DNA from: an uncultured Veillonellaceae bacterium
GTDB lineage: Bacteria > Bacillota > Negativicutes > Veillonellales > Veillonellaceae
Reading direction: 5' to 3'
Assembly (NCBI GenBank): GCA_945867815.1
Contig: CAMBIX010000004.1
Location: 62,001-126,000, forward strand
DNA length: 64,000 bases
In this document: positions 1 through 64,000 of the stretch, one piece after another
Layout of the letters: each line of letters opens with the position of its first letter
Position numbering within the stretch: the first letter of the stretch is position 1
Notes under the pieces: model-generated
Database searches by the model: none
What the model was told of the DNA's origin: nothing
Seen by the model: the letters and a program-made list of their open reading frames with translations, nothing else
Position numbers and translations under genes: made by a program

Positions 1-226
1 GATCATAATCTATCCCTGATAAATACGACTCGGAATCAGATGACAACTGTTCTGCATAAATGGCTGGTTTATCACAACTATGTACGCCTTCGGTATAACT
101 ATACGGCTTAGGTCTAGCAAATCGCTCCGACTGAGCATAACGAATACCAAGTATTTCATAACAAGAATCGTCCTCTATGCCAGAAAATGTCCCATCTGGA
201 CATGTCCATAGCTTCTCACTTCTCAT
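1..226 (-). CDS. Carboxylesterase type B family, N-terminal fragment (cut by window edge)
   Basis: Reading the minus strand from the ATG at 226 gives 75 open codons to the window edge. Residues 27-40 (LGIRYAQSERFARP) match the N-terminal signature of type B carboxylesterases (para-nitrobenzyl esterase family; usual form GIPYA..P.G..RF..P), an alpha/beta-hydrolase family that cleaves carboxylic esters. A Gly-rich Asp-Gly-Thr segment before it also fits the family. The catalytic Ser, Glu and His would lie outside the window, so activity cannot be judged. A GGGTGAG stretch upstream is a weak ribosome binding site. Confidence rests on one motif only. Confidence 0.55.
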   Translation of the reverse strand, partial: MRSEKLWTCPDGTFSGIEDDSCYEILGIRYAQSERFARPKPYSYTEGVHSCDKPAIYAEQLSSDSESYLSGIDYD

Positions 227-644
227 CTCTACTCACCCTACCTATTGATTGTTAATTACACTATTCATTAGGAATCAAATATTCTTATAACTAGCAGTTA
301 TATAATAGGCAATAGTCCTATATAGCAAAAGCACAGTGTATCACTAACACCGTGCTTCTTATTCACATGATTCTGTTGTTATTATATCAAATAGAAAAAG
401 GTCTAACTAGTGCAAAGAAGAATACAAGTCATAAATTAATCAATTCTTTAACTTTTCGCAGATTAAAGTATCAATTTCTCATTACCGTCAACACTGATAA
501 ATAATAGTTTTTCTCACTTCTAGCACTCCCCGTATTCTATCCTTTTACTAACTTTCTTTCTATTTTCTGACCACAAGTAACACAACCATTTTCCAAACAA
601 AATAGTTAACTACTAGATTTAATCTACCTATTTTTCTATTCATC
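227..644. other. Intergenic stretch, AT-rich, no gene seen
   Basis: This 418-base gap separates the esterase start from the broken ATPase gene. Apart from one hairpin near 329-357 I see no open frame, repeat or RNA gene in it. Confidence 0.6.
329..357 (-). terminator. Possible weak intrinsic terminator
   Basis: A 10-bp stem (arms 329-338 and 348-357) has one irregular pair that becomes a G-U wobble in minus-strand RNA, where the hairpin is followed by a short run of T. It could end transcripts coming from the broken ATPase gene, although it lies almost 290 bases past that gene's stop. Confidence 0.35.
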
Positions 645-1734
645 TTATCGCTCATATGCTAAATCAAACAAACGTCCCGCCTGATCGGCCATAAATAAAG
701 GAATATTTAAAACGCCCTCATTAAAACATAAATTTGCCAAGGAAAAGCGCACACGCAATTTAGTCTTATCCGCAAATAAAGACGCATATTGCTTCAAACT
801 CCTACTCTTTATATTCATATCAGCTTTTACTTCTATAGGAATAATTTCATTTTTCCACTGTACAACGAAATCCACTTCATAAGAAGGATTCAATCGTGCC
901 CAATAAGAAGGAGCTATATCTAATCGAGGTACAAGCGATTGTAAAACAAAATTTTCTGTCAAAGCGCCTTTAAACTCACTAAATAAAGGATTACCTTCTC
1001 TAAATACTGTTGGATTTAATCTAGACAATCGCCGTAACAAACCTACATCAACTAGATACAACTTAAAAGCACTGAGGTCTTCATAAGCAAACAAAGGCAG
1101 ACCTGGTGCTTTTATGCGATACACCTTCGTAACCAAAGCCGCATTAACCAACCAATTTAATGCATCTTCATATTCTCTAGCCCTAGACCCTTCCTTAACT
1201 ACCTTATATAGAAACTTCTTATTTTCTCTCGCTAATTGCGATGGTAAAGACCGCCAAATTTTCACTGCCTGTAGCCATCAAGAATTCTTGAAAATTCATA
1301 GGGTATAAACTAAGAAAATCAACCTGTCCCACTGGAAAAGAACTAGGCTTAGCTAAGGCTACGCCTAACAGCGAGCCAGCACAAGCCACATGATAATTCG
1401 GTGCTGTCTCATGAAAATACTTCAAAGCATTTAATACTTCCGGACTATCTTGCACTTCGTCGAAAATAAGCAGTGTTTCTTTAGGTCGTATAACCTGTCC
1501 ACTAGCCATAGCTAAATTAGGTATAATTAGTTCTATATCCTTAGTTCTAACGAAAAAATCCCTATATTCTGGATTTTCATCAAAGTTAAAATAGGCCGTG
1601 TTCTGATAAGCTTGTCTTCCAAATTCTTTTAAAAGCCAAGTCTTTCCCACCTGACGAACCCCTTTTAAAATCAGAGGCTCACGATAAGGCGAGGCCTTCC
1701 AGTTATATAATTGCTGCATAGCTAGTCGTTTCAT
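645..1734 (-). pseudogene. AAA_14/DUF4143 ATPase, disrupted by internal deletion and frameshift
   Basis: Two overlapping minus-strand frames are the two ends of one gene. The 5' part (1734 to 1219) has the P-loop GVRQVGKTWLL (residues 25-35) and Walker B LLIFDEVQ of the AAA_14 ATPases. The 3' part (about 1265 to 645) begins at IWRSLPSQLARENKKF and continues through the DUF4143 nuclease-like domain (FVVQWKNEIIPIEVKAD). In intact family members roughly 70 or more residues separate these blocks, including the GGMPEVV helix; they are missing here and the frame shifts at about 1255-1270. The broken gene probably makes no functional ATPase. Such genes are common accessory genes of unclear role. Confidence 0.85.
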
Positions 1735-1771
1735 AGTTATTACTCCCTATAATCAGGCAAATCTATACGCA

Positions 1772-1822
1772 ATTATATATAATTATGTGAAAACAATCAC
1801 AAGATTATATATAATTATGTGA
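1772..1822. repeat. 19-bp perfect direct repeat upstream of the broken ATPase
   Basis: The 19-mer ATTATATATAATTATGTGA occurs at 1772-1790 and again at 1804-1822, 32 bp apart, immediately upstream of the ATPase start at 1734. The repeats are AT-rich and overlap any promoter for that gene, so they could be a regulator's paired sites or simple replication slippage. Confidence 0.7.
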
Positions 1823-2031
1823 TTTTATATGCATTATTATATATTTTTTCTTTCCTTATCGCAATTAGTCCACTAACTTCCCAACCCTTTAACTATATCA
1901 GGGAAACTGTACTAACTAATCTCTACCTAACAACTAGTACTATATCGCCTACCTAACCTATCCGTACTAATAATCCCTAATACTGTAATACTGTATTATT
2001 AGCCACTAAAATTATCATTAGCCTCTATTAT

Positions 2032-2496
2032 TTACGCATGCCGATAGGGATACGCTGCATCAAATAAATGGGGTGCAAACCAGCTATCCCCTACGGGTTC
2101 CCACTTACCAAACTGATTTAGTCGATAATCCCAATAGGAACCCCTATCTGTAAACTCATAGGTAAAGGGATACACCTTTCCACTTTTCGTAACCGCCTTA
2201 AAGGTACAACGAAAGCTAACCGGCGTCGTATTAATTACGCTATCCGTATCCAAAAAGTAATTACTAGAATAATCACTATAAAAATATATATCAACAGCAC
2301 CAACCGACTGTCCAAAGCCGAAACCAGTTCCCATAATAATGGCCATAACTAGCGTGACCATCAACGCTTTACATCGATAACCTATAATTTTACTTACCTT
2401 ACTTGCCTTATCTACTATTCTAGACAGCCACTCTTCCCTATCTCGATTCTCTACATAATCTTCTATTGGAAACCTATTTATTTGTTCATCTCGCAT
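2032..2496 (-). CDS. Small membrane-anchored or secreted protein of unknown function
   Basis: The start chosen is the ATG at 2496, because AAGGAGTT lies just upstream (2501-2508); a longer frame from 2622 has no good binding site. The 154-residue product has a charged N-terminal 40 residues, one hydrophobic segment at about 44-66 (ALMVTLVMAIIMGTGFGFGQ) and a C-terminal part rich in Tyr, Phe and Trp that should lie outside the membrane. The position of the hydrophobic segment suggests an anchor more than a cleaved signal. I recognise no family. It stands alone between the ATPase remnant and the divergent symporter gene. Confidence 0.6.
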   Translation of the reverse strand: MRDEQINRFPIEDYVENRDREEWLSRIVDKASKVSKIIGYRCKALMVTLVMAIIMGTGFGFGQSVGAVDIYFYSDYSSNYFLDTDSVINTTPVSFRCTFKAVTKSGKVYPFTYEFTDRGSYWDYRLNQFGKWEPVGDSWFAPHLFDAAYPYRHA

Positions 2497-2720
2497 ATAT
2501 AACTCCTTATTAATACAACTATCCACTCCACTCACAAGTTTACCTCCATAGCTCACGCCGTTACCACAAAAGCTATACACACCTTGTAATATCTGTGATT
2601 TATCATTTGACAAACCATTCATATATGCCTATAATAATTCCTATAATATTAGTGGGTATTGCCTAAGTAGGTAACAAGCTTACTGGAATACCTTTCCTAT
2701 TTTTACTATGGGGGTGTACC

Positions 2721-4037
2721 ATGACACAAGCAACTAGCTCTGTCGACCGCAAGGCTAAAGAAGCCATACGAAACAGTCGCGGTCAAGGCAAAGCCAAACA
2801 ATTTATACTTTGGGTTGCTGCCTTAATTATCGGCGGTATCCTAGGCTGGCTTAATATACCAGCTCTTAACGATCTATTTAATTTTATTGCCGTTGTCTTT
2901 ACTCGGTTCTTCCAATTTATTGCAGTACCGACAATCGCCTTGGCTGTTATTACAACACTAGCGGCCTTAGGTGCTAAAAAAGATACGGGGCGCATCTTTG
3001 CACATGCCGTTGTCTATACCTTAGCCACTACCATTTGTGCGGCTGCCGTTGGTCTTATTTTATATCTATGGATTCAACCTGGCAACTTACCAGCGAATGT
3101 TATCGGCGCCGGTGCCTCTCAAGTACCACAAAAATTAGGCAACGTCACCTATTATGACCATATTTTATCGGTCATTCCAAATAATATTTTACAGCCATTC
3201 GTAGCAGGCAACGTCTTATCTGTTATGCTAGTAGCGGCTGCCGTAGGCCTTGCCTTTGCCTTTATGCCAAAGACAGAAAACCGAGCTGCCTTATTTAAAG
3301 TATTATTAGGGGCTGAAGAATTACTTTTCACCTTAATTCGTGCTTTATTATGGATTTTACCAGTTGGTATTCTTGCCTTCGCTGCCCAGTTATCCGCTCA
3401 GATTTCTGCTGGCGTTATCGTTGGTGCCTTAGGTAAATATACCTTAATTGTATTAGGTGGTAATATTTTACAAATTATTGTCATTATTCCACTTTTCTTA
3501 CTGGGCCGTGGCTTAAATCCACTGCGTGTCTTCAAAAAGATGTCGCCAGCTATTGCTGTTGCCTTATTTACTAAAAGCTCCGCTGGCACCTTGCCAGTCA
3601 CCTTAGCTTCAGCTGAAGAAAACTTAAAGGCTAACCCTGCCGTTTCTCGTTTTGTTTTACCAATTTGTACAACAATTAACATGAATGGCTGCGCTGCCTT
3701 TATCCTCGTTACGTCACTATTCGTTATGCAAAATGCTGGCGTTGACCTTTCTCTAGGTACTATGATTACTTGGTTATTCATCGCCGTACTGGCTGCTATC
3801 GGCAATGCAGGCGTGCCTATGGGCTGCTATTTTTTAACCTTATCCTTAATGTCCTCCATCGGTATGCCGATTGGATTGATGGGTATCATTCTTCCTATCT
3901 ACACCATTATCGATATGATTGAAACCGCTGAAAACGTATGGTCTGACTCCGCTGTCTGCGCTATGGCTGACCATGACTTAAAAGGTAAAATCGATGACGA
4001 TAATAGTAACTTAGATGGCCTCGCACCACAGCTATAG
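2721..4037 (+). CDS. Dicarboxylate/amino acid:cation symporter (DAACS family)
   Basis: The 438-residue protein has about eight hydrophobic segments and two family signatures. The serine-rich re-entrant loop reads KSSAGTLPVTLASAEEN near residues 288-304 and the substrate/cation motif TTINMNGCAAFI near 317-328. Members of this family (GltP, DctA, SstT) import glutamate, aspartate, C4-dicarboxylates or serine/threonine with Na+ or H+. The canonical first motif is SSSATLP; here it is KSSAGTLP, so the substrate is not safely predicted. In a lactate/succinate-metabolising anaerobe a dicarboxylate or amino-acid role is likely. A GGGGGTG ribosome binding site precedes the ATG. Confidence 0.85.
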   Translation: MTQATSSVDRKAKEAIRNSRGQGKAKQFILWVAALIIGGILGWLNIPALNDLFNFIAVVFTRFFQFIAVPTIALAVITTLAALGAKKDTGRIFAHAVVYTLATTICAAAVGLILYLWIQPGNLPANVIGAGASQVPQKLGNVTYYDHILSVIPNNILQPFVAGNVLSVMLVAAAVGLAFAFMPKTENRAALFKVLLGAEELLFTLIRALLWILPVGILAFAAQLSAQISAGVIVGALGKYTLIVLGGNILQIIVIIPLFLLGRGLNPLRVFKKMSPAIAVALFTKSSAGTLPVTLASAEENLKANPAVSRFVLPICTTINMNGCAAFILVTSLFVMQNAGVDLSLGTMITWLFIAVLAAIGNAGVPMGCYFLTLSLMSSIGMPIGLMGIILPIYTIIDMIETAENVWSDSAVCAMADHDLKGKIDDDNSNLDGLAPQL

Positions 4038-4107
4038 AATATATCTTATTTATTATAGCAATAAGCCATCTACTAAACAATATAATACCTGTATCAACTT
4101 AATAATA

Positions 4108-4164
4108 TAGGCGTATAGCAGCAAATTAAATAGATGTGTGCTATCTTAGCTATCTATACGCCTA
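4108..4164. repeat. 11-bp inverted repeat next to the symporter terminator
   Basis: TAGGCGTATAG at 4108-4118 and its exact reverse complement at 4154-4164 are separated by 35 bases, just before the strong terminator hairpin. It could extend the 3' structure of the symporter mRNA; nothing else is seen between the gene and the terminator. Confidence 0.5.
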
Positions 4165-4175
4165 CGATATATGAT

Positions 4176-4226
4176 AAAAAGAGCTCTATTCCTGTAGCTG
4201 TATTTACAGGGATAGAGCTCTTTTTC
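4176..4226. terminator. Strong bidirectional intrinsic terminator
   Basis: A stem of about 21 bp (AAAAAGAGCTCTATTCCTGTA against its complement with one G-T pair) is flanked by A5 on the left and T5 on the right, so it can stop transcription from either strand. It ends the symporter transcript and shields it from the IS30 element downstream. Confidence 0.9.
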
Positions 4227-4380
4227 TTATGGTTATTACACGAAACTAAATCTTTATTTCCTTAACTTCTACACGAGTCATAACTTTCATTTCCTTTGCT
4301 GTTACACCATTCCAAACTTTTATTTTTCTTAATTCCGTAAATTACAAATCGAAGTTGAACACTTTCTTAAAAGTCATCAA

Positions 4381-5044
4381 TTACCCTAATAACCTGACTT
4401 CTTCTAGGAATGCCTCTAGTGGTGTTCTATGGCCTAAGATCTTACGTGGTAAATTATTGCACTGACGCATAGCTCTTCTAATCAGACTTTCTGATACAGT
4501 AGAGATAGGCATTCCTTTAGGGATGAATCGTCTAAGTAATCCATTATGCCGTTCGTTAGAACCTCGCTCCCATGAAGAGTAAGGATGGGCAAAGTAAATA
4601 TCAAGTGAATCTGAGGCTAATTCAGCTATAGTACTGAACTCGCTGCCATTATCACTAGTAATACTCTTGCATATGTCCTTAAGGTTCTCAGAATCTGTAA
4701 AAGTGGATAACCAAGTTTCTAGCGTACATTTTACATCTTCAGCTCGTCCAGATTGACTTCGTAAAACGACGTATAAGCGCGTTTTACGTTCAATCAGGGT
4801 AACTAGTACCTGGTCATTTTTATTCTTAGTACCTCGCACAGTATCTATTTCCCAGTGACCAAATTCTTCTCTAGTATCTATTGAAGAAGGACGTTCATCA
4901 ATAGATGCCCCTAATCGCTTTTTATTCTGGCGAGTATGAGCTTTGCGTTGAGAGCGCTTAACTATTAGTGGCAAATCAATTGGACGTATAGATATTTAGA
5001 TATTTTCTTGAACGGGTAGACGTGATATGATTAGTGTATTCCAT
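4381..5044 (-). pseudogene. IS30-type transposase, internal deletion with frame break
   Basis: The original start is the ATG at 5044, preceded by AAGGAGG; it reads MEYTNHITSTRSRKY and then runs into a stop in this frame. From about 4974 a second frame carries the catalytic part: HWEIDTV (first Asp), ITSDNGSEF (second Asp) and ERGSNERHNGLLRRF (Glu), the DDE triad of IS30. The DNA-binding N-terminal region of about 100 or more residues is missing at a junction near 5000 that contains the repeated string AAATATCT. The catalytic fragment could be expressed from an internal TTG, but without the DNA-binding domain it is unlikely to transpose the element. Confidence 0.8.
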
Positions 5045-5120
5045 AGTGGGTACCTCCTTGGTTATGACATTTAATATGTGGTTACAACATAATCATATCA
5101 CAGGTCACCTACTATGGAAT
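5022..5120 (-). promoter_or_regulatory. Two interleaved inverted repeats around the transposase start
   Basis: Arm a (5107-5120) pairs with 5038-5051, 13 of 14 positions, covering the start codon at 5042-5044. Arm b (5090-5101) pairs perfectly over 12 bp with 5022-5033, just inside the coding region. In minus-strand RNA the order is a, b, a', b', so the two pairings interleave. A candidate -10 (TATGAT) overlaps arm b, so a transcript made by the element's own promoter would lack arm a while one reading in from outside would contain it. This is the arrangement expected for blocking transposase translation from read-through mRNA, as known in IS10 and IS50. Confidence 0.5.
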
Positions 5121-5149
5121 TTTTTATGTGTTCAACTTCATTTTACAAT

Positions 5150-5567
5150 CAACCTGATTATTGTTTTTATAATCTAAACTATTTAGTCTCCATTTAATTG
5201 CTGCTTAATAGTCTATTTCATTTGAATACTATTATTGAGTTTCCTCTTAATCCTCTCTAAACAAATGAACTTTTACAGTAAAAAAATAAACAGTGTATTC
5301 TCAATTAGTTTGTAGATAACTAATCAGACACTGTTTACATATTTTTTATTCTTTTTTAGCTTTTTCTTTCAATTATTGATTTTTACTAGTATTTAATCAA
5401 GTTTTTTTCTTCTTTACTGTTTTTCTATCTATATTTTCAATACCTTCTGCTTTCCTATAGGACTCACCTAATATGATTCACAATAAGAACAGCCTTATAT
5501 TTTCCATGGCAAGAGCTATCTTAATATCTCCATCTGTAAAATCGTCATGGCATTTCCCTAGACTGCT
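5150..5567. other. Intergenic stretch between the IS element and the S66-like gene
   Basis: It contains one clear hairpin (5281-5347). Directly after the stop of the S66-like gene about 26 further codons stay open in the same frame (5567 to about 5487), which I regard as chance. No other gene is visible. Confidence 0.5.
5281..5347. terminator. Bidirectional terminator hairpin
   Basis: AAACAGTGT (5288-5296) pairs with ACACTGTTT (5328-5336), and inside it ATTAGTT (5304-5310) pairs with AACTAAT (5318-5324). Runs of T follow on the plus side, and on the minus side TTTATTTTTT follows. On the minus strand it probably ends the S66-like gene transcript. Confidence 0.7.
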
Positions 5568-6473
5568 TCATCCTAACGTCTCCCATAAAAGGGTATTTGA
5601 TACAGCTCGAAATTGTATACGCTGGCCTATGGGTATATAGCCTTTATAGTCTGAGGGCCAGTAAGCTACAAACTGCAAGTTAGGGCATACTTGTTGTAAA
5701 TCTTGAGAGAGTAAAGTCTTGCCTATATCTCTTTGCCTATCGCAACGCAGGATGATACCTTGTATATTCTTATACCAACTTTTCTCCTGCTTAAACGGCT
5801 TATCCTGTCCAATTGCCTCGACTGTTAATCTTACTTTTTTCTCCCATTCTTTTATAGATAAATCCTTTTTCCCATTAAAAGCCTCCATTAAATCTATATA
5901 TAATAAATAAGGTTTATCCTTTATATCTGTAACTAATAACTTCCAAGATCCATCATATAAATAACCCGCCTGTTCTTTATAGAAAATCTGTCCTCTTGGA
6001 GGATGAGGCAGGCTATCTAATACAACAAAGGCTTTCTCTGCCTGTTGTATAATGCCACTTATTGTTGACGTTGCTAGGACTAAGCCATAACCTAATCTGA
6101 CTTTTTTATATAACCATTCTTGGCAGACGCTATACGATGTACCAGCTAAAAAAAGTTTTCTTTTCTTTCGTATAACCTGTATGTAAGAGAGTTCATTATT
6201 ACTTATACTAGAGGCTAATGCTGCTACTAGTTGTCTGTAATCTGTATAGTCGAAGAGATTTTCATAGTCTGTAACTAGCCATACCGCTTGGCAATCATCA
6301 TCTTCCATAGAATGCAACCACTTGTCACCTATTGATTCCGCCTCAATAGGTACTTGTCTCACTTGATAGCCTAAAGATTTTATAGGTTCTACATAAGCAG
6401 TTATATCCTCTTGGCTGCCTAGGAGTGCTATGGTCATGCCTTTTTGTAAGCGATGTGGTTGTATATATTCCAT
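5568..6473 (-). CDS. S66 (LD-carboxypeptidase)-like protein lacking the usual catalytic residues
   Basis: The 301-residue length and several blocks follow the S66 peptidase pattern: an N-terminal RLQKGMTIALLGS (8-20), AVWLVTDYENLFDYTDY (63-79) in place of the family's Gly-Gly-Tyr strand, FLAGTSYSV (108-116) at the position of the G-x-S-D nucleophile block, and YKGYIPIGQRIQF (276-288) at the position of the His loop before PLG. The conserved His, the Glu of the EGGNL block and the SD pair are not recognisable. S66 enzymes trim the peptidoglycan tetrapeptide or detoxify microcin C. This copy may be a non-catalytic relative or a fast-diverging pseudoenzyme. The start is supported by AAAAGGAGGAGGGG. 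Confidence 0.5.
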   Translation of the reverse strand: MEYIQPHRLQKGMTIALLGSQEDITAYVEPIKSLGYQVRQVPIEAESIGDKWLHSMEDDDCQAVWLVTDYENLFDYTDYRQLVAALASSISNNELSYIQVIRKKRKLFLAGTSYSVCQEWLYKKVRLGYGLVLATSTISGIIQQAEKAFVVLDSLPHPPRGQIFYKEQAGYLYDGSWKLLVTDIKDKPYLLYIDLMEAFNGKKDLSIKEWEKKVRLTVEAIGQDKPFKQEKSWYKNIQGIILRCDRQRDIGKTLLSQDLQQVCPNLQFVAYWPSDYKGYIPIGQRIQFRAVSNTLLWETLG

Positions 6474-6524
6474 GTTTTATCCCCTCCTCCTTTTCCCTTC
6501 ACTACAACTATACTCTTTATAACT

Positions 6525-6574
6525 AAAAAAACAGGAGCAACCCTCATAAGAAAGAGCTGCCCCTATTCTTTATA
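6525..6574 (-). terminator. Intrinsic terminator of the Rpn-type remnant
   Basis: On the minus strand AGGGGCAGC pairs (with G-U pairs) with GGTTGCTCCT and is followed by T7. It sits about 50 bases past the stop of the gene at 6623 and ahead of the next start at 6473. Confidence 0.8.
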
Positions 6575-6622
6575 TATGTAAAAATTTAAACGTTACTAAA
6601 AAGGTCCTCTGATACTATTTAT

Positions 6623-7150
6623 TTATATTAATTTATTCTGTTTAGCCACCTCTTTTACATAATCAACAGTAACCTGTAATGATTTAGCAATCACATCTAT
6701 TGTTACGCCATTTTTGAGTAAACCAATAATTGCCTCCAACTTACCTTCTTTGCGTCCTTCTTCTCGTCCTTCTTCTAATATGCCCATGCCTAAATTACAC
6801 ACAGTCCCCAACTCTCCTTCCATATCATCAACTAAAGTAATTTTATAATCCTGTTTCAACTTGTCTTTCTTTTCAGCTACGGATATATTTTCCTTAAAAA
6901 ACAACCATAATAGTTCTTGCAGCCTATCTGCCTTTTCTTCTTTACCTAAGTATATCATAACTACATTCATTAAATCATAGTTACTTTGCTTTTCTTTATA
7001 TCGATGGAGCAAATGACGCTCTGTAAACTCATAACGATTAATACCACTCTGCCCCTTGGGTCCATCCATGCAAATCCAGATAGAATATACCTTCTTAATG
7101 TCATCATAATGACTACCGACAAATTCTACCGTCTTCTGCGCAGATAGCAA
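6623..7150 (-). pseudogene. C-terminal remnant of an Rpn-family (PD-(D/E)XK) nuclease / putative transposase
   Basis: The 175 residues match the middle and end of Rpn-family proteins: FVGSHYDDIKKVYSIWICMD, RYEFTERH, a YLGKEEK segment, and the typical C-terminal EEGREEGRKEGKLEAIIGLLKNG with a short helix-turn-helix-like end. The N-terminal PD-(D/E)XK nuclease core, about 120 residues in full-length members, is absent. The frame opens at a TTG directly after a run of nine A (about 7153-7161), and no matching protein sequence is readable upstream. It is therefore most likely a truncated, inactive copy. Full-length members promote RecA-independent recombination in vivo. Confidence 0.7.
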
Positions 7151-7430
7151 GCTTTTTTTTTACCGCCTAATAGAAAGAAATATCTTTTTCTGTAAATGGC
7201 AATGCTCCTATATTGACCTATATAAAAAGATATCTGTATAATTTCCTTAGGAGCTACTATTACAAATACTAACTTCTATAATCAACCAATAGATAACTAT
7301 GAATTATAGAAGGCCCTAACAGTCAATGAAAAGGATTTTGCTAATAACGGCACAATACCTTTCCATAAAACTATAATCCAGCTAAAAAGGACCTATCTAC
7401 TGATAACTTACAATTAAAGGAGGCCATCTT

Positions 7431-8270
7431 ATGAATCCCGTTCCTTCCATATTATCCATTCAAGACATGAGCGCCGTAGGTCGCTGCTCCTTAACAGTCT
7501 TTATTCCTATTGTCAGTGCCTTAGGCTGCCAAGCCGTGCCTTTACCAACGGCTGTCTTTTGTAATCATTTAGATTATCCGCATTTCGCTTTTAATGATGA
7601 AACGCCCCACCTGCTCTCCTTCGCTGATTGCTGGGAAAAGAATGCTATTACCTTTAATGCTATCCAAAGTGGCTTCTTGGCTTCTCCAGAACAGGTTGAT
7701 ATCGTCCTCGAGCTTATTCGTCGTTTTGGCAATAGGCAGCATCCCGTTATTGTCGACCCGGCTATGGCTGATGATGGTCACCTATACTCTATCTTCGATG
7801 ATACCATGGTTAGGGCCATGCGCAAATTGGTTAGTCAAGCTGATGTCATTAAGCCTAACTACACGGAGGCTCTTTTCCTATTAGACCGACCTTATGATGA
7901 TCGTCTATTAAGTAAAGACGAAATTCATGCTCTTTGCCGTGATTTAGCAGCGCTTGGACCATCAAATATTGTTATGTCCGGCCTGCCTGCTGAACATGAA
8001 TGTCTTGTAACTGTTTATAATAAAGACAAGGATATCTTACAATTTGCCAGCACACCTCTTTTACCCTATAAGGCTCATGGCACGGGGGATATTTTTACAG
8101 CGGTCCTTACTGGCTCTGTTGTAAAAGGCGACACTTTACGAACAGCAGCACAAAAGGCAGCTAGTTTTACAACTAAGGCTATGCAATTCAGTTACGATGC
8201 CTTAGATGGCAACTTACGTGACGGCCTCCTCATCGAAGCCTTACTAAGTGACCTTGTACCTAGGCAATAA
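7431..8270 (+). CDS. Pyridoxamine/pyridoxal kinase (ribokinase superfamily)
   Basis: The 279-residue protein phosphorylates pyridoxal or a related B6 vitamer with ATP (salvage of pyridoxal phosphate), in the cytoplasm. SIQDMSAVGRCSL (9-21) is the substrate-side N-terminal motif of PdxY/PdxK enzymes, VDPAMADDG lies near 107-115, and AHGTGDIFTAVL near 217-228 contains the anion-hole GTGD with the catalytic Asp of the ribokinase fold. A GGAGGCC binding site precedes the ATG. It is monocistronic, with a terminator directly behind. A hydroxymethylpyrimidine kinase (ThiD-like) role is the main alternative. Confidence 0.8.
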   Translation: MNPVPSILSIQDMSAVGRCSLTVFIPIVSALGCQAVPLPTAVFCNHLDYPHFAFNDETPHLLSFADCWEKNAITFNAIQSGFLASPEQVDIVLELIRRFGNRQHPVIVDPAMADDGHLYSIFDDTMVRAMRKLVSQADVIKPNYTEALFLLDRPYDDRLLSKDEIHALCRDLAALGPSNIVMSGLPAEHECLVTVYNKDKDILQFASTPLLPYKAHGTGDIFTAVLTGSVVKGDTLRTAAQKAASFTTKAMQFSYDALDGNLRDGLLIEALLSDLVPRQ

Positions 8271-8291
8271 TATATTAGTTACCTAACAAAT

Positions 8292-8348
8292 AACCCATTA
8301 AACCTAAGCCCAGTATATACTGGGCTAAGTCTAATGGGTTTTATTTTC
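8292..8348 (+). terminator. Nested-stem intrinsic terminator of the pyridoxal kinase gene
   Basis: An outer stem (AACCCATTA at 8292-8300 against 8332-8340) encloses an inner near-perfect stem AGCCCAGTA/TACTGGGCT, followed by TTTTATTTT. Confidence 0.85.
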
Positions 8349-8365
8349 ATTCTTAGATACTTCTA

Positions 8366-8374
8366 TGCTATAAT
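8366..8374 (+). promoter_or_regulatory. Extended -10 promoter element for the DUF805 gene
   Basis: TGCTATAAT is a consensus extended -10 (TGnTATAAT), about 30 bases before the ATG at 8404. The -35 position (TTCATT) is poor, which is common when the extended -10 is present. Confidence 0.55.
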
Positions 8375-8403
8375 ACAAGGTAAACATATACAAGGAGGTT
8401 GCT

Positions 8404-9021
8404 ATGGATACATTATTCTACCTAGGGCAAGCCGTACTTATTGGCATGGTCGCCCTATTTATCGTATATTGGGGACAAAAGCTTCACATACCAGGTCTAT
8501 CCCTCTTCGGCCGCATGCGACGCTTTACTTTTCTTTGCTATTTAATTTTACTAACTGTATTGACTATCGCCTTTGATTCTTTCACGGCATCCCTCATGCG
8601 GTCTGTAACAATACTCCCTACCTATTGGGCGGTACGAGCTCTTATCATCTTTGGCTATATTGTGCTCCTGCCTTTTTATTATGTTATTTACACACGCAGG
8701 TTACACGACCTTAGTCTACCAGGATTCCCCGCTCTTATTTGGGGCGTCTTCCTCATATTCACCCAATCCTATATTACGGTAAAAGCAACCATGATGATGT
8801 TTACCATTATCATCATTATTGTTAATTTAATCCTTATCATTATTCCAGGCTGGGAAAAAGATAATCGTTTTGGGCCTGGCACAAGGCAAAAAAAAGAACG
8901 GCCTATCGCCCAACGACGCCGTTCCATGCAAGTACCACCACCAACTCCTAATCCAATGAGAAAATCATCCCGCAACCCACGCGAACTACCACAACCAATT
9001 CGGCGTCCACGCCGTCATTAA
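8404..9021 (+). CDS. DUF805 family inner-membrane protein with a basic Pro/Arg tail
   Basis: The 205-residue protein has four or five hydrophobic segments. The family marks are LFGRMRRFTFLCYL (34-47), YTRRLHDLSLPGFP (about 97-110) and the closing IIPGWEKDNRFGPG (about 146-159). DUF805 proteins are small membrane proteins of unknown function. After the last helix there is a 45-residue tail rich in Arg and Pro (PIAQRRR, QPIRRPRRH) that should face the cytoplasm and is longer than usual. The start is supported by an AAGGAGG site and an extended -10 promoter. It is followed within one base by a terminator. Confidence 0.8.
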   Translation: MDTLFYLGQAVLIGMVALFIVYWGQKLHIPGLSLFGRMRRFTFLCYLILLTVLTIAFDSFTASLMRSVTILPTYWAVRALIIFGYIVLLPFYYVIYTRRLHDLSLPGFPALIWGVFLIFTQSYITVKATMMMFTIIIIIVNLILIIIPGWEKDNRFGPGTRQKKERPIAQRRRSMQVPPPTPNPMRKSSRNPRELPQPIRRPRRH

Positions 9022-9057
9022 AAACAAATGCCCCAGTTTAAACTGGGGCATTTGTTT
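9022..9057. terminator. Perfect palindromic terminator between convergent genes
   Basis: A perfect stem (AAAACAAATGCCCCAGTTT and its complement; about 19 bp) starts directly at the DUF805 stop codon and ends in TTTT. Being symmetrical, it can serve both converging genes. Confidence 0.9.
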
Positions 9058-9058
9058 T

Positions 9059-9097
9059 ACCTATTCAACGTACCTATTCAACGTACCTATTCAACGG
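9059..9097. repeat. Three tandem copies of a 13-bp unit overlapping a stop codon
   Basis: The unit ACCTATTCAACGT occurs three times in tandem (9059-9071, 9072-9084, 9085-9097; the last copy differs in its final base). The stop codon of the minus-strand gene (9091-9093) lies in the third copy. Confidence 0.9.
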
Positions 9098-9567
9098 AAA
9101 AAAGAAGCCTTAGGTCGACCCAATACAACCGACCAGAGCATGCCTTTGCGTAACTCTTGTCGGCGCCTCTGGCAAAGCTGACGACGCTTCTCTTCGACCA
9201 TAGACACACCCATAATGCTAACTATATCTTGTTTAAGGTCTGGCTTAACATCTGGTTTTTCTATTTTTAAGTCTTCATGTACCGTTGGTTTTAAGATATG
9301 TAAGTTTTCTTTAACCTCATGAGGATTAATACCATCTATGTCCTCTCGAGCCGATGGTCCCCGCCAAGTCTCTATCGATTTCTCATCAGCCGTCTCCCAG
9401 GAACCCCCGCCATAAGAACTAGACTCTATATACTCAACAGGCCCTGTTTCCATCGTTTGCTCTTGACTTGGTTCCTCCACCTTGCGTTCTATCTTAATGC
9501 CATAGCGCTTTTCCATTTCTTCCCAAGTATCCACTGGGCCAGTCATATTTTGCTTGGATTCACTCAT
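9091..9567 (-). CDS. Hydrophilic protein of unknown function, third gene of the FloA cluster
   Basis: The 158-residue product has no signal or membrane segment. It is rich in Glu, Lys and Pro up to about residue 120 (for example DLKIEKPDVKPDLKQD) and then has a basic stretch EEKRRQLCQRRRQELRKG before a hydrophobic end (MLWSVVLGRPKASFFR). It lies 20 bases after floA on the same strand, so it is probably co-transcribed; a small gene of unknown role follows floA in Bacillus as well (yqfB), but I see no similarity to claim. The basic end could contact membrane or nucleic acid; this is a guess. Confidence 0.6.
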   Translation of the reverse strand: MSESKQNMTGPVDTWEEMEKRYGIKIERKVEEPSQEQTMETGPVEYIESSSYGGGSWETADEKSIETWRGPSAREDIDGINPHEVKENLHILKPTVHEDLKIEKPDVKPDLKQDIVSIMGVSMVEEKRRQLCQRRRQELRKGMLWSVVLGRPKASFFR

Positions 9568-9587
9568 ACTTTATCTACTCTTTCCTA

Positions 9588-10607
9588 TTATTGTGCCGTT
9601 GATGGATGAATTTCCAATTGGTCAACCCCATCAGCTGCTAGGTTTTCACGCATTTTCGTATCTGCCATAACATTATTCATGTTATAGTAATCCATAACAC
9701 CCATATGACCAGCCCGCATAGCTTCCGCTATAGCATTTGGTACTTCCGCTTGTGCTTCCACTACCTTGGCCTGCATTTCTTGGGTATAAGCACGCATTTC
9801 CTGTTCTTTCGCAACAGCCATAGCCCGCCGTTCTTCTGCCTTAGCTTGCGCAATATTTTTATCGGCTTCGGCTTGGTCTGTTAAAAGCTGAGCCCCAATA
9901 TTACGTCCCACGTCAACATCAGCAATATCAATAGACAAGATTTCAAAAGCTGTCCCCGCATCAAGGCCCTTACTTAAGACCGTACGAGAAATATGATCTG
10001 GATTTTCTAATACATCTGTATGTTCATTAGAAGAACCAACCGTTGTAACGATACCTTCGCCAACACGAGCAATGATCGTCCCTTCACCAGCCCCGCCAAC
10101 GAGACGGTCAATATTGGCACGGACCGTTACACGAGCCCGCACTTTAAGTTCAATCCCGTTTTTAGCTACAGCAGAGATAATCGGCGTCTCAATAACTTTA
10201 GGATTAACACTCATCTGCACCGCTTCTAATACATCACGGCCAGCCAAATCAATAGCCGCTGACCGTTCAAAGGTAAGCGGTATAGAGGCTCGTTCTGCTG
10301 CAATCAAGGCATCAACTACCTTATCCACATCACCACCAGCCAAGTAATGCGCTTCCAATTGATTAACATTGACATGTAAACCTGCCTTATTTGCCTTAAT
10401 TAAAGGCATCACAATCTTAGCCGGGGATACTCGGCGAAAACGCATACCAACTAAGGTAAAAATACCTACATTCACACCCGCAGCTAAAGCTGAAATCCAT
10501 AGGCCTAAGGGCACAAAGTGTAAAAATAAAGCAATCACACAAATAACAATCACAACAAGAACAACTAATCCAGCATTAGCGGCTCCTAGTAAACTAGCTG
10601 CAAACAT
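9588..10607 (-). CDS. floA: Flotillin-like protein FloA (UPF0365)
   Basis: FloA proteins are membrane-associated scaffolds of bacterial functional membrane microdomains. The 339-residue length is typical. An N-terminal hydrophobic hairpin (about 12-55) is followed by the SPFH-like region ([55 protein letters not shown]) and the alanine/glutamate-rich coiled coil with [20 protein letters not shown] good AACGGAGGAG site supports the ATG at 10607. It follows the flavin reductase gene by 13 bases. Its usual partner NfeD is nearby at 11338-11823 but behind a separate terminator. Confidence 0.95.
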
Positions 10608-10620
10608 ACATCTCCTCCGT

Positions 10621-11154
10621 TTATTTTCTAATCATTTCTACTACTTCGCCAATATATATCGTATGTGGCTTATCTGCTAAGCTATCTGTCGCATAAAAAT
10701 GTTCTACCACATCAGCGGGAATCTTAGTCTTATCAAAATCATGGCTATAGATTTTACGAAGCACCAAGGTCGTCGTTGCTTCTTCATAGGTAACACCCTT
10801 GTTTAAGAATTTAGGTGTCAAGCCCGTTTCTGCCACCTTATCTATGTCTCGACCGGACTGACTACCCATAACACCTAAGGCTTTTAAATACTTAGCATCA
10901 TCATAAAAGGAAACCGTAAAGTAATCATTATCTTCTATAAACTGATGTGTATAGCGAGCTGGTTTAATAAAAACGGTACATACATTTTTACCTTTTTTAG
11001 CATCGCCCCATAGAGAACCTAGCATGCCCCAACTAATAGTCATAGAATTAAAGTTTTCTTTTGTACCAGCTGTTACTAGCGCCCATTGGTCATCAAATAA
11101 GCGAAAAATATCTGGATTAAAATCTTTCATTGCGATTCTATCTCTTGTCTGCAT
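10621..11154 (-). CDS. Flavin reductase family protein (FMN-binding split barrel)
   Basis: The ATG at 11154 is chosen because AAAAGGAGAG lies just upstream; an upstream in-frame codon at 11211 has no binding site. The 177-residue protein shows the flavin-reductase-like domain: [26 protein letters not shown] (27-52) and [22 protein letters not shown], where the R-Y-T segment lines the FMN site. Such proteins reduce or bind FMN in the cytoplasm. It is the first gene of a probable operon with floA. A promoter -10 and a 7-bp inverted repeat lie 38-66 bases upstream. Confidence 0.85.
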
Positions 11155-11191
11155 AATAATCTCTCCTTTTCTAACAAATAATACCTTTACT

Positions 11192-11220
11192 ATTATACCT
11201 AAGACCAGCACATCTGGTCT
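11192..11220 (-). promoter_or_regulatory. Promoter -10 and palindromic operator candidate for the flavin reductase-floA operon
   Basis: TATAAT (minus strand, 11192-11197) is preceded by a perfect 7-bp inverted repeat AGACCAG-5nt-CTGGTCT (11202-11220) that fills the spacer region. No good -35 is seen, so a regulator binding at the palindrome may be needed or may block the site. Confidence 0.45.
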
Positions 11221-11231
11221 ATATACATTCT

Positions 11232-11273
11232 AAAAAATGCTAACAAGAAGGGTCTACTTCTTGTTAGCATTTT
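11232..11273 (-). terminator. Strong terminator of the nfeD gene
   Basis: A perfect 17-bp stem (11234-11250 against 11257-11273) is followed on the minus strand by T6. It separates nfeD from the flavin reductase-floA operon. Confidence 0.9.
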
Positions 11274-11337
11274 ACAACTACCTATATTATCTTTTACGCA
11301 CTTACAATTCAATAATGCAATAGGGCGAGTCTATCCA

Positions 11338-11823
11338 CTACTTGATACCCCTATCTGTATCGTAACGCCTAACTACAATACCTGTCCCATCTACACGGAT
11401 AACAATAACTTTTGTACCCGCTTCATAAAAATCACCTTCAGTAACTACATTAACAGGTTGCCCATCAATATCGACAATACCGGCAGGCCGCAGAATCGAT
11501 CTAGCCACCCCTGTTTTACCAACTAAGTCTTTTGGCAAAGGAGCCGATATATAGCCCTTATCACTAGTCGACTGCCAATGCAGGGTTAAATACTTGCCAA
11601 TCCATCCCTTATGAAAATGACTGACCACGTACAAAAAGCCACCAATTACGCAAATCGCCACAAGAAGACATACAAGGCCAGCTAAAAGATCTGCCCCTAA
11701 TAAGAAAAAGAGTGACCACAGTAGAGCCAAAAGCCCTATAAATCCAAAGATGCCAAAACCAGGTATAATTACTTCAATCAGCAAAAAAGCAAGACCTAGT
11801 AATAATATATCATACGTCTCCAT
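11338..11823 (-). CDS. NfeD family membrane protein (short form)
   Basis: The ATG at 11823 is chosen; AAAGGAGGG is eight bases upstream, whereas the GTG two codons earlier is too close. The 161-residue protein has hydrophobic segments at about 5-25, 27-45 and 50-70, and a C-terminal OB-fold domain (LVGKTGVARSILRPAGIVDIDGQPVNVVTEG, VIVIRVDGTGIVVRR). Short NfeD proteins lack the serine protease domain of the long form and work with flotillin- or stomatin-type proteins. FloA is encoded less than 1 kb further along the same strand. Confidence 0.9.
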   Translation of the reverse strand: METYDILLLGLAFLLIEVIIPGFGIFGFIGLLALLWSLFFLLGADLLAGLVCLLVAICVIGGFLYVVSHFHKGWIGKYLTLHWQSTSDKGYISAPLPKDLVGKTGVARSILRPAGIVDIDGQPVNVVTEGDFYEAGTKVIVIRVDGTGIVVRRYDTDRGIK

Positions 11824-11881
11824 AGACACTCCCTCCTTTATGATAAATCGTCTCTTTATTTAACTTATCATTCATGTAACT

Positions 11882-12079
11882 TTCGGCATCACGCATTTTT
11901 CAAGGCTCATGTAAATTGCAGTGCTTACACATGTTGCAGCACTTACACACTTTACACTACTCACGTATATTGCAATACTTACATACGTTACAGCGCTTAT
12001 ACATGTTGCAATACTCGTGCACGTTTCAGCACTTACGCACTTTTCAGCACTTACACACTTTTTAATGCTCACGCACATT
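11882..12079. repeat. Degenerate 18-bp minisatellite, 11 copies
   Basis: Aligned in steps of 18 from 11882 to 12079, all eleven units keep a shared pattern close to GCAGCACTTACACACGTT (plus strand). Differences between units are mostly transitions (G/A, C/T). It fills almost the whole gap between uraA and nfeD. On the minus strand it forms an open frame of hexapeptide repeats such as KCVSAE, TCISAV and TYVSIA, but no ribosome binding site precedes its ATG at 12078, so I do not call a gene. Confidence 0.9.
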
Positions 12080-12112
12080 TATAACTATGCTAGCAGTCAA
12101 ATAATATATCCT

Positions 12113-13414
12113 TTAGTGCTGTTTCTGATTTTCATACCCTTCTTTTAATTGTTCATTACCAATCCCTGTTACACGGAAAATAGTAAACAAGAGGCTTAAG
12201 CACATAGCTACTATCGTAGCTAGACCCATACCCTTCAATTCAACAGGCCCGATATCAACAGCCACGCCACTAATACCTGTCACAATAGTAATAGCCGTCA
12301 AAATCAAGTTTGCTGGATTGGAATAATCAACTTTCCGTTCAACTAGCATGCGGAAACCAGAAGCTGCAATAATCCCAAAGAGCAAGATACTCACACCACC
12401 CATAACCGGTACTGGAATGGCATGGATAACAGCGGCAATTTTACCAACAAAGGAGAAAAGAATGGCCAGCACAGCGGCCCCGCCAATAACATATACACTG
12501 AAGACGCGAGTAATAGCTAAAACACCAATATTTTCACCATAGGTCGTATTTGGCGTAGCCCCTAATAAACCAGACAAAACGTTAGCAATACCATCACCTA
12601 ACAAAGACCGTTTTAACCCTGGGTCTTTTAACAAATCTTTGCCAACAATACTACCTGTAACAACCAAGTGTCCCACATGTTCGGCAAACACAACGAACAA
12701 GGCAGGCATAATCATCAATATGGCGTTAATATTGAAGGACGGTTTATAAAAATGAGGTACAGCCACCCAAGGCGCCGCACTAATAGAGGCTGTATCCAAG
12801 ACGCCCATATAAAGAGCTAGCACATAACCAGCTACTACCCCAAACAAAATAGGAATGACAGCAAAAAAACCACGGAAAAGAACCGTCCCTAGAATGGTTA
12901 CCACTAAAGTAAAAAGCGACAAAAGCAAAACTTGTTCATGCGCTAATCCCAAAGTCTGCCAAGAATCCCCCGTGATGCCAGCCATTCCCATCGCTACTGG
13001 TACTAATTCCAAACCTATAACGGCCACAATAGCTCCCATAGCTGCTGGCGGGAAGAGCACGTCAATCCAGCCAATACCAACGAGTCGCACAAGGAGGGAC
13101 AAAAGAATAAAGGCAATACCAAAGCAAATAAAGCCCCCTTGCGCATCACCATAAGTCATACCTGTAGACATAACCGTCATAACCGGTGCTATAAAAGCAA
13201 AGCTCGAGCCCAAATAAGCAGGAATCTTGCGCTGACAAATAAAAATGTAAATAATGGTGCCAATACCATTCATAAATAAAGCCGTTGCTGGGTCAACCTT
13301 TAATAAATAAGGCACCAACACGGTAGACCCAAACATAGCAAATAAATGTTGCAAACTCAATGGAAACAAAGCACTGCGCGGTGGTATTTCCTGTACGCCA
13401 ATAATGTCTTTCAT
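12113..13414 (-). CDS. uraA: Uracil/xanthine permease (NCS2 family)
   Basis: The 433-residue protein has about 14 hydrophobic segments and imports a nucleobase with protons across the inner membrane. The N-terminal SLQHLFAMFGSTVLVPYLL (20-38) and FVVFAEHVGHLVVTG (about 245-259), with the Glu that contacts uracil in UraA, support the uracil branch; xanthine or uric acid is the main alternative. The motif GENIGVLAITRVFSVYV (about 299-315) is also typical. It is monocistronic, and the 18-bp minisatellite begins 34 bases past its stop. Confidence 0.9.
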   Translation of the reverse strand: MKDIIGVQEIPPRSALFPLSLQHLFAMFGSTVLVPYLLKVDPATALFMNGIGTIIYIFICQRKIPAYLGSSFAFIAPVMTVMSTGMTYGDAQGGFICFGIAFILLSLLVRLVGIGWIDVLFPPAAMGAIVAVIGLELVPVAMGMAGITGDSWQTLGLAHEQVLLLSLFTLVVTILGTVLFRGFFAVIPILFGVVAGYVLALYMGVLDTASISAAPWVAVPHFYKPSFNINAILMIMPALFVVFAEHVGHLVVTGSIVGKDLLKDPGLKRSLLGDGIANVLSGLLGATPNTTYGENIGVLAITRVFSVYVIGGAAVLAILFSFVGKIAAVIHAIPVPVMGGVSILLFGIIAASGFRMLVERKVDYSNPANLILTAITIVTGISGVAVDIGPVELKGMGLATIVAMCLSLLFTIFRVTGIGNEQLKEGYENQKQH

Positions 13415-13524
13415 AAACTGTCTTCAAACTACCTTTCCTACTTATAACTACAATAACGCCTATCTAAATCAAGTATCCCATCCTTTCCTTGCTATCATAG
13501 ACTATAACTTTCCTATACTGCGCC

Positions 13525-14991
13525 CTATTTCTCTTCGACTTGAGGCTCACTTAACTTTTGTGGCTTAAAACGGCTCTGCGTTTCTTCCCGCAAGGACTGT
13601 TGATTTTGCTTACTCCGTGCCTTCGTACCAACTCCACTTTTCGTCAAGGCGCTACGACGGGCAATATTTAAGAGTAATCCAATAGCCGCAAAATTAACCA
13701 ACAAAGAGGACCCACCATAGGAAATGAAAGGCAGTGGTACGCCTGTAACAGGCAGCATACCATTAACCATCAGCATATTAAAAAAGGCCTGAAAGCTAAT
13801 TAGGAAGGTACAGCCAACTGCTAACAAGGCGCCAAAATAATCACGAGCGTTTTTAGCAATCTGTAGACCCAAAAAAGTAAACAAAAGGAATAGGCCAACA
13901 AGAAAAATCGAACCGATAAAACCTGTTTCCTGAGCCCACACGGCAAAAGCAAAGTCTGTATGTGCTTCCGGTAGGTAAAAGAACTTGGCCGTCCCATGAC
14001 CAATGCCCTCTCCGAAAAAGCCACCTGAGCCAATGGCAATTAAACCCTGTACCGTCTGATACCCTAAGTCTCTTGCATGGGACCAAGGATCATACCAAGA
14101 TTGTACGCGTTCCGCCCGATACGGAGAGAGCCAAATGGCAATTCCCACGGCAACAGCCATAACAAGAATAGCTATACCGATGCCCTTAAGCTGGGATTTA
14201 TCTAAGCCGCCCATACAAAAAACAACCAAGGATACCATAAAGATAAGAACAGCCGTCCCCATATCGGGTTCTATAATAGTAGCTACTGCATAAGCAATAG
14301 GCACTAAGAATATACATAAATCAGGAGATAAAACGGGTAATTTCTGCCGAATAGACCATCGCCTTAGACACTTCCAAGGGGCGAAATGACCAAATTCCAT
14401 CTTATCATGAGTCTCTCGCCACTTATTAACCCACATGGCAGTCCATACAATAGACGCCAACTTAGCAAATTCTGATGGCTGTATAGAGACTCCGGCAATC
14501 TGAAACCAACGCCGTGCCCCATTGACAACCGTACCCCCCCCTAACACCGCTATAAGCAAAACAAAGATAATACCGGCTATCCAGGCCTGCCACTTTCGGC
14601 TCTTTAAGTGAGAGTACTTAAATTTATACATACTATAAGCAACAATGACGCCTAAGACAAGAGAAATCATTTGGACAATGGCCTGTCTACTAAAGATATT
14701 GCCCGAGGAAGAGGCCGCTGCATAAGTTGCACTAAAAATGTTAACAAGGCCAATCAAAGAGATAATAAGAATAACCACTATAATCCCTTGAGCTTCATTC
14801 TTAACAACGCGATTCCAAAGTTTTTGACAGCTAAAAGCAAACTGGTAACAACGATGGATAAATAATTCCCACCACGTAGGTGGCCGCTTATGTTTCAATC
14901 GAATGGGCGTAGTCACCTTTAGTTCTGACAAGACAGCCTGTACCTGAGCATCCTGCTCTTGTCCCTGCCGGTCTCGTTCCTTTTTATTCAT
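13525..14991 (-). CDS. ftsW: Peptidoglycan glycosyltransferase FtsW (SEDS family)
   Basis: FtsW polymerises lipid II at the division septum together with a class B penicillin-binding protein. The 488 residues contain about ten membrane segments after a charged N-terminal tail of 65 residues. SEDS marks are ARRWFQIAGVSIQPSEFAK (159-177), IIEPDMGTA (about 240-248) with the conserved Asp near the active site, LPEAHTDFAFAVWAQETG (about 332-349) and GVPLPFISYGGSS (about 422-434). A charged C-terminal tail of about 45 residues is long for the family. The start overlaps the trmB stop by 8 bases. RodA is the alternative; FtsW fits the extended cytoplasmic ends better. Confidence 0.85.
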   Translation of the reverse strand: MNKKERDRQGQEQDAQVQAVLSELKVTTPIRLKHKRPPTWWELFIHRCYQFAFSCQKLWNRVVKNEAQGIIVVILIISLIGLVNIFSATYAAASSSGNIFSRQAIVQMISLVLGVIVAYSMYKFKYSHLKSRKWQAWIAGIIFVLLIAVLGGGTVVNGARRWFQIAGVSIQPSEFAKLASIVWTAMWVNKWRETHDKMEFGHFAPWKCLRRWSIRQKLPVLSPDLCIFLVPIAYAVATIIEPDMGTAVLIFMVSLVVFCMGGLDKSQLKGIGIAILVMAVAVGIAIWLSPYRAERVQSWYDPWSHARDLGYQTVQGLIAIGSGGFFGEGIGHGTAKFFYLPEAHTDFAFAVWAQETGFIGSIFLVGLFLLFTFLGLQIAKNARDYFGALLAVGCTFLISFQAFFNMLMVNGMLPVTGVPLPFISYGGSSLLVNFAAIGLLLNIARRSALTKSGVGTKARSKQNQQSLREETQSRFKPQKLSEPQVEEK

Positions 14992-15646
14992 GGCTGTCTG
15001 CCTCCTCCGGTTTTACCGCTGCCAAGCGGAAGATTGGCTGACCTTTAGCACTAAATTTATGTTCATATTCCGTCTCTATATTAGGCGTATCCGTGCTATG
15101 CAAATCATAGGTAACATTTTTTAAGGCCCAGCCAGCCTCTCTGAACTCATCTAAGGAAAATAAGAAAAGGCCTTCATTATCTGTCTTAAAATGGACCTCC
15201 CCACCCTTAGCCAACAAACGAGCATAACGAGCTAAAAACGTATGGTAAGTCAAACGACGTTTTGCATGTTTCTTCTTAGGCCAAGGATCACAAAAGTTAA
15301 TATAAAAGCGATCCACTTCACCTGGTGCTACCACATCCTCAATATTAGCGATATCAAAAAGGGCGACCTTACCATTCTTAGCCGCCTGCTCATGAAGCTT
15401 CATGGCTGCATAATAGAGCACACCCAATTGTACTTCAAAGCCAACGAAATTAATCTCTGGATGGGTCTCAGCCATACCGGCTATAAACTGCCCCTTCCCC
15501 GTTCCTAATTCCATATACAAAGGCAAGTCTGGATTTGTAAACAAAGACCGCCATTTTCCCTTATAGGTTTCAAAATTATCGAGCAAGGCTGTATCTTCAA
15601 AATCATGGATAGCCTGGTCAATCCATGGTTTTCGTCTTAGTCTCAT
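14984..15646 (-). CDS. trmB: tRNA (guanine-N7)-methyltransferase
   Basis: TrmB methylates G46 in tRNA with S-adenosylmethionine. The start at 15646 (MRLRRKPW) has AGAGGAGT six bases upstream and is preferred to the codon at 15664. The 220-residue protein shows ELGTGKGQFI (about 53-62, SAM binding), FVGFEVQLGVLYYA, FINFCDPWPKKKHAKRRL (about 115-132, the TrmB signature with the catalytic DPWPK) and the closing TEYEHKF. It overlaps ftsW by 8 bases, suggesting translational coupling. Confidence 0.95.
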   Translation of the reverse strand: MRLRRKPWIDQAIHDFEDTALLDNFETYKGKWRSLFTNPDLPLYMELGTGKGQFIAGMAETHPEINFVGFEVQLGVLYYAAMKLHEQAAKNGKVALFDIANIEDVVAPGEVDRFYINFCDPWPKKKHAKRRLTYHTFLARYARLLAKGGEVHFKTDNEGLFLFSLDEFREAGWALKNVTYDLHSTDTPNIETEYEHKFSAKGQPIFRLAAVKPEEADSHE

Positions 15647-15689
15647 AATGACTCCTCTCAACAATACACATTTCTCTCTATTATACCAT

Positions 15690-15745
15690 AAAAGAGCCTC
15701 CCTCCAAGATAGTAACTACGTAACTTCTTGTAAGAGAGGCTCTGC
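15690..15745 (-). terminator. Terminator of the amino-acid permease gene
   Basis: AGAGCCTC (15693-15700) pairs with GAGGCTCT (15736-15743), and on the minus strand the hairpin is followed by TTTTA. It lies about 20 bases past the permease stop. Confidence 0.75.
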
Positions 15746-15764
15746 CTAAAAGCTATATTTTATT

Positions 15765-17171
15765 TTACTTCACTTCTAAATGCCCATCTTCGATAAGCAT
15801 ACCATGCTTGTCATACTTTTGCTTATTAAAGCCTAGCACGTAATAGAAAATAGTAACAACCGCCATAAATACCCAAGAAGCAACCAGCGACATGCGCGTA
15901 TCTGGATTAAAGAGCATACCTATCGTAACTAAGGCTAAGAAAATGATACACAAGTAATTAGCATACGGATACCAAGGCGACTTAAATTCATGTTTAGCCA
16001 TGACTTCCGGTCCCCAATACGCACGGAATTTCTTCTGTGACCAAGCTAAGACGAACCAAGCCAACATACCTGGGAATACAGACGCACTATACAAGTATAA
16101 GAAAAGTTTAGAATCAGGAATTAGGTAGTTAAGAATTACCCCAATCACAAGGCAACAAACTGTTACTAAAATACCTATGCGCGGTATCCCTGTCTTCGAT
16201 AGACGTTTGAAAATCTTTGGTGCCTGTCCATTCTGTGCCAAGGTATATAACATACGACCCGAACTATAAAGCCCGCTATTACAACCAGATAGAGCAGCAG
16301 TCAAAACAACGAAGTTAATAATGCCTGCCGCAATAGTAATACCTACCTTAGAGAAGGTCATAACAAAAGGACTGCCAATCATACTTACTTGGTCCCAAGG
16401 ATAGATACATAAGATAACAAAGATAGATCCAATATAAAAAATCAAAATACGCCAAGTAATATTCTTGGTTGCCTTACGTAAAGTTTCCTTCGGCTGCTGC
16501 GCTTCACCTGCGGTAATACCAACCAGCTCTACCCCTTGGAAAGCGGCCGCCACAACACACATAGCGCCCAACATACCAGCAAAACCATGTGGCATAAAAC
16601 CACCATGACTCCAGAGATTAGTCATACCTACGGCATTCCAGCCATTGCCAAAGCCAAAGATAATAATCATGGCACCTACAATTAACATAACAATAATGGT
16701 TGTTACCTTAATAATAGCAAACCAAAATTCAAATTCACCATAGTATTTAACAGCTGCTAAATTAGCACCAGCCACAATCAACATGCCACCTAAGGCGGAC
16801 ACCCACTGTGGTATCATCGGATACCAATATTTAACATAAATACCAACCGCTGTAATTTCTGACAGGCCTATAACAACCCACATAAACCAATAACTCCAGG
16901 CTGTTAAATACCCAATATAAGGACTAATATACTTATGTCCATAAGTAGCGAATGACCCAGTAACAGGCTCCTGATAGAGCATTTCGCCCATAATACGCAT
17001 AATAAAAAACATAATAACACCGGTTAAAGCATAGCATAATAATACCGATGGTCCAGCCAACATAATGGTGCTGGCCGCCCCCATAAAGAGTCCGACACCA
17101 ATCGTCCCACCTAGGGCAATCATCTCTACATGGCGTGGTTTTAAGCCACGTTCCATTTGTCTTTCTTTCAC
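15765..17171 (-). CDS. Amino acid permease (APC superfamily, AAT type)
   Basis: The start is taken as the GTG at 17171, eight bases after a GGAGG; an upstream in-frame GTG is part of that binding site. About twelve hydrophobic segments and the family opening RHVEMIALGGTIGVGLFMGAAS (near residues 14-35) and GSFATYGHKYISPYIGYLTAWSYW place it with GabP, AroP, ProY and LysP transporters, which import amino acids by proton symport. The substrate cannot be told from the sequence. It stands alone between its own promoter, with a palindrome in the spacer, and a terminator. Confidence 0.85.
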   Translation of the reverse strand: MKERQMERGLKPRHVEMIALGGTIGVGLFMGAASTIMLAGPSVLLCYALTGVIMFFIMRIMGEMLYQEPVTGSFATYGHKYISPYIGYLTAWSYWFMWVVIGLSEITAVGIYVKYWYPMIPQWVSALGGMLIVAGANLAAVKYYGEFEFWFAIIKVTTIIVMLIVGAMIIIFGFGNGWNAVGMTNLWSHGGFMPHGFAGMLGAMCVVAAAFQGVELVGITAGEAQQPKETLRKATKNITWRILIFYIGSIFVILCIYPWDQVSMIGSPFVMTFSKVGITIAAGIINFVVLTAALSGCNSGLYSSGRMLYTLAQNGQAPKIFKRLSKTGIPRIGILVTVCCLVIGVILNYLIPDSKLFLYLYSASVFPGMLAWFVLAWSQKKFRAYWGPEVMAKHEFKSPWYPYANYLCIIFLALVTIGMLFNPDTRMSLVASWVFMAVVTIFYYVLGFNKQKYDKHGMLIEDGHLEVK

Positions 17172-17246
17172 CTGTAAAACCTCCACTACTATATGACACG
17201 TACATTCTTATGAGACAAATTTCTTTCTCTCCATAATATAGTTAAT

Positions 17247-17275
17247 AATATACACTACCAGTGTACCTTTGTCAA
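17247..17275 (-). promoter_or_regulatory. Consensus promoter with palindromic operator in the spacer (amino-acid permease)
   Basis: On the minus strand TTGACA (17270-17275) and TATATT (17247-17252) are 17 bases apart. The spacer holds a perfect inverted repeat TACACT-3nt-AGTGTA (17251-17265) touching the -10. A repressor bound there would block polymerase directly. The leader of about 75 bases shows no obvious riboswitch. Confidence 0.75.
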
Positions 17276-17486
17276 TTATATAGTTGGTTTAATCCCTTCC
17301 TCCTATTGGATTCTCTTAATAGGTTGCTTAAAAACGTTTACTCTCAGGATGATTATCCATATTTCTCTCAATAAAGATTAGACTTATAGGACAAAACGTA
17401 TTAATCTTATAACACCTTTATAGCATCTCTTTATGCGAATCTCCCCTGCCCTACACACTCTATCTTATAAAGTTTAGCTGCAATAC

Positions 17487-17517
17487 AAAAAAGCGAGACG
17501 CTTACGCATCTCGCTTT
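17487..17517 (-). terminator. Terminator of the tRNA operon
   Basis: AAAGCGAGA (17490-17498) pairs with TCTCGCTTT (17509-17517); the minus strand continues with T6. It starts 5 bases past the CCA end of tRNA-Val. Confidence 0.9.
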
Positions 17518-17521
17518 AACT

Positions 17522-17597
<76 letters not shown>

Positions 17598-17600
17598 ATA

Positions 17601-17676
17601 TGGTGACCCGAGAGGGAATCGAACCCTCGATACCGCCGTGAAAGGGCGGTGTCTTAAACCGCTTGACCATCGGGCC
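17601..17676 (-). tRNA. tRNA-Glu (anticodon TTC)
   Basis: Acceptor GGCCCGA/TCGGGTC, anticodon loop CTTTCAC in a CCGCC/GGCGG stem, T arm GAGGG-TTCGATT-CCCTC and an encoded CCA. It is three bases upstream of tRNA-Val. Glutamyl-tRNA is also the substrate of HemA, encoded 11 kb away. Confidence 0.97.
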
Positions 17677-17682
17677 ATATTG

Positions 17683-17758
17683 TGGTGGCTCACCCGAGAT
17701 TCGAACTCGGGACACCCTGATTAAAAGTCAGGTGCTCTGCCAACTGAGCTAGTGAACC
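17683..17758 (-). tRNA. tRNA-Lys (anticodon TTT)
   Basis: Acceptor GGTTCAC/GTGAGCC, anticodon loop CTTTTAA in a CCTGA/TCAGG stem, T arm CCGAG-TTCGAAT-CTCGG and an encoded CCA. Confidence 0.97.
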
Positions 17759-17766
17759 ATAAAGAT

Positions 17767-17841
17767 TGGCAGGGGTAGAAGGATTCGAACCTTCGGATGA
17801 CGGAGTCAGAGTCCGTTGCCTTACCGCTTGGCGATACCCCT
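17767..17841 (-). tRNA. tRNA-Gln (anticodon CTG)
   Basis: Acceptor AGGGGTA/TACCCCT, anticodon loop CTCTGAC in an ACGGA/TCCGT stem, T arm GAAGG-TTCGAAT-CCTTC and an encoded CCA with G discriminator. The anticodon is CTG, which reads only CAG; the usual glutamine anticodon TTG must be supplied by another gene. Confidence 0.93.
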
Positions 17842-17880
17842 ATCCCTTATATTCAACAAAGGATATCCTTTGGAGAAAAC

Positions 17881-17956
17881 TGGCTCCCCGAGTAGGACTC
17901 GAACCTACGACCGATCGGTTAACAGCCGATTGCTCTACCAACTGAGCTATCGAGGA
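17881..17956 (-). tRNA. tRNA-Asn (anticodon GTT)
   Basis: Acceptor TCCTCGA/TCGGGGA, anticodon loop CTGTTAA in an ATCGG/CCGAT stem, T arm GTAGG-TTCGAGT-CCTAC and an encoded CCA. Confidence 0.97.
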
Positions 17957-17961
17957 ATAGT

Positions 17962-18036
17962 TGGAGCGGAAAACGAGATTCGAACTCGCGACCCCTGCCT
18001 TGGCAAGGCAGTGCTCTACCGCTGAGCTATTTCCGC
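17962..18036 (-). tRNA. tRNA-Gly (anticodon GCC)
   Basis: Acceptor GCGGAAA/TTTCCGC, anticodon loop TTGCCAA in a CTGCC/GGCAG stem, T arm GCGAG-TTCGAAT-CTCGT (last pair G-U) and an encoded CCA. It is the first gene of the operon, about 48 bases after the promoter -10. Confidence 0.97.
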
Positions 18037-18083
18037 ATTCATCAGAAGCACTGCATTAGTGCCTTGTTCCTGACTGCTTTACT

Positions 18084-18112
18084 ATAATAACAAACCCTTT
18101 ACCCTATGTCAA
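18084..18112 (-). promoter_or_regulatory. Near-consensus sigma-70 promoter of the tRNA operon
   Basis: TTGACA (minus strand, 18107-18112) and TATTAT (18084-18089) are 17 bases apart, upstream of tRNA-Gly. It lies only 29 bases past the stop of the larC-like gene. Confidence 0.9.
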
Positions 18113-18140
18113 CAAATTTTTAAAGTTTTTTTAGGCCTTT

Positions 18141-18974
18141 TCAAAATAAAAGTAAGACATTAGGAATACTAGCATCCATAGTGCCTGCGCCAAGGCCGCA
18201 TTTATCTACACCTCTAGCTAATTGCTGCTGATAAATGCTAATCGCATCTGGACTAACCAAGCGATATCCATCCTCATCATACGCCACGCTATGTATATAG
18301 GCAGGAAATAAATCCTCTTGATAGTGTCCTAATGTCGATACAAGAGCAGCGCCCGTTGGGGTGACAAATTCCCCACTTGCTGCTGTACGATAGGTAGGTG
18401 CATCCTCTAAAAGCTCCTTAGTCGCCGGCGTCGGTACATCCATCCAGCCATGAGCACAATGCACCTGTCCCTGTCCCACTTGCAAAGGGCTCACCTTAAA
18501 ACCAGTAAAGCCAAAATATTCTAAGCCCAAACAAGTACCGACAATATCAATAAGGCAATCAACAGCCCCCACCTCATGGAAGTGAACCTTATCTATGGTG
18601 CTTTGATGAACCTTAGCTTCCGCCTTGGCCAAAGCATAAAAAACAGCCACAGCTTCTTCCTTAACCCAAGTGGATAAGGAAGAATCACAAATTAAATCCT
18701 TAATGGCTTCAAACCCTCGTCCATGCGTATGCGTGTGAGCATATGTCGGCTTATAATTATGTGCAAAAGAAGTATCTAGTAATCTAACATTAAAATAGGT
18801 GGCTCCTAAACCTAATTTACCTACTTTTTCATAAATAAGCTGATAGCCATCAATAGGCAGTGCCTGCAAGCCTTCCTGCAAATGAACTAGTGGCAGGCCA
18901 TAGTCTAATAGAGCTCCAATAAGCATATTACCACTAACGCCAGCCCCACAAAATAGGTTACAAGTCTTCATCAA
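18141..18974 (-). CDS. LarC1-type protein (nickel-pincer cofactor biosynthesis, DUF111), without the LarC2 part
   Basis: LarC inserts nickel into the pincer cofactor of lactate racemase-type enzymes, using CTP. This 277-residue product matches only the N-terminal half (LarC1): GVSGNMLIGALLDYG (12-26, with Asn where Asp is usual), the His-rich AHTHTHGRG (79-87), HFHEVGAVD (131-139), TPTGAALVS, and the end GAGTMDASIPNVLLLF. Full LarC is about 400 residues, and in Lactiplantibacillus plantarum LarC1 and LarC2 are joined by a programmed frameshift. Here the stop is followed within 29 bases by the tRNA promoter, so there is no room for LarC2. It may be decayed or have another role. Confidence 0.75.
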   Translation of the reverse strand: MMKTCNLFCGAGVSGNMLIGALLDYGLPLVHLQEGLQALPIDGYQLIYEKVGKLGLGATYFNVRLLDTSFAHNYKPTYAHTHTHGRGFEAIKDLICDSSLSTWVKEEAVAVFYALAKAEAKVHQSTIDKVHFHEVGAVDCLIDIVGTCLGLEYFGFTGFKVSPLQVGQGQVHCAHGWMDVPTPATKELLEDAPTYRTAASGEFVTPTGAALVSTLGHYQEDLFPAYIHSVAYDEDGYRLVSPDAISIYQQQLARGVDKCGLGAGTMDASIPNVLLLF

Positions 18975-19020
18975 ACAGGCCCTCCTATCTATACTAATAA
19001 CTTATATATACCTCTATACA

Positions 19021-19050
19021 TTAGATGCCAGTCCATTAGATGCTAGTCCA
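19021..19050. repeat. Two tandem copies of a 15-bp unit
   Basis: TTAGATGCCAGTCCA and TTAGATGCTAGTCCA follow each other, with weaker related strings to about 19075. They lie in the 193-base gap between the larC-like gene and the CobT-like gene. No other feature is seen there. Confidence 0.6.
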
Positions 19051-19167
19051 TACTAAATGCCCGTATATACTAAACGCTATACGTATCGCCTATAGTCATG
19101 CTTATTTCCAAACTATATACTAACCAATACCAATTAATTTTTTTACACATAATTACAAACCCATGGA

Positions 19168-19968
19168 CTATCGACCATCTTGCCGCCCATTGCCTGGCCC
19201 ATCTTCAGCTACGGTAACAGAGGCTTCGCCAAAAGTTTTCATATCATTTAACATGTGTAAAGAAGCATCAATCAAGGATAAACCAAGTGCCGCTCCTAGA
19301 CCTTGTCCCCTATCTATATCATAAAACAAATAGGGCATGAGACCGAGCGTTTTCATTTGCTCTGCCTGTGCCTTTTTCTGTTTAGCCGTTTCTCCTATAG
19401 AAGCAAAGGCATACGCCTTAAGGTCTGGATAGGCTCTTGTTGCTATTTCCACCGCTTGACCGGTTAGTAAGGTATCAAACACGACAGGTAGACCTAAAGC
19501 CACAAGTTCCAATACAAAAGCTGTCATAACGATAAAGGCCTTAGACTCTCTATCTATACGATTAGCGCCTAGCGCCACGATTTGTAGACCCGCTTTCTTA
19601 GCTTTTATAGCCTCTGCTTTTCCTAGTTCATAGGCATCCTCCCAAGACAGTTCCTCTTCTTGTTCTTTTGTAATTAAGCAGGTTTGATACGTAGCTTGTA
19701 GGGCCTGTAAAACGGCCTTTGTTGCTAAGGCTGGTACTTCTTTTTCTCCCATAAACAAAACACCGCCCATAGACAAGTGATTTGGCTTTGGCGTATGCAA
19801 AAGGCCAGCCAAACGAACGGCTATAACTTCCAACTGAGCCAAACTATAAATAGGCTTAGTTAAATTATCCACCCGTTCTCGACAAGCCCTTTCAGCCTTT
19901 TTAGAAGGTTTAGGAATCTGTATTTGTTTAGCCTGCAAATAAGTGACTAACTTTTCTTGATTTATCAT
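19168..19968 (-). CDS. CobT-like subunit without catalytic Glu (ArsB-like candidate)
   Basis: The 266-residue protein has the CobT N-terminal substrate motif RVDNLTKPIYSLAQLEVIA (32-50) and the C-terminal region GLPVVFDTLLTGQAVEIATRAYPD and GQGLGAALGLSLIDASLHMLNDMKTF. Where CobT has the catalytic Glu in LGEGTGA, this protein has Gln (RGQGLGAA). The middle of CobT is shortened. Its start lies 3 bases after the stop of the second CobT homologue, which lacks this N-terminal motif but keeps the Glu. The pair therefore looks like the two halves of a heterodimer, as in ArsAB of Sporomusa ovata, which attaches phenol or p-cresol as cobamide lower ligand. Confidence 0.75.
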   Translation of the reverse strand: MINQEKLVTYLQAKQIQIPKPSKKAERACRERVDNLTKPIYSLAQLEVIAVRLAGLLHTPKPNHLSMGGVLFMGEKEVPALATKAVLQALQATYQTCLITKEQEEELSWEDAYELGKAEAIKAKKAGLQIVALGANRIDRESKAFIVMTAFVLELVALGLPVVFDTLLTGQAVEIATRAYPDLKAYAFASIGETAKQKKAQAEQMKTLGLMPYLFYDIDRGQGLGAALGLSLIDASLHMLNDMKTFGEASVTVAEDGPGNGRQDGR

Positions 19969-19971
19969 CCT

Positions 19972-21003
19972 TTAGCCCTCCTTTTTCTGTAAGGCTTGAT
20001 AGATACGCACAGCCATTTCTAACATACCAGCCTGTATAGCGCCGCCAGAAGCCTCACCTAAGCATAATTTCAAATCCACATAAGCCGTAAGTCCTAAGGT
20101 CTTCAAGGCATCAATATGAGCCTTTTCTGCTGATAAGTGAGAGGCCATCACATAATCCATACAAGCTGGCGCCATCGTATGCGCCACCAAGGCACACGCC
20201 GTTGTGTTAAAACCATCAATAATCGTCATAGCACCTTGCGCTGCCGCCCCTAAAATGACGCCTACCAGGCAGGCAAACTCGTACCCGCCAACGCACTGTA
20301 AAATATGAAAGCCATCTTCTGAACCTATATCCTTATATTTTTCTAAAGCCTGTGCTACAACTTGTGTCTTCACTTTTAAGCGTTCATCTGAAATATTACT
20401 GCCCCGGCCGGTCGCTTCCTTAGCACTTAGCCCAGAAAAAAGAGCCGTCATAACAGCTGCTGCCGTCGTATTCGCAATGCCCATTTCCCCTACTAAAAAG
20501 ACAGTATGGCCCTTCTTGACCTCTTCTTGAGCTATAGTAACCCCTACCATAATCGCTTTTTCAGCTTCTTCTTCTGTCATAGCTGGTTCCCTAAGAAAAT
20601 TACGTGTTCCCTTACGGATTTTGCAATGTCGAAGGCCCGGCACCTGTGACATATCCGCATTAATCCCCATATCAACAACGACCATGGAAGCGCCACAGTA
20701 ATTAGCTAAGGCATTAGCGCCAGCTCCTTTAGGAATTAAATAGTTTGTTGTCATCCCAATAGTCGTACTCTGTGGATAGGCACTAACACCCATTTTAACA
20801 ATACCATGATCAGCGGAAGCAATAACCATACATGGCTTAGGGACTGGTGGATTAACTGCCCCCAAACAGGAGCCATATTGAGCCACCATATCCACTAATT
20901 TGCCATAAGAGGTCTTTTCTGCTCCCCAAGCCGTTTTTATTTCTTCTTCTATTTTATGGTCTCTAGGCTTTATTTGTTGACAAAGTCTATTCAATGCCTG
21001 CAT
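19972..21003 (-). CDS. cobT: Nicotinate-nucleotide:base phosphoribosyltransferase, CobT family (ArsA-like candidate)
   Basis: CobT-type enzymes move phosphoribose from nicotinate mononucleotide to the lower-ligand base of cobamides. The 343 residues show SADHGIVKMGVSAYPQSTT (63-81), KGAGANALANYCGASMVVVDMGI, VGEMGIANTTAAA, a GRGSNISDERLKVK block and a C-terminal CLGEASGGAI with the catalytic Glu. The usual N-terminal LTKPxGSLG motif is missing (SYGKLVDMVAQYGSCLG instead) but is present in the neighbouring protein. It is 32 bases downstream of tyrA and coupled to the second homologue. The lower ligand (benzimidazole or phenolic) cannot be fixed by sequence reading alone. Confidence 0.85.
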   Translation of the reverse strand: MQALNRLCQQIKPRDHKIEEEIKTAWGAEKTSYGKLVDMVAQYGSCLGAVNPPVPKPCMVIASADHGIVKMGVSAYPQSTTIGMTTNYLIPKGAGANALANYCGASMVVVDMGINADMSQVPGLRHCKIRKGTRNFLREPAMTEEEAEKAIMVGVTIAQEEVKKGHTVFLVGEMGIANTTAAAVMTALFSGLSAKEATGRGSNISDERLKVKTQVVAQALEKYKDIGSEDGFHILQCVGGYEFACLVGVILGAAAQGAMTIIDGFNTTACALVAHTMAPACMDYVMASHLSAEKAHIDALKTLGLTAYVDLKLCLGEASGGAIQAGMLEMAVRIYQALQKKEG

Positions 21004-21035
21004 ATACTACTTCCTACCTTCTCTATCATATCTAA

Positions 21036-21926
21036 TCATTTGGGATTTGCTGTATTATCAATAATTTCTTGAAAATGCTTTCGAATTGTTCGTGCTCTCG
21101 TCAAATAGCTTTCTAAAGCTTGTCCTGACGGGTCTTTTGTTAACATTTGTTTTATTTCTTCTATCTGCCCTGCTAAGGCATCTAAAGCCAATAAGACTTC
21201 CTTCCGATTACCACTTATAATCTCACGCCACATGGAAGGTGTACCACCAGCTACCCGCGTAATATCTCGAAAACCACCTGCCGCTAAGCGAAGACGCAAA
21301 TCACCATACTGGTCATTACCGGCCACTGTTGTAACCATGGCGGCTACTACATGGGGCATATGACTGACTGTTGCTAATAGATGATCATGCTTAGCCATAG
21401 GAACCCACTCAATACGGCCGCCCAGTTTCTGTCCCATCACTTCTAATTCTTTGGCATTCCCTTCATTCCAATGAGGCGATTGTCTATCTTCCAAGATAAT
21501 CCAAGCACAATTCTGAAACAAATCCGCCTTAGCCATAGCATAACCGCCCTTTTCCGAACCGGCCATAGGATGAATGGACACAAAATGTACATCCGCTGGC
21601 AGGCAATCCTCTACAGCTTTTATAACATGCTTTTTAGTGCTGGATACATCCGTCACTAAGGTACCTGGACGAAATAAATCTTTATACTTCACCAAGGTTT
21701 GAGCATTAATATCCGGTGGCATAGCAAAGACAACTATATCGGATTGGCTAATAACCTGCCCTGGTCCGTCTGCTATGTCTTCGATAACCTTATCTTTTAA
21801 GGCCTCCTTGCAGACCTCCGGCAGATGATCATAACCAATAATACGATACGTACCCAACTTAGTCAATCCTTTAGCTAAGGAACCACCTAATAAGCCTAGG
21901 CCAATAATCCCCACAGTCTTTCTCAT
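21036..21926 (-). CDS. tyrA: Prephenate dehydrogenase
   Basis: TyrA oxidatively decarboxylates prephenate to 4-hydroxyphenylpyruvate in tyrosine synthesis. The N-terminal Rossmann motif GIIGLGLLGGSLA (6-18) binds NAD(P), and HPMAGSEKGGYAMAKADLF (about 119-137) is the conserved active-site block of the family; SHMPHVVAAM follows near 208. The 296-residue length shows no fused chorismate mutase or ACT domain. It lies between the MATE gene (38 bases upstream) and the CobT pair (32 bases downstream), so the four genes may share a transcript. Tyrosine is the precursor of p-cresol, which may or may not matter for the cobamide genes. Confidence 0.93.
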   Translation of the reverse strand: MRKTVGIIGLGLLGGSLAKGLTKLGTYRIIGYDHLPEVCKEALKDKVIEDIADGPGQVISQSDIVVFAMPPDINAQTLVKYKDLFRPGTLVTDVSSTKKHVIKAVEDCLPADVHFVSIHPMAGSEKGGYAMAKADLFQNCAWIILEDRQSPHWNEGNAKELEVMGQKLGGRIEWVPMAKHDHLLATVSHMPHVVAAMVTTVAGNDQYGDLRLRLAAGGFRDITRVAGGTPSMWREIISGNRKEVLLALDALAGQIEEIKQMLTKDPSGQALESYLTRARTIRKHFQEIIDNTANPK

Positions 21927-21964
21927 ACAACTTCCTCATTTCTCTACTATCCTACCCTGCTACT

Positions 21965-23314
21965 CTAAGTGGCTGCAATTAATTTGCGGCCTCGCCAACG
22001 TCCACTTAACCAACGCCAAATGAAGATAAGACCACGCAAACATTCATCAGCGGCCATAGCCAACCAAATGCCTACAAGACCCCAGCCCCAAGCTATACCA
22101 AATAGGTAAGACAAAGGTACGGCACAACACCACATACCAAAAATGCCTACAATCATTGGCGTCCGAATATCGCCAGCAGCTTGTAAACATTGTACCATAA
22201 CAATATTTACGGAGCGACCAATTTCCAATAAAATCTCTACCAATAGAACCTGATGCCCTAAGGCTAAAACCTCTGGATCAGTAGTAAAAATACTTAATAT
22301 TTGATTACTGTACATATACATGCCAATCGTAATGGCTACACTAATAGCCATACCTAAAAACATGGTCTGCCAAACCTTAGCTGACACTTCCCCATCTCTA
22401 TCGGCACCAATTAAGAAACCAACTACAATCTGAGCCGCATTGGCTAAAGCTATGGTATACATATAACAAAACATAGCCAGTATGTACACATAGACCTTAG
22501 TATCAATAACCAATAGGCCTAACACGTTAATCATCCGCATAATTGTGGTCTGTGACAACTGATAAGACAAGGTTTCCCCACCTGACGGCAGACTAATATT
22601 TAATATGCCCTTTAAGGTCTGCCAGCGGAGAGGCCATACATACTTCCAAGATAGACGTACAGGCAAAAGGTAATACATAACCCCTATGATAAGCAAAAGC
22701 CCCAGGCCCTTACTCATAAAGGTTGAAACAGACACCCCAAAAACGCCCATAGAAGGAATCGGTCCCCAACCAAAAATAAAGACCCAATTACTAGCAATAT
22801 GAATAATATTCATAACAAAAGCAATACACATGGTAACTGCTGGTAAGGAATGACCCCTAAAGGTAGCAACAAAAGTCATATAAGCACCAGTAATAGGAAT
22901 AGTACATGCCACAATAGACATATAAAGGGCTGTATCATCTATAATCTCTGCGGGCACACCCAACCAAGAAAACAAACGATGCCTAGCTAAAATAATTATA
23001 CTGGCAGCCACAGCTCCAAACAAAGCGTTAAAGGCAACGCTTACTGTGCAGACTTCATTTATCTTATCTCGATTTTGAGCGCCCAAATACTGGGCAATTA
23101 AGATAGTCGTCGCTGTACTCATAACTACAAGAAGCATAATAATAATATTCATAATCTGGTTGGCGTTAGCCACAGCAGCTACAGCCTCTTGAGAATAACG
23201 ACTCATCATAAATTGGTCCACATTGCCAATAAGCATTTGTAAAAAAACTTCGGCAAAAATAGGCAAGCTCAATGATAAGACCGACAAATTCATCCGTTTA
23301 ATCTTCCCGTCCAT
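21965..23314 (-). CDS. MATE family multidrug/drug:Na+ antiporter
   Basis: The ATG at 23314 is used because AAAGGAGG lies just before it; the upstream ATG at 23362 would make an unusual extension. The 449 residues form about twelve hydrophobic segments in two similar halves, with LSLPIFAEVFLQMLIGNVDQFMMSRYSQEAVAAVA near the start, typical of the MATE fold. Such proteins export cationic drugs or metabolites across the inner membrane using Na+ or H+. The substrate is unknown. Confidence 0.88.
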   Translation of the reverse strand: MDGKIKRMNLSVLSLSLPIFAEVFLQMLIGNVDQFMMSRYSQEAVAAVANANQIMNIIIMLLVVMSTATTILIAQYLGAQNRDKINEVCTVSVAFNALFGAVAASIIILARHRLFSWLGVPAEIIDDTALYMSIVACTIPITGAYMTFVATFRGHSLPAVTMCIAFVMNIIHIASNWVFIFGWGPIPSMGVFGVSVSTFMSKGLGLLLIIGVMYYLLPVRLSWKYVWPLRWQTLKGILNISLPSGGETLSYQLSQTTIMRMINVLGLLVIDTKVYVYILAMFCYMYTIALANAAQIVVGFLIGADRDGEVSAKVWQTMFLGMAISVAITIGMYMYSNQILSIFTTDPEVLALGHQVLLVEILLEIGRSVNIVMVQCLQAAGDIRTPMIVGIFGMWCCAVPLSYLFGIAWGWGLVGIWLAMAADECLRGLIFIWRWLSGRWRGRKLIAAT

Positions 23315-23380
23315 AAGCCTCCTTTGCAAAATTACAAGGACTATACATACTTTATTTTTCATACCTTATATGCCTATTAT

Positions 23381-23412
23381 AAAACAAAACCTCTCACCTG
23401 AGGTAAGAGGTC
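23381..23412 (-). terminator. Terminator of the tetrapyrrole operon
   Basis: ACCTCT/AGAGGT arms flank a short inner stem, and the minus strand continues TTTTGTTTTAT. It lies about 25 bases past the last gene of the hem operon. Confidence 0.75.
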
Positions 23413-23436
23413 TTGCTTTATAAACAGACAAGAAAC

Positions 23437-23778
23437 TTATTTTTTTACTAACGCCTGCTTTTCAATGAGCTCAGCCCAAGACTTAGTCAACTGATACTTA
23501 GCCTCTGCCTTAGCCATATTCCAATTTTCTCCGTCTGGAAACCAACGAGAGGGCACGCAACCAGACCGAATAAAATTGATGGTGTAGCCTAAGCGTTCAG
23601 CTTCTTGCGCCGCCCACCAAGCACCAATCGCATCATAAGCATCCAAATAGACATCACCTAAGCCCGTCTGTCCTAGCCAAGTCTCAATAGACTCCCAATA
23701 AGACTTAGGAATCACACTTTTACTTAGTATTTCTTCTCTATTTTTGCGAGCCATTTTACGCAGTTCTGAAGATAACAT
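23437..23778 (-). CDS. Small protein of unknown function at the end of the hem operon
   Basis: The start is the ATG at 23778, with AGGTGG six bases upstream; the upstream GTG overlaps that site. The 113 residues are soluble, with a high content of Trp (YWESIETWLGQ, AYDAIGAWWAAQEAERLGY, SRWFPDGENWNM). I do not recognise a family. It begins 9 bases past the hemL stop and ends before the operon terminator, so it should be co-expressed with tetrapyrrole synthesis; a link to haem or corrinoid handling is inferred from position only. Confidence 0.65.
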   Translation of the reverse strand: MLSSELRKMARKNREEILSKSVIPKSYWESIETWLGQTGLGDVYLDAYDAIGAWWAAQEAERLGYTINFIRSGCVPSRWFPDGENWNMAKAEAKYQLTKSWAELIEKQALVKK

Positions 23779-23787
23779 AGGTACCAC

Positions 23788-25083
23788 CTAGGCCTTCAAT
23801 ACTTGAAAGGCTTTCTTAGCGATCTGAATACTTGTATCTAAATCAGCCTGACTATGCGCAATAGACATAAAGTTACTTTCAAACTGACTTGGTGCATAAT
23901 AAATACCGTGTTCTAGATTATAAGCAAAGAACTTCTTAAAAGCTTCCCTATCACAAGCATTGGCATCATCAAAGTTGCGCACTGGTTTATCACTAAAGAA
24001 AAGAGTAAACATAGAGCCTACCCACTGCACTTGTACTGGCACGCCTACTTCTTTAGCTACCCGCAACAGACCACGACACAAGTAATCCGTAGATTCTTCC
24101 GCCTTTCTAAAGACAGTTGGATCCCGTTGCAAGACAGACATTGTAGCAAGTCCTGCCGTCGTAGCCAAAGGATTACCACTCAAGGTACCTGCCTGATACA
24201 CAGGACCTGCTGGTGCCACACAAGACATAATCGCCTTACGGCCACCAAAGACAGCCAGTGGCATACCACCACCAACAATCTTACCTAGGCAAGTCATATC
24301 TGGCACAATCTGATAGCGTTTCTGCGCCCCACCAGAACTAGCCCGAAAACCACACATAACTTCATCAAAAATTAAGACCGTTTCGTGCTTAGCCGTTTCT
24401 TCTCGTAATAATTCCAAGAAGCCTTCTACTGGTGGCACGCAACCCATATTACCAGCTACTGGTTCTACAATAACGGCAGCAATTTCATCACCATGCGCAT
24501 CAAAAAAGCTTTTAAAGGCTTCTTTATCATTGTAAGGCAAGGTCACTGTATCCTTAGCCACATTAGCTGGTACGCCTGGACTATCTGGCACGCCAAAGGT
24601 AGCAAGTCCAGAGCCAGCCTTAACTAATAGGCTGTCACTATGCCCATGATAGCAGCCAATAAATTTAACAATCTTATCTCGCCCTGTATAACCACGAGCG
24701 ACTCGCAAGGCGCTCATAGTTGCTTCTGTACCTGAATTAACTAACCTCATCATTTCCATAGACGGTACAAAGGCCTGTATCTTTTTGGCTAATTCTGTTT
24801 CTAGGAGTGTCGGTGCCCCATAGCTGGTTCCACGTGGCACCGCTTCCTGCAAAGCAGCAGTCACTTCTGGATCCGCATGGCCTAAAATCATAGGTCCCCA
24901 AGACAAGACATAATCAATGTATTCATTACCATCAATATCATAAATATGATCACCTGATGCGGAGCTGATAAAAGGTGGATTGGAATCTACGCTCCGATAG
25001 GAGCGAACTGGACTATCAACGCCACCTGGCAATATATCTTTCGCATCATCAAATGCTTTTGTTGAACGTGTTAAATCTAACAT
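23788..25083 (-). CDS. hemL: Glutamate-1-semialdehyde 2,1-aminomutase
   Basis: HemL converts glutamate-1-semialdehyde to 5-aminolevulinate, the second step of the C5 pathway. The 431-residue length is normal. The PLP lysine is K268 in MTCLGKIVGGGMP, with the PLP Asp in LIFDEVMCGFR (237-247) and a YHGHSD motif (145-150). It lies 10 bases downstream of hemB. Confidence 0.96.
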   Translation of the reverse strand: MLDLTRSTKAFDDAKDILPGGVDSPVRSYRSVDSNPPFISSASGDHIYDIDGNEYIDYVLSWGPMILGHADPEVTAALQEAVPRGTSYGAPTLLETELAKKIQAFVPSMEMMRLVNSGTEATMSALRVARGYTGRDKIVKFIGCYHGHSDSLLVKAGSGLATFGVPDSPGVPANVAKDTVTLPYNDKEAFKSFFDAHGDEIAAVIVEPVAGNMGCVPPVEGFLELLREETAKHETVLIFDEVMCGFRASSGGAQKRYQIVPDMTCLGKIVGGGMPLAVFGGRKAIMSCVAPAGPVYQAGTLSGNPLATTAGLATMSVLQRDPTVFRKAEESTDYLCRGLLRVAKEVGVPVQVQWVGSMFTLFFSDKPVRNFDDANACDREAFKKFFAYNLEHGIYYAPSQFESNFMSIAHSQADLDTSIQIAKKAFQVLKA

Positions 25084-25093
25084 GACTCTTCCT

Positions 25094-26071
25094 TTATTTT
25101 TCTAACAGCCAACGAGCTACGTCCATGGCATGATAGGTAATAATAATCTTAGCACCAGCTCGCTTCATAGATGTTAAAGATTCTAATACAATTCGTTTTT
25201 CATCAATTAATCCGGCCTGCGCTGCTGCCTTAACCATGGCATATTCACCACTTACGTTATATACAGCTAATGGACAGTCAAAATTATCCCGTGCTTCTCG
25301 TACAACATCTAAATAACTAAGAGCTGGCTTAATCATAATAATATCGGTACCTTCGCGAATATCTAATTCGATTTCACGCAAAGCTTCTAAACGGTTGGCC
25401 GGATCCATTTGGTAACCCTTGCGGTCACCAAATTCAGGTGCCGAATTAACAGCCCCTCTAAACGGTCCATAATAAGCCGATGCATATTTAGCAGCATAGC
25501 TCATAATAGTTACCTTAGAAAATCCATGGTCATCTAAGGTTTCACGAATCATAGCCACGCGACCATCCATCATATCTGACGGCGCTACCACCTGAGCACC
25601 CGCTTCTGCCTGGCTTAAAGCAACCTGAGCAATTAAAGGCAAAGTCTTGTCATTATCTACATCATGACCTTCTACGCAGCCACAATGACCTGTGGATGTA
25701 TACTGACAAAGACATACGTCCCCCACAACAATTAGTTCAGGGCAATTATGACGAATAGCCGTAATCGCCTGCTGTACAGGCTGTGACATATCCCAAGCTG
25801 ATGACCCTTGTTCATCCTTATAAGTAGGAATACCAAAGATTTCTACCCCAGGGATACCTAAGGCTGCTACTTCTTTAGCTACTTCAACAGCCACATCAAC
25901 GGAACACCGATACTGACCTGGCAAGGTATCAATCGGTTCCTTAATCTTAGAACCAGGTACCACAAAAATAGGATATATTAAATCATTGATTTCTAATGAT
26001 GTTTCATGCACTAAGGCGCGCATCATTGGGCTTGTCCGCAAACGGCGTGGACGATACGTTAAATCTAACAT
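25094..26071 (-). CDS. hemB: Porphobilinogen synthase (5-aminolevulinate dehydratase)
   Basis: HemB condenses two 5-aminolevulinate molecules to porphobilinogen. The ATG at 26071 is chosen (GGGAGG six bases upstream, 2 bases past the preceding stop). C120, C122 and C130 in DVCLCQYTSTGHC are the ligands of catalytic zinc, so this is the Zn-dependent type. The Schiff-base lysines lie in SYAAKYASAYYGPFR and IMIKPALSYLDV. It is 325 residues, of normal length. Confidence 0.96.
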   Translation of the reverse strand: MLDLTYRPRRLRTSPMMRALVHETSLEINDLIYPIFVVPGSKIKEPIDTLPGQYRCSVDVAVEVAKEVAALGIPGVEIFGIPTYKDEQGSSAWDMSQPVQQAITAIRHNCPELIVVGDVCLCQYTSTGHCGCVEGHDVDNDKTLPLIAQVALSQAEAGAQVVAPSDMMDGRVAMIRETLDDHGFSKVTIMSYAAKYASAYYGPFRGAVNSAPEFGDRKGYQMDPANRLEALREIELDIREGTDIIMIKPALSYLDVVREARDNFDCPLAVYNVSGEYAMVKAAAQAGLIDEKRIVLESLTSMKRAGAKIIITYHAMDVARWLLEK

Positions 26072-26072
26072 A

Positions 26073-27602
26073 TTATGCCTCCCTAACATCTGACACTATT
26101 AATTCAACTAAAGCCGGAATCGTATACGTCTGACAAATCAAATCAACTGACAACCCTTCTTCTTGGCAGGTCGCTGCTGTAATTGGTCCAATGCAGGCTA
26201 TACGGGCTTTTCCTAATAACTCCTTAGCCTCTTGACCTAAGGAATCTATCGTATTTCTAACGGTAGAAGAGCTAGTAAAGGTTACATAGTCAACTTGGTC
26301 ACTAGCTAAGGCTTCTTTGACCTCTTGGCTATGAGCCCCCTCTAATACTGTCTCATACAACCGCAATATATCTACTTCGATACCAGCCTGTCGAAGTCCT
26401 TCTGGAATCACTTTTCTTGCCTTTTTCGGTTGTATTAACAATACGCGGCTCTGTACTGGCAAACTCGCTTTTAAAGCGTCCACTACAGACTCAGCCTGAA
26501 AATTAGAAGGAATTAAATCTGCCTGAATACCATGCCTTTCTAAGGCCTTTGCTGTTGCTGTACCAATCGCACAAACAGCTAGCCCCGCCAAGGCCCGACT
26601 ATCCTTATGTAAGCCCTTAAGGGCACTAAAGAAGTAGCGAACACCTTGTGCCGATGTAAAGACAAGCGCCTTATAGACTGCCATATGGCTAATAACTTGC
26701 TCATCGTCGCCACTTAATGGCAAGGCTTGCGTCTTAATAGCTGGTGCCTCTAATACATTGGCACCCAATTCCTCTAATCGGTTTGTTAAGGCACTAGCCT
26801 GTGCTCTAGCCCGCGTCACGACAATTGTTTTACCAAATAATGGTTTTGTATCAAACCAACGAAGTTGTTTACGCAAGTTAACAACCTGACCAACAATAAT
26901 AAGAGATGGCGGTTTTATTTGTGCTTTTTTTACGTCTTCTACTACATGGTCGAGGGTTGAAACTAAGGTCTCTTGAATGGGTTTTGTACCCCAACGGATA
27001 ACAGCTACCGGTGTATCGGCAGCTCGACCATGCTCCATCAATTTCTGCGCAATAAGCGGCAAATTGCCGACACCCATAACAAAGGTAATGGTATCGACCG
27101 CTTTTGCTAATCCTTCCCAGTGTATACCCGATACGCCTTTTGTAGGATCCTCGTGACCTGTAACAATGGCAAAGGAGGTAGCCATAGCCCGCTGTGTGAC
27201 AGGTATACCTGCATAGGCAGGAGCTGCAATAGCCGAGGTAACACCAGGTACAAATTCATATGCCACACCTGCTTCTTTTAAGACCAAGGCTTCTTCACCA
27301 CCACGACCAAAAACAAGGGGATCGCCACCCTTTAAACGGGCTACAATCTTTCCTTCTCGCCCATATTTTACAAGTAATTCATTAATTTCATATTGATGAA
27401 GGGTGTGATGCTTGCACTGTTTACCTGCATAAATTAACTCTGCTTCTGGCCTGGCCCACTGTAAGAGATGATTATCGGCTAAATAATCATAAATAATGAC
27501 ATCCGCTTTTTCTATGCATTCACGGCCTTTAACCGTAATTAATTTATAATCACCCGGGCCAGCTCCAATTAAGTAGACCTTACCTTGTTTTTCTTCTGCC
27601 AT
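26073..27602 (-). CDS. Fused uroporphyrinogen-III C-methyltransferase and uroporphyrinogen-III synthase
   Basis: Residues 1 to about 250 are a SAM-dependent CobA/SUMT domain (VYLIGAGPGDYKLITVKG at 9-26, GGDPLVFGRGGEEA near 97-110, TSFAIVTGHEDP), which makes precorrin-2. Residues about 255 to 509 are a HemD domain (TIVVTRARAQASALTNRLEELG, FTSAQGVRYFF, FTSSSTVRNT), which closes hydroxymethylbilane to uroporphyrinogen III. The fusion lets one protein make and methylate the intermediate and is common in Firmicutes. It overlaps the hemC stop by one base. With the Met8-like protein it points to sirohydrochlorin, the branch to sirohaem and cobalamin. Confidence 0.95.
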   Translation of the reverse strand: MAEEKQGKVYLIGAGPGDYKLITVKGRECIEKADVIIYDYLADNHLLQWARPEAELIYAGKQCKHHTLHQYEINELLVKYGREGKIVARLKGGDPLVFGRGGEEALVLKEAGVAYEFVPGVTSAIAAPAYAGIPVTQRAMATSFAIVTGHEDPTKGVSGIHWEGLAKAVDTITFVMGVGNLPLIAQKLMEHGRAADTPVAVIRWGTKPIQETLVSTLDHVVEDVKKAQIKPPSLIIVGQVVNLRKQLRWFDTKPLFGKTIVVTRARAQASALTNRLEELGANVLEAPAIKTQALPLSGDDEQVISHMAVYKALVFTSAQGVRYFFSALKGLHKDSRALAGLAVCAIGTATAKALERHGIQADLIPSNFQAESVVDALKASLPVQSRVLLIQPKKARKVIPEGLRQAGIEVDILRLYETVLEGAHSQEVKEALASDQVDYVTFTSSSTVRNTIDSLGQEAKELLGKARIACIGPITAATCQEEGLSVDLICQTYTIPALVELIVSDVREA

Positions 27603-28540
27603 TACTTCAGCACCCCCATACGAATTAACTCATCAATAACCGTTTTTCCGCCTTCTTCATAGATAGCTTTTGCTAAATTACGTCCAATAATCTCTCCTGC
27701 ATTACAAGGACCTGTCATTTCCCCTTCATAACAATTGCGTCCATCTAAAGAAGCGACTAAGGCCTTTAAGGTTAACTGCCCTTTAGTAATCGTCCCATGC
27801 ACGCCAATAGGTACTTGACAGCCCCCATGGAGCTGGCGAAGAAAACTCCGTTCTCCTTCCGTTATTTGCCTTGTTTCTAAGCTATTCAATAATCGTAAAG
27901 TGTCTAACGTTTCCTTATCATAGGCTCGGCATTCAATCGCCAACGCCCCCTGACCTACCGCTGGAATCATTTCATCCACTGTAAAGACTTGCGTAATTCG
28001 GTCAGCTAGTCCCAAACGAATTAGACCTGCCTGTGCTAAAACAACCCCATCTAATTGTAATTCATCAATCTTACGCAAACGAGTTTGTACATTGCCTCGA
28101 ATAGTTACAATCTGTAAATCTGGTCGCATCCTAAGTAATTGAGCCTGCCGTCGCAAACTACTAGTACCAATGCGGGCGCCCTGAGGTAGTTCCTGCAAGG
28201 TCTTATAAACAGGCGCTACCAAGGCATCACACGGTACTTCTCGCTCCGTAATAGCTCCAATAACAAGCCCTTCTGGTAACTCCGTAGGCATATCCTTTAA
28301 GCTATGAACTGCTATATCAATAGTGCCCGCCCGCATAGCCTCTTCTAACTCTTCTGTAAATAAGCCTTTACCACCAATAGCTGCTAAGGACTTATTTAAA
28401 ATACGGTCCCCTTTCGTCTCATGATGAATTAGCTGTGTCTCGCAGCCTGGGCATACCTTCTTTAAGGCTTCTGCAATATGTTCTGCCTGCCATAGGGCTA
28501 AGGCACTGCTCCGTGTTCCTATCCGCCATACTTGTTTCAT
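27602..28540 (-). CDS. hemC: Hydroxymethylbilane synthase (porphobilinogen deaminase)
   Basis: HemC joins four porphobilinogen units into hydroxymethylbilane. The 312-residue protein has the dipyrromethane cofactor cysteine C241 in LHGGCQVPIG and conserved GTSSLRRQAQ (125-134) and IRGNVQTRL (148-156). It lies 11 bases after hemA. Confidence 0.97.
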   Translation of the reverse strand: MKQVWRIGTRSSALALWQAEHIAEALKKVCPGCETQLIHHETKGDRILNKSLAAIGGKGLFTEELEEAMRAGTIDIAVHSLKDMPTELPEGLVIGAITEREVPCDALVAPVYKTLQELPQGARIGTSSLRRQAQLLRMRPDLQIVTIRGNVQTRLRKIDELQLDGVVLAQAGLIRLGLADRITQVFTVDEMIPAVGQGALAIECRAYDKETLDTLRLLNSLETRQITEGERSFLRQLHGGCQVPIGVHGTITKGQLTLKALVASLDGRNCYEGEMTGPCNAGEIIGRNLAKAIYEEGGKTVIDELIRMGVLK

Positions 28541-28551
28541 ATGTCCATCTC

Positions 28552-29847
28552 CTATTTCAAGTTAAACATATCGCCAAATAATTTCCAATACATGGCTTCA
28601 TCTTCCTTACCAGCGATTTCATTAAAATGAATCATTGGATCCCGTAACAGTTTGCGTACAATCATACGGGACATGGAATCCATAATCCGTCGGTCATGAT
28701 CACTGGCATCAGGTAATTTAACTAAGGCTCTATGCAGTTCACGACGCCGAATTTGGTCAGCCCTATCACTTAAAAGAACCATCATAGGCCGTACCGATAA
28801 ATAATTTAGTTTTTCATGAATTTCTGACAAGGCCTTAGCAATAATAGGTTCTGCCTTCTTAGCTTCTTCCAATCGGTGCTGCTTATTGGCTTCTACAACC
28901 TTACTTAAGGAATCTATATTAAAAAGGTATATACCTTCCACTTGAGCCACCTCTGGATCAATATCACGAGGCACCGCAATATCAATCATAACTAAAGGGC
29001 GGCCCTGGCGATTTTCCATAATAGTCTGAGCTAATTCTGGCCTAATAATATAATGCGGGGCCCCCGTCGAAGTAATCAAAATATCCGCCGATTGGGCTTC
29101 TGTCGCAAAATTATCAAAGGCTACCGCTTGTCCATGAAAGCGATGGGCTAATTCCTGCGCCTTGGTATAGGTACGGTTAGATACGAATATACTAGTTACC
29201 CCTTTGGCAGCCAAATGCGTAGCCGTTAATTCACTCATAGTACCAGCCCCTAGAATAAGAACTTTTGCTTCTGCTAAAGGCTTTTCCAAACAATCCTCTG
29301 CCAAATTAACCGCTGCATAACTAACAGATACGGGCGTATCAGCTATACCCGTAGTGGCCCGTACCTTCTTACCGACACTAATGGCTTTTTGGAAAATAAT
29401 ATTAAAAACGGGCCCTGTTAAGCCATGACTATAGGCAGCAACATAAGCCATTTTTAACTGACTGAGAATCTGCCCTTCTCCAACGACCAAGGAATCCAGG
29501 CTAGAGGACACACGAAATAAATGATCAAGGCAGGCATCATCTTCATAAAAATAAAAATAGGACCTGTCAGCTTCTTCTACTTGAGACCCTTTAATGCGTC
29601 CCAATATTTGTAAAACTGTCTGTTTTAAGGTATCCGTATTTCTTCCTTCATCTGATGAACTATAACCATCGAGCGCTACATATAACTCCGTCCGATTACA
29701 AGTCGATAATAATACACATTCAGCAATACCCGTCTCTTCGTATAATTTATCTAACGCCTTCGCTAACTCTTGTTTATCAAAGGAAAAACGCTCTCTTACA
29801 GGCACCGGTGCTGTCTTATGATTTAATCCCAATACTACTAATTGCAT
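28552..29847 (-). CDS. hemA: Glutamyl-tRNA reductase
   Basis: HemA reduces glutamyl-tRNA(Glu) to glutamate-1-semialdehyde with NADPH and is the first committed enzyme of the C5 pathway. Catalytic C50 lies in LLSTCNRTELYV, with GLNHKTAPVPVRE near 7-19 and the NADPH motif ILGAGTMSELTATHL near 195-209. The start overlaps the end of the Met8-like gene by 32 bases, with its ribosome binding site AAAGGAGGG inside that gene, so the two are translationally linked. Confidence 0.97.
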   Translation of the reverse strand: MQLVVLGLNHKTAPVPVRERFSFDKQELAKALDKLYEETGIAECVLLSTCNRTELYVALDGYSSSDEGRNTDTLKQTVLQILGRIKGSQVEEADRSYFYFYEDDACLDHLFRVSSSLDSLVVGEGQILSQLKMAYVAAYSHGLTGPVFNIIFQKAISVGKKVRATTGIADTPVSVSYAAVNLAEDCLEKPLAEAKVLILGAGTMSELTATHLAAKGVTSIFVSNRTYTKAQELAHRFHGQAVAFDNFATEAQSADILITSTGAPHYIIRPELAQTIMENRQGRPLVMIDIAVPRDIDPEVAQVEGIYLFNIDSLSKVVEANKQHRLEEAKKAEPIIAKALSEIHEKLNYLSVRPMMVLLSDRADQIRRRELHRALVKLPDASDHDRRIMDSMSRMIVRKLLRDPMIHFNEIAGKEDEAMYWKLFGDMFNLK

Positions 29848-30451
29848 GTAATAGGCCCTCCTTTACGTCTCTCCATTGTCCTTGTATAACCCTTCTTAGG
29901 CTTTCTCTTGTAAATTGACTCTGCCAAAAAGCACGCCGCTCTTTAGGCGTCTCTAATCTATCTTTTACTAACTGACGTAGATCAGCTAGTTCTACTAGCA
30001 TTTGATCCACAGGCGCATACCGCTCTTCTATATCCTGTCTAAGCAGCTTATTAATGCGTGGACTGGCTCCGCGGCTGCGGATGGCTATATCTAATTGTGT
30101 AAAATCCGCTGTGGACGGCAACATAAAGTCACACTTGTCTTTATCATCGCCACAATTAACTAAACATCCCAAGGCCTTAGCATCCTTCACACATTGCCGA
30201 TTAACCTCTCTATTATCTGTCAAAGCCAGCACATAATCGGCTCCAGCCAAGACATCCGCCGCATAGGTTCGCTTTTGCCACTCTATTTTATTGTTTCTAG
30301 CCAACTCTGCTAGCCGAGCCGTTACCTTAGGACTTACAAGGCGGATATGAGCCCCCTCCTTAAGAAAAGTCTGGACTCGTCGCTCGGCTATAGCCCCGCC
30401 ACCAACGACCAAGCAATGGCGGTTAGCTACCTTTACAGCCATGAACAGCAT
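29816..30451 (-). CDS. Precorrin-2 dehydrogenase (Met8/CysG-N type)
   Basis: The start is the ATG at 30451 with TAGGAGT seven bases upstream. The 211-residue protein has the NAD site HCLVVGGGAIAERRVQTFLKEG (12-33), NCGDDKDKCDFMLPS and RSRGASPRINKLLR, which define the bacterial precorrin-2 dehydrogenase/ferrochelatase family. It converts precorrin-2 to sirohydrochlorin and may also insert iron. It is the first gene of the hem operon. A possible promoter (TTGTCA, 17 bases, AATATT; 30468-30496) overlaps the preceding terminator but is weak. Confidence 0.9.
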   Translation of the reverse strand: MLFMAVKVANRHCLVVGGGAIAERRVQTFLKEGAHIRLVSPKVTARLAELARNNKIEWQKRTYAADVLAGADYVLALTDNREVNRQCVKDAKALGCLVNCGDDKDKCDFMLPSTADFTQLDIAIRSRGASPRINKLLRQDIEERYAPVDQMLVELADLRQLVKDRLETPKERRAFWQSQFTRESLRRVIQGQWRDVKEGLLHAISSIGIKS

Positions 30452-30494
30452 GCTTTTACTCCTATGAAATATTGTTATATGTTTTATAAATGAC

Positions 30495-30525
30495 AAAATC
30501 GGCTTGTACTGCCAAGCCGATTTTT
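30495..30525 (-). terminator. Terminator of the division operon (after divIVA)
   Basis: AAAATCGGCTTG (30495-30506) pairs with CAAGCCGATTTT (30513-30524); the minus strand continues TTTTGTC. It separates divIVA from the hem operon. Confidence 0.85.
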
Positions 30526-30563
30526 ATGAACAGCATCGTTTATATTTTTCTAACTCACAATTT

Positions 30564-31076
30564 TTATTGCTGAGACTCTGAAGCCTCATCACTTGTATCA
30601 CTTATATCTGTTTCTATCTTTACCTTACTTTTACCTAAGTTACAACCTTCCAAAAGTTGTAACTGTGAGGTCAATAAAGATTCCATCTTAGCCCGAAAGA
30701 CAGCAATCTCATTTTGAATGGCTGCATATTTCTCACGAGCACTTCGCAAGGATGTTTCTGCATCAGCCAAAATCTTTTTCTTTTCTTGGTCTGCTTCTTG
30801 AATAATTAAGTCAGCTTCTTTTCTAGCCGCTGCCTTAACTGTTTCTCCTGTTTCTTGAGCCAGCGCCAAGGTGTTATTCATAGTCGCTTCCATTTGTTCG
30901 TATTGATTAAGGCGTTTTTCCAATTGTTCAATTTTTTCGGTCATTTCCCGATTTTCACGATACAATGTTTCATAATCGCCAACCAATTCAGTCATAAAGG
31001 AATCAACCGATTCTTTATCATACCCACGGAACCCATTCTCGAATTCCTTATTATGTATGTCCATTGGTGTAATCAT
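30564..31076 (-). CDS. divIVA: DivIVA domain cell-division protein
   Basis: DivIVA proteins bind negatively curved membrane at poles and septa and recruit other proteins. The N-terminal MITPMDIHNKEFENGFRGYDKESVDSFM (about 1-28) is the membrane-binding domain, with the Phe-Arg-Gly-Tyr signature; residues 30-135 are a long coiled coil. The acidic, Ser-rich tail is variable. It ends the cluster sepF-ylmH-divIVA, the usual Firmicute order. Confidence 0.93.
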   Translation of the reverse strand: MITPMDIHNKEFENGFRGYDKESVDSFMTELVGDYETLYRENREMTEKIEQLEKRLNQYEQMEATMNNTLALAQETGETVKAAARKEADLIIQEADQEKKKILADAETSLRSAREKYAAIQNEIAVFRAKMESLLTSQLQLLEGCNLGKSKVKIETDISDTSDEASESQQ

Positions 31077-31097
31077 AGAAAAATCCTCTCGTACTTT

Positions 31098-31892
31098 TTA
31101 TATAAAACGCTTTAAATAAACGCCAATACGCCCCTTTCGAGATGTACCTGTAATGGCTTCTATCTTCATCCGTCCACGACCACGTAAGGATATAATATCC
31201 CCTTCTTTAACTTCTTGTGCAGGCCCCTTAACTGGTTGCCAATTAATCTGCACAAGACCAGCCTTAGCTAGGCTAACCAATTTAGTCCGTGACATGCTAA
31301 AGCCTGACGATGCCACCGCATCCAATCGAAGAGAAGCTACGGTTGTACGCACTTCCTTAACGCATTCTTCTTTTGGTTTAATATCTGCTAAATCCATAGG
31401 CGCTACAGATACACTAACCATAGCAATTTTGGTAAACTGCGTCTCTACAAACTCAGCCACCGATGCATCAGTAAGCACTGTCGCCCCACCCTCGCGAACA
31501 ATAATATCGCCAAAGTGTTCTCTATCAATGCCTAATCCCATTAAGGACCCTAATACATCCCTATGTGTTAGCAATCGAAAACGCGGATCCCAAGTAACAG
31601 CTAGGGGCTTAATCCCCCAGTCAATAGTCCCCTTAAAATCCGCATCAACAAAGGCAATACGAATTCGTTCGGCTCCTTGGTAGCCACCATTTTCCTTGAC
31701 CAAAATTCCTGGATACTCCGCTTTAATAGCTTCTGCCACGGTCAAGGCAGCCGGTGTCATAAAATCAGTCAAGCGGTACGGGCGACCTGCGACTACCTGA
31801 TCCGCTAAGTCCAGCATCCGCCTAGCCATATCGCCACTACCAGATGCCTCAAAATAACGGATGATTTTCTCTTTATCTTTTGCCCCACTCAT
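31098..31892 (-). CDS. ylmH: YlmH family RNA-binding protein (S4 domain)
   Basis: The 264-residue protein carries a C-terminal S4 domain (RLDAVASSGFSMSRTKLVSLAKAGLVQINWQPVKG, then EGDIISLRGRGRMKIEAITG). The N-terminal part (FEASGSGDMARRMLDLADQV, RLTDFMTPAALTVAEAI) is specific to YlmH. In Bacillus and Streptococcus ylmH lies between sepF and divIVA, as here; recent work connects the family with ribosome quality control. It starts 24 bases past sepF. Confidence 0.92.
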   Translation of the reverse strand: MSGAKDKEKIIRYFEASGSGDMARRMLDLADQVVAGRPYRLTDFMTPAALTVAEAIKAEYPGILVKENGGYQGAERIRIAFVDADFKGTIDWGIKPLAVTWDPRFRLLTHRDVLGSLMGLGIDREHFGDIIVREGGATVLTDASVAEFVETQFTKIAMVSVSVAPMDLADIKPKEECVKEVRTTVASLRLDAVASSGFSMSRTKLVSLAKAGLVQINWQPVKGPAQEVKEGDIISLRGRGRMKIEAITGTSRKGRIGVYLKRFI

Positions 31893-31916
31893 TCTATGGT
31901 TACCGCCTTATCTATC

Positions 31917-32414
31917 TTATTGTTCGGCTTTTGGTTCTTTCCAAGCCAAGGTACTGCCTGCCAAATCTGAATAGGTTGTCTTGTCATTGCAATCAATCGT
32001 AATATTCATTGGAACGCAAATAAATATATTTTCCCCAATTTTTTGAATCTTGCCATCTAAGGCATAGGTAGCTCCGCTAACAAAATCAACAATACGAGCC
32101 GTTTCATGAGGATCTGTTTTTTCAAAATTAATAACAACCGGACGCAAATCACGTAATTGGTTGGTAATATTTTCTGAATCTTCAAATACTTTAGGTTCAA
32201 TAACAACCACTTTCATAGATGATTGACGGCTGCTCATAGCCCCATAACCACTAGCTGGTTTCGGTTGGCGAAAGGAACTAACCGGCGCCGTTGGCTGAAT
32301 CGATTCTTCATAATCATCATCTAATTCTTCATCATCATAATGATCCATATCATATTCGTCATCAGTTGCATAGTTATCATTAAATATGTTGCGCAATTTG
32401 TCTTTTAAGCTCAT
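31917..32414 (-). CDS. sepF: Cell division protein SepF
   Basis: SepF anchors and bundles FtsZ at the septum. The 165-residue protein has an N-terminal amphipathic helix (MSLKDKLRNIFND), an acidic linker with runs of Asp/Glu (DDEYDMDHYDDEELDDDYEE; 18-37), and the C-terminal SepF domain (VVIEPKVFEDSENITNQLRDLRPVVINFEKTD and ARIVDFVSGATYALDG). GGAGGCA supports the ATG. It is 28 bases after yggS. Confidence 0.95.
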   Translation of the reverse strand: MSLKDKLRNIFNDNYATDDEYDMDHYDDEELDDDYEESIQPTAPVSSFRQPKPASGYGAMSSRQSSMKVVVIEPKVFEDSENITNQLRDLRPVVINFEKTDPHETARIVDFVSGATYALDGKIQKIGENIFICVPMNITIDCNDKTTYSDLAGSTLAWKEPKAEQ

Positions 32415-32442
32415 TTATATGCCTCCTGCCTAAAGTGTCCGG

Positions 32443-33129
32443 TTAATAATAAACGCGTTCGCCGAATATGGCTGTACCTACACGTACTATGGTAGCGCCT
32501 TCTTCGATAGCTACCTCAAAATCATGTGTCATTCCCATAGACAGTTCGCTAATCTGACCTGCTGGAAAATACTGTTTCATGTCTTCAAATAATGCTGCTG
32601 CTACACGAAAGACAGGTCGTACTGTTTCCGGATTCTCCGCAAAAGGGGCTATACACATAAGCCCTCTTACTTTTATATGAGGCAATGTCTTTGCATAGTC
32701 TCTAAGCGCTGGGAACTCTTCTACGGTCATTCCCGTTTTGCTAGCTTCACGTGCTACATTGACCTGTAATAAAATCTCTTGTACTTTGTCATTCTTTGCC
32801 GCTACTTTATCAATCTCATCTAAAAGCTTCTTGCTATCTACCGAATGAATTAACTGAAATAACGAAACAGCTTGCCGCACTTTATTCGTCTGTAAATGTC
32901 CAATTAAATGCCATGTTAAAGGTTCTCCCCTATAGGTAAGCATTTTTTCTTTTGCTTCCTGCACGCGGTTTTCGCCTACATTAGTAATGCCTAATTGGGC
33001 CACCTCTTCTACAGCTGACACAGGATGATTCTTAGTCACAGCCACTAAGGTAACTTTATCTGTACGTCCTACACGCAGCCTAGCTTGTTCTATGCGAGCC
33101 TGCACCTTTTGTAGTGCGTCTTCAATCAT
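32443..33129 (-). CDS. yggS: YggS family pyridoxal-phosphate homeostasis protein
   Basis: PLP-binding protein of the alanine-racemase-like fold without racemase activity, involved in vitamin B6 balance. The ATG at 33129 is preceded by GGGAGG; the longer frame from 33162 has no site. In the 228-residue product K33 in LVAVTKNHPVSAV binds PLP, and NVGENRVQEAKEK, WHLIGHLQTNK and LSMGMTHDFEVAIEEGATIVRVG are the family blocks. It is the usual neighbour of sepF. Confidence 0.95.
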   Translation of the reverse strand: MIEDALQKVQARIEQARLRVGRTDKVTLVAVTKNHPVSAVEEVAQLGITNVGENRVQEAKEKMLTYRGEPLTWHLIGHLQTNKVRQAVSLFQLIHSVDSKKLLDEIDKVAAKNDKVQEILLQVNVAREASKTGMTVEEFPALRDYAKTLPHIKVRGLMCIAPFAENPETVRPVFRVAAALFEDMKQYFPAGQISELSMGMTHDFEVAIEEGATIVRVGTAIFGERVYY

Positions 33130-33207
33130 ATGTGCCTCCCTATAACAAACCATTACATACATTACATACTAATTTATTATATAATAGATGATTCTCTCTG
33201 TATAGGT

Positions 33208-34056
33208 TTATTTTAACATACAAAACAATCCCATACGTCCCGTTACACCACCTGCTTTGCGATAGGAATAACAACCATAACTTGTATAGGAATCTGTTGG
33301 CGATACGGTTATCTGTTGCATGGGAACCCCCATATTCAAAAAGGACTTACTAATAAATTGTTGCAAATTAACATGAGGTGTCTTTTTTACCGCTCCAGGC
33401 CGCTTGATTAAACGCACCAAGTCTCGTTCTTTAGGCATAGCTTCAGAAAAACATTGCGCAATATCTTCCCCCACCTCAAAGGATTCTTGTTGAATCGATG
33501 GACCAATATACACATAACAATCTTCGGGCTGTGTGCCATAAGCTTCCACCATTTTATTTAAAGTAATAACCGGCAAACGGCCAATCGTGCCACGCCAACC
33601 AGCATGAATAACGGCTACCGCATGATTACCCTTGTCATATAGCAAGACAGGCACACAATCAGCAACTAAAAGCAGTAAAGGTACTTGCCGTTCTGCTGTA
33701 TACAAGGCATCACAATTCGAAATGGCCGAATCCATATTCAAAGCTCCCTTGCCAACAAGCTGTGGCCTTACTTCTTTAGCAACTAAGCCATGCACTTGTT
33801 GACCGCAAGTTAAGCGTTCCACTGGCTGTCCTAAATGGGCAGCGACTAACTTACGATTTTTCCATACATCTTCTACTTCATCTTCTACATGAAGTCCTAA
33901 ATTCATAGAATCATAAGGTGCCTTAGAATAGCCACCAAATCGCCTAGTCACTCCATGCAGTAAGGGAAAGTTCATAAATCCTACCGCCTCTTCAAAAGAC
34001 CAAGGCTTCTTATTTTCTGTTTGTACGTCACGTACAATTACTTGTTGATTCATCAT
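33208..34056 (-). CDS. pgeF: Peptidoglycan editing factor PgeF / YfiH (laccase-domain protein)
   Basis: The family (DUF152, multicopper polyphenol oxidase-like) has purine nucleoside phosphorylase activity and in Escherichia coli YfiH prevents misincorporation of serine into peptidoglycan. The 282 residues show ADCVPVLLYD (147-156), VIHAGWRGTIGRL (about 164-176), IGPSIQQESFEVG and the closing YSYRKAGGVTGRMGLFCML. The start overlaps the preceding stop by 4 bases (GGGAGG upstream; either of two adjacent ATGs may be used). Confidence 0.92.
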   Translation of the reverse strand: MMNQQVIVRDVQTENKKPWSFEEAVGFMNFPLLHGVTRRFGGYSKAPYDSMNLGLHVEDEVEDVWKNRKLVAAHLGQPVERLTCGQQVHGLVAKEVRPQLVGKGALNMDSAISNCDALYTAERQVPLLLLVADCVPVLLYDKGNHAVAVIHAGWRGTIGRLPVITLNKMVEAYGTQPEDCYVYIGPSIQQESFEVGEDIAQCFSEAMPKERDLVRLIKRPGAVKKTPHVNLQQFISKSFLNMGVPMQQITVSPTDSYTSYGCYSYRKAGGVTGRMGLFCMLK

Positions 34057-35792
34057 CTTGCCTCCCTACAAACACCACACCGCTGGCAACCATCCTGACA
34101 AGGCGCTGTATAAGCTCCCTGTAGGCCTTTTTCCCATTCCGCCTGCAAATAGCCATCAGCTAGCCCCATATCTAAAAAATCCCATGGTAACTCTTCATCA
34201 AAAGCCCGTTCTCTGTAATTAGCCTGGTCTACATCAATACCTGCTTCTTGACAGAGACCAACAAAGGATTTACTACCATCTGCTTTAGCACAAGCAGCCA
34301 GCACTGAACCTAAACGCCTATCTCCTCGTGCTAAAACCGCCTGTATATAGGCTTCCTTAAGGGATTCAATTAAAACCTCTATTTGCCTATCCTTACTTAA
34401 GGCCTTACGGATGCCCTTTAACTTGCGATTAACCTCTCGCCTTGTGTCCATAGCCATCCACTGAAAGGGGGTAAAAGGCTTAGGTATAAAAGGATTAATG
34501 CTTAACGTTAATCGACCATGACAACCAACTTCCTCCATATAAGCCCTTGTTCGTTTAGCCAAATCAATAATAGCCTCTATATCCTCGTCCATCTCTGTAG
34601 GCAGGCCGACCATAATATAAAAACGAATCTGATGAATGCCACCGGCCGCTGCCATTCGGACGGATGTGCGTAAATCATCCTCGGTAATCCCCTTATTAAT
34701 AACCTTGCGAAGGCGGTCACTACCCGTTTCAGGTGCTATCGTAATGGTATGCTGCCCACTAACAGCCAAACCTTTTACTACATCCGACGTTAAAGAATCC
34801 GCCCGTAATGACGCACAAGAATAACGCAGGTTTTTAGACCGAATATAAGCTACCAATTCATCAATAGCTGGATAATCAGAAATAGCCGCTCCCATAAGAC
34901 CCACTTTTTTACCTAACAAAGCCGCCCTATCAACACCTTCCTTAAGCTGATGCAAAGGCCGTACACGAGGCTTGCGATAACAATACCCAGCCATGCAAAA
35001 ACGACAATGACGCCCACAGCCACGAGCTACTTCTACTATATACATGGCGCCAAACTCCGTATAATCTGTAGCCACTACTGTTTCACCACCAGCCGTTAAA
35101 GGCCCCCAATGACGCTTTATTGTATCCGGTGCCCCCGCCAAGGCCTGTCTAGTGATCTGATGGGTCTCATCATTATAAGTCACCTCATAAAGACTCGGTA
35201 CATAGACGCCCTCTAATTGACTAAGCTCTTTTAAAATAGCCCCGCGCGACAGCCCCCTTTCACGACCTTCATTAATACAGCCCACAGCCTTAGCCGTTAT
35301 CTCTTCTCCTTCACCTATGATAAAAGCATCAAAGAAATCAGCTAAAGGTTCTGGATTAAAGGTCGCACAAGGGCCACCACCAATAACAAAAACATCTGCT
35401 GTCCGTCTATCCTTAGCTAATACAGGGACTTGCCCCATCTGTAAAAGAATGGGAATATTAAAATAATCCATTTCAAAAGTTATATCGATACCAATAATAG
35501 AGAATTGATGTAGGGGTCGTCGACTCTCTATGCTCATTAGGGGCGTTCGCGTCTTAGTGTAAGCCACCATTTCCTGGCGTTCTGGCATAAAAGCGCGTTC
35601 GCAGCACGTATCTGGTCTTGCATTTAACTCTTCATAAATAATATGCAAGCCTAAATTACTCATACCCACATAATAGGTATTTGGATAAACCAAAGCCACT
35701 TTATGGGGTTTGTGCCCATCATAGGCACTACGATTAGCTTCTTGCTCAGCTAACGCCTCTAAGCGATATTGTAAATCTCTTCTTGTTAACAT
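34053..35792 (-). CDS. B12-binding radical SAM protein (TIGR03960 type)
   Basis: The start is the ATG at 35792, with AAGGA five bases upstream. The 579-residue protein has an N-terminal cobalamin-binding-like region (about 30-165: KVALVYPNTYYVGMSNLG, IGGGPCATFNPEP) and a radical SAM core with C259, C263 and C266 in ARGCGRHCRFC, the 4Fe-4S binding triad. The C-terminus adds a cluster CQDGCQRCGVC, which may bind another metal site. Members lie near division and ribosome genes in Firmicutes, but no reaction is established. It is the first gene of the pgeF-yggS-sepF-ylmH-divIVA operon. Confidence 0.88.
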   Translation of the reverse strand: MLTRRDLQYRLEALAEQEANRSAYDGHKPHKVALVYPNTYYVGMSNLGLHIIYEELNARPDTCCERAFMPERQEMVAYTKTRTPLMSIESRRPLHQFSIIGIDITFEMDYFNIPILLQMGQVPVLAKDRRTADVFVIGGGPCATFNPEPLADFFDAFIIGEGEEITAKAVGCINEGRERGLSRGAILKELSQLEGVYVPSLYEVTYNDETHQITRQALAGAPDTIKRHWGPLTAGGETVVATDYTEFGAMYIVEVARGCGRHCRFCMAGYCYRKPRVRPLHQLKEGVDRAALLGKKVGLMGAAISDYPAIDELVAYIRSKNLRYSCASLRADSLTSDVVKGLAVSGQHTITIAPETGSDRLRKVINKGITEDDLRTSVRMAAAGGIHQIRFYIMVGLPTEMDEDIEAIIDLAKRTRAYMEEVGCHGRLTLSINPFIPKPFTPFQWMAMDTRREVNRKLKGIRKALSKDRQIEVLIESLKEAYIQAVLARGDRRLGSVLAACAKADGSKSFVGLCQEAGIDVDQANYRERAFDEELPWDFLDMGLADGYLQAEWEKGLQGAYTAPCQDGCQRCGVCREAR

Positions 35793-36109
35793 ATACATCC
35801 TTATCAATTATACGCATCGATTTTATTAAACTTACGAGAAAGTGTTCATATATTCAATCTAATAACCCTATGCCTGTCTATCTTCAATATATCTCTTTAT
35901 TAATTAATCTACCAGACAAACAGTTAGCCATCCTTTTAACTTAATCATCTCTATTATAACAGGCTCGCCTCTATTTGTACCTGCCTATTTACGTTTCTAC
36001 CTTTTCTCCTACAGGCTATCTATCTCACGTATCAATTCTTCTTTTATATTGCGCAATCTCCTTGCTAATAGTAAAATTAATTAATATTGAGTAACAAGGA
36101 GGAACTAAC
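35793..36109. other. Divergent intergenic region between the division operon and dapL
   Basis: It is AT-rich and holds promoters for both directions; the only clear element is the extended -10 at 35953-35961. No gene or repeat is seen. Confidence 0.5.
35953..35961 (-). promoter_or_regulatory. Extended -10 promoter of the division operon
   Basis: The minus strand reads TGTTATAAT, a perfect extended -10 (TGnTATAAT), about 160 bases before the radical SAM start. The -35 region (GGTACA) is poor. A leader of about 155 bases would result. Confidence 0.55.
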
Positions 36110-37339
36110 ATGGCACATGTTAATGAAAACTATCTAAACCTACAGGGCTCCTATCTATTTGCAACTATTGCACATAAAGTAGCCGATTATAAAAAAGCCC
36201 ATCCTGACGCAGATATTATTAGTCTAGGCATTGGCGACGTAACGCTGCCACTAGCACCAGCCATCATCGAAGCGATGCACAAAGCCGTTGATGAAATGGG
36301 CCAAAAGGAAACCTTCCGTGGTTACGGTCCTGAACAAGGGTATGACTTTTTACGTCAGGCCATTATTAAAGGGGATTACGAACCTTTAGGCATTACCATT
36401 GCTGACGACGAAGTATTCGTCTCCGATGGCGCTAAATCAGATGTAGGCAATATCCAAGAACTCTTTAGTGAAGATAATATCATTGCCATTACAGACCCTG
36501 TATATCCGGTATACCTAGACAGCAATGTTATGGGTGGCCGTACAGGCAAAGCTGTTGATGGCATCTTTGAAAAGGTTGTTTACCTGCCATGCTCAGCGGA
36601 AAATAACTTTTCCCCCGCCTTTCCTAAAGAACACGTAGATATTGTGTATCTATGCTGTCCTAACAACCCAACGGGGACCGTACTTAGCCGTAAGCGTTTA
36701 TCTGAATGGATTCAATACTGCAAAGACAACGATGCCATCTTAATGTTCGACTCTGCCTATGAATCCTTCATCAGCAGCCAAGACACGGTTCACAGCATTT
36801 ACGAATTACCGGATGCGCGCCAAGTAGCTATTGAATTCCGTTCCTTCTCTAAAACGGCTGGTTTCACAGGCGTTCGCTGTGCCTACACTGTGGTGCCAAA
36901 AGAAGTAAGTGCTAAAACCAAAGACGGCAAACGTCAGCCCTTAAATCCCTTGTGGAACCGTCGCCAATGCACTAAGTTCAATGGTGTTCCTTATATTACA
37001 CAACGAGCTGCCGAAGCTGTTTACACCCCAGAAGGTCGCAAACAGACCCGTGAAAACATTGCTTACTACAAAGAAAACGCCCGCATCATTCGTGAAGGCC
37101 TAGAAAGCATTGGCCTTACCGTTTATGGCGGCGTAGACGCCCCTTACATTTGGCTTCAAACACCAAAAGGCAAAACTAGCTGGGATATGTTTGATATTCT
37201 CTTAGAACAAGCTAACATTGTTAGTACACCAGGTTCTGGCTTTGGTCCTTGCGGTGAAGGCTACTTACGCTTAACCTCCTTCGGCAGCCGCGAAAATACC
37301 ATCCGTGCTGTTGAACGCATCAAAAAATTATCCTTCTAA
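36110..37339 (+). CDS. dapL: LL-diaminopimelate aminotransferase
   Basis: DapL converts tetrahydrodipicolinate to LL-diaminopimelate in one step, bypassing the acylated intermediates of lysine and peptidoglycan synthesis. The 409 residues show [14 protein letters not shown] (39-52), [13 protein letters not shown] (132-144), [10 protein letters not shown] (181-190) and the PLP lysine K248 in [12 protein letters not shown], typical of this enzyme ([17 protein letters not shown] is its usual start). AAGGAGG precedes the ATG. A second route, ddh, lies at 44377-45354. Confidence 0.96.
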
Positions 37340-37357
37340 ACTATATAAGGTAAGTCA

Positions 37358-37396
37358 AATAACAGTACGTACGCCTGTATGTACTGTTATTGTTTA
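37358..37396 (+). terminator. Terminator of dapL
   Basis: AATAACAGTAC (37358-37368) pairs with GTACTGTTATT (37381-37391) around a short inner stem; the U-tract is weak (GTTTATATA). Confidence 0.7.
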
Positions 37397-37412
37397 TATA
37401 GACCACATAGTA

Positions 37413-37421
37413 TGGTATTAT
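37413..37421 (+). promoter_or_regulatory. Extended -10 promoter of ychF
   Basis: TGGTATTAT is an extended -10; TTGTTT lies too far upstream to be a good -35. The ychF ATG is 58 bases downstream. Confidence 0.45.
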
Positions 37422-37478
37422 ATGTAATAGTTATTTTTTATTTATTCGTAGAAAAATCTAACCGTAAAGGATGTTATT

Positions 37479-38585
37479 ATGAGTACCAATCTTGAAGTCG
37501 GTATTGTCGGTCTACCTAACGTAGGTAAAAGTACCCTATTCAATGCCATTACTAAAGCTGGCGCCGAAGCAGCCAACTATCCCTTCTGTACTATCGAACC
37601 AAACGTAGGTGTCGTTGATGTACCTGACGCCCGCCTAGGTGTATTGGCCGATATGTTCAAATCACGTAAGGTTATTCCTGCCGCTATGCGTTTTGTTGAT
37701 ATTGCTGGTCTTGTAGCAGGCGCCTCCAAGGGCGAAGGTTTAGGCAATAAATTCTTAAGTCACATCCGTGAAACAGATGCTATTGCACAGGTTATTCGCT
37801 GCTTTGATGATCCAAACATTACCCATGTGGCTGGTTCCATTGACCCTGTTCGCGACATTGAAATTATCAATACGGAATTATGTTTAGCTGACCTTGAAAC
37901 AGTAGACAAACGTTTACAGCGTATTGCCAAAATTGCTAAAAGTGGCGACAAAGAAGCTCGTGCGGAAGTGCCTGTATTAGAACGCATTAGTGAAGCACTA
38001 ACTGAAGCCACGCCTGTTCGTGCCCTCGACCTGAACGATGATGAACTCGATATGTTAAAAGAATTAAATCTACTAACTATTAAAAAATCCTTGTTCGTTG
38101 CTAATATTGCAGAAGATGAAATTAGTGACTATTCCCAGAACGAATATGTCAAACAAGTACAAGCCTATGCGGAGAAAGAAGGCTCTGCTGTTGTTGTCGT
38201 ATCAGCCAGTATCGAATCTGAAATTGCTGAATTATCTGACGACGAAGCCAAAGCTTTCTTAGATGATTTAGGTGTTAGTGAAAGCGGTCTTGATAAATTA
38301 ATTAAAGCTAGCTACTCCTTATTAGGTCTAATCAACTTCTTTACAGCTGGGGAAACCGAAACGCGGGCTTGGACCATTACTAAGGGTACCAAAGCACCAC
38401 AGGCGGCTGGTAAAATCCACTCCGATATTGAAAAAGGCTTCATTCGTGCCGAAATTGTATCTTATGATGATTTAATTGCCTGTGGCAGTCAAAATGCAGC
38501 CAAGGAAAAAGGCCTTGTTCGTTTGGAAGGTAAAGATTATGTTATGCAAGATGGGGATGTAACGTATTTCCGTTTTAATGTATAA
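37479..38585 (+). CDS. ychF: Redox-regulated ribosome-binding ATPase YchF (Obg family)
   Basis: YchF is a universally conserved ATPase of the GTPase superfamily that binds ribosomes and is linked to stress and redox responses. The 368-residue protein has G1 GLPNVGKSTLFNAIT (10-24), FVDIAGLVAGASKGEGLGNKFL (72-93), and an NIAEDE block in place of the GTPase NKxD motif, which gives ATP preference. The C-terminal TGS-like domain (GLINFFTAGETETRAWTITKG, DIEKGFIRAEIVSYDDL) is complete. The hairpin element at 38589 starts 3 bases past its stop. Confidence 0.97.
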   Translation: MSTNLEVGIVGLPNVGKSTLFNAITKAGAEAANYPFCTIEPNVGVVDVPDARLGVLADMFKSRKVIPAAMRFVDIAGLVAGASKGEGLGNKFLSHIRETDAIAQVIRCFDDPNITHVAGSIDPVRDIEIINTELCLADLETVDKRLQRIAKIAKSGDKEARAEVPVLERISEALTEATPVRALDLNDDELDMLKELNLLTIKKSLFVANIAEDEISDYSQNEYVKQVQAYAEKEGSAVVVVSASIESEIAELSDDEAKAFLDDLGVSESGLDKLIKASYSLLGLINFFTAGETETRAWTITKGTKAPQAAGKIHSDIEKGFIRAEIVSYDDLIACGSQNAAKEKGLVRLEGKDYVMQDGDVTYFRFNV

Positions 38586-38588
38586 GAC

Positions 38589-38655
38589 GCAAAGGATTAT
38601 GTCCCTCGCGAGCTGGTACTATCGTAAGGCTCTTTAACGGGACATAGTTCTTTGC
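38589..38655 (+). repeat. Hairpin element, copy A: 17-bp stem with conserved 33-nt apical domain
   Basis: Arms 38589-38605 and 38639-38655 pair over 17 bp, the two irregular pairs being G-U. The 33-base apical part (38606-38638) is nearly identical to that of two other hairpins at 45473-45505 and 45588-45620. It contains an inner hairpin GAGC-TGG-TAC-TATC-GTA-AG-GCTC. Read in the direction of ychF, the order is TCGC, inner hairpin, TTTAAC. No T-run follows, so it is not a normal terminator. The stem sequence has nothing in common with the other two copies beyond the CCC/GGG top. Confidence 0.85.
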
Positions 38656-38766
38656 TCAAATTTATGAGGGTAGTGTTATTTAGAGCCTCTAGAGCTAAAG
38701 TATCGCATCAAACGACAGCATGACTTTCTAACCAATAGACAACTCCGCTTCTAGTGAATGTTTATC

Positions 38767-38816
38767 AAAAAAAGACAGTATCGAAAAGCACTCCGCTATT
38801 TCGATACTGTTTTTTT
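38767..38816. terminator. Bidirectional terminator with a conserved 12-nt loop (copy D)
   Basis: ACAGTATCGAAA (38775-38786) pairs with TTTCGATACTGT (38799-38810); A7 precedes and T7 follows, so it can act on both strands. Its loop AGCACTCCGCTA and the closing AAA/TTT pairs match those of the next hairpin (17 of 20 positions over GAAA-loop-TTTC), although the lower stems differ. Confidence 0.85.
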
Positions 38817-38852
38817 AGTTTTACTCTATCTAAAGATTGTACTCCTAAGAAG

Positions 38853-38910
38853 GAAGTCTAGTGGAGTGAAAGGCGCTACGCTATTTCACCCCACTAGACT
38901 TCTCTTTTTT
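38853..38910. terminator. Terminator hairpin with a conserved 12-nt loop (copy E)
   Basis: A 19-bp stem (38853-38871 against 38884-38902, one irregular pair) carries the loop GGCGCTACGCTA closed by AAA/TTT, then TCTTTTTT on the plus side. It lies 40 bases past the end of the minus-strand selenium operon and may serve convergent transcripts. Confidence 0.8.
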
Positions 38911-38949
38911 ACTTCTCTCTTTTATTTCTCTCTTTAAGTATTCCTTTCT

Positions 38950-39234
38950 TTACCCTACATAGCCTTTATCTATAACTATTTTACGTGCAGAATCCCTACT
39001 ACCCGTATATTCATAAATAGCACTCCAAGTAATTTGATTTTTTTGTAGTGTTTGTAAAAGTGCTCCTAAATCAACAGCACTAAACCGTATACCTAAGCCA
39101 CAAGAAGAATGTATAGTCGGTGGCAAGGGATACAATTTACAAGAAAATCCTGCCATTTGCAGGTCTCTTTCCGCCTTTGTAGCAAAGTAAAAATCACTAA
39201 ATACAATTAGCCGATTATAAATAACTTGACTCAT
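38950..39234 (-). CDS. DUF3343 family putative selenium/sulfur carrier-related protein
   Basis: The 94-residue protein has FSDFYFATKAERDLQMAGF (12-30) and PPTIHSSCGLGIRF (38-51), the DUF3343 core with its conserved Ser-Ser-Cys-Gly. DUF3343 proteins are regularly encoded next to yedF and selD. The conserved cysteine could carry selenide or sulfide; the role is not established. It overlaps yedF by 4 bases (ATGA), so translation is coupled. Confidence 0.85.
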   Translation of the reverse strand: MSQVIYNRLIVFSDFYFATKAERDLQMAGFSCKLYPLPPTIHSSCGLGIRFSAVDLGALLQTLQKNQITWSAIYEYTGSRDSARKIVIDKGYVG

Positions 39235-40046
39235 AAGGTTACAACTGGTTTATCTAACAAGGTATCAGTAATAACAAAAAGATTAGTTATATCCCCGACA
39301 GCTACTTTATCTTTTAATCCGTAATAGCCAAGGCATATACCACAACCTGCTATATCTACACCACGATTTTGTAATTGCTGCATAGCTTCTAAGACAGGCG
39401 AACCTTCCGCAATTAGTTTTACCCCACTATTAATAAAATAAATAGCTTCTGGTTGATTATCTGCTTCGACTAGGCATTCAAAAAAGGTCCTCATAAGGGT
39501 TTCCCCTAATTCTTGACTACCTTCACCTAAGTAGTTTTTTGTAATAAGAAGATATTTGTTAGCTAACACTAGTGAATGGCCCGTTCCGCTAACAGTATTA
39601 ACTCTCGAGTTCTCCCTATCTTCTGCTATATCACTAGCACTACTATTGTTAACGCTACTACTCTGTCCGTCTTTTACAGCCACTTGCTGTCGTAAATTTA
39701 AACTTCGTCCCTGTACATCAAAGGCTTTTTCTTTAACCTGATTTGCTCTCGTTATAGTTACGTCTCCACTCGCTTTTTGCTTATCTATTATATCTGCCTT
39801 TGAATCTCTAACCCCAACTAATTGCAATCGGACTTGATAGTCTCTTCCGTCTTCTACAACAGATACATCATAGCCCTTGGCCCGTCCAAATTTACGTACG
39901 TTATCTCGGCTCACTTCATTATCTACAAGGATACAAACACTTTCATTCGGATGTTCTTCTATGGCTTTTTTTGCTGCTATTACAGGTTTTGGGCACAAGG
40001 TGCCTCGCATATCAACTGTATATATGTTACCTTTATTCTCTATCAT
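39231..40046 (-). CDS. yedF: Sulfurtransferase-like selenium metabolism protein YedF
   Basis: The ATG at 40046 is preferred, with GGAG nine bases upstream; the GTG at 40079 has no site. The 271-residue protein has an N-terminal TusA-like domain (YTVDMRGTLCPKPVIAAKKAIEE, the CPxP motif) and a C-terminal DsrE-like domain (YLLITKNYLGEGSQELGETLMRTFFECL and a CGICLGYYG motif), the architecture of TIGR03527. A linker of about 60 residues (84-145) is Ser/Asn-rich and poorly conserved. With selD it suggests delivery of reduced selenium. Confidence 0.9.
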   Translation of the reverse strand: MIENKGNIYTVDMRGTLCPKPVIAAKKAIEEHPNESVCILVDNEVSRDNVRKFGRAKGYDVSVVEDGRDYQVRLQLVGVRDSKADIIDKQKASGDVTITRANQVKEKAFDVQGRSLNLRQQVAVKDGQSSSVNNSSASDIAEDRENSRVNTVSGTGHSLVLANKYLLITKNYLGEGSQELGETLMRTFFECLVEADNQPEAIYFINSGVKLIAEGSPVLEAMQQLQNRGVDIAGCGICLGYYGLKDKVAVGDITNLFVITDTLLDKPVVTL

Positions 40047-40399
40047 ATACTGTAACTCCGTATCATTTACCCAACTCACTCTTACGCTATCATCTCATAT
40101 TATATTAGCCTTTACTAAGGGCACAAACGAAAGTACAAAAATACTTCCTATACATCAAATACCATTTACAGGGCCTATATTAGACTAGCATTTACCAAGC
40201 ATATTTACCAAGTACTACGCTTCTCAACAAACGATATCAATCCTATACATACGTCCTATTTTGCTCGTTATATTTACTTAGTACCCCAATATTACTGTGG
40301 ATATACATTCCTATACATGCGGCACTATTTTGCTCCTTATATTTACCACAACGTATAGATTGCATCAGCCCCCATTTATACGACACTATTAAAATACCC
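40047..40399. other. Intergenic stretch between yedF and selD with degenerate repeats
   Basis: This 353-base gap has the long direct repeat at 40241/40309 and the shorter repeated string ATTTACCAAG near 40186-40210. No open frame of note is present, so yedF and selD are probably transcribed separately. Confidence 0.6.
40241..40347. repeat. Imperfect 38-39-bp direct repeat
   Basis: Two copies, 40241-40278 and 40309-40347, share TCCTATACAT, ACTATTTTGCT (with small changes) and TTATATTTAC. They lie 68 bp apart, upstream of yedF. Confidence 0.65.
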
Positions 40400-41431
40400 T
40401 TACCTAACTTTTACATAAGCTGCTTCTTTAGCAACTACCCGTCCTATGCAAGTAGCTTGGTTCACTCCAGCCATCTGTAAGGCTTTTACCAAGGCATCTA
40501 CCTCTTCTTCTGGCAAAGCAAATAAGAGACCACCTGAAGTCTGTGGATCAAATAAAACATCACTCCACACCGTATCTGCCAAATCACCTAAATCAACACC
40601 AGTAACACTTTTACGATTACTATAAGTACCAGCTGGCACGAGCCCCATAGTAGCGGCTTCCAGTGTATCAGTAAATAAAGGCACCTTCCCATGTGCTAAT
40701 TCGATTGTTATCTGACTATTACGGGCTAGTTCCGTCATATGCCCTAGTAAGCTAAAGCCGGTAATATCTGTACAGGCATGAATGGTAAAACCCTTAGCTA
40801 CTTCACACGCCATTTTATTAGGTGTACCCATAGAGGCAAGAGCCTCTTTAACTCCATTAGGAAATAAATCTCCCTTTAAAGCCGTTGTTAATACGCCTGT
40901 TCCTATAGGTTTCGTTAAAACTAAGACATCCCCTACCTTAGTGCCTTGATTTTTCCAAATAGACTGAGGATTAACTAAACCTGTAACAGCTAAACCAAAC
41001 AAGGGCGTATCCTGTTCAATGCTATGACCACCTAAAACAACAACAGCGAGCTCCCGCAATAAATCAGCTGCCCCTTGCAAAACACGAGCCAACGTACCAG
41101 CCTCTACCAAGGGGACTGGAAAGGCCACAAGATTTAAGGCACTTATGGGACACCCTCCCATCGCATAAATATCACTAAGACTATTAGCTGTTGCTATACG
41201 TCCAAATTGATAAGCATCATCCACTAAAGGCGGGAAAAAATCTGTTGTTTGTACCAAGGCCTCCGTCTCCGATAGTTGATAAACACCGGCATCATCGGCT
41301 CCCGTCATATTAACTAAGACTTTTTTATTGATCGGCCAAGTTATTGAACCTAAGTTTTTTTCTAATAAAGCCGGTCCTAATTTACAGGCACAACCACCCT
41401 TAGGCGCCCAGTCAGTTAATCGCTTTTTCAC
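40400..41431 (-). CDS. selD: Selenide, water dikinase (selenophosphate synthetase)
   Basis: SelD makes selenophosphate from selenide and ATP, the donor for selenocysteine and selenouridine. The 343 residues have the catalytic block KGGCACKLGP with C14 and K17 (cysteine, not selenocysteine, form), TGADDAGVYQL (44-54), SDIYAMGG (87-94) and the closing FDPQTSGGLLFALP. Neither selA nor selB is in the window, so the end use of selenium cannot be told. It lies 353 bases upstream of yedF on the same strand. Confidence 0.96.
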   Translation of the reverse strand: MKKRLTDWAPKGGCACKLGPALLEKNLGSITWPINKKVLVNMTGADDAGVYQLSETEALVQTTDFFPPLVDDAYQFGRIATANSLSDIYAMGGCPISALNLVAFPVPLVEAGTLARVLQGAADLLRELAVVVLGGHSIEQDTPLFGLAVTGLVNPQSIWKNQGTKVGDVLVLTKPIGTGVLTTALKGDLFPNGVKEALASMGTPNKMACEVAKGFTIHACTDITGFSLLGHMTELARNSQITIELAHGKVPLFTDTLEAATMGLVPAGTYSNRKSVTGVDLGDLADTVWSDVLFDPQTSGGLLFALPEEEVDALVKALQMAGVNQATCIGRVVAKEAAYVKVR

Positions 41432-41607
41432 ACATATGCTCCTTATGCCTATATACTCTTTTCTTTATCAATAGTATGTCAATTCTTAAGCAGCCTTAGC
41501 AAGTGCATCCTCCAGTTCTTTCGCTCATTATCCTACTCTTTCTAAATACGCACTATGCAAAATAGATAAAAAAGGCTCCTATCGACCTATACAGTCTAAA
41601 CTAATCT

Positions 41608-41844
41608 TTATGTTTCTGGTTTTACTTGCGGTTCCTTTTCTACATTTGCCTGTCTAGATAAGAGCTTCTTTACATTTTTTTCAAATTTAGGTCGGGCAAT
41701 CAAAACTTGCCGCCCACAGCCCTGACAGACAATACTAAAATCTGTGCCAATCCGTTTAACTTCCCACGTATCACTGCCACAAGGATGTGTCTTTTTCATT
41801 TTTACTATATCGCCTACGTAATATCTAACAAATGGTTTCGCCAT
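41608..41844 (-). CDS. DUF951 domain protein
   Basis: The ATG at 41844 has AAGGGAGAG eight bases upstream and is preferred to 41865. The 78-residue protein has YYVGDIVKMKKTHPCGSDTWEVKRIG (8-33) and IVCQGCGRQVLIARPKFEK (41-59), the DUF951 core; the two or three Cys residues could form a zinc site with the HPCG cysteine. Function unknown. In Firmicutes it is often encoded near ychF or rpsF; here it stands alone. Confidence 0.88.
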   Translation of the reverse strand: MAKPFVRYYVGDIVKMKKTHPCGSDTWEVKRIGTDFSIVCQGCGRQVLIARPKFEKNVKKLLSRQANVEKEPQVKPET

Positions 41845-42270
41845 AGTCGCTCTCCCTTCTCTCACCTTTTGTAACTCTTTTTTCTATTAAATCATTATCT
41901 GATAGTGAGTCATCTAGACTCCACTGATTACTCCTTATTATACAACAAGCACCTAAGTAAGCCTTATTTATTTTTTATAATCTTTCTATGATTTTTATTC
42001 TCATTATAAATTATACACTATCTAATTTACTTCCTCAACAAGTAGCTTATTAATAGATTTTCTAACTACTTCATAAAGGTCACAATGATAAGTGTTTTCA
42101 CTTTTTAAATTTTATAGAAAAAACTTCACTTTTTTACTTGCTTTTCTCTTTTATTCTTTCTATAATGTAATCAACAATGATTCTTCGTTATGAACACATA
42201 ACTGAATCTTGCTTTTTCAATACATTATTTATATACATAAGTTTGTAGTTAAAGTAAAGGAGTCTTTACC
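41845..42270. other. Long leader/intergenic region upstream of rubrerythrin
   Basis: This 426-base AT-rich gap carries the rubrerythrin promoter at 42138-42166 and a second promoter-like pair near 42209-42237. I see no small gene, riboswitch or repeat. Confidence 0.5.
42138..42166 (+). promoter_or_regulatory. Promoter of rubrerythrin
   Basis: TTGCTT (42138-42143) and TATAAT (42161-42166) are 17 bases apart. The transcript would have a leader of about 100 bases. A weaker second pair (TTGCTT, 17 bases, TATACA) lies at about 42209-42237. Confidence 0.65.
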
Positions 42271-42822
42271 ATGGCAGAATTAAAAGGATCTCAAACAGAA
42301 AAGAATTTACAAGCTGCATTTGCTGGCGAATCTCAAGCTAACCGCAAATATACTTACTATGCAGGAGCTGCTCGCAAAGCTGGGATGAACCGCATTGCCG
42401 ATTATTTTGAAGAAACAGCAGGCAATGAAAGTGCCCATGCTAAAATTTGGTTCAAATTGTTACAAGGCGGCGATGTATCCTCCGACGTAGCTTTGAACTT
42501 AAAAGACGCTGCTGCTGGCGAACATTGGGAAACAACCGATATGTACCCAGGCTTCGCTAAAACAGCTAAAGAAGAAGGTTTCACTAAAATTGCTTACTTA
42601 TTTGAACAAGTAGGTGCTATTGAAGCTCGTCATGAAGAACGCTATTTAGCCTTAGCTAACTCCGTTAAGGGCGAAAAAGTATTCACTAGTGATAAACCAA
42701 TCGCTTGGATTTGCGCTAACTGCGGTTACATTCATGTGGGTACAGAAGCACCTAAAGTTTGCCCAGTATGTGCTCACCCACAGGCTTTCTTCCATCGTCA
42801 TTTTGAAGCTTTGGAAGACTAA
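42271..42822 (+). CDS. Rubrerythrin
   Basis: Rubrerythrin reduces hydrogen peroxide in anaerobes. The 183 residues hold the four-helix diiron domain ([49 protein letters not shown], with the ExxH-type ligands) and a C-terminal rubredoxin-like domain ([25 protein letters not shown], two CxxC pairs binding iron). An AAAGGAG site and a good promoter precede it. It is monocistronic with its own terminator. Confidence 0.95.
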
Positions 42823-42875
42823 TTTGAACACCTAACTGATTTATTAGTTACAAGTTCATAAATACCTCAAATTTC

Positions 42876-42925
42876 AAAAGAGGCTGTTACCGAATCATTT
42901 ATTCAGTAACAGCCTCTTCTTTTAT
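42876..42925 (+). terminator. Terminator of rubrerythrin
   Basis: AAGAGGCTGTTAC...GAAT pairs with ATTC.GTAACAGCCTCTT (right arm 42901-42918), followed by CTTTTAT. Confidence 0.85.
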
Positions 42926-43081
42926 AGATATATCATTTCCATTCCAAGATAGCTATAGAATTTATTTTTTAAGTCGGTGTACATCCACCTATACATATAA
43001 GAGTCAGTTCTGTTCTTCTAAATCTGACACTAGCCATGCGTCTTTATGCATAGCAACTAATATTTTTATATCCACAACCTA

Positions 43082-43110
43082 TTGTCAACCTTTCCTTTTT
43101 TCGCTATAGT
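43082..43110 (+). promoter_or_regulatory. Promoter of the AEC transporter gene
   Basis: TTGTCA (43082-43087) and TATAGT (43105-43110) are 17 bases apart, 40 bases before the ATG. Confidence 0.65.
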
Positions 43111-43149
43111 AGAAGATAGTCTATATATTAACATAAAGGGGATGTTTTA

Positions 43150-44127
43150 ATGAATCTGATTATCCATATTTTTCTAACCAGCATCGTCCCGATTTTACTA
43201 CTTATCGGTGGCGGTTTTTTTATCGATAAAAAGTTTAACCTCGATTTACGAACCTTAAGTAAGTTAAATTTTTATATTTTATTACCAGCCTTTATCTTTC
43301 AATCATTATACACCGCACCTCTAAATCATGAAAGTTTTGAAATCGCCCTCTGTGCCTTTGTCATCATGTTTTCTAATAGTGGCCTAGTGAGTTTTCTTAA
43401 TCTATTCCTCCACTACGATAAAATGAAAGTGCAAATTATACGTAATTCTACCATGTTTAATAATGGAGGCAATATTGGTGTCGCTATTGCTACCTTTGTC
43501 TTCTCTAATATGCCTTACGTGGTCAACGGAACAACTCCCTATGTACAATTAGGTATTGTCGCCGTTGTTTCTACCTTTGTTATTCAAACTATTGGGTGTA
43601 ACACGCTAGGATTTTACCAAGCCGGCGTTGGTCGCCTAACACGTCGAGATGCGCTTAGCCTTATCTTCCATATGCCTATCGTCTATGCTGTTATTGCGTC
43701 TCTACTCTTTAAACTAGCTCCTTTTGATCTAACCAAATTTATTATTTGGCCGCCAGTCCATTATTATGCGGCTGCCTTTGTAGGCTTATCTATGATTACT
43801 CTCGGCACTCAGCTTTCTCGTTCGAGCTTAAACTTCTTCAAAAAAGATGTTATGATTGGTACCGCCTTACGCCTCTTAGCTGGTCCTGCCTTAGCGGCGC
43901 TCATCGTTATTATCTTTATTCATGTCTATGGCCCATTAAATCCTATTGCTGCCCAAGCTATTGTTATCACCTACAGTGTACCATCTGCTGTCAATACGGC
44001 CCTCATGGCCTTTGAAATGAAGAATAACCCCGAATTTGCTACGCAAATTGTCATGGCCACAACTATCTTATCAGCCATCACCATGCCATTAGCCATCATC
44101 TTTGCTTACTATCTGTTTCCTATTTAA
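43150..44127 (+). CDS. AEC family transporter (auxin efflux carrier type)
   Basis: The 325-residue membrane protein has ten hydrophobic segments in two halves. SKLNFYILLPAFIFQSLY (37-54) and NSTMFNNGGNIGVAIATFVF (99-118) are the AEC pattern, and YSVPSAVNTALMAFEM (about 276-291) mirrors it in the second half. Bacterial members export or import organic acids such as malate or malonate. The substrate here is unknown. The gene is monocistronic, between its promoter and a terminator. Confidence 0.88.
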   Translation: MNLIIHIFLTSIVPILLLIGGGFFIDKKFNLDLRTLSKLNFYILLPAFIFQSLYTAPLNHESFEIALCAFVIMFSNSGLVSFLNLFLHYDKMKVQIIRNSTMFNNGGNIGVAIATFVFSNMPYVVNGTTPYVQLGIVAVVSTFVIQTIGCNTLGFYQAGVGRLTRRDALSLIFHMPIVYAVIASLLFKLAPFDLTKFIIWPPVHYYAAAFVGLSMITLGTQLSRSSLNFFKKDVMIGTALRLLAGPALAALIVIIFIHVYGPLNPIAAQAIVITYSVPSAVNTALMAFEMKNNPEFATQIVMATTILSAITMPLAIIFAYYLFPI

Positions 44128-44226
44128 TAGATACCTAGGCTTTGCTTATATAAGCCCCTTTATCTTAAAAGCAACCTTAATTCTATTATTGAATCCTTCT
44201 TATACTGATTACTTAAGAAAATATTA

Positions 44227-44277
44227 AAACAAGCAGACCTAATCACAATAACACGATTAAGTCTGCTTGTTTATTTA
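44227..44277 (+). terminator. Terminator of the AEC transporter gene
   Basis: An 18-bp stem (44227-44244 against 44255-44272) with one irregular position is followed by ATTTAT. The stem also reads as a terminator on the minus strand and may serve ddh. Confidence 0.8.
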
Positions 44278-44376
44278 TACCCTACTAAATTTCAAATTAT
44301 ATCCAATTGCATAAAACCCTATCATGGGCACTCTCTATATTACTTATAGTAAAGCTAAACTGTCTATAATCAGAAT

Positions 44377-45354
44377 CTATAGATAATGAGCCCGTAATTC
44401 TTCATCCGTTTTAGGCGACAACCAAGCTGGTGGAATATCAAATACAGTAAAGCAACCTACCCCACCATGTTGCTGCAGGCGATGTAAACCACGAGCATAA
44501 GCTACGAGTACAGAACCTGTAAACTCTGGATTACTATCTAATTTCAAACTAAATTCATAAACATGCTTAGTACCTTCTGTCGTTTCCCCACTACGAAGCA
44601 CAAAACCACCATGAGGAATGCCCTTGTGATCACGATCAAGCTCTTCTTGAGAAATAAAGTGTACTGTTGTTTCATAACCAACAAAATAATTAGGCATTTC
44701 TTTTATTTCTTTTTCAATTTTTGCCTTATCGGCCCCAGGCTTAGCCACTACATAACAATCACGTAAGTGTCCATCCGTCGCACTAACATCTGGCGTCTGC
44801 CCATTTCGAATCGACTCTAATAGTTCTTCTTTTGGTACCGTATACTGACGCGCATCAGCTACGCCATCAATACGACGGATGGCATCAGAATGACCCTGAC
44901 TAACACCACGTCCCCAGAAAGTATAAGATTTACCTTGTGGAAGAAAACTTTCACCAAATACACGCTGCAAAGAGAATAACCCTGGATCCCATCCACAAGA
45001 AATAATAGCGGCCGTCTTCGCTGCCTTTGTTACCTTATCCACATTAGCAAAATGTTCTCCAATGCGAGCATGTGTATCAAAACTATCAATAACCGTAAAA
45101 TACTTAGCTACGGCTGGCGTCTGTTCAATCAAATCAGTGGCTGAACCGCCGCACAAAACCATAACATCAATTTTACCCTTAAAACTTTCCAATTCACTCA
45201 TCGCATGAACAGGCACACCAGAAACTGTTTTTACACCACTCCGGCGAGAAAATACAGCCACTAGTTCCATATCTGGCTGATGCTTAATAGCCGCTTCTAC
45301 CCCACGCGCTAAATTACCGTAACCTACAATCCCCATTCGAATGACATTACTCAT
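44377..45354 (-). CDS. ddh: meso-Diaminopimelate dehydrogenase
   Basis: Ddh aminates tetrahydrodipicolinate directly to meso-diaminopimelate with NADPH and ammonia. The 325 residues open with the NADPH motif GIVGYGNLARGVE (8-20), followed by VFSRRS, CGGSATDLIEQ, SFDTHARI, CGWDPGLFSLQRVFGES and WGRGVSQGHSDAIRRIDGV (about 147-165), the blocks of the Corynebacterium/Clostridium enzyme. It is separated from argF by two hairpin elements. Together with DapL it gives the organism two routes to the cell-wall precursor. Confidence 0.95.
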   Translation of the reverse strand: MSNVIRMGIVGYGNLARGVEAAIKHQPDMELVAVFSRRSGVKTVSGVPVHAMSELESFKGKIDVMVLCGGSATDLIEQTPAVAKYFTVIDSFDTHARIGEHFANVDKVTKAAKTAAIISCGWDPGLFSLQRVFGESFLPQGKSYTFWGRGVSQGHSDAIRRIDGVADARQYTVPKEELLESIRNGQTPDVSATDGHLRDCYVVAKPGADKAKIEKEIKEMPNYFVGYETTVHFISQEELDRDHKGIPHGGFVLRSGETTEGTKHVYEFSLKLDSNPEFTGSVLVAYARGLHRLQQHGGVGCFTVFDIPPAWLSPKTDEELRAHYL

Positions 45355-45452
45355 AGGAGCCTCTCTTTCTTACAATATGCAAACATTTATAAATTAAATA
45401 ATATTTATTATACCTTACTCTAAAGATATAATATAGCCCTTATTACGTTAAA

Positions 45453-45525
45453 AGAAGCGGCCTATACAACCCGTTAAAGAGCCTTGCGTTAGCACCAACT
45501 CGCTAGGGTTGTATAGGCCACTTCT
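45453..45525 (-). repeat. Hairpin element, copy B: 20-bp stem with conserved 33-nt apical domain
   Basis: Arms 45453-45472 and 45506-45525 pair over 20 bp with one irregular pair that is a G-U wobble in minus-strand RNA. The 33-base apical part (45473-45505) matches copies A and C. In the minus-strand transcript it reads TAGC, the inner hairpin GAGT-TGG-TGC-TAAC-GCA-AG-GCTC, then TTTAAC. It lies about 100 bases upstream of the ddh start and past the argF stop, so it could be part of the ddh leader or the argF trailer. Confidence 0.85.
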
Positions 45526-45567
45526 TAACTAGAAATACAAAATACTCCAAACTAAAGTTATTCGTAC

Positions 45568-45640
45568 TAACAGGGGCTATATAACCCGTCAAAGAGCCTT
45601 GCGTTAGCACCAGCTCGCTAGGGTTATATAGCCCCTGTTA
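45568..45640 (-). repeat. Hairpin element, copy C: perfect 20-bp stem with conserved 33-nt apical domain
   Basis: Arms 45568-45587 and 45621-45640 are perfectly complementary. The apical part (45588-45620) differs from copy B at two positions. Near the top of the stem, where copy B has C-G pairs, copy C has G-C and T-A pairs, so both members changed together. It starts 40 bases past the argF stop. No T-run follows on the minus strand. Confidence 0.9.
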
Positions 45641-45679
45641 CCATTCATTAAATACTTTATATGCTACAAATATAGCTTT

Positions 45680-46618
45680 CTACTTCACTCCACCCATACA
45701 CAAGGCCATAATCGCCTTCTGCGTATGCAACCGATTTTCTGCTTCATCAAAGATAACATTGGCTTGCGCTTCAAACACATCTTCTATCACTTCTTCTCCT
45801 CGATGAGCTGGCAAGCAATGCATAACAACAACTCGTTTATCAGCCACACTTAAAAGCTCTTGATTTACCTGGAAGCCTGCAAAATCCTTTAAACGTTTTG
45901 CTTGTTCTTCTTCCTGTCCCATGCTCGCATATACGTCCGTACAAATAACATCCGCATCCTTAGCCGCTTCCATAGGATCATGCAATAATTTAATCTGACT
46001 GCCTGTAGCCTTTGCATCTTCCTTGGCTAATTCAATAATATGTGAATCCATTTCATAGCCCTTAGGGCCTGCCCAATGGAAATTAATACCTAACTTAGTG
46101 CAGGCGAACATAAGAGAATGGGCCATATTATTGCCATCACCAATAAAGGTCATATTCAAACCTTTTAAATCTTTCCCCTTATATTCTTGTAATGTAAATA
46201 CATCCGTTAAGGCTTGGCAAGGATGTAATAAATCTGTCAAACCATTAATGATAGGAATATCTGCCCATTTAGCTAGTTCCGTAACAATTTCATGTCCATA
46301 GGTCCGAATCATTATCCCATCAAGGTAACGAGACAAAACACGAGCTGTATCCTTAATCGGTTCTCCACGACCTATTTGTAAATCACGATTGGATAAGAAC
46401 AAGGCTTGTCCACCCAATTGATACATACCCGTTTCGAAAGACACCCGTGTACGCGTCGATGATTTTTCAAAAATCATACCCAAGGTCTTGCCCTTTAACA
46501 AATGGTGTTCGACACCTGCCTTTTGTTTGGCCTTCAATTCACCTGTTAAGGCTAATATTTCTTGCACATCCTCTGTTGTTAATTCATGTATGGATAAAAA
46601 ATCACTACCTGCTTTCAT
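45680..46618 (-). CDS. argF: Ornithine carbamoyltransferase
   Basis: ArgF transfers carbamoyl phosphate to ornithine to make citrulline. The 312 residues have the carbamoyl-phosphate motif SSTRTRVSFE (53-62), HPCQALTD and VVMHCLPAHRGEEV (HCLPA with the ornithine-binding Cys). GAAAGGG precedes the ATG. It is the last gene of argCJBDF, 136 bases after argD; a catabolic role is less likely because arcA and arcC are absent nearby. Confidence 0.96.
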   Translation of the reverse strand: MKAGSDFLSIHELTTEDVQEILALTGELKAKQKAGVEHHLLKGKTLGMIFEKSSTRTRVSFETGMYQLGGQALFLSNRDLQIGRGEPIKDTARVLSRYLDGIMIRTYGHEIVTELAKWADIPIINGLTDLLHPCQALTDVFTLQEYKGKDLKGLNMTFIGDGNNMAHSLMFACTKLGINFHWAGPKGYEMDSHIIELAKEDAKATGSQIKLLHDPMEAAKDADVICTDVYASMGQEEEQAKRLKDFAGFQVNQELLSVADKRVVVMHCLPAHRGEEVIEDVFEAQANVIFDEAENRLHTQKAIMALCMGGVK

Positions 46619-46754
46619 ATATTTCCCTTTCCTGCCAACATTTACGCAACATCTCTTCTTGTAAAAAGCCCTACATCTATTTACAAGCTATCTATTCTTC
46701 CTAACTACTTGCTACTTACACTCTCACTTATTGACTCTATCTCCCTTAAAAAAT

Positions 46755-47948
46755 TTATTGCTTTGCTAAGACACTATCTAGTGTACTAATCATCTCATCT
46801 ACATGAGCCTTAGTAATAATTAATGGTGGTACAAAGCGCAATACATTGCCAGCCGTACAGTTGATGATAAGGCCCTTATCTAGGCACTGATTGACAATAT
46901 CCCGACCGGGTTGGCTTAATTCCATACCTAAGATTAACCCCTTACCACGTACATCTTTTACCAAGACTGGGTATTTTTTCTGTAACGCTTGTAATTTTTC
47001 TTTTAAATAAGCACCTAAAGCATTTACATTGTCTAAAAGACCACCTGTCAACATAGCATCCAATACAACACAAGCACCAGCACAAGCTAATAAATTGCCA
47101 CCAAAAGTAGAACCGTGGTCACCTGGGGCAAAAGCTTCTGCTATATGATTAAGCGCCATGAAAGCACCAATAGGAACACCCCCTGCCAAACCTTTAGCAA
47201 GAGTCACTATATCCGCTTTGATGCCAAACTGTTCATACCCAAAGAAAGTGCCTGTCCGGCCCATACCGGCTTGAATTTCATCAATAATAAGAAGTGCCCC
47301 ATGCTTGTCGCATAATTCTCTTACATACGGCAAGTAATCATCATCAGGCACATAGACGCCGCCCTCCCCTTGGATAGCTTCCAAGAGCACGGCACAAGTC
47401 TTATCCGATATAGCCTTGGCTATTTCTTCTTTATCATTATAGGTTACATAAGAAAATCCTTCTGGCAAAGGCCCTAGGCCCTGGTGATATTTATCCTGGC
47501 CAGTAGCCGTCAAGGTAGCTAAAGTACGACCATGAAAACTATGTTTAGCTGAAATGATTTCATATTTTTCTGGATTTTTTGTCGTTGTATACTTACGAGC
47601 GAGTTTAATCGCACCTTCGTTAGCTTCTGCCCCGGAATTAGCAAAAAAGACCTTATCCATACCACTTAATTGTTTTAATTTTTCAGCAGCTTCAACCTGC
47701 ACTTCTGTATAATACAAATTAGAACAGTGAATTAATTTAGCTGCCTGCTTGCTAATAGCATCTACTAGAGGCTTATAGTTATGCCCCACAACATTAACAG
47801 CAATACCTGCTAAAAAGTCCAAATATTTTTTACCCTTTGTATCATATAAATAAGGGCCATCCCCATGATCTAATACAATAGGATACCGAGCGAAAACCTG
47901 CATGTAGTCTTCTTTTTCCTTAGTCATAACTTCTGTATCTGTAAACAT
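46755..47948 (-). CDS. argD: Acetylornithine aminotransferase
   Basis: ArgD makes N-acetylornithine from N-acetylglutamate semialdehyde with glutamate as amino donor. The 397 residues show SGAEANEGAIKLARKY (104-119), LLIIDEIQAGMGRTGTFFGYE and the PLP lysine in IVTLAKGLAGGVPIGA. A GAGGAG site supports the start. It follows argB by 18 bases. Confidence 0.95.
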   Translation of the reverse strand: MFTDTEVMTKEKEDYMQVFARYPIVLDHGDGPYLYDTKGKKYLDFLAGIAVNVVGHNYKPLVDAISKQAAKLIHCSNLYYTEVQVEAAEKLKQLSGMDKVFFANSGAEANEGAIKLARKYTTTKNPEKYEIISAKHSFHGRTLATLTATGQDKYHQGLGPLPEGFSYVTYNDKEEIAKAISDKTCAVLLEAIQGEGGVYVPDDDYLPYVRELCDKHGALLIIDEIQAGMGRTGTFFGYEQFGIKADIVTLAKGLAGGVPIGAFMALNHIAEAFAPGDHGSTFGGNLLACAGACVVLDAMLTGGLLDNVNALGAYLKEKLQALQKKYPVLVKDVRGKGLILGMELSQPGRDIVNQCLDKGLIINCTAGNVLRFVPPLIITKAHVDEMISTLDSVLAKQ

Positions 47949-47966
47949 TCTTATCTCCTCTTTGTC

Positions 47967-48923
47967 TTATGAAATAATTTCTGTCCCTATGCCTTGTGGG
48001 GTAAACAATTCTAATAACAAGGAATGGGCGTCTCGGCCATCTAAAATGGTTACCCGGTTAGTCCCTGCCGCTAAGGCTCGCAAAGCCGATTCCACTTTAG
48101 GAATCATGCCACCTGAAATACCACCGTTCGCAATCAAAGCTTGTGCCTCTTCTTCTTTTACTGTAGATAAGAAAGATGACGGATTATTAAAGTCTTTATA
48201 AATTCCCTTTGTATCTGTTAACAAGAGAAGCTTTTCTGCCTGCAAAGCCCCTGCTACTTCAGCTGCTACATAATCAGCATTAATATTATAGGTATGACCC
48301 ACCGCATCTGTACCAATAGGCGCAATAACTGGAATGTAATCCTTTTCCAACAAATCATTAATATATGACGTGTTGACAGCTGTTACTTCCCCTACAAAAC
48401 CAATATCTACAGTCTTCGATGCCTGTCCTGGTTCTTTTACTTCCACCATTTTCTTACGGGCTATTAATAAGTCTGCATCTTTACCAGATATACCAACAGC
48501 CTTGACCCCTTGTTGAGATAAGAGAGACACAATAGCTGTATTTACCTTACCTACGAGTACCATTTCGGCAATGGTTACCGTTTCTTCATCGGTCACACGG
48601 AGCCCGTTAACAAACTGAGTCTCTTTGCCACACTTTTTTAAGTATTCCGTAATATCTGGACCACCACCATGTACAATAACCGGCTTAATGCCAACAAACT
48701 TCATAAGGGCGATATCCCGCATAACACAAGTCTTAAGGTGTTCATCAACCATGGCATTACCACCGTACTTAATAACAACGGTTTTACCATAAAATTTCTG
48801 AATATACGGCAAGGCATGGATTAATACAGAAGCCACGTCATTAGTCTTTAAAGTAATATTAGTAGATGGATCATTTTTAGCTTGCACGCTTTTTATATTT
48901 TCATTATTCATTGTCGTAATCAT
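47967..48923 (-). CDS. argB: Acetylglutamate kinase
   Basis: ArgB phosphorylates N-acetylglutamate with ATP. The 318-residue protein has VVIKYGGNAMVDEHL, VIVHGGGPDITEYLKKCG and INADYVAAEVAGAL. The N-terminal 30 residues ahead of the fold are longer than in many homologues, as in arginine-inhibited hexameric forms, which would allow feedback control by arginine. The start overlaps argJ by 4 bases (ATGA). Confidence 0.95.
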   Translation of the reverse strand: MITTMNNENIKSVQAKNDPSTNITLKTNDVASVLIHALPYIQKFYGKTVVIKYGGNAMVDEHLKTCVMRDIALMKFVGIKPVIVHGGGPDITEYLKKCGKETQFVNGLRVTDEETVTIAEMVLVGKVNTAIVSLLSQQGVKAVGISGKDADLLIARKKMVEVKEPGQASKTVDIGFVGEVTAVNTSYINDLLEKDYIPVIAPIGTDAVGHTYNINADYVAAEVAGALQAEKLLLLTDTKGIYKDFNNPSSFLSTVKEEEAQALIANGGISGGMIPKVESALRALAAGTNRVTILDGRDAHSLLLELFTPQGIGTEIIS

Positions 48924-50131
48924 GTGTGGTACTCCCCATTAATCTTTACATAATCATACGTTAAATCGCAGGTCCAAACGATTACCGGTTCATACTGACC
49001 AGCCTCAATATCTATGGTTAAAGTAATATTTGTTTCTGCCATAATCTTAGCTAAGGCCTCTTGGTCAAAAGCAAGCCCCATACCCTTTTCAAATATAGGG
49101 ATACCACCAATGGTTAAGGTCGTATGATTCGGATCGATATCACCACCAGAATAACCTGCCGCACAAATAATTCGACCCCAATTAGGATCTTCACCAAAAA
49201 AGGCTGTCTTAACAAGAGGGGAGTTAGCAATAGCCATGCCCACTTCTTTTCCCTGAGCAAATGATTTGGCATGTAATACTTCTATGGTAATAAATTTACT
49301 AGCTCCTTCTCCATCGGCTGCAATCTCCTTAGCTAGAAAAACAACAACGGTTTCCAAGGCTTCATAGAAAGTCTTATAGTCTTCATTTTCCTCTTCAATA
49401 CAGGTGTTACCAGCCAATCCATTAGCTAAGATGATAGCCATATCATTAGTACTCATATCCCCATCAACAGAAATCATATTAAAAGACTTTTCTACTGCTG
49501 CACTAAGTGCCTTCTGTAGCATGGAATGACTAATAGCCAGATCTGTCGTAATATAACAAAGCATGGTAGCCATGTTTGGATGAATCATCCCCGAGCCTTT
49601 AGCAATAGCACCTATATGAACTGTTTTTCCATCAACAGTAAAAGTCCCACAAATCGTTTTACTATGTGTATCTGTCGTTAAAATAGCCTTACCCGCCGCT
49701 GGGCTTCCTGTATCAGATAATTGTGGCACAATATCATGTATACCTTTCTTTATAGCCTCCATGGGCATAAACGAACCAATAACCCCTGTTGAACCAACAA
49801 CGACATCCATAGGATCAATATGTAGTTCCTTAGCTGTAACCATAGCCATTTCTTTAGCATCTGCCAGTCCTTGCTGACCAGTACAAGCATTAGCACAGCC
49901 AGAATTAGAAATGATAGCCTGAGCACTGCCTGTAGCTACCGTTTCTTTTGATACATAAACAGGTGCAGCTGCTACCTTGTTCTGTGTAAACGTGCCAGCT
50001 ACCGTTGCCGGCACCTGACTATAAATTAAAGCTAAATCCGGTTTGCCGCTTTTCTTTAATTTTGCAGCAATCCCTATAGCTTGAAAGCCTTTTGCGAAGG
50101 TGACCCCTTCCCCTGTATGTACAATCTTCAT
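48920..50131 (-). CDS. argJ: Glutamate N-acetyltransferase / amino-acid acetyltransferase
   Basis: ArgJ recycles the acetyl group from N-acetylornithine to glutamate and can also use acetyl-CoA. The 403-residue precursor has the self-cleavage site in KGSGMIHPNMATML: the nucleophile Thr189 becomes the N-terminus of the beta chain. NSGCANACTG (76-85) and STGVIG (114-119) form the oxyanion side. It starts 16 bases downstream of argC. The presence of argJ makes a separate argE deacetylase unnecessary. Confidence 0.96.
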   Translation of the reverse strand: MKIVHTGEGVTFAKGFQAIGIAAKLKKSGKPDLALIYSQVPATVAGTFTQNKVAAAPVYVSKETVATGSAQAIISNSGCANACTGQQGLADAKEMAMVTAKELHIDPMDVVVGSTGVIGSFMPMEAIKKGIHDIVPQLSDTGSPAAGKAILTTDTHSKTICGTFTVDGKTVHIGAIAKGSGMIHPNMATMLCYITTDLAISHSMLQKALSAAVEKSFNMISVDGDMSTNDMAIILANGLAGNTCIEEENEDYKTFYEALETVVVFLAKEIAADGEGASKFITIEVLHAKSFAQGKEVGMAIANSPLVKTAFFGEDPNWGRIICAAGYSGGDIDPNHTTLTIGGIPIFEKGMGLAFDQEALAKIMAETNITLTIDIEAGQYEPVIVWTCDLTYDYVKINGEYHT

Positions 50132-50147
50132 AGTATCTATCCCTCTC

Positions 50148-51185
50148 TTATGGATACATAGGTACCAATGGTAAACCTAGTTTTTCATCAAATCCACTAA
50201 CAATATTAAAGTTCTGAATAGCTTGTCCAGCCGCACCCTTCATTAAATTATCAGTTACACTCAGTACTATCACCCGATGGGTTCGTTCATCAACATGCCA
50301 AGCAATATCACAGAAATTAGATCCTCGCACTTCTTTCACTGATGGATAAGCACCTAGTCCTAATAATCGGACAAAATACTCCTGTCCATATAAATCTTCA
50401 TAAGCCTTAGTTATCTCTTCCTTTGTAACGCCTTCGACTAAACTAGCATAACAAGTACTAAAAATACCACGACTCATAGGTACTAAATGAGGCGTAAAGT
50501 TAAGCATAACCTTTTGCCCTGCTAGATGGGAAAAGGCCTGCTCAATTTCCGGCGTATGTCTATGTGTACAAGCCCCATAGGCTGCAAAATTATCATAAAA
50601 ATCAGGAAAATGAGTTTGCTGTTTAGGCGACCGTCCCGCTCCTGACGTACCTGACTTAGCATCAATAAGAATAGAGTCCAATTGAATCAAATGATTTTTA
50701 ACTAAAGGTGCTAAAGCTAATATAGATGTTGTTGTATAACACCCAGCATTAGCAATAATAGAAGCGTTCTTAATGGCTTTTCGATTTAATTCCGCTAATC
50801 CATAGACCCGAGGCGCATTTTTATGCACATGTTTTACATGATACCAATCTTCATAAACATTGGTATCATCAAATCGATAGTCAGCTCCTAAATCTATAAG
50901 CGTAACCCCTTTCTCAAGGGCCTTCTTACCCACTTCCATAGCATGACCATGAGGCAAAGCTACAAAAACGACATCACTAGTATCTAAGATACTGTCTAAG
51001 TCATTCATACTTTCTAAGAGCTTGTCACAAAGGGACAGCAAATGAGGATATACATCCGATAAACGTTGTCCTGTATAAGATTCTGATGTTATATGTACCA
51101 GCTCTGCTTGTGGATGATTAGCAATTAATTTCACAAGTTCTACACCAGCATAGCCAGTTGCGCCTAAAATACTTACCTTCTTCAT
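50148..51185 (-). CDS. argC: N-acetyl-gamma-glutamyl-phosphate reductase
   Basis: ArgC reduces acetylglutamyl phosphate to the semialdehyde with NADPH. The 345 residues open with ILGATGYAGVELVKLIANHP (6-25) and have the catalytic Cys in NAGCYTTTSILALAP (about 146-160). HTPEIEQ and KGAAGQAIQN are conserved. It is the first gene of the arginine operon and is preceded by a promoter overlapped by palindromes. Confidence 0.96.
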   Translation of the reverse strand: MKKVSILGATGYAGVELVKLIANHPQAELVHITSESYTGQRLSDVYPHLLSLCDKLLESMNDLDSILDTSDVVFVALPHGHAMEVGKKALEKGVTLIDLGADYRFDDTNVYEDWYHVKHVHKNAPRVYGLAELNRKAIKNASIIANAGCYTTTSILALAPLVKNHLIQLDSILIDAKSGTSGAGRSPKQQTHFPDFYDNFAAYGACTHRHTPEIEQAFSHLAGQKVMLNFTPHLVPMSRGIFSTCYASLVEGVTKEEITKAYEDLYGQEYFVRLLGLGAYPSVKEVRGSNFCDIAWHVDERTHRVIVLSVTDNLMKGAAGQAIQNFNIVSGFDEKLGLPLVPMYP

Positions 51186-51212
51186 TTATATACCCTCACT
51201 TATGGTGTAATT

Positions 51213-51271
51213 ATTATACTTCATATATGAATATTTATAACTTTTGATGTAATTATACATTCATATGTATA
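51213..51271 (-). promoter_or_regulatory. Promoter and palindromic operator candidates of the arginine operon
   Basis: On the minus strand TATAAT (51213-51218) lies next to a perfect 12-bp palindrome TTCATATATGAA (51220-51231). A second inverted repeat, TATACAT against ATGTATA, spans about 51254-51271. Both contain halves like the ArgR box (TGAAT/ATTCA). Placement over the promoter fits arginine repression by an ArgR-type protein, but the match to the 18-bp consensus is partial. Confidence 0.45.
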
Positions 51272-51282
51272 AAATTACAAGC

Positions 51283-51323
51283 AAAAAGACCTATGAGATA
51301 AAACTTATCTCATAGGTCTTTTA
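51283..51323 (-). terminator. Terminator of the menaquinone operon
   Basis: A near-perfect 19-bp stem (TAAAAGACCTATGAGATAA on the minus strand and its complement) ends in TTTTTG. It follows the thioesterase stop by about 33 bases. Confidence 0.9.
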
Positions 51324-51355
51324 TATACTAACTATTACTTTTATCAATACCTATC

Positions 51356-51736
51356 TTATTTCTTAGGACATATAATGGCATTATCTACAGTCACCCTAGA
51401 AACGGTAGCTCCTTTTTCATTATAAAAAGCAAACTGCCATACATGCCGATGCTGTCCTTTATGCATCAACTTACCTAAAATTGTTATAAGCGCCCCTTCC
51501 TGACAAGGATGCAAATGCTGGGCTGATACACTCTGTCCTACTGGTACTGTACCTGTCTGGCAAAAAGCAATCGATGCACGGCCGGCCAATTCTTCCGCTA
51601 CAGCCACCCAAACACCTCCATGAACGAGCCCATAAGGCTGCAGATGATAGGCTGTTATCTTCATCTTAGCCTGACAAGAATCATTATTCATATCCATCGT
51701 TACATTTGATATATTCATCTTATCCATAAAATTCAT
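51356..51736 (-). CDS. Hotdog thioesterase, probable 1,4-dihydroxy-2-naphthoyl-CoA hydrolase
   Basis: The ATG at 51736 has AAGGTG six bases upstream. The 126-residue hotdog protein has HLQPYGLVHGGVWVAVAEELAGRAS, with the HGG and the catalytic Glu of the PaaI/MenI group, and QSVSAQHLHP further on. As the last gene of the men operon, 18 bases after menC, it most likely releases dihydroxynaphthoate from its CoA ester (MenI step). Similar enzymes act on other aromatic CoA esters. Confidence 0.85.
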   Translation of the reverse strand: MNFMDKMNISNVTMDMNNDSCQAKMKITAYHLQPYGLVHGGVWVAVAEELAGRASIAFCQTGTVPVGQSVSAQHLHPCQEGALITILGKLMHKGQHRHVWQFAFYNEKGATVSRVTVDNAIICPKK

Positions 51737-51754
51737 ACGTATCACCTTGTCTAT

Positions 51755-52861
51755 CTACTCAAATATAAGATGCGCCAAGCTATGAGCTTCGACTCGCTCT
51801 TCATCAACCGTATAACCAAAACCCGATCCTTGTGGCCGTTCTAAGTTGCCCTTTTTAAAGTGTAATGGTGGTTGACTTATCTCTTCTTTAAAATACCTAG
51901 CTGAATCAGATAAATCACCTGGCATGCACGTATCACCTAAAGCTGCCAAGTGTGCATGAACCCACTTTGAAATACCGCTTTCCACCATACTGCCAATCCA
52001 GAAAGAAATACTATGGCACCGACAAAAATAAATAGCCTTTTTGGCTTCTTCTAAACCACCTAAGCGGCCTGCCTTAATATTCAACATAGATAGCCCACCT
52101 GCTTGATAAGCACTAACTACATCTTCATAAGAATGGGTACTCTCATCTAAGCACAAGGGCGTCTGCATCTGCGCCTGTACATGACCTATATCAGTCCAAG
52201 TAGCGTCACTAAAAGGCTCTTCTATACAGACCAAATTATACCTGTCATAAATAGCCAATGCCTGCCTATCAGCTAAGGCATAACTTTGATTGGCATCAAC
52301 AGCCAGTAACCCATCATATATCTGCCGCACCCTTTCTATACGGTCTATACCATCCTTAGGACTCACTTTTAATTTTATCCGTTTATAGCCATCAGCCACA
52401 GCCTTACGGACTAAAGACAAGACGTCTGGTATGGGGACTTGTCCAATAACAAGCCCTCCCGCAATCGTATCTTTTAATGTATCCTCAGGGAACAGCAAAG
52501 ACATGACTGGCTGTTTTTTCTCTTTTCCGTACGCATCCCACAAGGCTATATCTAAGCCCGTACAAAGCATAGGGAATGACTTACGCCACTTATCATAGGC
52601 ATAACCTTGCCTAGGCTTCCATTCAAAACCTATTAAAGCCTGTCCTATATGCCTAGCAAAAACATCCCAGCCCCCCTGTAAGGTCTCCTTTGTATAGAAG
52701 GGTAAGGTAAAGGCCACATTTTCCCCATAGCCACACGTACCATCATCAGTTACAAACTTTATAACCATCGTATCCCGCTCAGCCAAGAGTCCGCGAGCCG
52801 TTTTAAAGCAAAACTGCATAGGCAGACGAATATGCCAGACCTCAATCGATTGTATCCGCAT
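51755..52861 (-). CDS. menC: o-Succinylbenzoate synthase
   Basis: MenC dehydrates SHCHC to o-succinylbenzoate. The ATG at 52861 (MRIQSIEVWHIRLPM) overlaps menE by 20 bases and is preferred to the far upstream codon at 52912. In the 368-residue enolase-superfamily protein IKLKVSP carries the catalytic Lys, LLAVDANQSYAL and CIEEPF the metal-binding Asp and Glu, CLDESTHSYED the third metal ligand, and NIKAGRLGG the second Lys. A dipeptide epimerase is the alternative, excluded by context. Confidence 0.93.
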   Translation of the reverse strand: MRIQSIEVWHIRLPMQFCFKTARGLLAERDTMVIKFVTDDGTCGYGENVAFTLPFYTKETLQGGWDVFARHIGQALIGFEWKPRQGYAYDKWRKSFPMLCTGLDIALWDAYGKEKKQPVMSLLFPEDTLKDTIAGGLVIGQVPIPDVLSLVRKAVADGYKRIKLKVSPKDGIDRIERVRQIYDGLLAVDANQSYALADRQALAIYDRYNLVCIEEPFSDATWTDIGHVQAQMQTPLCLDESTHSYEDVVSAYQAGGLSMLNIKAGRLGGLEEAKKAIYFCRCHSISFWIGSMVESGISKWVHAHLAALGDTCMPGDLSDSARYFKEEISQPPLHFKKGNLERPQGSGFGYTVDEERVEAHSLAHLIFE

Positions 52862-54344
52862 AGTTCTTCGCCTGCTCCCATAAATCTTTACGCAAAACCT
52901 TACCTGATGCATTACGAGGCATATGGGCTAAGTGAATAATCTTTTTAGGCTGCTTATAGGCTGCTAATTGTTCTTTTAACTTAACTTGAATCCTATCTGC
53001 TTTTGCCTGACCCTCATAGAAAAGAATCGGCACCTGCCCCCACTTATGACTAGGACAAGCAACCAAGGCACAGGCCTCTATCTTAGGCAGAGTATAAACG
53101 ATATCTTCAATTTCCTTAGGATAAATATTCTCGCCACCTGAAATAATTAAATCCTTACGGCGATTAAGAATATACAAATATCCATTTGCATCCATATAGC
53201 CTACATCATCAGTATTAAAAGCCCCTCTTAAAGGCTCTTTTCCTAAGTAACCAGACATAAGCATAGGCGATTGAATATAAATCAGTCCAATTCCGTTCGC
53301 ATCTGGATTTACAATATCTATACTTACCCCTGGCAAAGGCTTACCCACAGACTCTTTCTTATCAGGATGCCTTAATACATTAACGGTTGTACTTTGCGCA
53401 AATGTTTCTGTCATACCATAGGTCTTATATACGGGTAAGTGATGCTGCAAGCAGGTATCAACTAAGGCCGGCGGAATGTATTCCCCGCCTAGCAAAATTA
53501 CTCGCAAGCCATAAGGTTTATCCAAATGCATAGGTCCTAATAGGGTTGGCACTAAGGATACCATACTTATAATCCCCGAAGTCAGCAAATTTCTTACTAA
53601 CTCAGCCTTATATTTAGTAACTAAGGTAACCTTCGTCCCATTATATAGGCTGCGCAGCACAATAGACAATCCACTAACATGGAAAAGAGGCAGTACATCT
53701 AGCCAATTATCCTCTTCCTCTACGCCTAATACTTGAGCCGATGCCTTTACATGGGCCTGAATTTGTCCCCACCGTAACGGAACCGACTTCATCTGCCCCG
53801 ACGTAGCACTCGTATTCATAATGGCAAATATAGCCTCTTCTTTATGCTGCCAGCATAAAGAAGTCACCCAGTCTATCCAATCAGGCCTTGTTTTTACGTC
53901 AAATAGACTAGAATCACTATGACCAGTAGCTGTCATGCCACTTACGGACTGATTGTTAGCTTCTGCCTGCCAAGTCTTGGCTTCTGCTAAAAGCTCTTCT
54001 AAGTGGACATCTGGCAACCAGTCAGATAAGCAAATATCTACCTTAGTTAATTGGCACTGCTTGTCCTGCTCCTCTTTTGTTAGCCGATTATTTAAGAGTA
54101 CCACTTCTTTATCTAAGGCAGACAGGGCAAACAAAGTCACCAAAAAGAGACCCGACGAAGGCCCTATCATAGCGATTCGGTTAGTCTTTTTAGGTAAACT
54201 CTGACTAAGTTCATAAGCTCTGGCAATGACAATGCGATACCAATCTTCATAGCTATAGTCCGCGCTTGTATTTTCTTGTGTATTTATAACCGAAAGAAAG
54301 CAGCGAGCCTGCTGACGGCAGGCCTGCTGCTGTAACCATTCCAT
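52842..54344 (-). CDS. menE: o-Succinylbenzoate-CoA ligase
   Basis: MenE adenylates o-succinylbenzoate and joins it to CoA. The 500-residue ANL enzyme has MNTSATSGQMKSVPL (P-loop-like motif), LFHVSGLSIVLRSL, KTYGMTETFAQ, DDVGYMDANGYLYILNRRKDLIISGGENIYPKEIE and the late catalytic Lys in NASGKVLRKDLWE. GGAGA supports the ATG. It lies 12 bases after menB. Confidence 0.93.
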   Translation of the reverse strand: MEWLQQQACRQQARCFLSVINTQENTSADYSYEDWYRIVIARAYELSQSLPKKTNRIAMIGPSSGLFLVTLFALSALDKEVVLLNNRLTKEEQDKQCQLTKVDICLSDWLPDVHLEELLAEAKTWQAEANNQSVSGMTATGHSDSSLFDVKTRPDWIDWVTSLCWQHKEEAIFAIMNTSATSGQMKSVPLRWGQIQAHVKASAQVLGVEEEDNWLDVLPLFHVSGLSIVLRSLYNGTKVTLVTKYKAELVRNLLTSGIISMVSLVPTLLGPMHLDKPYGLRVILLGGEYIPPALVDTCLQHHLPVYKTYGMTETFAQSTTVNVLRHPDKKESVGKPLPGVSIDIVNPDANGIGLIYIQSPMLMSGYLGKEPLRGAFNTDDVGYMDANGYLYILNRRKDLIISGGENIYPKEIEDIVYTLPKIEACALVACPSHKWGQVPILFYEGQAKADRIQVKLKEQLAAYKQPKKIIHLAHMPRNASGKVLRKDLWEQAKNYADTID

Positions 54345-54356
54345 AGATATCTCCTA

Positions 54357-55199
54357 TCAAGGGAATTTAGGGAATTTATCAAAATCTGGTTTCCGTTTCT
54401 GATTAAAGGCATCACGACCTTCTTTTGCTTCATCAGACGTATAATAAAGCAAAGTAGCGTCGCCACCAAATTGCTGCATACCAGCCAATCCATCTGTATC
54501 TGCATTAAAGGACGCCTTTAAGAAACGCAGAGCCATAGGTGATAACTGAAGAATTTCGCGACACCATTGCACCGTTTCTTCTTCCAATTTATCAAAAGGC
54601 ACAACCGTATTAACAAGACCCATGTCTAGTGCCTGCTGTGCCGTATATTGACGGCATAAAAACCAAATTTCACGTGCCTTCTTATGGCCAACTAAACGAG
54701 CTAAATAACCAGCACCATAGCCAGCATCGAAAGAACCAACTCGCGGGCCCGTTTGTCCAAATTTAGCATTTTCAGAAGCAATGGTCAAATCACACACAAT
54801 ATGTAATACATGACCGCCACCAATAGCGTAACCATTAACCATAGCAATAACTGGTTTCGGTGTAATACGAATTAAATGTTGTAAATCCAATACATTTAAA
54901 CGAGGAATATGGTCATCCCCTACATAACCACCATTACCACGTACCCGCTGGTCTCCACCAGAACAAAAAGCTTCTTTATCCTCTCCTTGTCCATGGTTAG
55001 CACCTGTTAAGACAATAACCCCTACCTTTGGATCATCACGAGCAATGGTAAAAGCATCAATCAATTCAACAACCGTCTTAGGGCGAAACGCATTACGCAC
55101 TTCTGGCCGGTTAATGGTAATCTTAGCAATCCCTTCAAAGGTTTCATAAATAACATCTTCATACCCTCTGTCTAAGGGTTTCCATGCAAATGAACTCAT
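54357..55199 (-). CDS. menB: 1,4-Dihydroxy-2-naphthoyl-CoA synthase
   Basis: MenB closes the second ring of the naphthoquinone. The 280-residue crotonase-fold protein has [18 protein letters not shown] (30-47), [49 protein letters not shown] (Asp and Tyr of the active site) and the C-terminal [18 protein letters not shown]. The length and the [11 protein letters not shown] block distinguish it from general enoyl-CoA hydratases. A strong GAGGAGG site precedes the ATG. Confidence 0.97.
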
Positions 55200-55231
55200 A
55201 GTTCCTCCTCTATCTACTTTTATCTATCCTA

Positions 55232-56080
55232 TTAATTGACACCATTAGTTGTTGCCAAAAAAGTAGTCACTATTTCATTAAAGGTCTTTGGATCTTCTAT
55301 ATGGGTATTATGACCAACCTTAGGTATAGCCACTGTACTAATAGTATTGTACCGTTCATAGACCTTTTGACGCAAGTCATTATATTTAGCATCCAATTCA
55401 CCGGCTATATATAAAGTTTGACAAGTTAACTGCCCCAAATAATCACCGGCATAAGGCAAAACGCCCTGCCCTGTTCCCGTCAAAGTATTGGCTAAAGCCC
55501 AAGACTTATTAGCTAAGCGCCGTTGTCTAATCAGCTGACGCTCTTCTTCAGGTAAACTTTTCTGTGTCGTAAAAATAGGCAAAGCTTCCCAATAATCAGC
55601 AAACCATTGGATACCATATTCCTTAATCTTCTTAGCTAAGGCCTCATCTTGTTCATAACGAGCCATGCGCAAACCAATCTGCTTAATACCTGGTGAAGCA
55701 CTTTCTATAATTAATGATTCTAATCCTGACGGCCTACAAACTAAGGCAAACTGTTGGGCTAATCGACCACCCATGGAATAACCTAACATAGCATAAGGCT
55801 CATTGCCAGCAATAATCGTAGTAATCATATCTAATTGTTTTATTATATTTTCAAACTGATAGGCTTTCGCTTCTCTTGGTTTTGACGATTCTCCATGTCC
55901 CAATAAATCAATGGCATATACCCGATAACCTGGTACATTCAGTTTATCAAAGGTTTGTCCACTTTCACTAAAACCATGTAGACACAGTAAGGCCTTACCT
56001 TCCCCATGCAAGTGCACACGATAGGTAAACTTACCAATCTTAATATTCATTGTTGGCTGCTGCTTTCTCATACGCTTCAC
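55232..56080 (-). CDS. menH: SHCHC synthase (alpha/beta hydrolase MenH)
   Basis: MenH removes pyruvate from SEPHCHC to give SHCHC. The alpha/beta hydrolase has the nucleophile S102 in AMLGYSMGGRLAQQ, LCLHGFSESGQTFD as oxyanion loop, the Asp in AGELDAKYND and the His in KVGHNTHIEDP. The start is a GTG at 56080 that overlaps the menD stop, or the ATG three codons later at 56071. Context decides the function, since the family is broad. Confidence 0.9.
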   Translation of the reverse strand: MKRMRKQQPTMNIKIGKFTYRVHLHGEGKALLCLHGFSESGQTFDKLNVPGYRVYAIDLLGHGESSKPREAKAYQFENIIKQLDMITTIIAGNEPYAMLGYSMGGRLAQQFALVCRPSGLESLIIESASPGIKQIGLRMARYEQDEALAKKIKEYGIQWFADYWEALPIFTTQKSLPEEERQLIRQRRLANKSWALANTLTGTGQGVLPYAGDYLGQLTCQTLYIAGELDAKYNDLRQKVYERYNTISTVAIPKVGHNTHIEDPKTFNEIVTTFLATTNGVN

Positions 56081-57747
56081 CCATCTAGCCTTGTATATTT
56101 CTTATGTATTAAACAGCTTGCTTCTTGGTTTGTAGGAATTTCAATAATATGAATTCCTTTTTGCCCTATATATTTAGACAAAATAGATAAAAAATCATCA
56201 GCCGCATCTATCCGTGTATAGTCTACATGCATAAGTGGTGCTACCGCTGAAAAATCTAACCCATGTGGCGTAGCAAATAAATCAGTAAAATAAGGATGCT
56301 TCTTTTGTGGTAAATATTGAAAAATTCCGCCCCCGTCATTATTAAAAAGAACAACGGTTAGAGACAATTCTTCCATAGAGCCAGCTATACAACCATTCAG
56401 ATCATGTAAAAAAGATAAATCCCCCGTTACCATAATCATAGGGCGATGAATAACAGACATACCAAGTGCGGTCGACAGAGTACCATCAATACCATTAACG
56501 CCACGATTACCCCATAGATGAATAGCATTTGGTTGCGCTTCCCAATAATAATCAAAATACCGAATGCTCATACTATTGGCTACTAAAATATGACTTTTCT
56601 TAGGTAGTCCTTTCTGTAAAAGTCGTACAATTTGACCTTCTACTAATCCCTCTTCCTTATCAATTTCTTGTAAGCGAGCGCGCGCCCGTTCCTGGCAATA
56701 ATGCCAAGCCTCTAAATAAGAAGTAACTTCTGGGCTTCGCTTCTCCACAGGCATAGCCTCTAGTAGTCCTTGGCAAAAAGTCTTAGGTGATGCCAGTAGA
56801 ACTGTCGTTGTTGTATGCGCTGGGTTCCTGTCTTCTCCTTCTTCATCTACCTGTATATACAGACTATCGAAATTAGCAAGAAACTGCTGTACTCGTTTCG
56901 ATACGGGAATCTGCCCGAACTGAATAACATAATCAGGCTTTAACAAATCCCATTGCGATTTTACCTGCAAAAAGGCATCATAACTATCTAGCAAATAATA
57001 ATCGCTAACCATACGCATATTAGATAAGGGGTCAGCTACAATCGGTGCATGCAAACGATGAGCTGTTTCAAGAATTAGGTCTTGATAGGTATTCATCGCG
57101 TCCGGTCCACAGAGGAGCAAGCCTTTTTTATCTCTTAACTGCGTATAGTCAAAAGAAACTGCCTTTTCCCCTCTTAGAATCTGAAAAACTCTCATCCCTC
57201 GTCCCAAGCTAAAAATATCTTTATCCATAGCCGGCACTAAAGGTTCCCTCAAAGGGATATTAATTTGTACAGGTCGACTATCAGCCACAGCCTTTAAATA
57301 AGCCCGCCGTGCTACCTGTCTTGGATAAGTATAGGCTATTTCTTCCGACGGAATAGCCAATTCTTCTGTATGTACAAAAAATGACAAATACATTTGATTT
57401 TGATTAATCGTCTGTGGTGCTCCGCAATCACGTAATTCAGGTGGTCTATCAGCTGTTAAAGCCACCAAAGGTATGCGACTATGATAGGCTTCTGTCAAGG
57501 CCGGCCCATAGTGAGCCATAGCCGAACCAGATGTACAAATAAGCCCCACAGGTGTATGCGATGCCTTGGCTAGGCCCAAAGCAAAAAAAGCAGCACTGCG
57601 TTCATCTAAATTACGGTGCAAGACTAAGCCATCATAAGCCTTACATAAAATGGCTAAAGCCGTTGAACGAGAGCCAGGGCTAACAACGACGTGGCGCATA
57701 CCCATTTGATATAACTCATCAACTAATGATGCTAAATATTCATTCAT
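56077..57747 (-). CDS. menD: SEPHCHC synthase (MenD)
   Basis: MenD is a thiamine diphosphate enzyme that joins isochorismate and 2-oxoglutarate. The 556 residues have VVSPGSRSTALAI (21-33), the catalytic Glu in RNLDERSAAFFALGLAK (45-61), ICTSGSAMAHYGPALTEAYHSRIPLVALTADRPPELRDCGAPQ (residues split across the PYR domain) and the ThDP motif TGDLSFLHDLNGC through NNDGGGIF. It lies 51 bases after menF. Confidence 0.96.
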   Translation of the reverse strand: MNEYLASLVDELYQMGMRHVVVSPGSRSTALAILCKAYDGLVLHRNLDERSAAFFALGLAKASHTPVGLICTSGSAMAHYGPALTEAYHSRIPLVALTADRPPELRDCGAPQTINQNQMYLSFFVHTEELAIPSEEIAYTYPRQVARRAYLKAVADSRPVQINIPLREPLVPAMDKDIFSLGRGMRVFQILRGEKAVSFDYTQLRDKKGLLLCGPDAMNTYQDLILETAHRLHAPIVADPLSNMRMVSDYYLLDSYDAFLQVKSQWDLLKPDYVIQFGQIPVSKRVQQFLANFDSLYIQVDEEGEDRNPAHTTTTVLLASPKTFCQGLLEAMPVEKRSPEVTSYLEAWHYCQERARARLQEIDKEEGLVEGQIVRLLQKGLPKKSHILVANSMSIRYFDYYWEAQPNAIHLWGNRGVNGIDGTLSTALGMSVIHRPMIMVTGDLSFLHDLNGCIAGSMEELSLTVVLFNNDGGGIFQYLPQKKHPYFTDLFATPHGLDFSAVAPLMHVDYTRIDAADDFLSILSKYIGQKGIHIIEIPTNQEASCLIHKKYTRLDG

Positions 57748-57798
57748 TATACCGTCTCACTCCACTTTCTCACCATTATATAGAACCTTCAACGTTCT

Positions 57799-58971
57799 CT
57801 ACTGCAAAGCATCTAATATCGTCTTAAACTTAGTCCGCGTTTCTTCATATTCTTCTTGGCAAATAGATCCATCAACAATACCGCAGCCAGCATAGGCATA
57901 CATAGCCTTATTGGTAAGCAAGGCTGATCGAATACCTACAACAATTAGACCATCACCCTTAGCATCAATAAAGCCTAGTGGCGACGCATATAATCCACGG
58001 TCATGCCGTTCGTATTGACGAATTACATCCATAGCCTTTTTCTGTGGCAAACCACCCATAGCTGGAGTCGGATGCAAACACTGAATCCAATCAAAAATTG
58101 AATGCCTTTCATCCTCTACAGTTAAAAGGCTACGCAAATGAAATAAATTGCGTAATTCCATTAAATGCATGGGCCCCACCATAACGGTTCGCCCCATACG
58201 ACTCATTATCTGCTTAATCATATTGACAACTAAACTATGCTCATGAATATTCTTTGTATCATGTAAAAGTTGCTGCCCGCAAACCTCTTCTTTACCAACT
58301 TCTTTTCGGATTGTTCCAGCCAAGGCATAGCTAAGCACTGTAGAACCTTGTTTTTGCACTAAAATCTCTGGCGATGCCCCTAAAAAGACCTGTTTATCCT
58401 TTTCATAGGCAAAAATAAAACATTCTTGATTTTGCTGATTTAAACGTTTAATAATACTAGCACTATCCACAGTTTCTTGTAAGTGTAAGCAAATCTGTCG
58501 AGAAGCTACCGCCTTTTTGATACTGCCGTTTTCTATATTCTTATGAATACCTTCAAACAAATAGTCCCAGTCTTCTTTATCCTCTTCCGTCCAAGTATAA
58601 GCTATCTTTTTTAGCACTACCTCTTGGTCACTCACAGACTTAGCTGGCACCGTCTCTGCATGAAGATAGCGAGCTCCCTTTTCATCACAAATATAATAAT
58701 GAGCAAAGGCAACGAGTTCATTACCCATCGTTTGCCACGCACTTTTCACTTTTTGTATCGGCTGGCCTTCTTCTGGCGAAAAAAAAGTCCGGCTATACCA
58801 ACAATATGGATACTGATGACTTTCTTCCTGACTTACCTTTTTTAGACGCCCAGCTGCTATAATTAATCGATTATGCTGTTGGTCCTTCCAATAGACTCGT
58901 TCTTGTCCTTCAAAGGCCTTCCAAAAGGAGAGGGGCTCCTGTAATTCTAATCCTATCTCTTTATATTTCAT
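57799..58971 (-). CDS. menF: Isochorismate synthase
   Basis: MenF turns chorismate into isochorismate. The ATG at 58971 has GGAAAG five bases upstream; a GTG at 58983 that shares a base with the regulator's stop is the other choice. The roughly 390-residue chorismate-binding domain includes SIKKAVASRQICL (catalytic Lys), GASPEILVQKQG, SYALAGTIRK, HLMELRNLFHLRS, LHPTPAMGGLPQKKAMDVI and DRGLYASPLGF. The first dedicated enzyme of the operon. Confidence 0.93.
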   Translation of the reverse strand: MKYKEIGLELQEPLSFWKAFEGQERVYWKDQQHNRLIIAAGRLKKVSQEESHQYPYCWYSRTFFSPEEGQPIQKVKSAWQTMGNELVAFAHYYICDEKGARYLHAETVPAKSVSDQEVVLKKIAYTWTEEDKEDWDYLFEGIHKNIENGSIKKAVASRQICLHLQETVDSASIIKRLNQQNQECFIFAYEKDKQVFLGASPEILVQKQGSTVLSYALAGTIRKEVGKEEVCGQQLLHDTKNIHEHSLVVNMIKQIMSRMGRTVMVGPMHLMELRNLFHLRSLLTVEDERHSIFDWIQCLHPTPAMGGLPQKKAMDVIRQYERHDRGLYASPLGFIDAKGDGLIVVGIRSALLTNKAMYAYAGCGIVDGSICQEEYEETRTKFKTILDALQ

Positions 58972-58982
58972 GAATCTTTCCA

Positions 58983-59288
58983 CTATTGATGTAATACATG
59001 TTCTATACCTTGACTTAGAAGAACAACTACATGCTCATCATTTAAACTATATAAGGCTGACTTACCTTCTTTTTTAAAGGTAACTAATCGTGCCTGTCGC
59101 AAAACCCGTAATTGATGAGAAATGGCCGATTGTTCCATTCCCATAGCCTCTGCTAGCTCCGTCACGTAATGACTACGCAATAATAAAAGCTGTACAATCT
59201 TAAGCCGCGTCGGATCACCTAGCACCTTAAATAAATCAGCCAATTGTTGGAGCTCTTCTTCTTGTATGGCTAATATATCTCGCTCCAT
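58983..59288 (-). CDS. ArsR/SmtB family metal-sensing repressor with a CzrA-type alpha-5 zinc site
   Basis: The 101-residue winged-helix protein has the recognition helix TELAEAMGMEQSAISHQLRVLR (43-64). In the last helix D84, H86, H97 and H100 reproduce exactly the D-x-H-x10-H-x2-H zinc site of Staphylococcus CzrA and related SmtB-type sensors, and no cysteine is present in the protein. Zinc (or cobalt) should release it from DNA. It is the first gene of the men operon and its stop directly abuts the menF start, so it may autoregulate menaquinone synthesis or be read as a separate metal sensor that shares the transcript. No obvious operator palindrome is seen upstream. Confidence 0.88.
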   Translation of the reverse strand: MERDILAIQEEELQQLADLFKVLGDPTRLKIVQLLLLRSHYVTELAEAMGMEQSAISHQLRVLRQARLVTFKKEGKSALYSLNDEHVVVLLSQGIEHVLHQ

Positions 59289-59340
59289 AATTCTATCCTT
59301 TTTCTATCTGCCTCAACACATCTAATTTACTACGTATCTC

Positions 59341-59991
59341 CTATGGATTTGTTACTGATGAAGTTTGTCCAGCACCGCTATTAGGCGTCACTGTTACAAT
59401 TGGCTGTGTACTGCCTATATCACTAATAGGAATACGGCTATCTTCTACTTGCTGCTCCATTGTTTCTGGCACAGCTGATTCGATAGGTATCCCTTTAGAA
59501 TACACGCCAGTAATAACACCGCGGCCATCCTTCAACTTAATCGTAGCTAACAAGAGACCCTTATAATTTTGATAAAAAGCCGGATTCACCTTATTAATAT
59601 TTACTTTCACACGATCGAATGGCAAGGTGAATTCCACAAGTCCATTAGCATAAGCTGTTGCTTTAGCCAATATATACAAACCTTGATCAGGCTTTGCCTG
59701 CTGAGCCCGTACAATCTTCAAAAGTCCTGTTTGCTGTGGTTGAACGACAACATACATTTCACTATCAATAACAGGTGGCGTTTCCCCTGTCCAAGGTGCC
59801 TGACAACCTAAAAAGCGTACTGTTAAATAATCTGATGGCACCCAACTGTCAACACGTTGCAGGGACACAGGCAGTTGATACTCCTGCCCCCCTGTTAGTA
59901 TACCTGTATATCGTTGCTGCACTAAGAAAGGAGCAACAAACACACAAACAGACAGAATTATCAGGCAAATCCATTTATAATACCTCTTCAT
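59341..59991 (-). CDS. GDYXXLXY domain membrane-anchored protein
   Basis: One N-terminal hydrophobic segment (9-25) is followed by a soluble part. SDYLTVRF (53-60) is a diverged form of the GDYxxLxY motif, and LEF-type strands with DGRGVITGVYSKG follow. Family members are nearly always paired with DUF2157/DUF4401 membrane proteins, as here: the frame overlaps the DUF2157 gene by 17 bases. The C-terminal 40 residues are rich in Ser, Thr and Pro. Function unknown, probably outside the cytoplasm. Confidence 0.8.
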   Translation of the reverse strand: MKRYYKWICLIILSVCVFVAPFLVQQRYTGILTGGQEYQLPVSLQRVDSWVPSDYLTVRFLGCQAPWTGETPPVIDSEMYVVVQPQQTGLLKIVRAQQAKPDQGLYILAKATAYANGLVEFTLPFDRVKVNINKVNPAFYQNYKGLLLATIKLKDGRGVITGVYSKGIPIESAVPETMEQQVEDSRIPISDIGSTQPIVTVTPNSGAGQTSSVTNP

Positions 59992-61327
59992 CGGCCTTCT
60001 CCTTATCTTGTTTCTTTAACCGACTCCGATAATGACTATACTTATTTACATGCTTGTTCCACATATAAAGTCCATTAACAATAAGAATCGCTAACCCTGC
60101 GAAAACAAAAGACAGGCCTCGTTCAATAAAGGTAAAACTCGGATCAATAAATCGAGTCGCCACCACTAAAAGAAGTAGGACAATACCACTATTAATACGA
60201 CCAACGTGACCACCTGTTGTACCACCAACAAGCAAAACACCGGCTAAAATAACGACATACAAATTAAATAAAAGGGTTATTGTAAACACATTCATGCCTA
60301 CATGCGCTAAAAGCGTACATATAGCAATAACCGGTGCACCTAAGCTAACCAAGGCTTCTACATACTTTTTATTACGCAACAAATGCCAGAGCACATAAAA
60401 AACAGCCAATAAAAATAAACCGACAAAAAGTGTTACAAGAAAACCCACATAAGTCGTACGCTCTTGCTGCCAAGTGCCTAACAAAGTGCCATAAACCACC
60501 GTATACAACAAAGCGATGCTACCAATGATACGGAATGGCAGCGTCCAAATGGCCGCCCGATGCAACATAGTGCCAATACCAAAAGTACCTACACCCAAAG
60601 CTGTTAAGAAAAACAAATGAAAGGCCGCCCGATAGCCAGCTAAAGCAAAAAAGAAAACACTAAATAAGGAAACCATGTACATCCACGACAACCAAATCAT
60701 GCGCTTACGCATTTGGTTATGATACTTCCATTGCCACAAGTAAAAAGGTATCGTTCCTGCATATAAAAGTCCTGCTGGAATAGGCCCGCCCCAAAAGGTA
60801 ATCGCCTGTGGCGACAAACTCCACCAAGCAAGTTCAAGTAAGCAGCCCATCATAGCTATCGGTGAAGACAATAAATAAGCAGCCGGCAAAGACAAAACGA
60901 CCATTAAAAGCACATAAATACCATAAGGTTCCCCTGTATAATAGGTATTCTTTAGAAGAAGAAGCCCCCCAGCAATAGCCAACATATAAAAAATAGCGGC
61001 TCCTTCTGCATAAGCACTTCTAGCATCCGCCTTCCAAATAGCTAAAGCCAACACAACTAATGCTAGCATATCTAACAAAATCGTCCAATCAAAACGTCCG
61101 TTAGGAGAAAATTGGTACCAGTAGCCAGCAAACAACAATACAACACCCAAAGCCAAGAGCCCTAAACCAATACATAAAATGAGGACTCTTGTTATCGATG
61201 GCCCCTTAGGTTGCGGCTTATCCTGATAAGCGTGACGCATTTCATCAGCTGTCTCCGCTGTAATCCAGCCCTTATGCACCCATTTAGGCAGCTGTGCCAA
61301 CAACCATCTACGTATTTGTTTTGTCAT
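59975..61327 (-). CDS. DUF2157 membrane protein
   Basis: The 450-residue protein begins with a short soluble DUF2157 region (LLAQLPKWVHKGWITAETADEMRHAY) followed by about twelve hydrophobic segments. It forms a pair with the GDYXXLXY protein downstream, overlapping it by 17 bases. The biochemical role of the pair is not known. The C-terminus (HYRSRLKKQDKEKADEEVL) is charged and likely cytoplasmic. Confidence 0.85.
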   Translation of the reverse strand: MTKQIRRWLLAQLPKWVHKGWITAETADEMRHAYQDKPQPKGPSITRVLILCIGLGLLALGVVLLFAGYWYQFSPNGRFDWTILLDMLALVVLALAIWKADARSAYAEGAAIFYMLAIAGGLLLLKNTYYTGEPYGIYVLLMVVLSLPAAYLLSSPIAMMGCLLELAWWSLSPQAITFWGGPIPAGLLYAGTIPFYLWQWKYHNQMRKRMIWLSWMYMVSLFSVFFFALAGYRAAFHLFFLTALGVGTFGIGTMLHRAAIWTLPFRIIGSIALLYTVVYGTLLGTWQQERTTYVGFLVTLFVGLFLLAVFYVLWHLLRNKKYVEALVSLGAPVIAICTLLAHVGMNVFTITLLFNLYVVILAGVLLVGGTTGGHVGRINSGIVLLLLVVATRFIDPSFTFIERGLSFVFAGLAILIVNGLYMWNKHVNKYSHYRSRLKKQDKEKADEEVL

Positions 61328-61354
61328 ACCTGCCTATCTCCTATAAACACAATA

Positions 61355-61391
61355 AGAATGCGGTTGCAGGATATACCTGTAGCCGCATTCT
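61355..61391 (-). terminator. Hairpin after the universal stress gene
   Basis: AGAATGCGGTTGCAGG (61355-61370) pairs with CCTGTAGCCGCATTCT (61376-61391) with one irregular pair. The minus strand continues TTCTTATT, a weak tail. Confidence 0.6.
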
Positions 61392-61408
61392 ATACGTCCT
61401 ATCTTACT

Positions 61409-61855
61409 CTATTTTACAACAAGCACTGGGCATGTGGAGTGACTTGTTACATAACTGCTGACACTACCCATAAACAAGCCTTTCAATGGGCCAAGACCAC
61501 GACTGCCCATAACAATTAAATCAGCTTGGTATTTCTTAGCGACAGCCAATACAGCTGGTCCTGGAGACCCTACTTCAAATACACTTTTAACGGTTACATC
61601 AGCCGGCACTTCCTTAACCACTTCGTTAAGGATTTCTTTACCTGTTTCCTCCATATCTTCAGCAATTTGTTCAGATACATACCCACCACTAATTGGTGTT
61701 TGGTCAAAATTAGAAATAGCTGACACAATGTTAGCTACGTGCACAATAATTAATTGTGCCTTATTCCGTTCAGCAATAGATACGGCATGTTCCAAAGCCC
61801 GTTTAGAGTTTTCCGAACCATCAACTGGTACTACAATCGTCTTATAATCTACCAT
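61409..61855 (-). CDS. Universal stress protein (UspA family)
   Basis: The 148-residue protein has the fold of UspA with the ATP-binding motif G-2x-G-9x-G-S in MGSRGLGPLKGLFMGSVSS (about 116-134) and VVPVDGSENSKRALEHAVSIA at the N-terminus. Such ATP-binding members bind nucleotide under stress or growth arrest. TAGGAGGGG supports the ATG. It is monocistronic. Confidence 0.93.
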   Translation of the reverse strand: MVDYKTIVVPVDGSENSKRALEHAVSIAERNKAQLIIVHVANIVSAISNFDQTPISGGYVSEQIAEDMEETGKEILNEVVKEVPADVTVKSVFEVGSPGPAVLAVAKKYQADLIVMGSRGLGPLKGLFMGSVSSYVTSHSTCPVLVVK

Positions 61856-62018
61856 GACAACCCCTCCTATACGTCACTCGTCATGACTAGCAGCGAGTAT
61901 TCTTACTGTTATATTAATACATTCGCTTTAGTATTAGTAATTTCCTCTTTATTTTTACTTTTTTTACTTATGATTTATAATCAGTCAAAACTAGTACAAG
62001 TCTATTTAACATACCTTA

Positions 62019-62780
62019 TTATAACATAGATTGTAAAAAAGCTTGTGTTCGCGGCGACTGCGGATGGTCAAAGACCTCTTCTGGACGCCCCTCTTCTTGA
62101 ATCAATCCATCCGCCATAAATAAAACCTTATCAGCTACTTGCTTAGCAAAAGCCATTTCATGGGTCACAATAATCATCGTCATATTTTCTTCTGCTAGTT
62201 GTTGAATCGTCCGCAAAACTTCTCCTGTAAGTTCTGGATCCAATGCTGATGTAGGTTCATCAAATAGCATAATATCTGGATTCATGGCCAAAGCTCTCGC
62301 TATGGCCACCCGTTGCTTTTGTCCACCAGATAAACGGGACGGATACTCGTCTCGTTTATCCCATAAACCGACTTTTTTTAATAACCGTTCAGCAATGGGC
62401 AAGATATCTGCTTCTTTCATACCTTTTACCATCTTAGGAGCTATTAAAATATTCTCAAGGACCGTCATATGAGGAAAGAGATTAAATTGTTGAAAAACCA
62501 TGCCCATACGAATCTGCAAAGCCCGCTGCGTCTTCTTATCTGCATAGACAGCCTTCCCATCAGCCCCTGTTTTAACCAAGCATAAGCCATCTACCATAAT
62601 CGTACCCTTATCAATCGTTTCTAATTGGCCAAGGCAACGCAGAAAGGTAGACTTGCCTGAACCAGATGGACCAATAATAGAGATGACTTCCCCCTTATTT
62701 ACTTCCAAGGACACATCTTTTAATACGACATTGCCCTTAAAGCTTTTTTCTATATGCTGCATACTAATAAAACTCATCAT
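62019..62780 (-). CDS. Polar amino acid ABC transporter, ATP-binding protein
   Basis: The 253-residue ATPase has Walker [10 protein letters not shown] (37-45), the Q loop, [19 protein letters not shown] (signature), Walker [15 protein letters not shown] and the switch His in [12 protein letters not shown]. It belongs to the GlnQ/HisP group. The gene is 7 bases past the permease. The dimer would power uptake of a polar amino acid such as glutamine, arginine or cystine. Confidence 0.95.
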
Positions 62781-62787
62781 CTATCTC

Positions 62788-63441
62788 CTATTCATCATAA
62801 ACAGCATACCGTTTTTCTAGATAGCTGAATACCCGCGTTAATACAAAGGTCATAAGCAAATAAAAAACACCGGCTACAAAGAAAGCTGACGTATCAAAAT
62901 CACGCTGTACAATACCACGCATAATACGAAGAATATCATTCATAGCTAATACATAAACAAGAGAAGTATCCTTTAACAAATTAATTGTTTCATTAGCCAA
63001 AGGCGGCAATACGCATTTAATAACTTGCGGAATAATAATCTTCCGCATGGTCTGAAAATAAGTAAAGCCTAACACCTTAGCCCCTTCATACTGGCCTTTA
63101 GGAATGGACTGAATCCCTCCACGGAAGACTTCACACAAGTAAGCCGCATAATTCATAACAAAAGCGACAATCGCTGCCGTCGCATCATCAAATTGAATGC
63201 CAATATAAGGAATAAATGGCAGGCCATAATAAATAAATAGCAACTGTAACATCAGCGGTGTACCCCGCATAATGTACACATAAATAGCTACAATACGGGC
63301 TAACACTCGCAACTTAGACATACGAATCATAGCCAAAATCATACCGCCAGGTATAGATAAGACTAATACAACACAAAACAAAGAGACGGTTACCTTTAGG
63401 CCTTCGGCCATAACCGGAACAATTTGCGCTAAATACTCCAT
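62788..63441 (-). CDS. Polar amino acid ABC transporter, permease
   Basis: The 217-residue protein has five hydrophobic segments of the HisM/GlnP type. YIMRGTPLMLQLLFIYYGLP (53-72) and the EAA loop EVFRGGIQSIPKGQYEGAKVLGFTYFQTMRKIIIPQ (about 107-143, read in parts) are typical. As a single permease gene it would work as a homodimer with the ATPase below it. Confidence 0.95.
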   Translation of the reverse strand: MEYLAQIVPVMAEGLKVTVSLFCVVLVLSIPGGMILAMIRMSKLRVLARIVAIYVYIMRGTPLMLQLLFIYYGLPFIPYIGIQFDDATAAIVAFVMNYAAYLCEVFRGGIQSIPKGQYEGAKVLGFTYFQTMRKIIIPQVIKCVLPPLANETINLLKDTSLVYVLAMNDILRIMRGIVQRDFDTSAFFVAGVFYLLMTFVLTRVFSYLEKRYAVYDE

Positions 63442-63469
63442 TACTTATTGCCTCCCACAACATATATCG

Positions 63470-64000
63470 CTATTTACTAGCTGGCTCTTCAAAGGCCTTC
63501 TTATTAATTAAATCCGTACTACCAAACCATTTCATAGCCAAACGGTCAACTGTACCGTCCGCCATCATTTCTCGTAACACTTCATTAATCTTTTGCTGCA
63601 ATACAACATCATCCTTACGGAAACCAACCGCATCATAGTCACTGCCATACGTTTGTTTTAAGGCTCTAAAAACGCCTGGTTTCTTATTCATCGTGTATTG
63701 ACCTACAACGCCATCCACAACAAGGGCATCAATACGCCCTACCTCTAAATCCATAAAGCCATTAATAAAGTCACTGTACTTTTTAACTTCTTTAATCTTT
63801 TTCGTAAATGGATCTTTCTCTAAAACCGTTTCCCCCGTACTTCCCTGCTGGGTACCCACAATTTTACCTGCTAGCTGTGCCTTTGTCTGAATCGGCGAAT
63901 TGGCCCGCACAACAATCAATTGCTTATCATCCAAATAAGGAATAGAGAAGAGGATTTTCTTTTCTCGTTCTGGTGTAATAGTAAGACCATTCCACAGCAC
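63470..64000 (-). CDS. Polar amino acid ABC transporter, substrate-binding protein (5' end outside the window)
   Basis: Only the C-terminal 176 residues are present. NGLTITPEREKKILFSIPYLDDKQLIVVR, GKIVGTQQGSTGETVL, VGRIDALVVDGVVGQYTMN and VDRLAMKWFGSTDLI match family-3 solute-binding proteins (SBP_bac_3), which bind polar amino acids in the periplasm and deliver them to the permease. The signal sequence lies beyond the right edge. It is 28 bases upstream of the permease gene. Confidence 0.92.
   Translation of the reverse strand: MLWNGLTITPEREKKILFSIPYLDDKQLIVVRANSPIQTKAQLAGKIVGTQQGSTGETVLEKDPFTKKIKEVKKYSDFINGFMDLEVGRIDALVVDGVVGQYTMNKKPGVFRALKQTYGSDYDAVGFRKDDVVLQQKINEVLREMMADGTVDRLAMKWFGSTDLINKKAFEEPASK

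Follow-up and report, generated by a model that had tools for sequence, protein, structure and literature searches.

Which enzyme is made by two adjacent CobT homologues, when one of them is far shorter than the other and each lacks residues that the other has kept? The question is raised by a gene pair in the window, a 64,000-nucleotide stretch of DNA from an uncultured Veillonellaceae bacterium, which a sequence-only reading had described as complementary CobT halves lying 3 bp apart and forming an ArsAB-like enzyme. Both open reading frames are indeed intact, both lie on the minus strand and both belong to PF02277: arsA (19972..21003), encoding the putative catalytic subunit of 343 amino acids (E 5e-100), and arsB (19168..19968), encoding a core-eroded 'mini-ArsB' of 266 amino acids. 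The arsA TAA, the single codon of the 3 bp spacer (19969..19971, minus strand) and the arsB ATG share one frame, so that only one stop codon keeps the pair from fusion, and read-through translation yields a chain of 611 amino acids. An AAGGAGG motif located 8 nt 5' of the arsB ATG, within the 3' end of arsA, suggests that the translation of the two genes may be coupled.

By its alignments and tree position, the 343-residue protein is a complete ArsA within the Veillonella ArsA clade. Its best relative in the PDB is the ArsA of Sporomusa ovata (4hdk_A, E 2.8e-94; the best CobT scores E 8.5e-59), with which it is 46-47% identical in the structural match and shares the same catalytic residues: Y76, M84, E173, M174, K212 and E317, corresponding to positions 80, 88, 174, 175, 213 and 317 of Salmonella enterica CobT, are all intact in the alignment. 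The LGEASGG segment with E317 is found and the KP motif is absent, just as had been read from the sequence. The best PDB relative of the 266-residue protein is S. ovata ArsB (4hdk_B, E 8.9e-29), matched in two blocks (25-84 and 151-263). Neither chain reaches the 319.3-bit cut-off of the NCBIfam equivalog TIGR03160 (ArsA 317.4 bits, ArsB 76.3 bits). In a joint tree of 60 ArsA, 60 ArsB and seven CobT rows, the ArsB rows form one group (SH-aLRT 99) and the ArsA rows another (88); the window ArsA falls with Veillonella ArsA in a 100/100 clade, and the window ArsB joins Veillonella ArsB with a support of 96, on a long branch (1.1). The tree separates ArsA and ArsB groups instead of placing each protein with homodimeric CobT, the grouping that the sequence-only reading had named as fatal to its proposal, and together with the best PDB relatives it supports an ArsAB-type identity of the pair. 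The tandem arsA-arsB order is that of the structurally characterised S. ovata ArsAB (PDB 4HDK, 4HDM, 4HDN, 4HDR, 4HDS), and V. parvula ArsAB resembles the window pair still further, in belonging to the same family, in its gene order with tyrA and in having its ArsA in the same 100/100 clade.

The notion of complementary halves holds well beyond this one locus. Across 60 ArsA/ArsB pairs, aligned and numbered on S. enterica CobT, the residues are split reciprocally: all 60 ArsA rows carry E317, E174, K213, M175 and M88, and every one has Tyr or Phe at position 80; of the terminal motifs of ArsA, the N-terminal KP has largely disappeared and the C-terminal one shows no conservation. ArsB keeps K31 and P32 of the N-terminal KP motif and M338 and T340 of the C-terminal M-T motif (each 60/60), with E317 present in 28, K213 in 18 and E174 in 13 of the 60. 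The S. ovata structure paper of Newmister in 2012 is said to have found transferase activity in ArsA only. Both chains of the S. enterica CobT dimer contribute to its base pocket (PMC9561151). This homodimeric enzyme shares its fold, its catalytic Glu and a two-chain base pocket with the window pair; one gene there serves both roles, whereas in the window the roles fall on two chains. Residue split, two-chain pocket and ArsA-confined activity are most simply read together as ArsA catalysing and ArsB capping.

The window ArsB takes this division to an extreme. Its alignment and ancestry identify it as a true ArsB whose core has eroded, so that the earlier description of an ArsB-like second subunit stands as regards lineage, but the protein is no ordinary ArsB and its shortness had been overlooked. 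Compared with Veillonella magna ArsB it carries deletions of 21, 25 and 57 amino acids, and about 103 residues of the phosphoribosyltransferase core are gone; the ends, DNLTKP..SL and LNDMKTFGEA..VAEDGPG, are kept. The motif LTKPIYSLAQLE is present and Gln stands at the position of the Glu (RGQGLGAALG, Q222), both as previously noted. With gaps at S80, Q88 and K213 and Gln at E317, the active site of the window ArsB itself is gone, and neither chain has that of a homodimeric CobT, ArsA being without KP and ArsB without Glu, K213, S80 and Q88. S. ovata ArsB, at 350 amino acids, has the full fold and E317, unlike the window ArsB with roughly 100 core residues fewer and its Gln, and the ends of the two proteins are identical at 20 of 43 and 31 of 44 positions; the V. 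parvula ArsB is likewise full length (367 amino acids), against the eroded core in the window. Within the family, full-length ArsB occurs in 27 of the 27 other genomes searched (open frames of about 360-390 amino acids, in tandem arsA-arsB), which leaves the window's genome as the only one of 28 with a short form.

The erosion is confined to the core. In a relative-rate test of the window ArsB against V. magna ArsB, with Negativicoccus as outgroup, the ends have four unique changes versus seven in V. magna (p 0.55) and the core has 42 versus 12 (p 5e-5); other comparisons agree. The core thus evolves about three to four times faster and the ends at the normal rate, a constraint that is judged against other genera, the window's genus being represented by one genome.

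Sequence comparison alone is enough to demonstrate ArsA/ArsB ancestry, the reciprocal residue split, core-confined erosion and, as set out below, repeated erosion and fusion in Negativicutes. The mechanism that we propose on this basis, to which we give a probability of about 0.8, is that ArsA is the catalyst, ArsB a non-catalytic cap with a dispensable core, and the product of the pair a phenolic alpha-O-ribotide. ArsA would hold the whole catalytic apparatus, comprising the NaMN site, the general base E317 and the base contacts Y76, M84 and M174, while the N- and C-terminal segments of ArsB would complete the base pocket of ArsA across the dimer interface. We infer the capping role of ArsB from the evidence above; if its ends suffice as a cap, its own core comes under relaxed selection, and some 103 residues could be lost in the window lineage. 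The product would be the alpha-O-ribotide of p-cresol or phenol, which would be built into a phenolyl cobamide serving, for example, methylmalonyl-CoA mutase. Such pairs would exemplify how an obligate homodimer with shared sites turns into catalyst and cap, followed by repeated decay of the redundant core, and a division of this kind gives simple, testable predictions on which ArsB residues matter.

Structure models are in keeping with this arrangement. AlphaFold2 predicts that the window ArsA and ArsB form a pseudo-heterodimer, in a model of the read-through chain that joins them artificially (pLDDT 85.9, pTM 0.88); a natural, strongly eroded fusion from Selenomonas massiliensis is modelled with pLDDT 91.6 and pTM 0.93. 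The alignment with separate ArsB rows set these on the ArsA half and was left out of the modelling. The ArsA halves of the window and S. massiliensis models match p-cresol-bound ArsA (4hdm_A) with Z scores of 51.2 and 51.4, respectively. The alignment of single-chain archaeal CobTs runs, in either model, from ArsA as far as the MKTF segment of ArsB; these ranges, known by their end points alone, are suggestive of a lid supplied in trans.

Shortened ArsB proteins are by no means peculiar to the window. The distance between the N- and C-terminal motifs of ArsB is 293-321 amino acids in full-length forms, 247-266 in intermediate and 180-242 in eroded ones; it measures 207 in the window and 183-242 in fused forms from Selenomonadaceae. 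Changes were counted on an ArsA tree, which uses no ArsB data. Core erosion of ArsB amounts to eight changes on this tree (7-9 in bootstrap trees), at least five of which are forced by supported branches, and fusion of ArsA with ArsB to about four. On the same tree the erosion of the window ArsB is an event of its own, nested among full-length Veillonella; elsewhere the rooting is not firm and some of the changes could run the opposite way, the length of CobT making loss the natural direction. The fused ArsA-miniArsB proteins of Anaerovibrio, Selenomonas, Megamonas, Schwartzia and Propionispira have their ArsB cut to parts similar to those kept in the window, but the fusions of Selenomonadaceae are single polypeptides of about 590-680 amino acids and their erosion is, by the ArsA tree, independent of that in the window.

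The distribution was surveyed in 380 Negativicutes genomes with an ArsB profile weighted towards eroded forms; its 148 listed best matches are a biased list, so that the class counts are not frequencies. Fusion is combined with erosion in 74 of these 148, with middle length in three and with full length in one; separate ArsB is eroded in 33 cases and full in 37. At least 107 are thus eroded and at least 78 fused into one open reading frame. Eroded and fused ArsB makes up 65 of the 65 listed for Selenomonadaceae (family f14, so assigned from the contigs that it shares with named loci), and eroded, separate ArsB 26 of the 26 listed for another family, f18. The f18 loci examined have the ArsA-like gene separated from the mini-ArsB gene by a cobS-like one (L083:5500-6240, L087:3889-4746, L092:3844-4638), and the mini-ArsB of this family has a different C-terminal end, YKEMETFEEAGVHVEVKE.

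A published genome survey found arsAB in 27 species under the rule of two tandem genes of 300-800 amino acids (PMC6461909), which is an annotation filter and neither a biological definition nor a lineage criterion. The window pair, with its ArsB of 266 amino acids, falls outside it, and given the numbers of eroded and fused forms listed above, such a rule would miss them. No description of a fused or shortened ArsB was found in the literature searched; within that literature Veillonella ArsAB is known, and what is new is the erosion of the ArsB core, the fact that it arose repeatedly, the fusions and the survey gap. In the bovine rumen 20-34% of the cobamides are reported to be phenolyl cobamides, in human feces 16%, and the list of known producers comprises S. 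ovata and V. parvula alone (PMC8123684). It is a tentative extension, and one that we regard as somewhat doubtful, that ArsB can shrink to a non-catalytic cap whose ends by themselves form the phenol pocket of ArsA, and that mini- and fused ArsAB turn many Selenomonadaceae of gut and rumen, along with related Negativicutes, into phenolyl cobamide producers; if true, the carriers would account for some of the phenolyl cobamides found in both habitats.

Could the window genes be something simpler? Two ordinary homodimeric CobTs that are adjacent by chance would both belong to PF02277, as these do, and the ArsA score comes within two bits or so of the cobT cut-off (317.4 versus 319.3), but the joint tree, on which this explanation was rejected, keeps ArsA and ArsB in groups of their own, and neither chain has a full set of active-site parts, which together make it exceedingly improbable. 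A shrunken arsB might alternatively be a decaying pseudogene, with ArsA working alone or also being lost and a separate CobT doing the work, and the deletions, the fast core and long branch of the window ArsB as well as a second, divergent CobT in the genome are what decay would predict. Against this, the arsB reading frame is intact and preceded by a Shine-Dalgarno sequence, its ends evolve no faster than those of full-length relatives, and the same erosion pattern, fusions included, recurs in old and diverse lineages. Normal ends combined with a fast core are not the way in which a pseudogene decays, and we hold this explanation to be quite improbable.

A more serious rival to the catalyst-and-cap reading concerns the ligand, namely that the split architecture is independent of ligand class and that the pair acts in vivo on benzimidazoles or purines instead of phenolics. 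DMB is likewise accepted as a substrate by S. ovata ArsAB (PMC8123684), and in f18 and several Selenomonadaceae genomes no base-activating enzyme other than such a pair or fusion was found: the four Selenomonadaceae and eight f18 genomes examined contain no further PF02277 protein, so there need be no bond between the architecture and phenolic ligands. Tyr, Met and Met stand at CobT positions 80, 88 and 175 of the window ArsA, and a CobT S80Y/Q88M/L175M variant has been crystallised with p-cresol (4kqj), but the same triad occurs in some ordinary CobTs, e.g. that of Thermus, and is no proof of phenolic use. V. parvula, of the same family and with a clade-mate ArsA, has arsAB together with a separate CobT, and its production of p-cresolyl cobamide is confirmed (PMC8123684, PMC9600662); by analogy with this species and S. 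ovata we infer that the window pair uses phenol or p-cresol. A separate, divergent CobT in the window's genome (L213:8035-9075) could serve benzimidazoles, and HydG is there as a possible source of p-cresol, all of which renders a purely benzimidazole- or purine-activating pair unlikely. That separate CobT belongs to a KP-less divergent branch common to the CobTs of Veillonella and an Anaerovibrio-like genome.

The genome of the window also encodes CobS and methylmalonyl-CoA mutase. HydG releases p-cresol from tyrosine (PMC6212873) and would be the supplier of p-cresol here; as a general partner of ArsAB it was rejected, only 17 of 28 sampled carriers scoring over the cut-off, which makes it a possible source in this genome and no rule. 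ThiH, for which this genome has no match above the cut-off, was discarded as the source here. A gene for a HydE-like radical SAM protein (L213:3736-4860) is situated some 3 kb from the separate cobT, with HydG on a different contig.

The neighbouring prephenate dehydrogenase gene tyrA (21036..21926, minus strand; PF02153/PF20463) lies 32 bp upstream of arsA and had been suggested as possibly more than a chance neighbour. In a comparison of gene order over 121 loci, it adjoins arsA in most Veillonellaceae and lies about 3 kb off in one genus, a gene-order trait of this family; at the arsAB loci of Sporomusa, Negativicoccus, Selenomonadaceae and others no tyrA was detected out to about 5 kb, and the S. 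ovata locus differs from the window in this respect. With the linkage seen in Veillonellaceae only, a functional tie to phenolic ligands is unproven, and it is conceivable given the use of tyrosine by HydG.

A cobalamin riboswitch for the operon was sought with Rfam across the whole window, and such control of arsAB was rejected, six tRNAs being the sole matches; they form a cluster at 17525-18036 on the minus strand. The downstream neighbour of arsB, a larC-like gene (18141..18974, minus strand; LarC1 part; TIGR00299, PF01969), matches just positions 5-216 of 375 in PF01969, and the tRNAs that follow within about 105 bp leave no room for a LarC2 part. Veillonella loci also contain a short larC, and linkage of larC to arsB recurs in several Veillonella and Negativicoccus-like loci among the 121. 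In one genome, G106, larC has next to it a remnant of the arsB 3' end (an open reading frame of 66 amino acids, L071:3474-3674), with the intact arsAB some 5 kb distant, a layout that would fit a relocation of arsAB out of the neighbourhood of larC.
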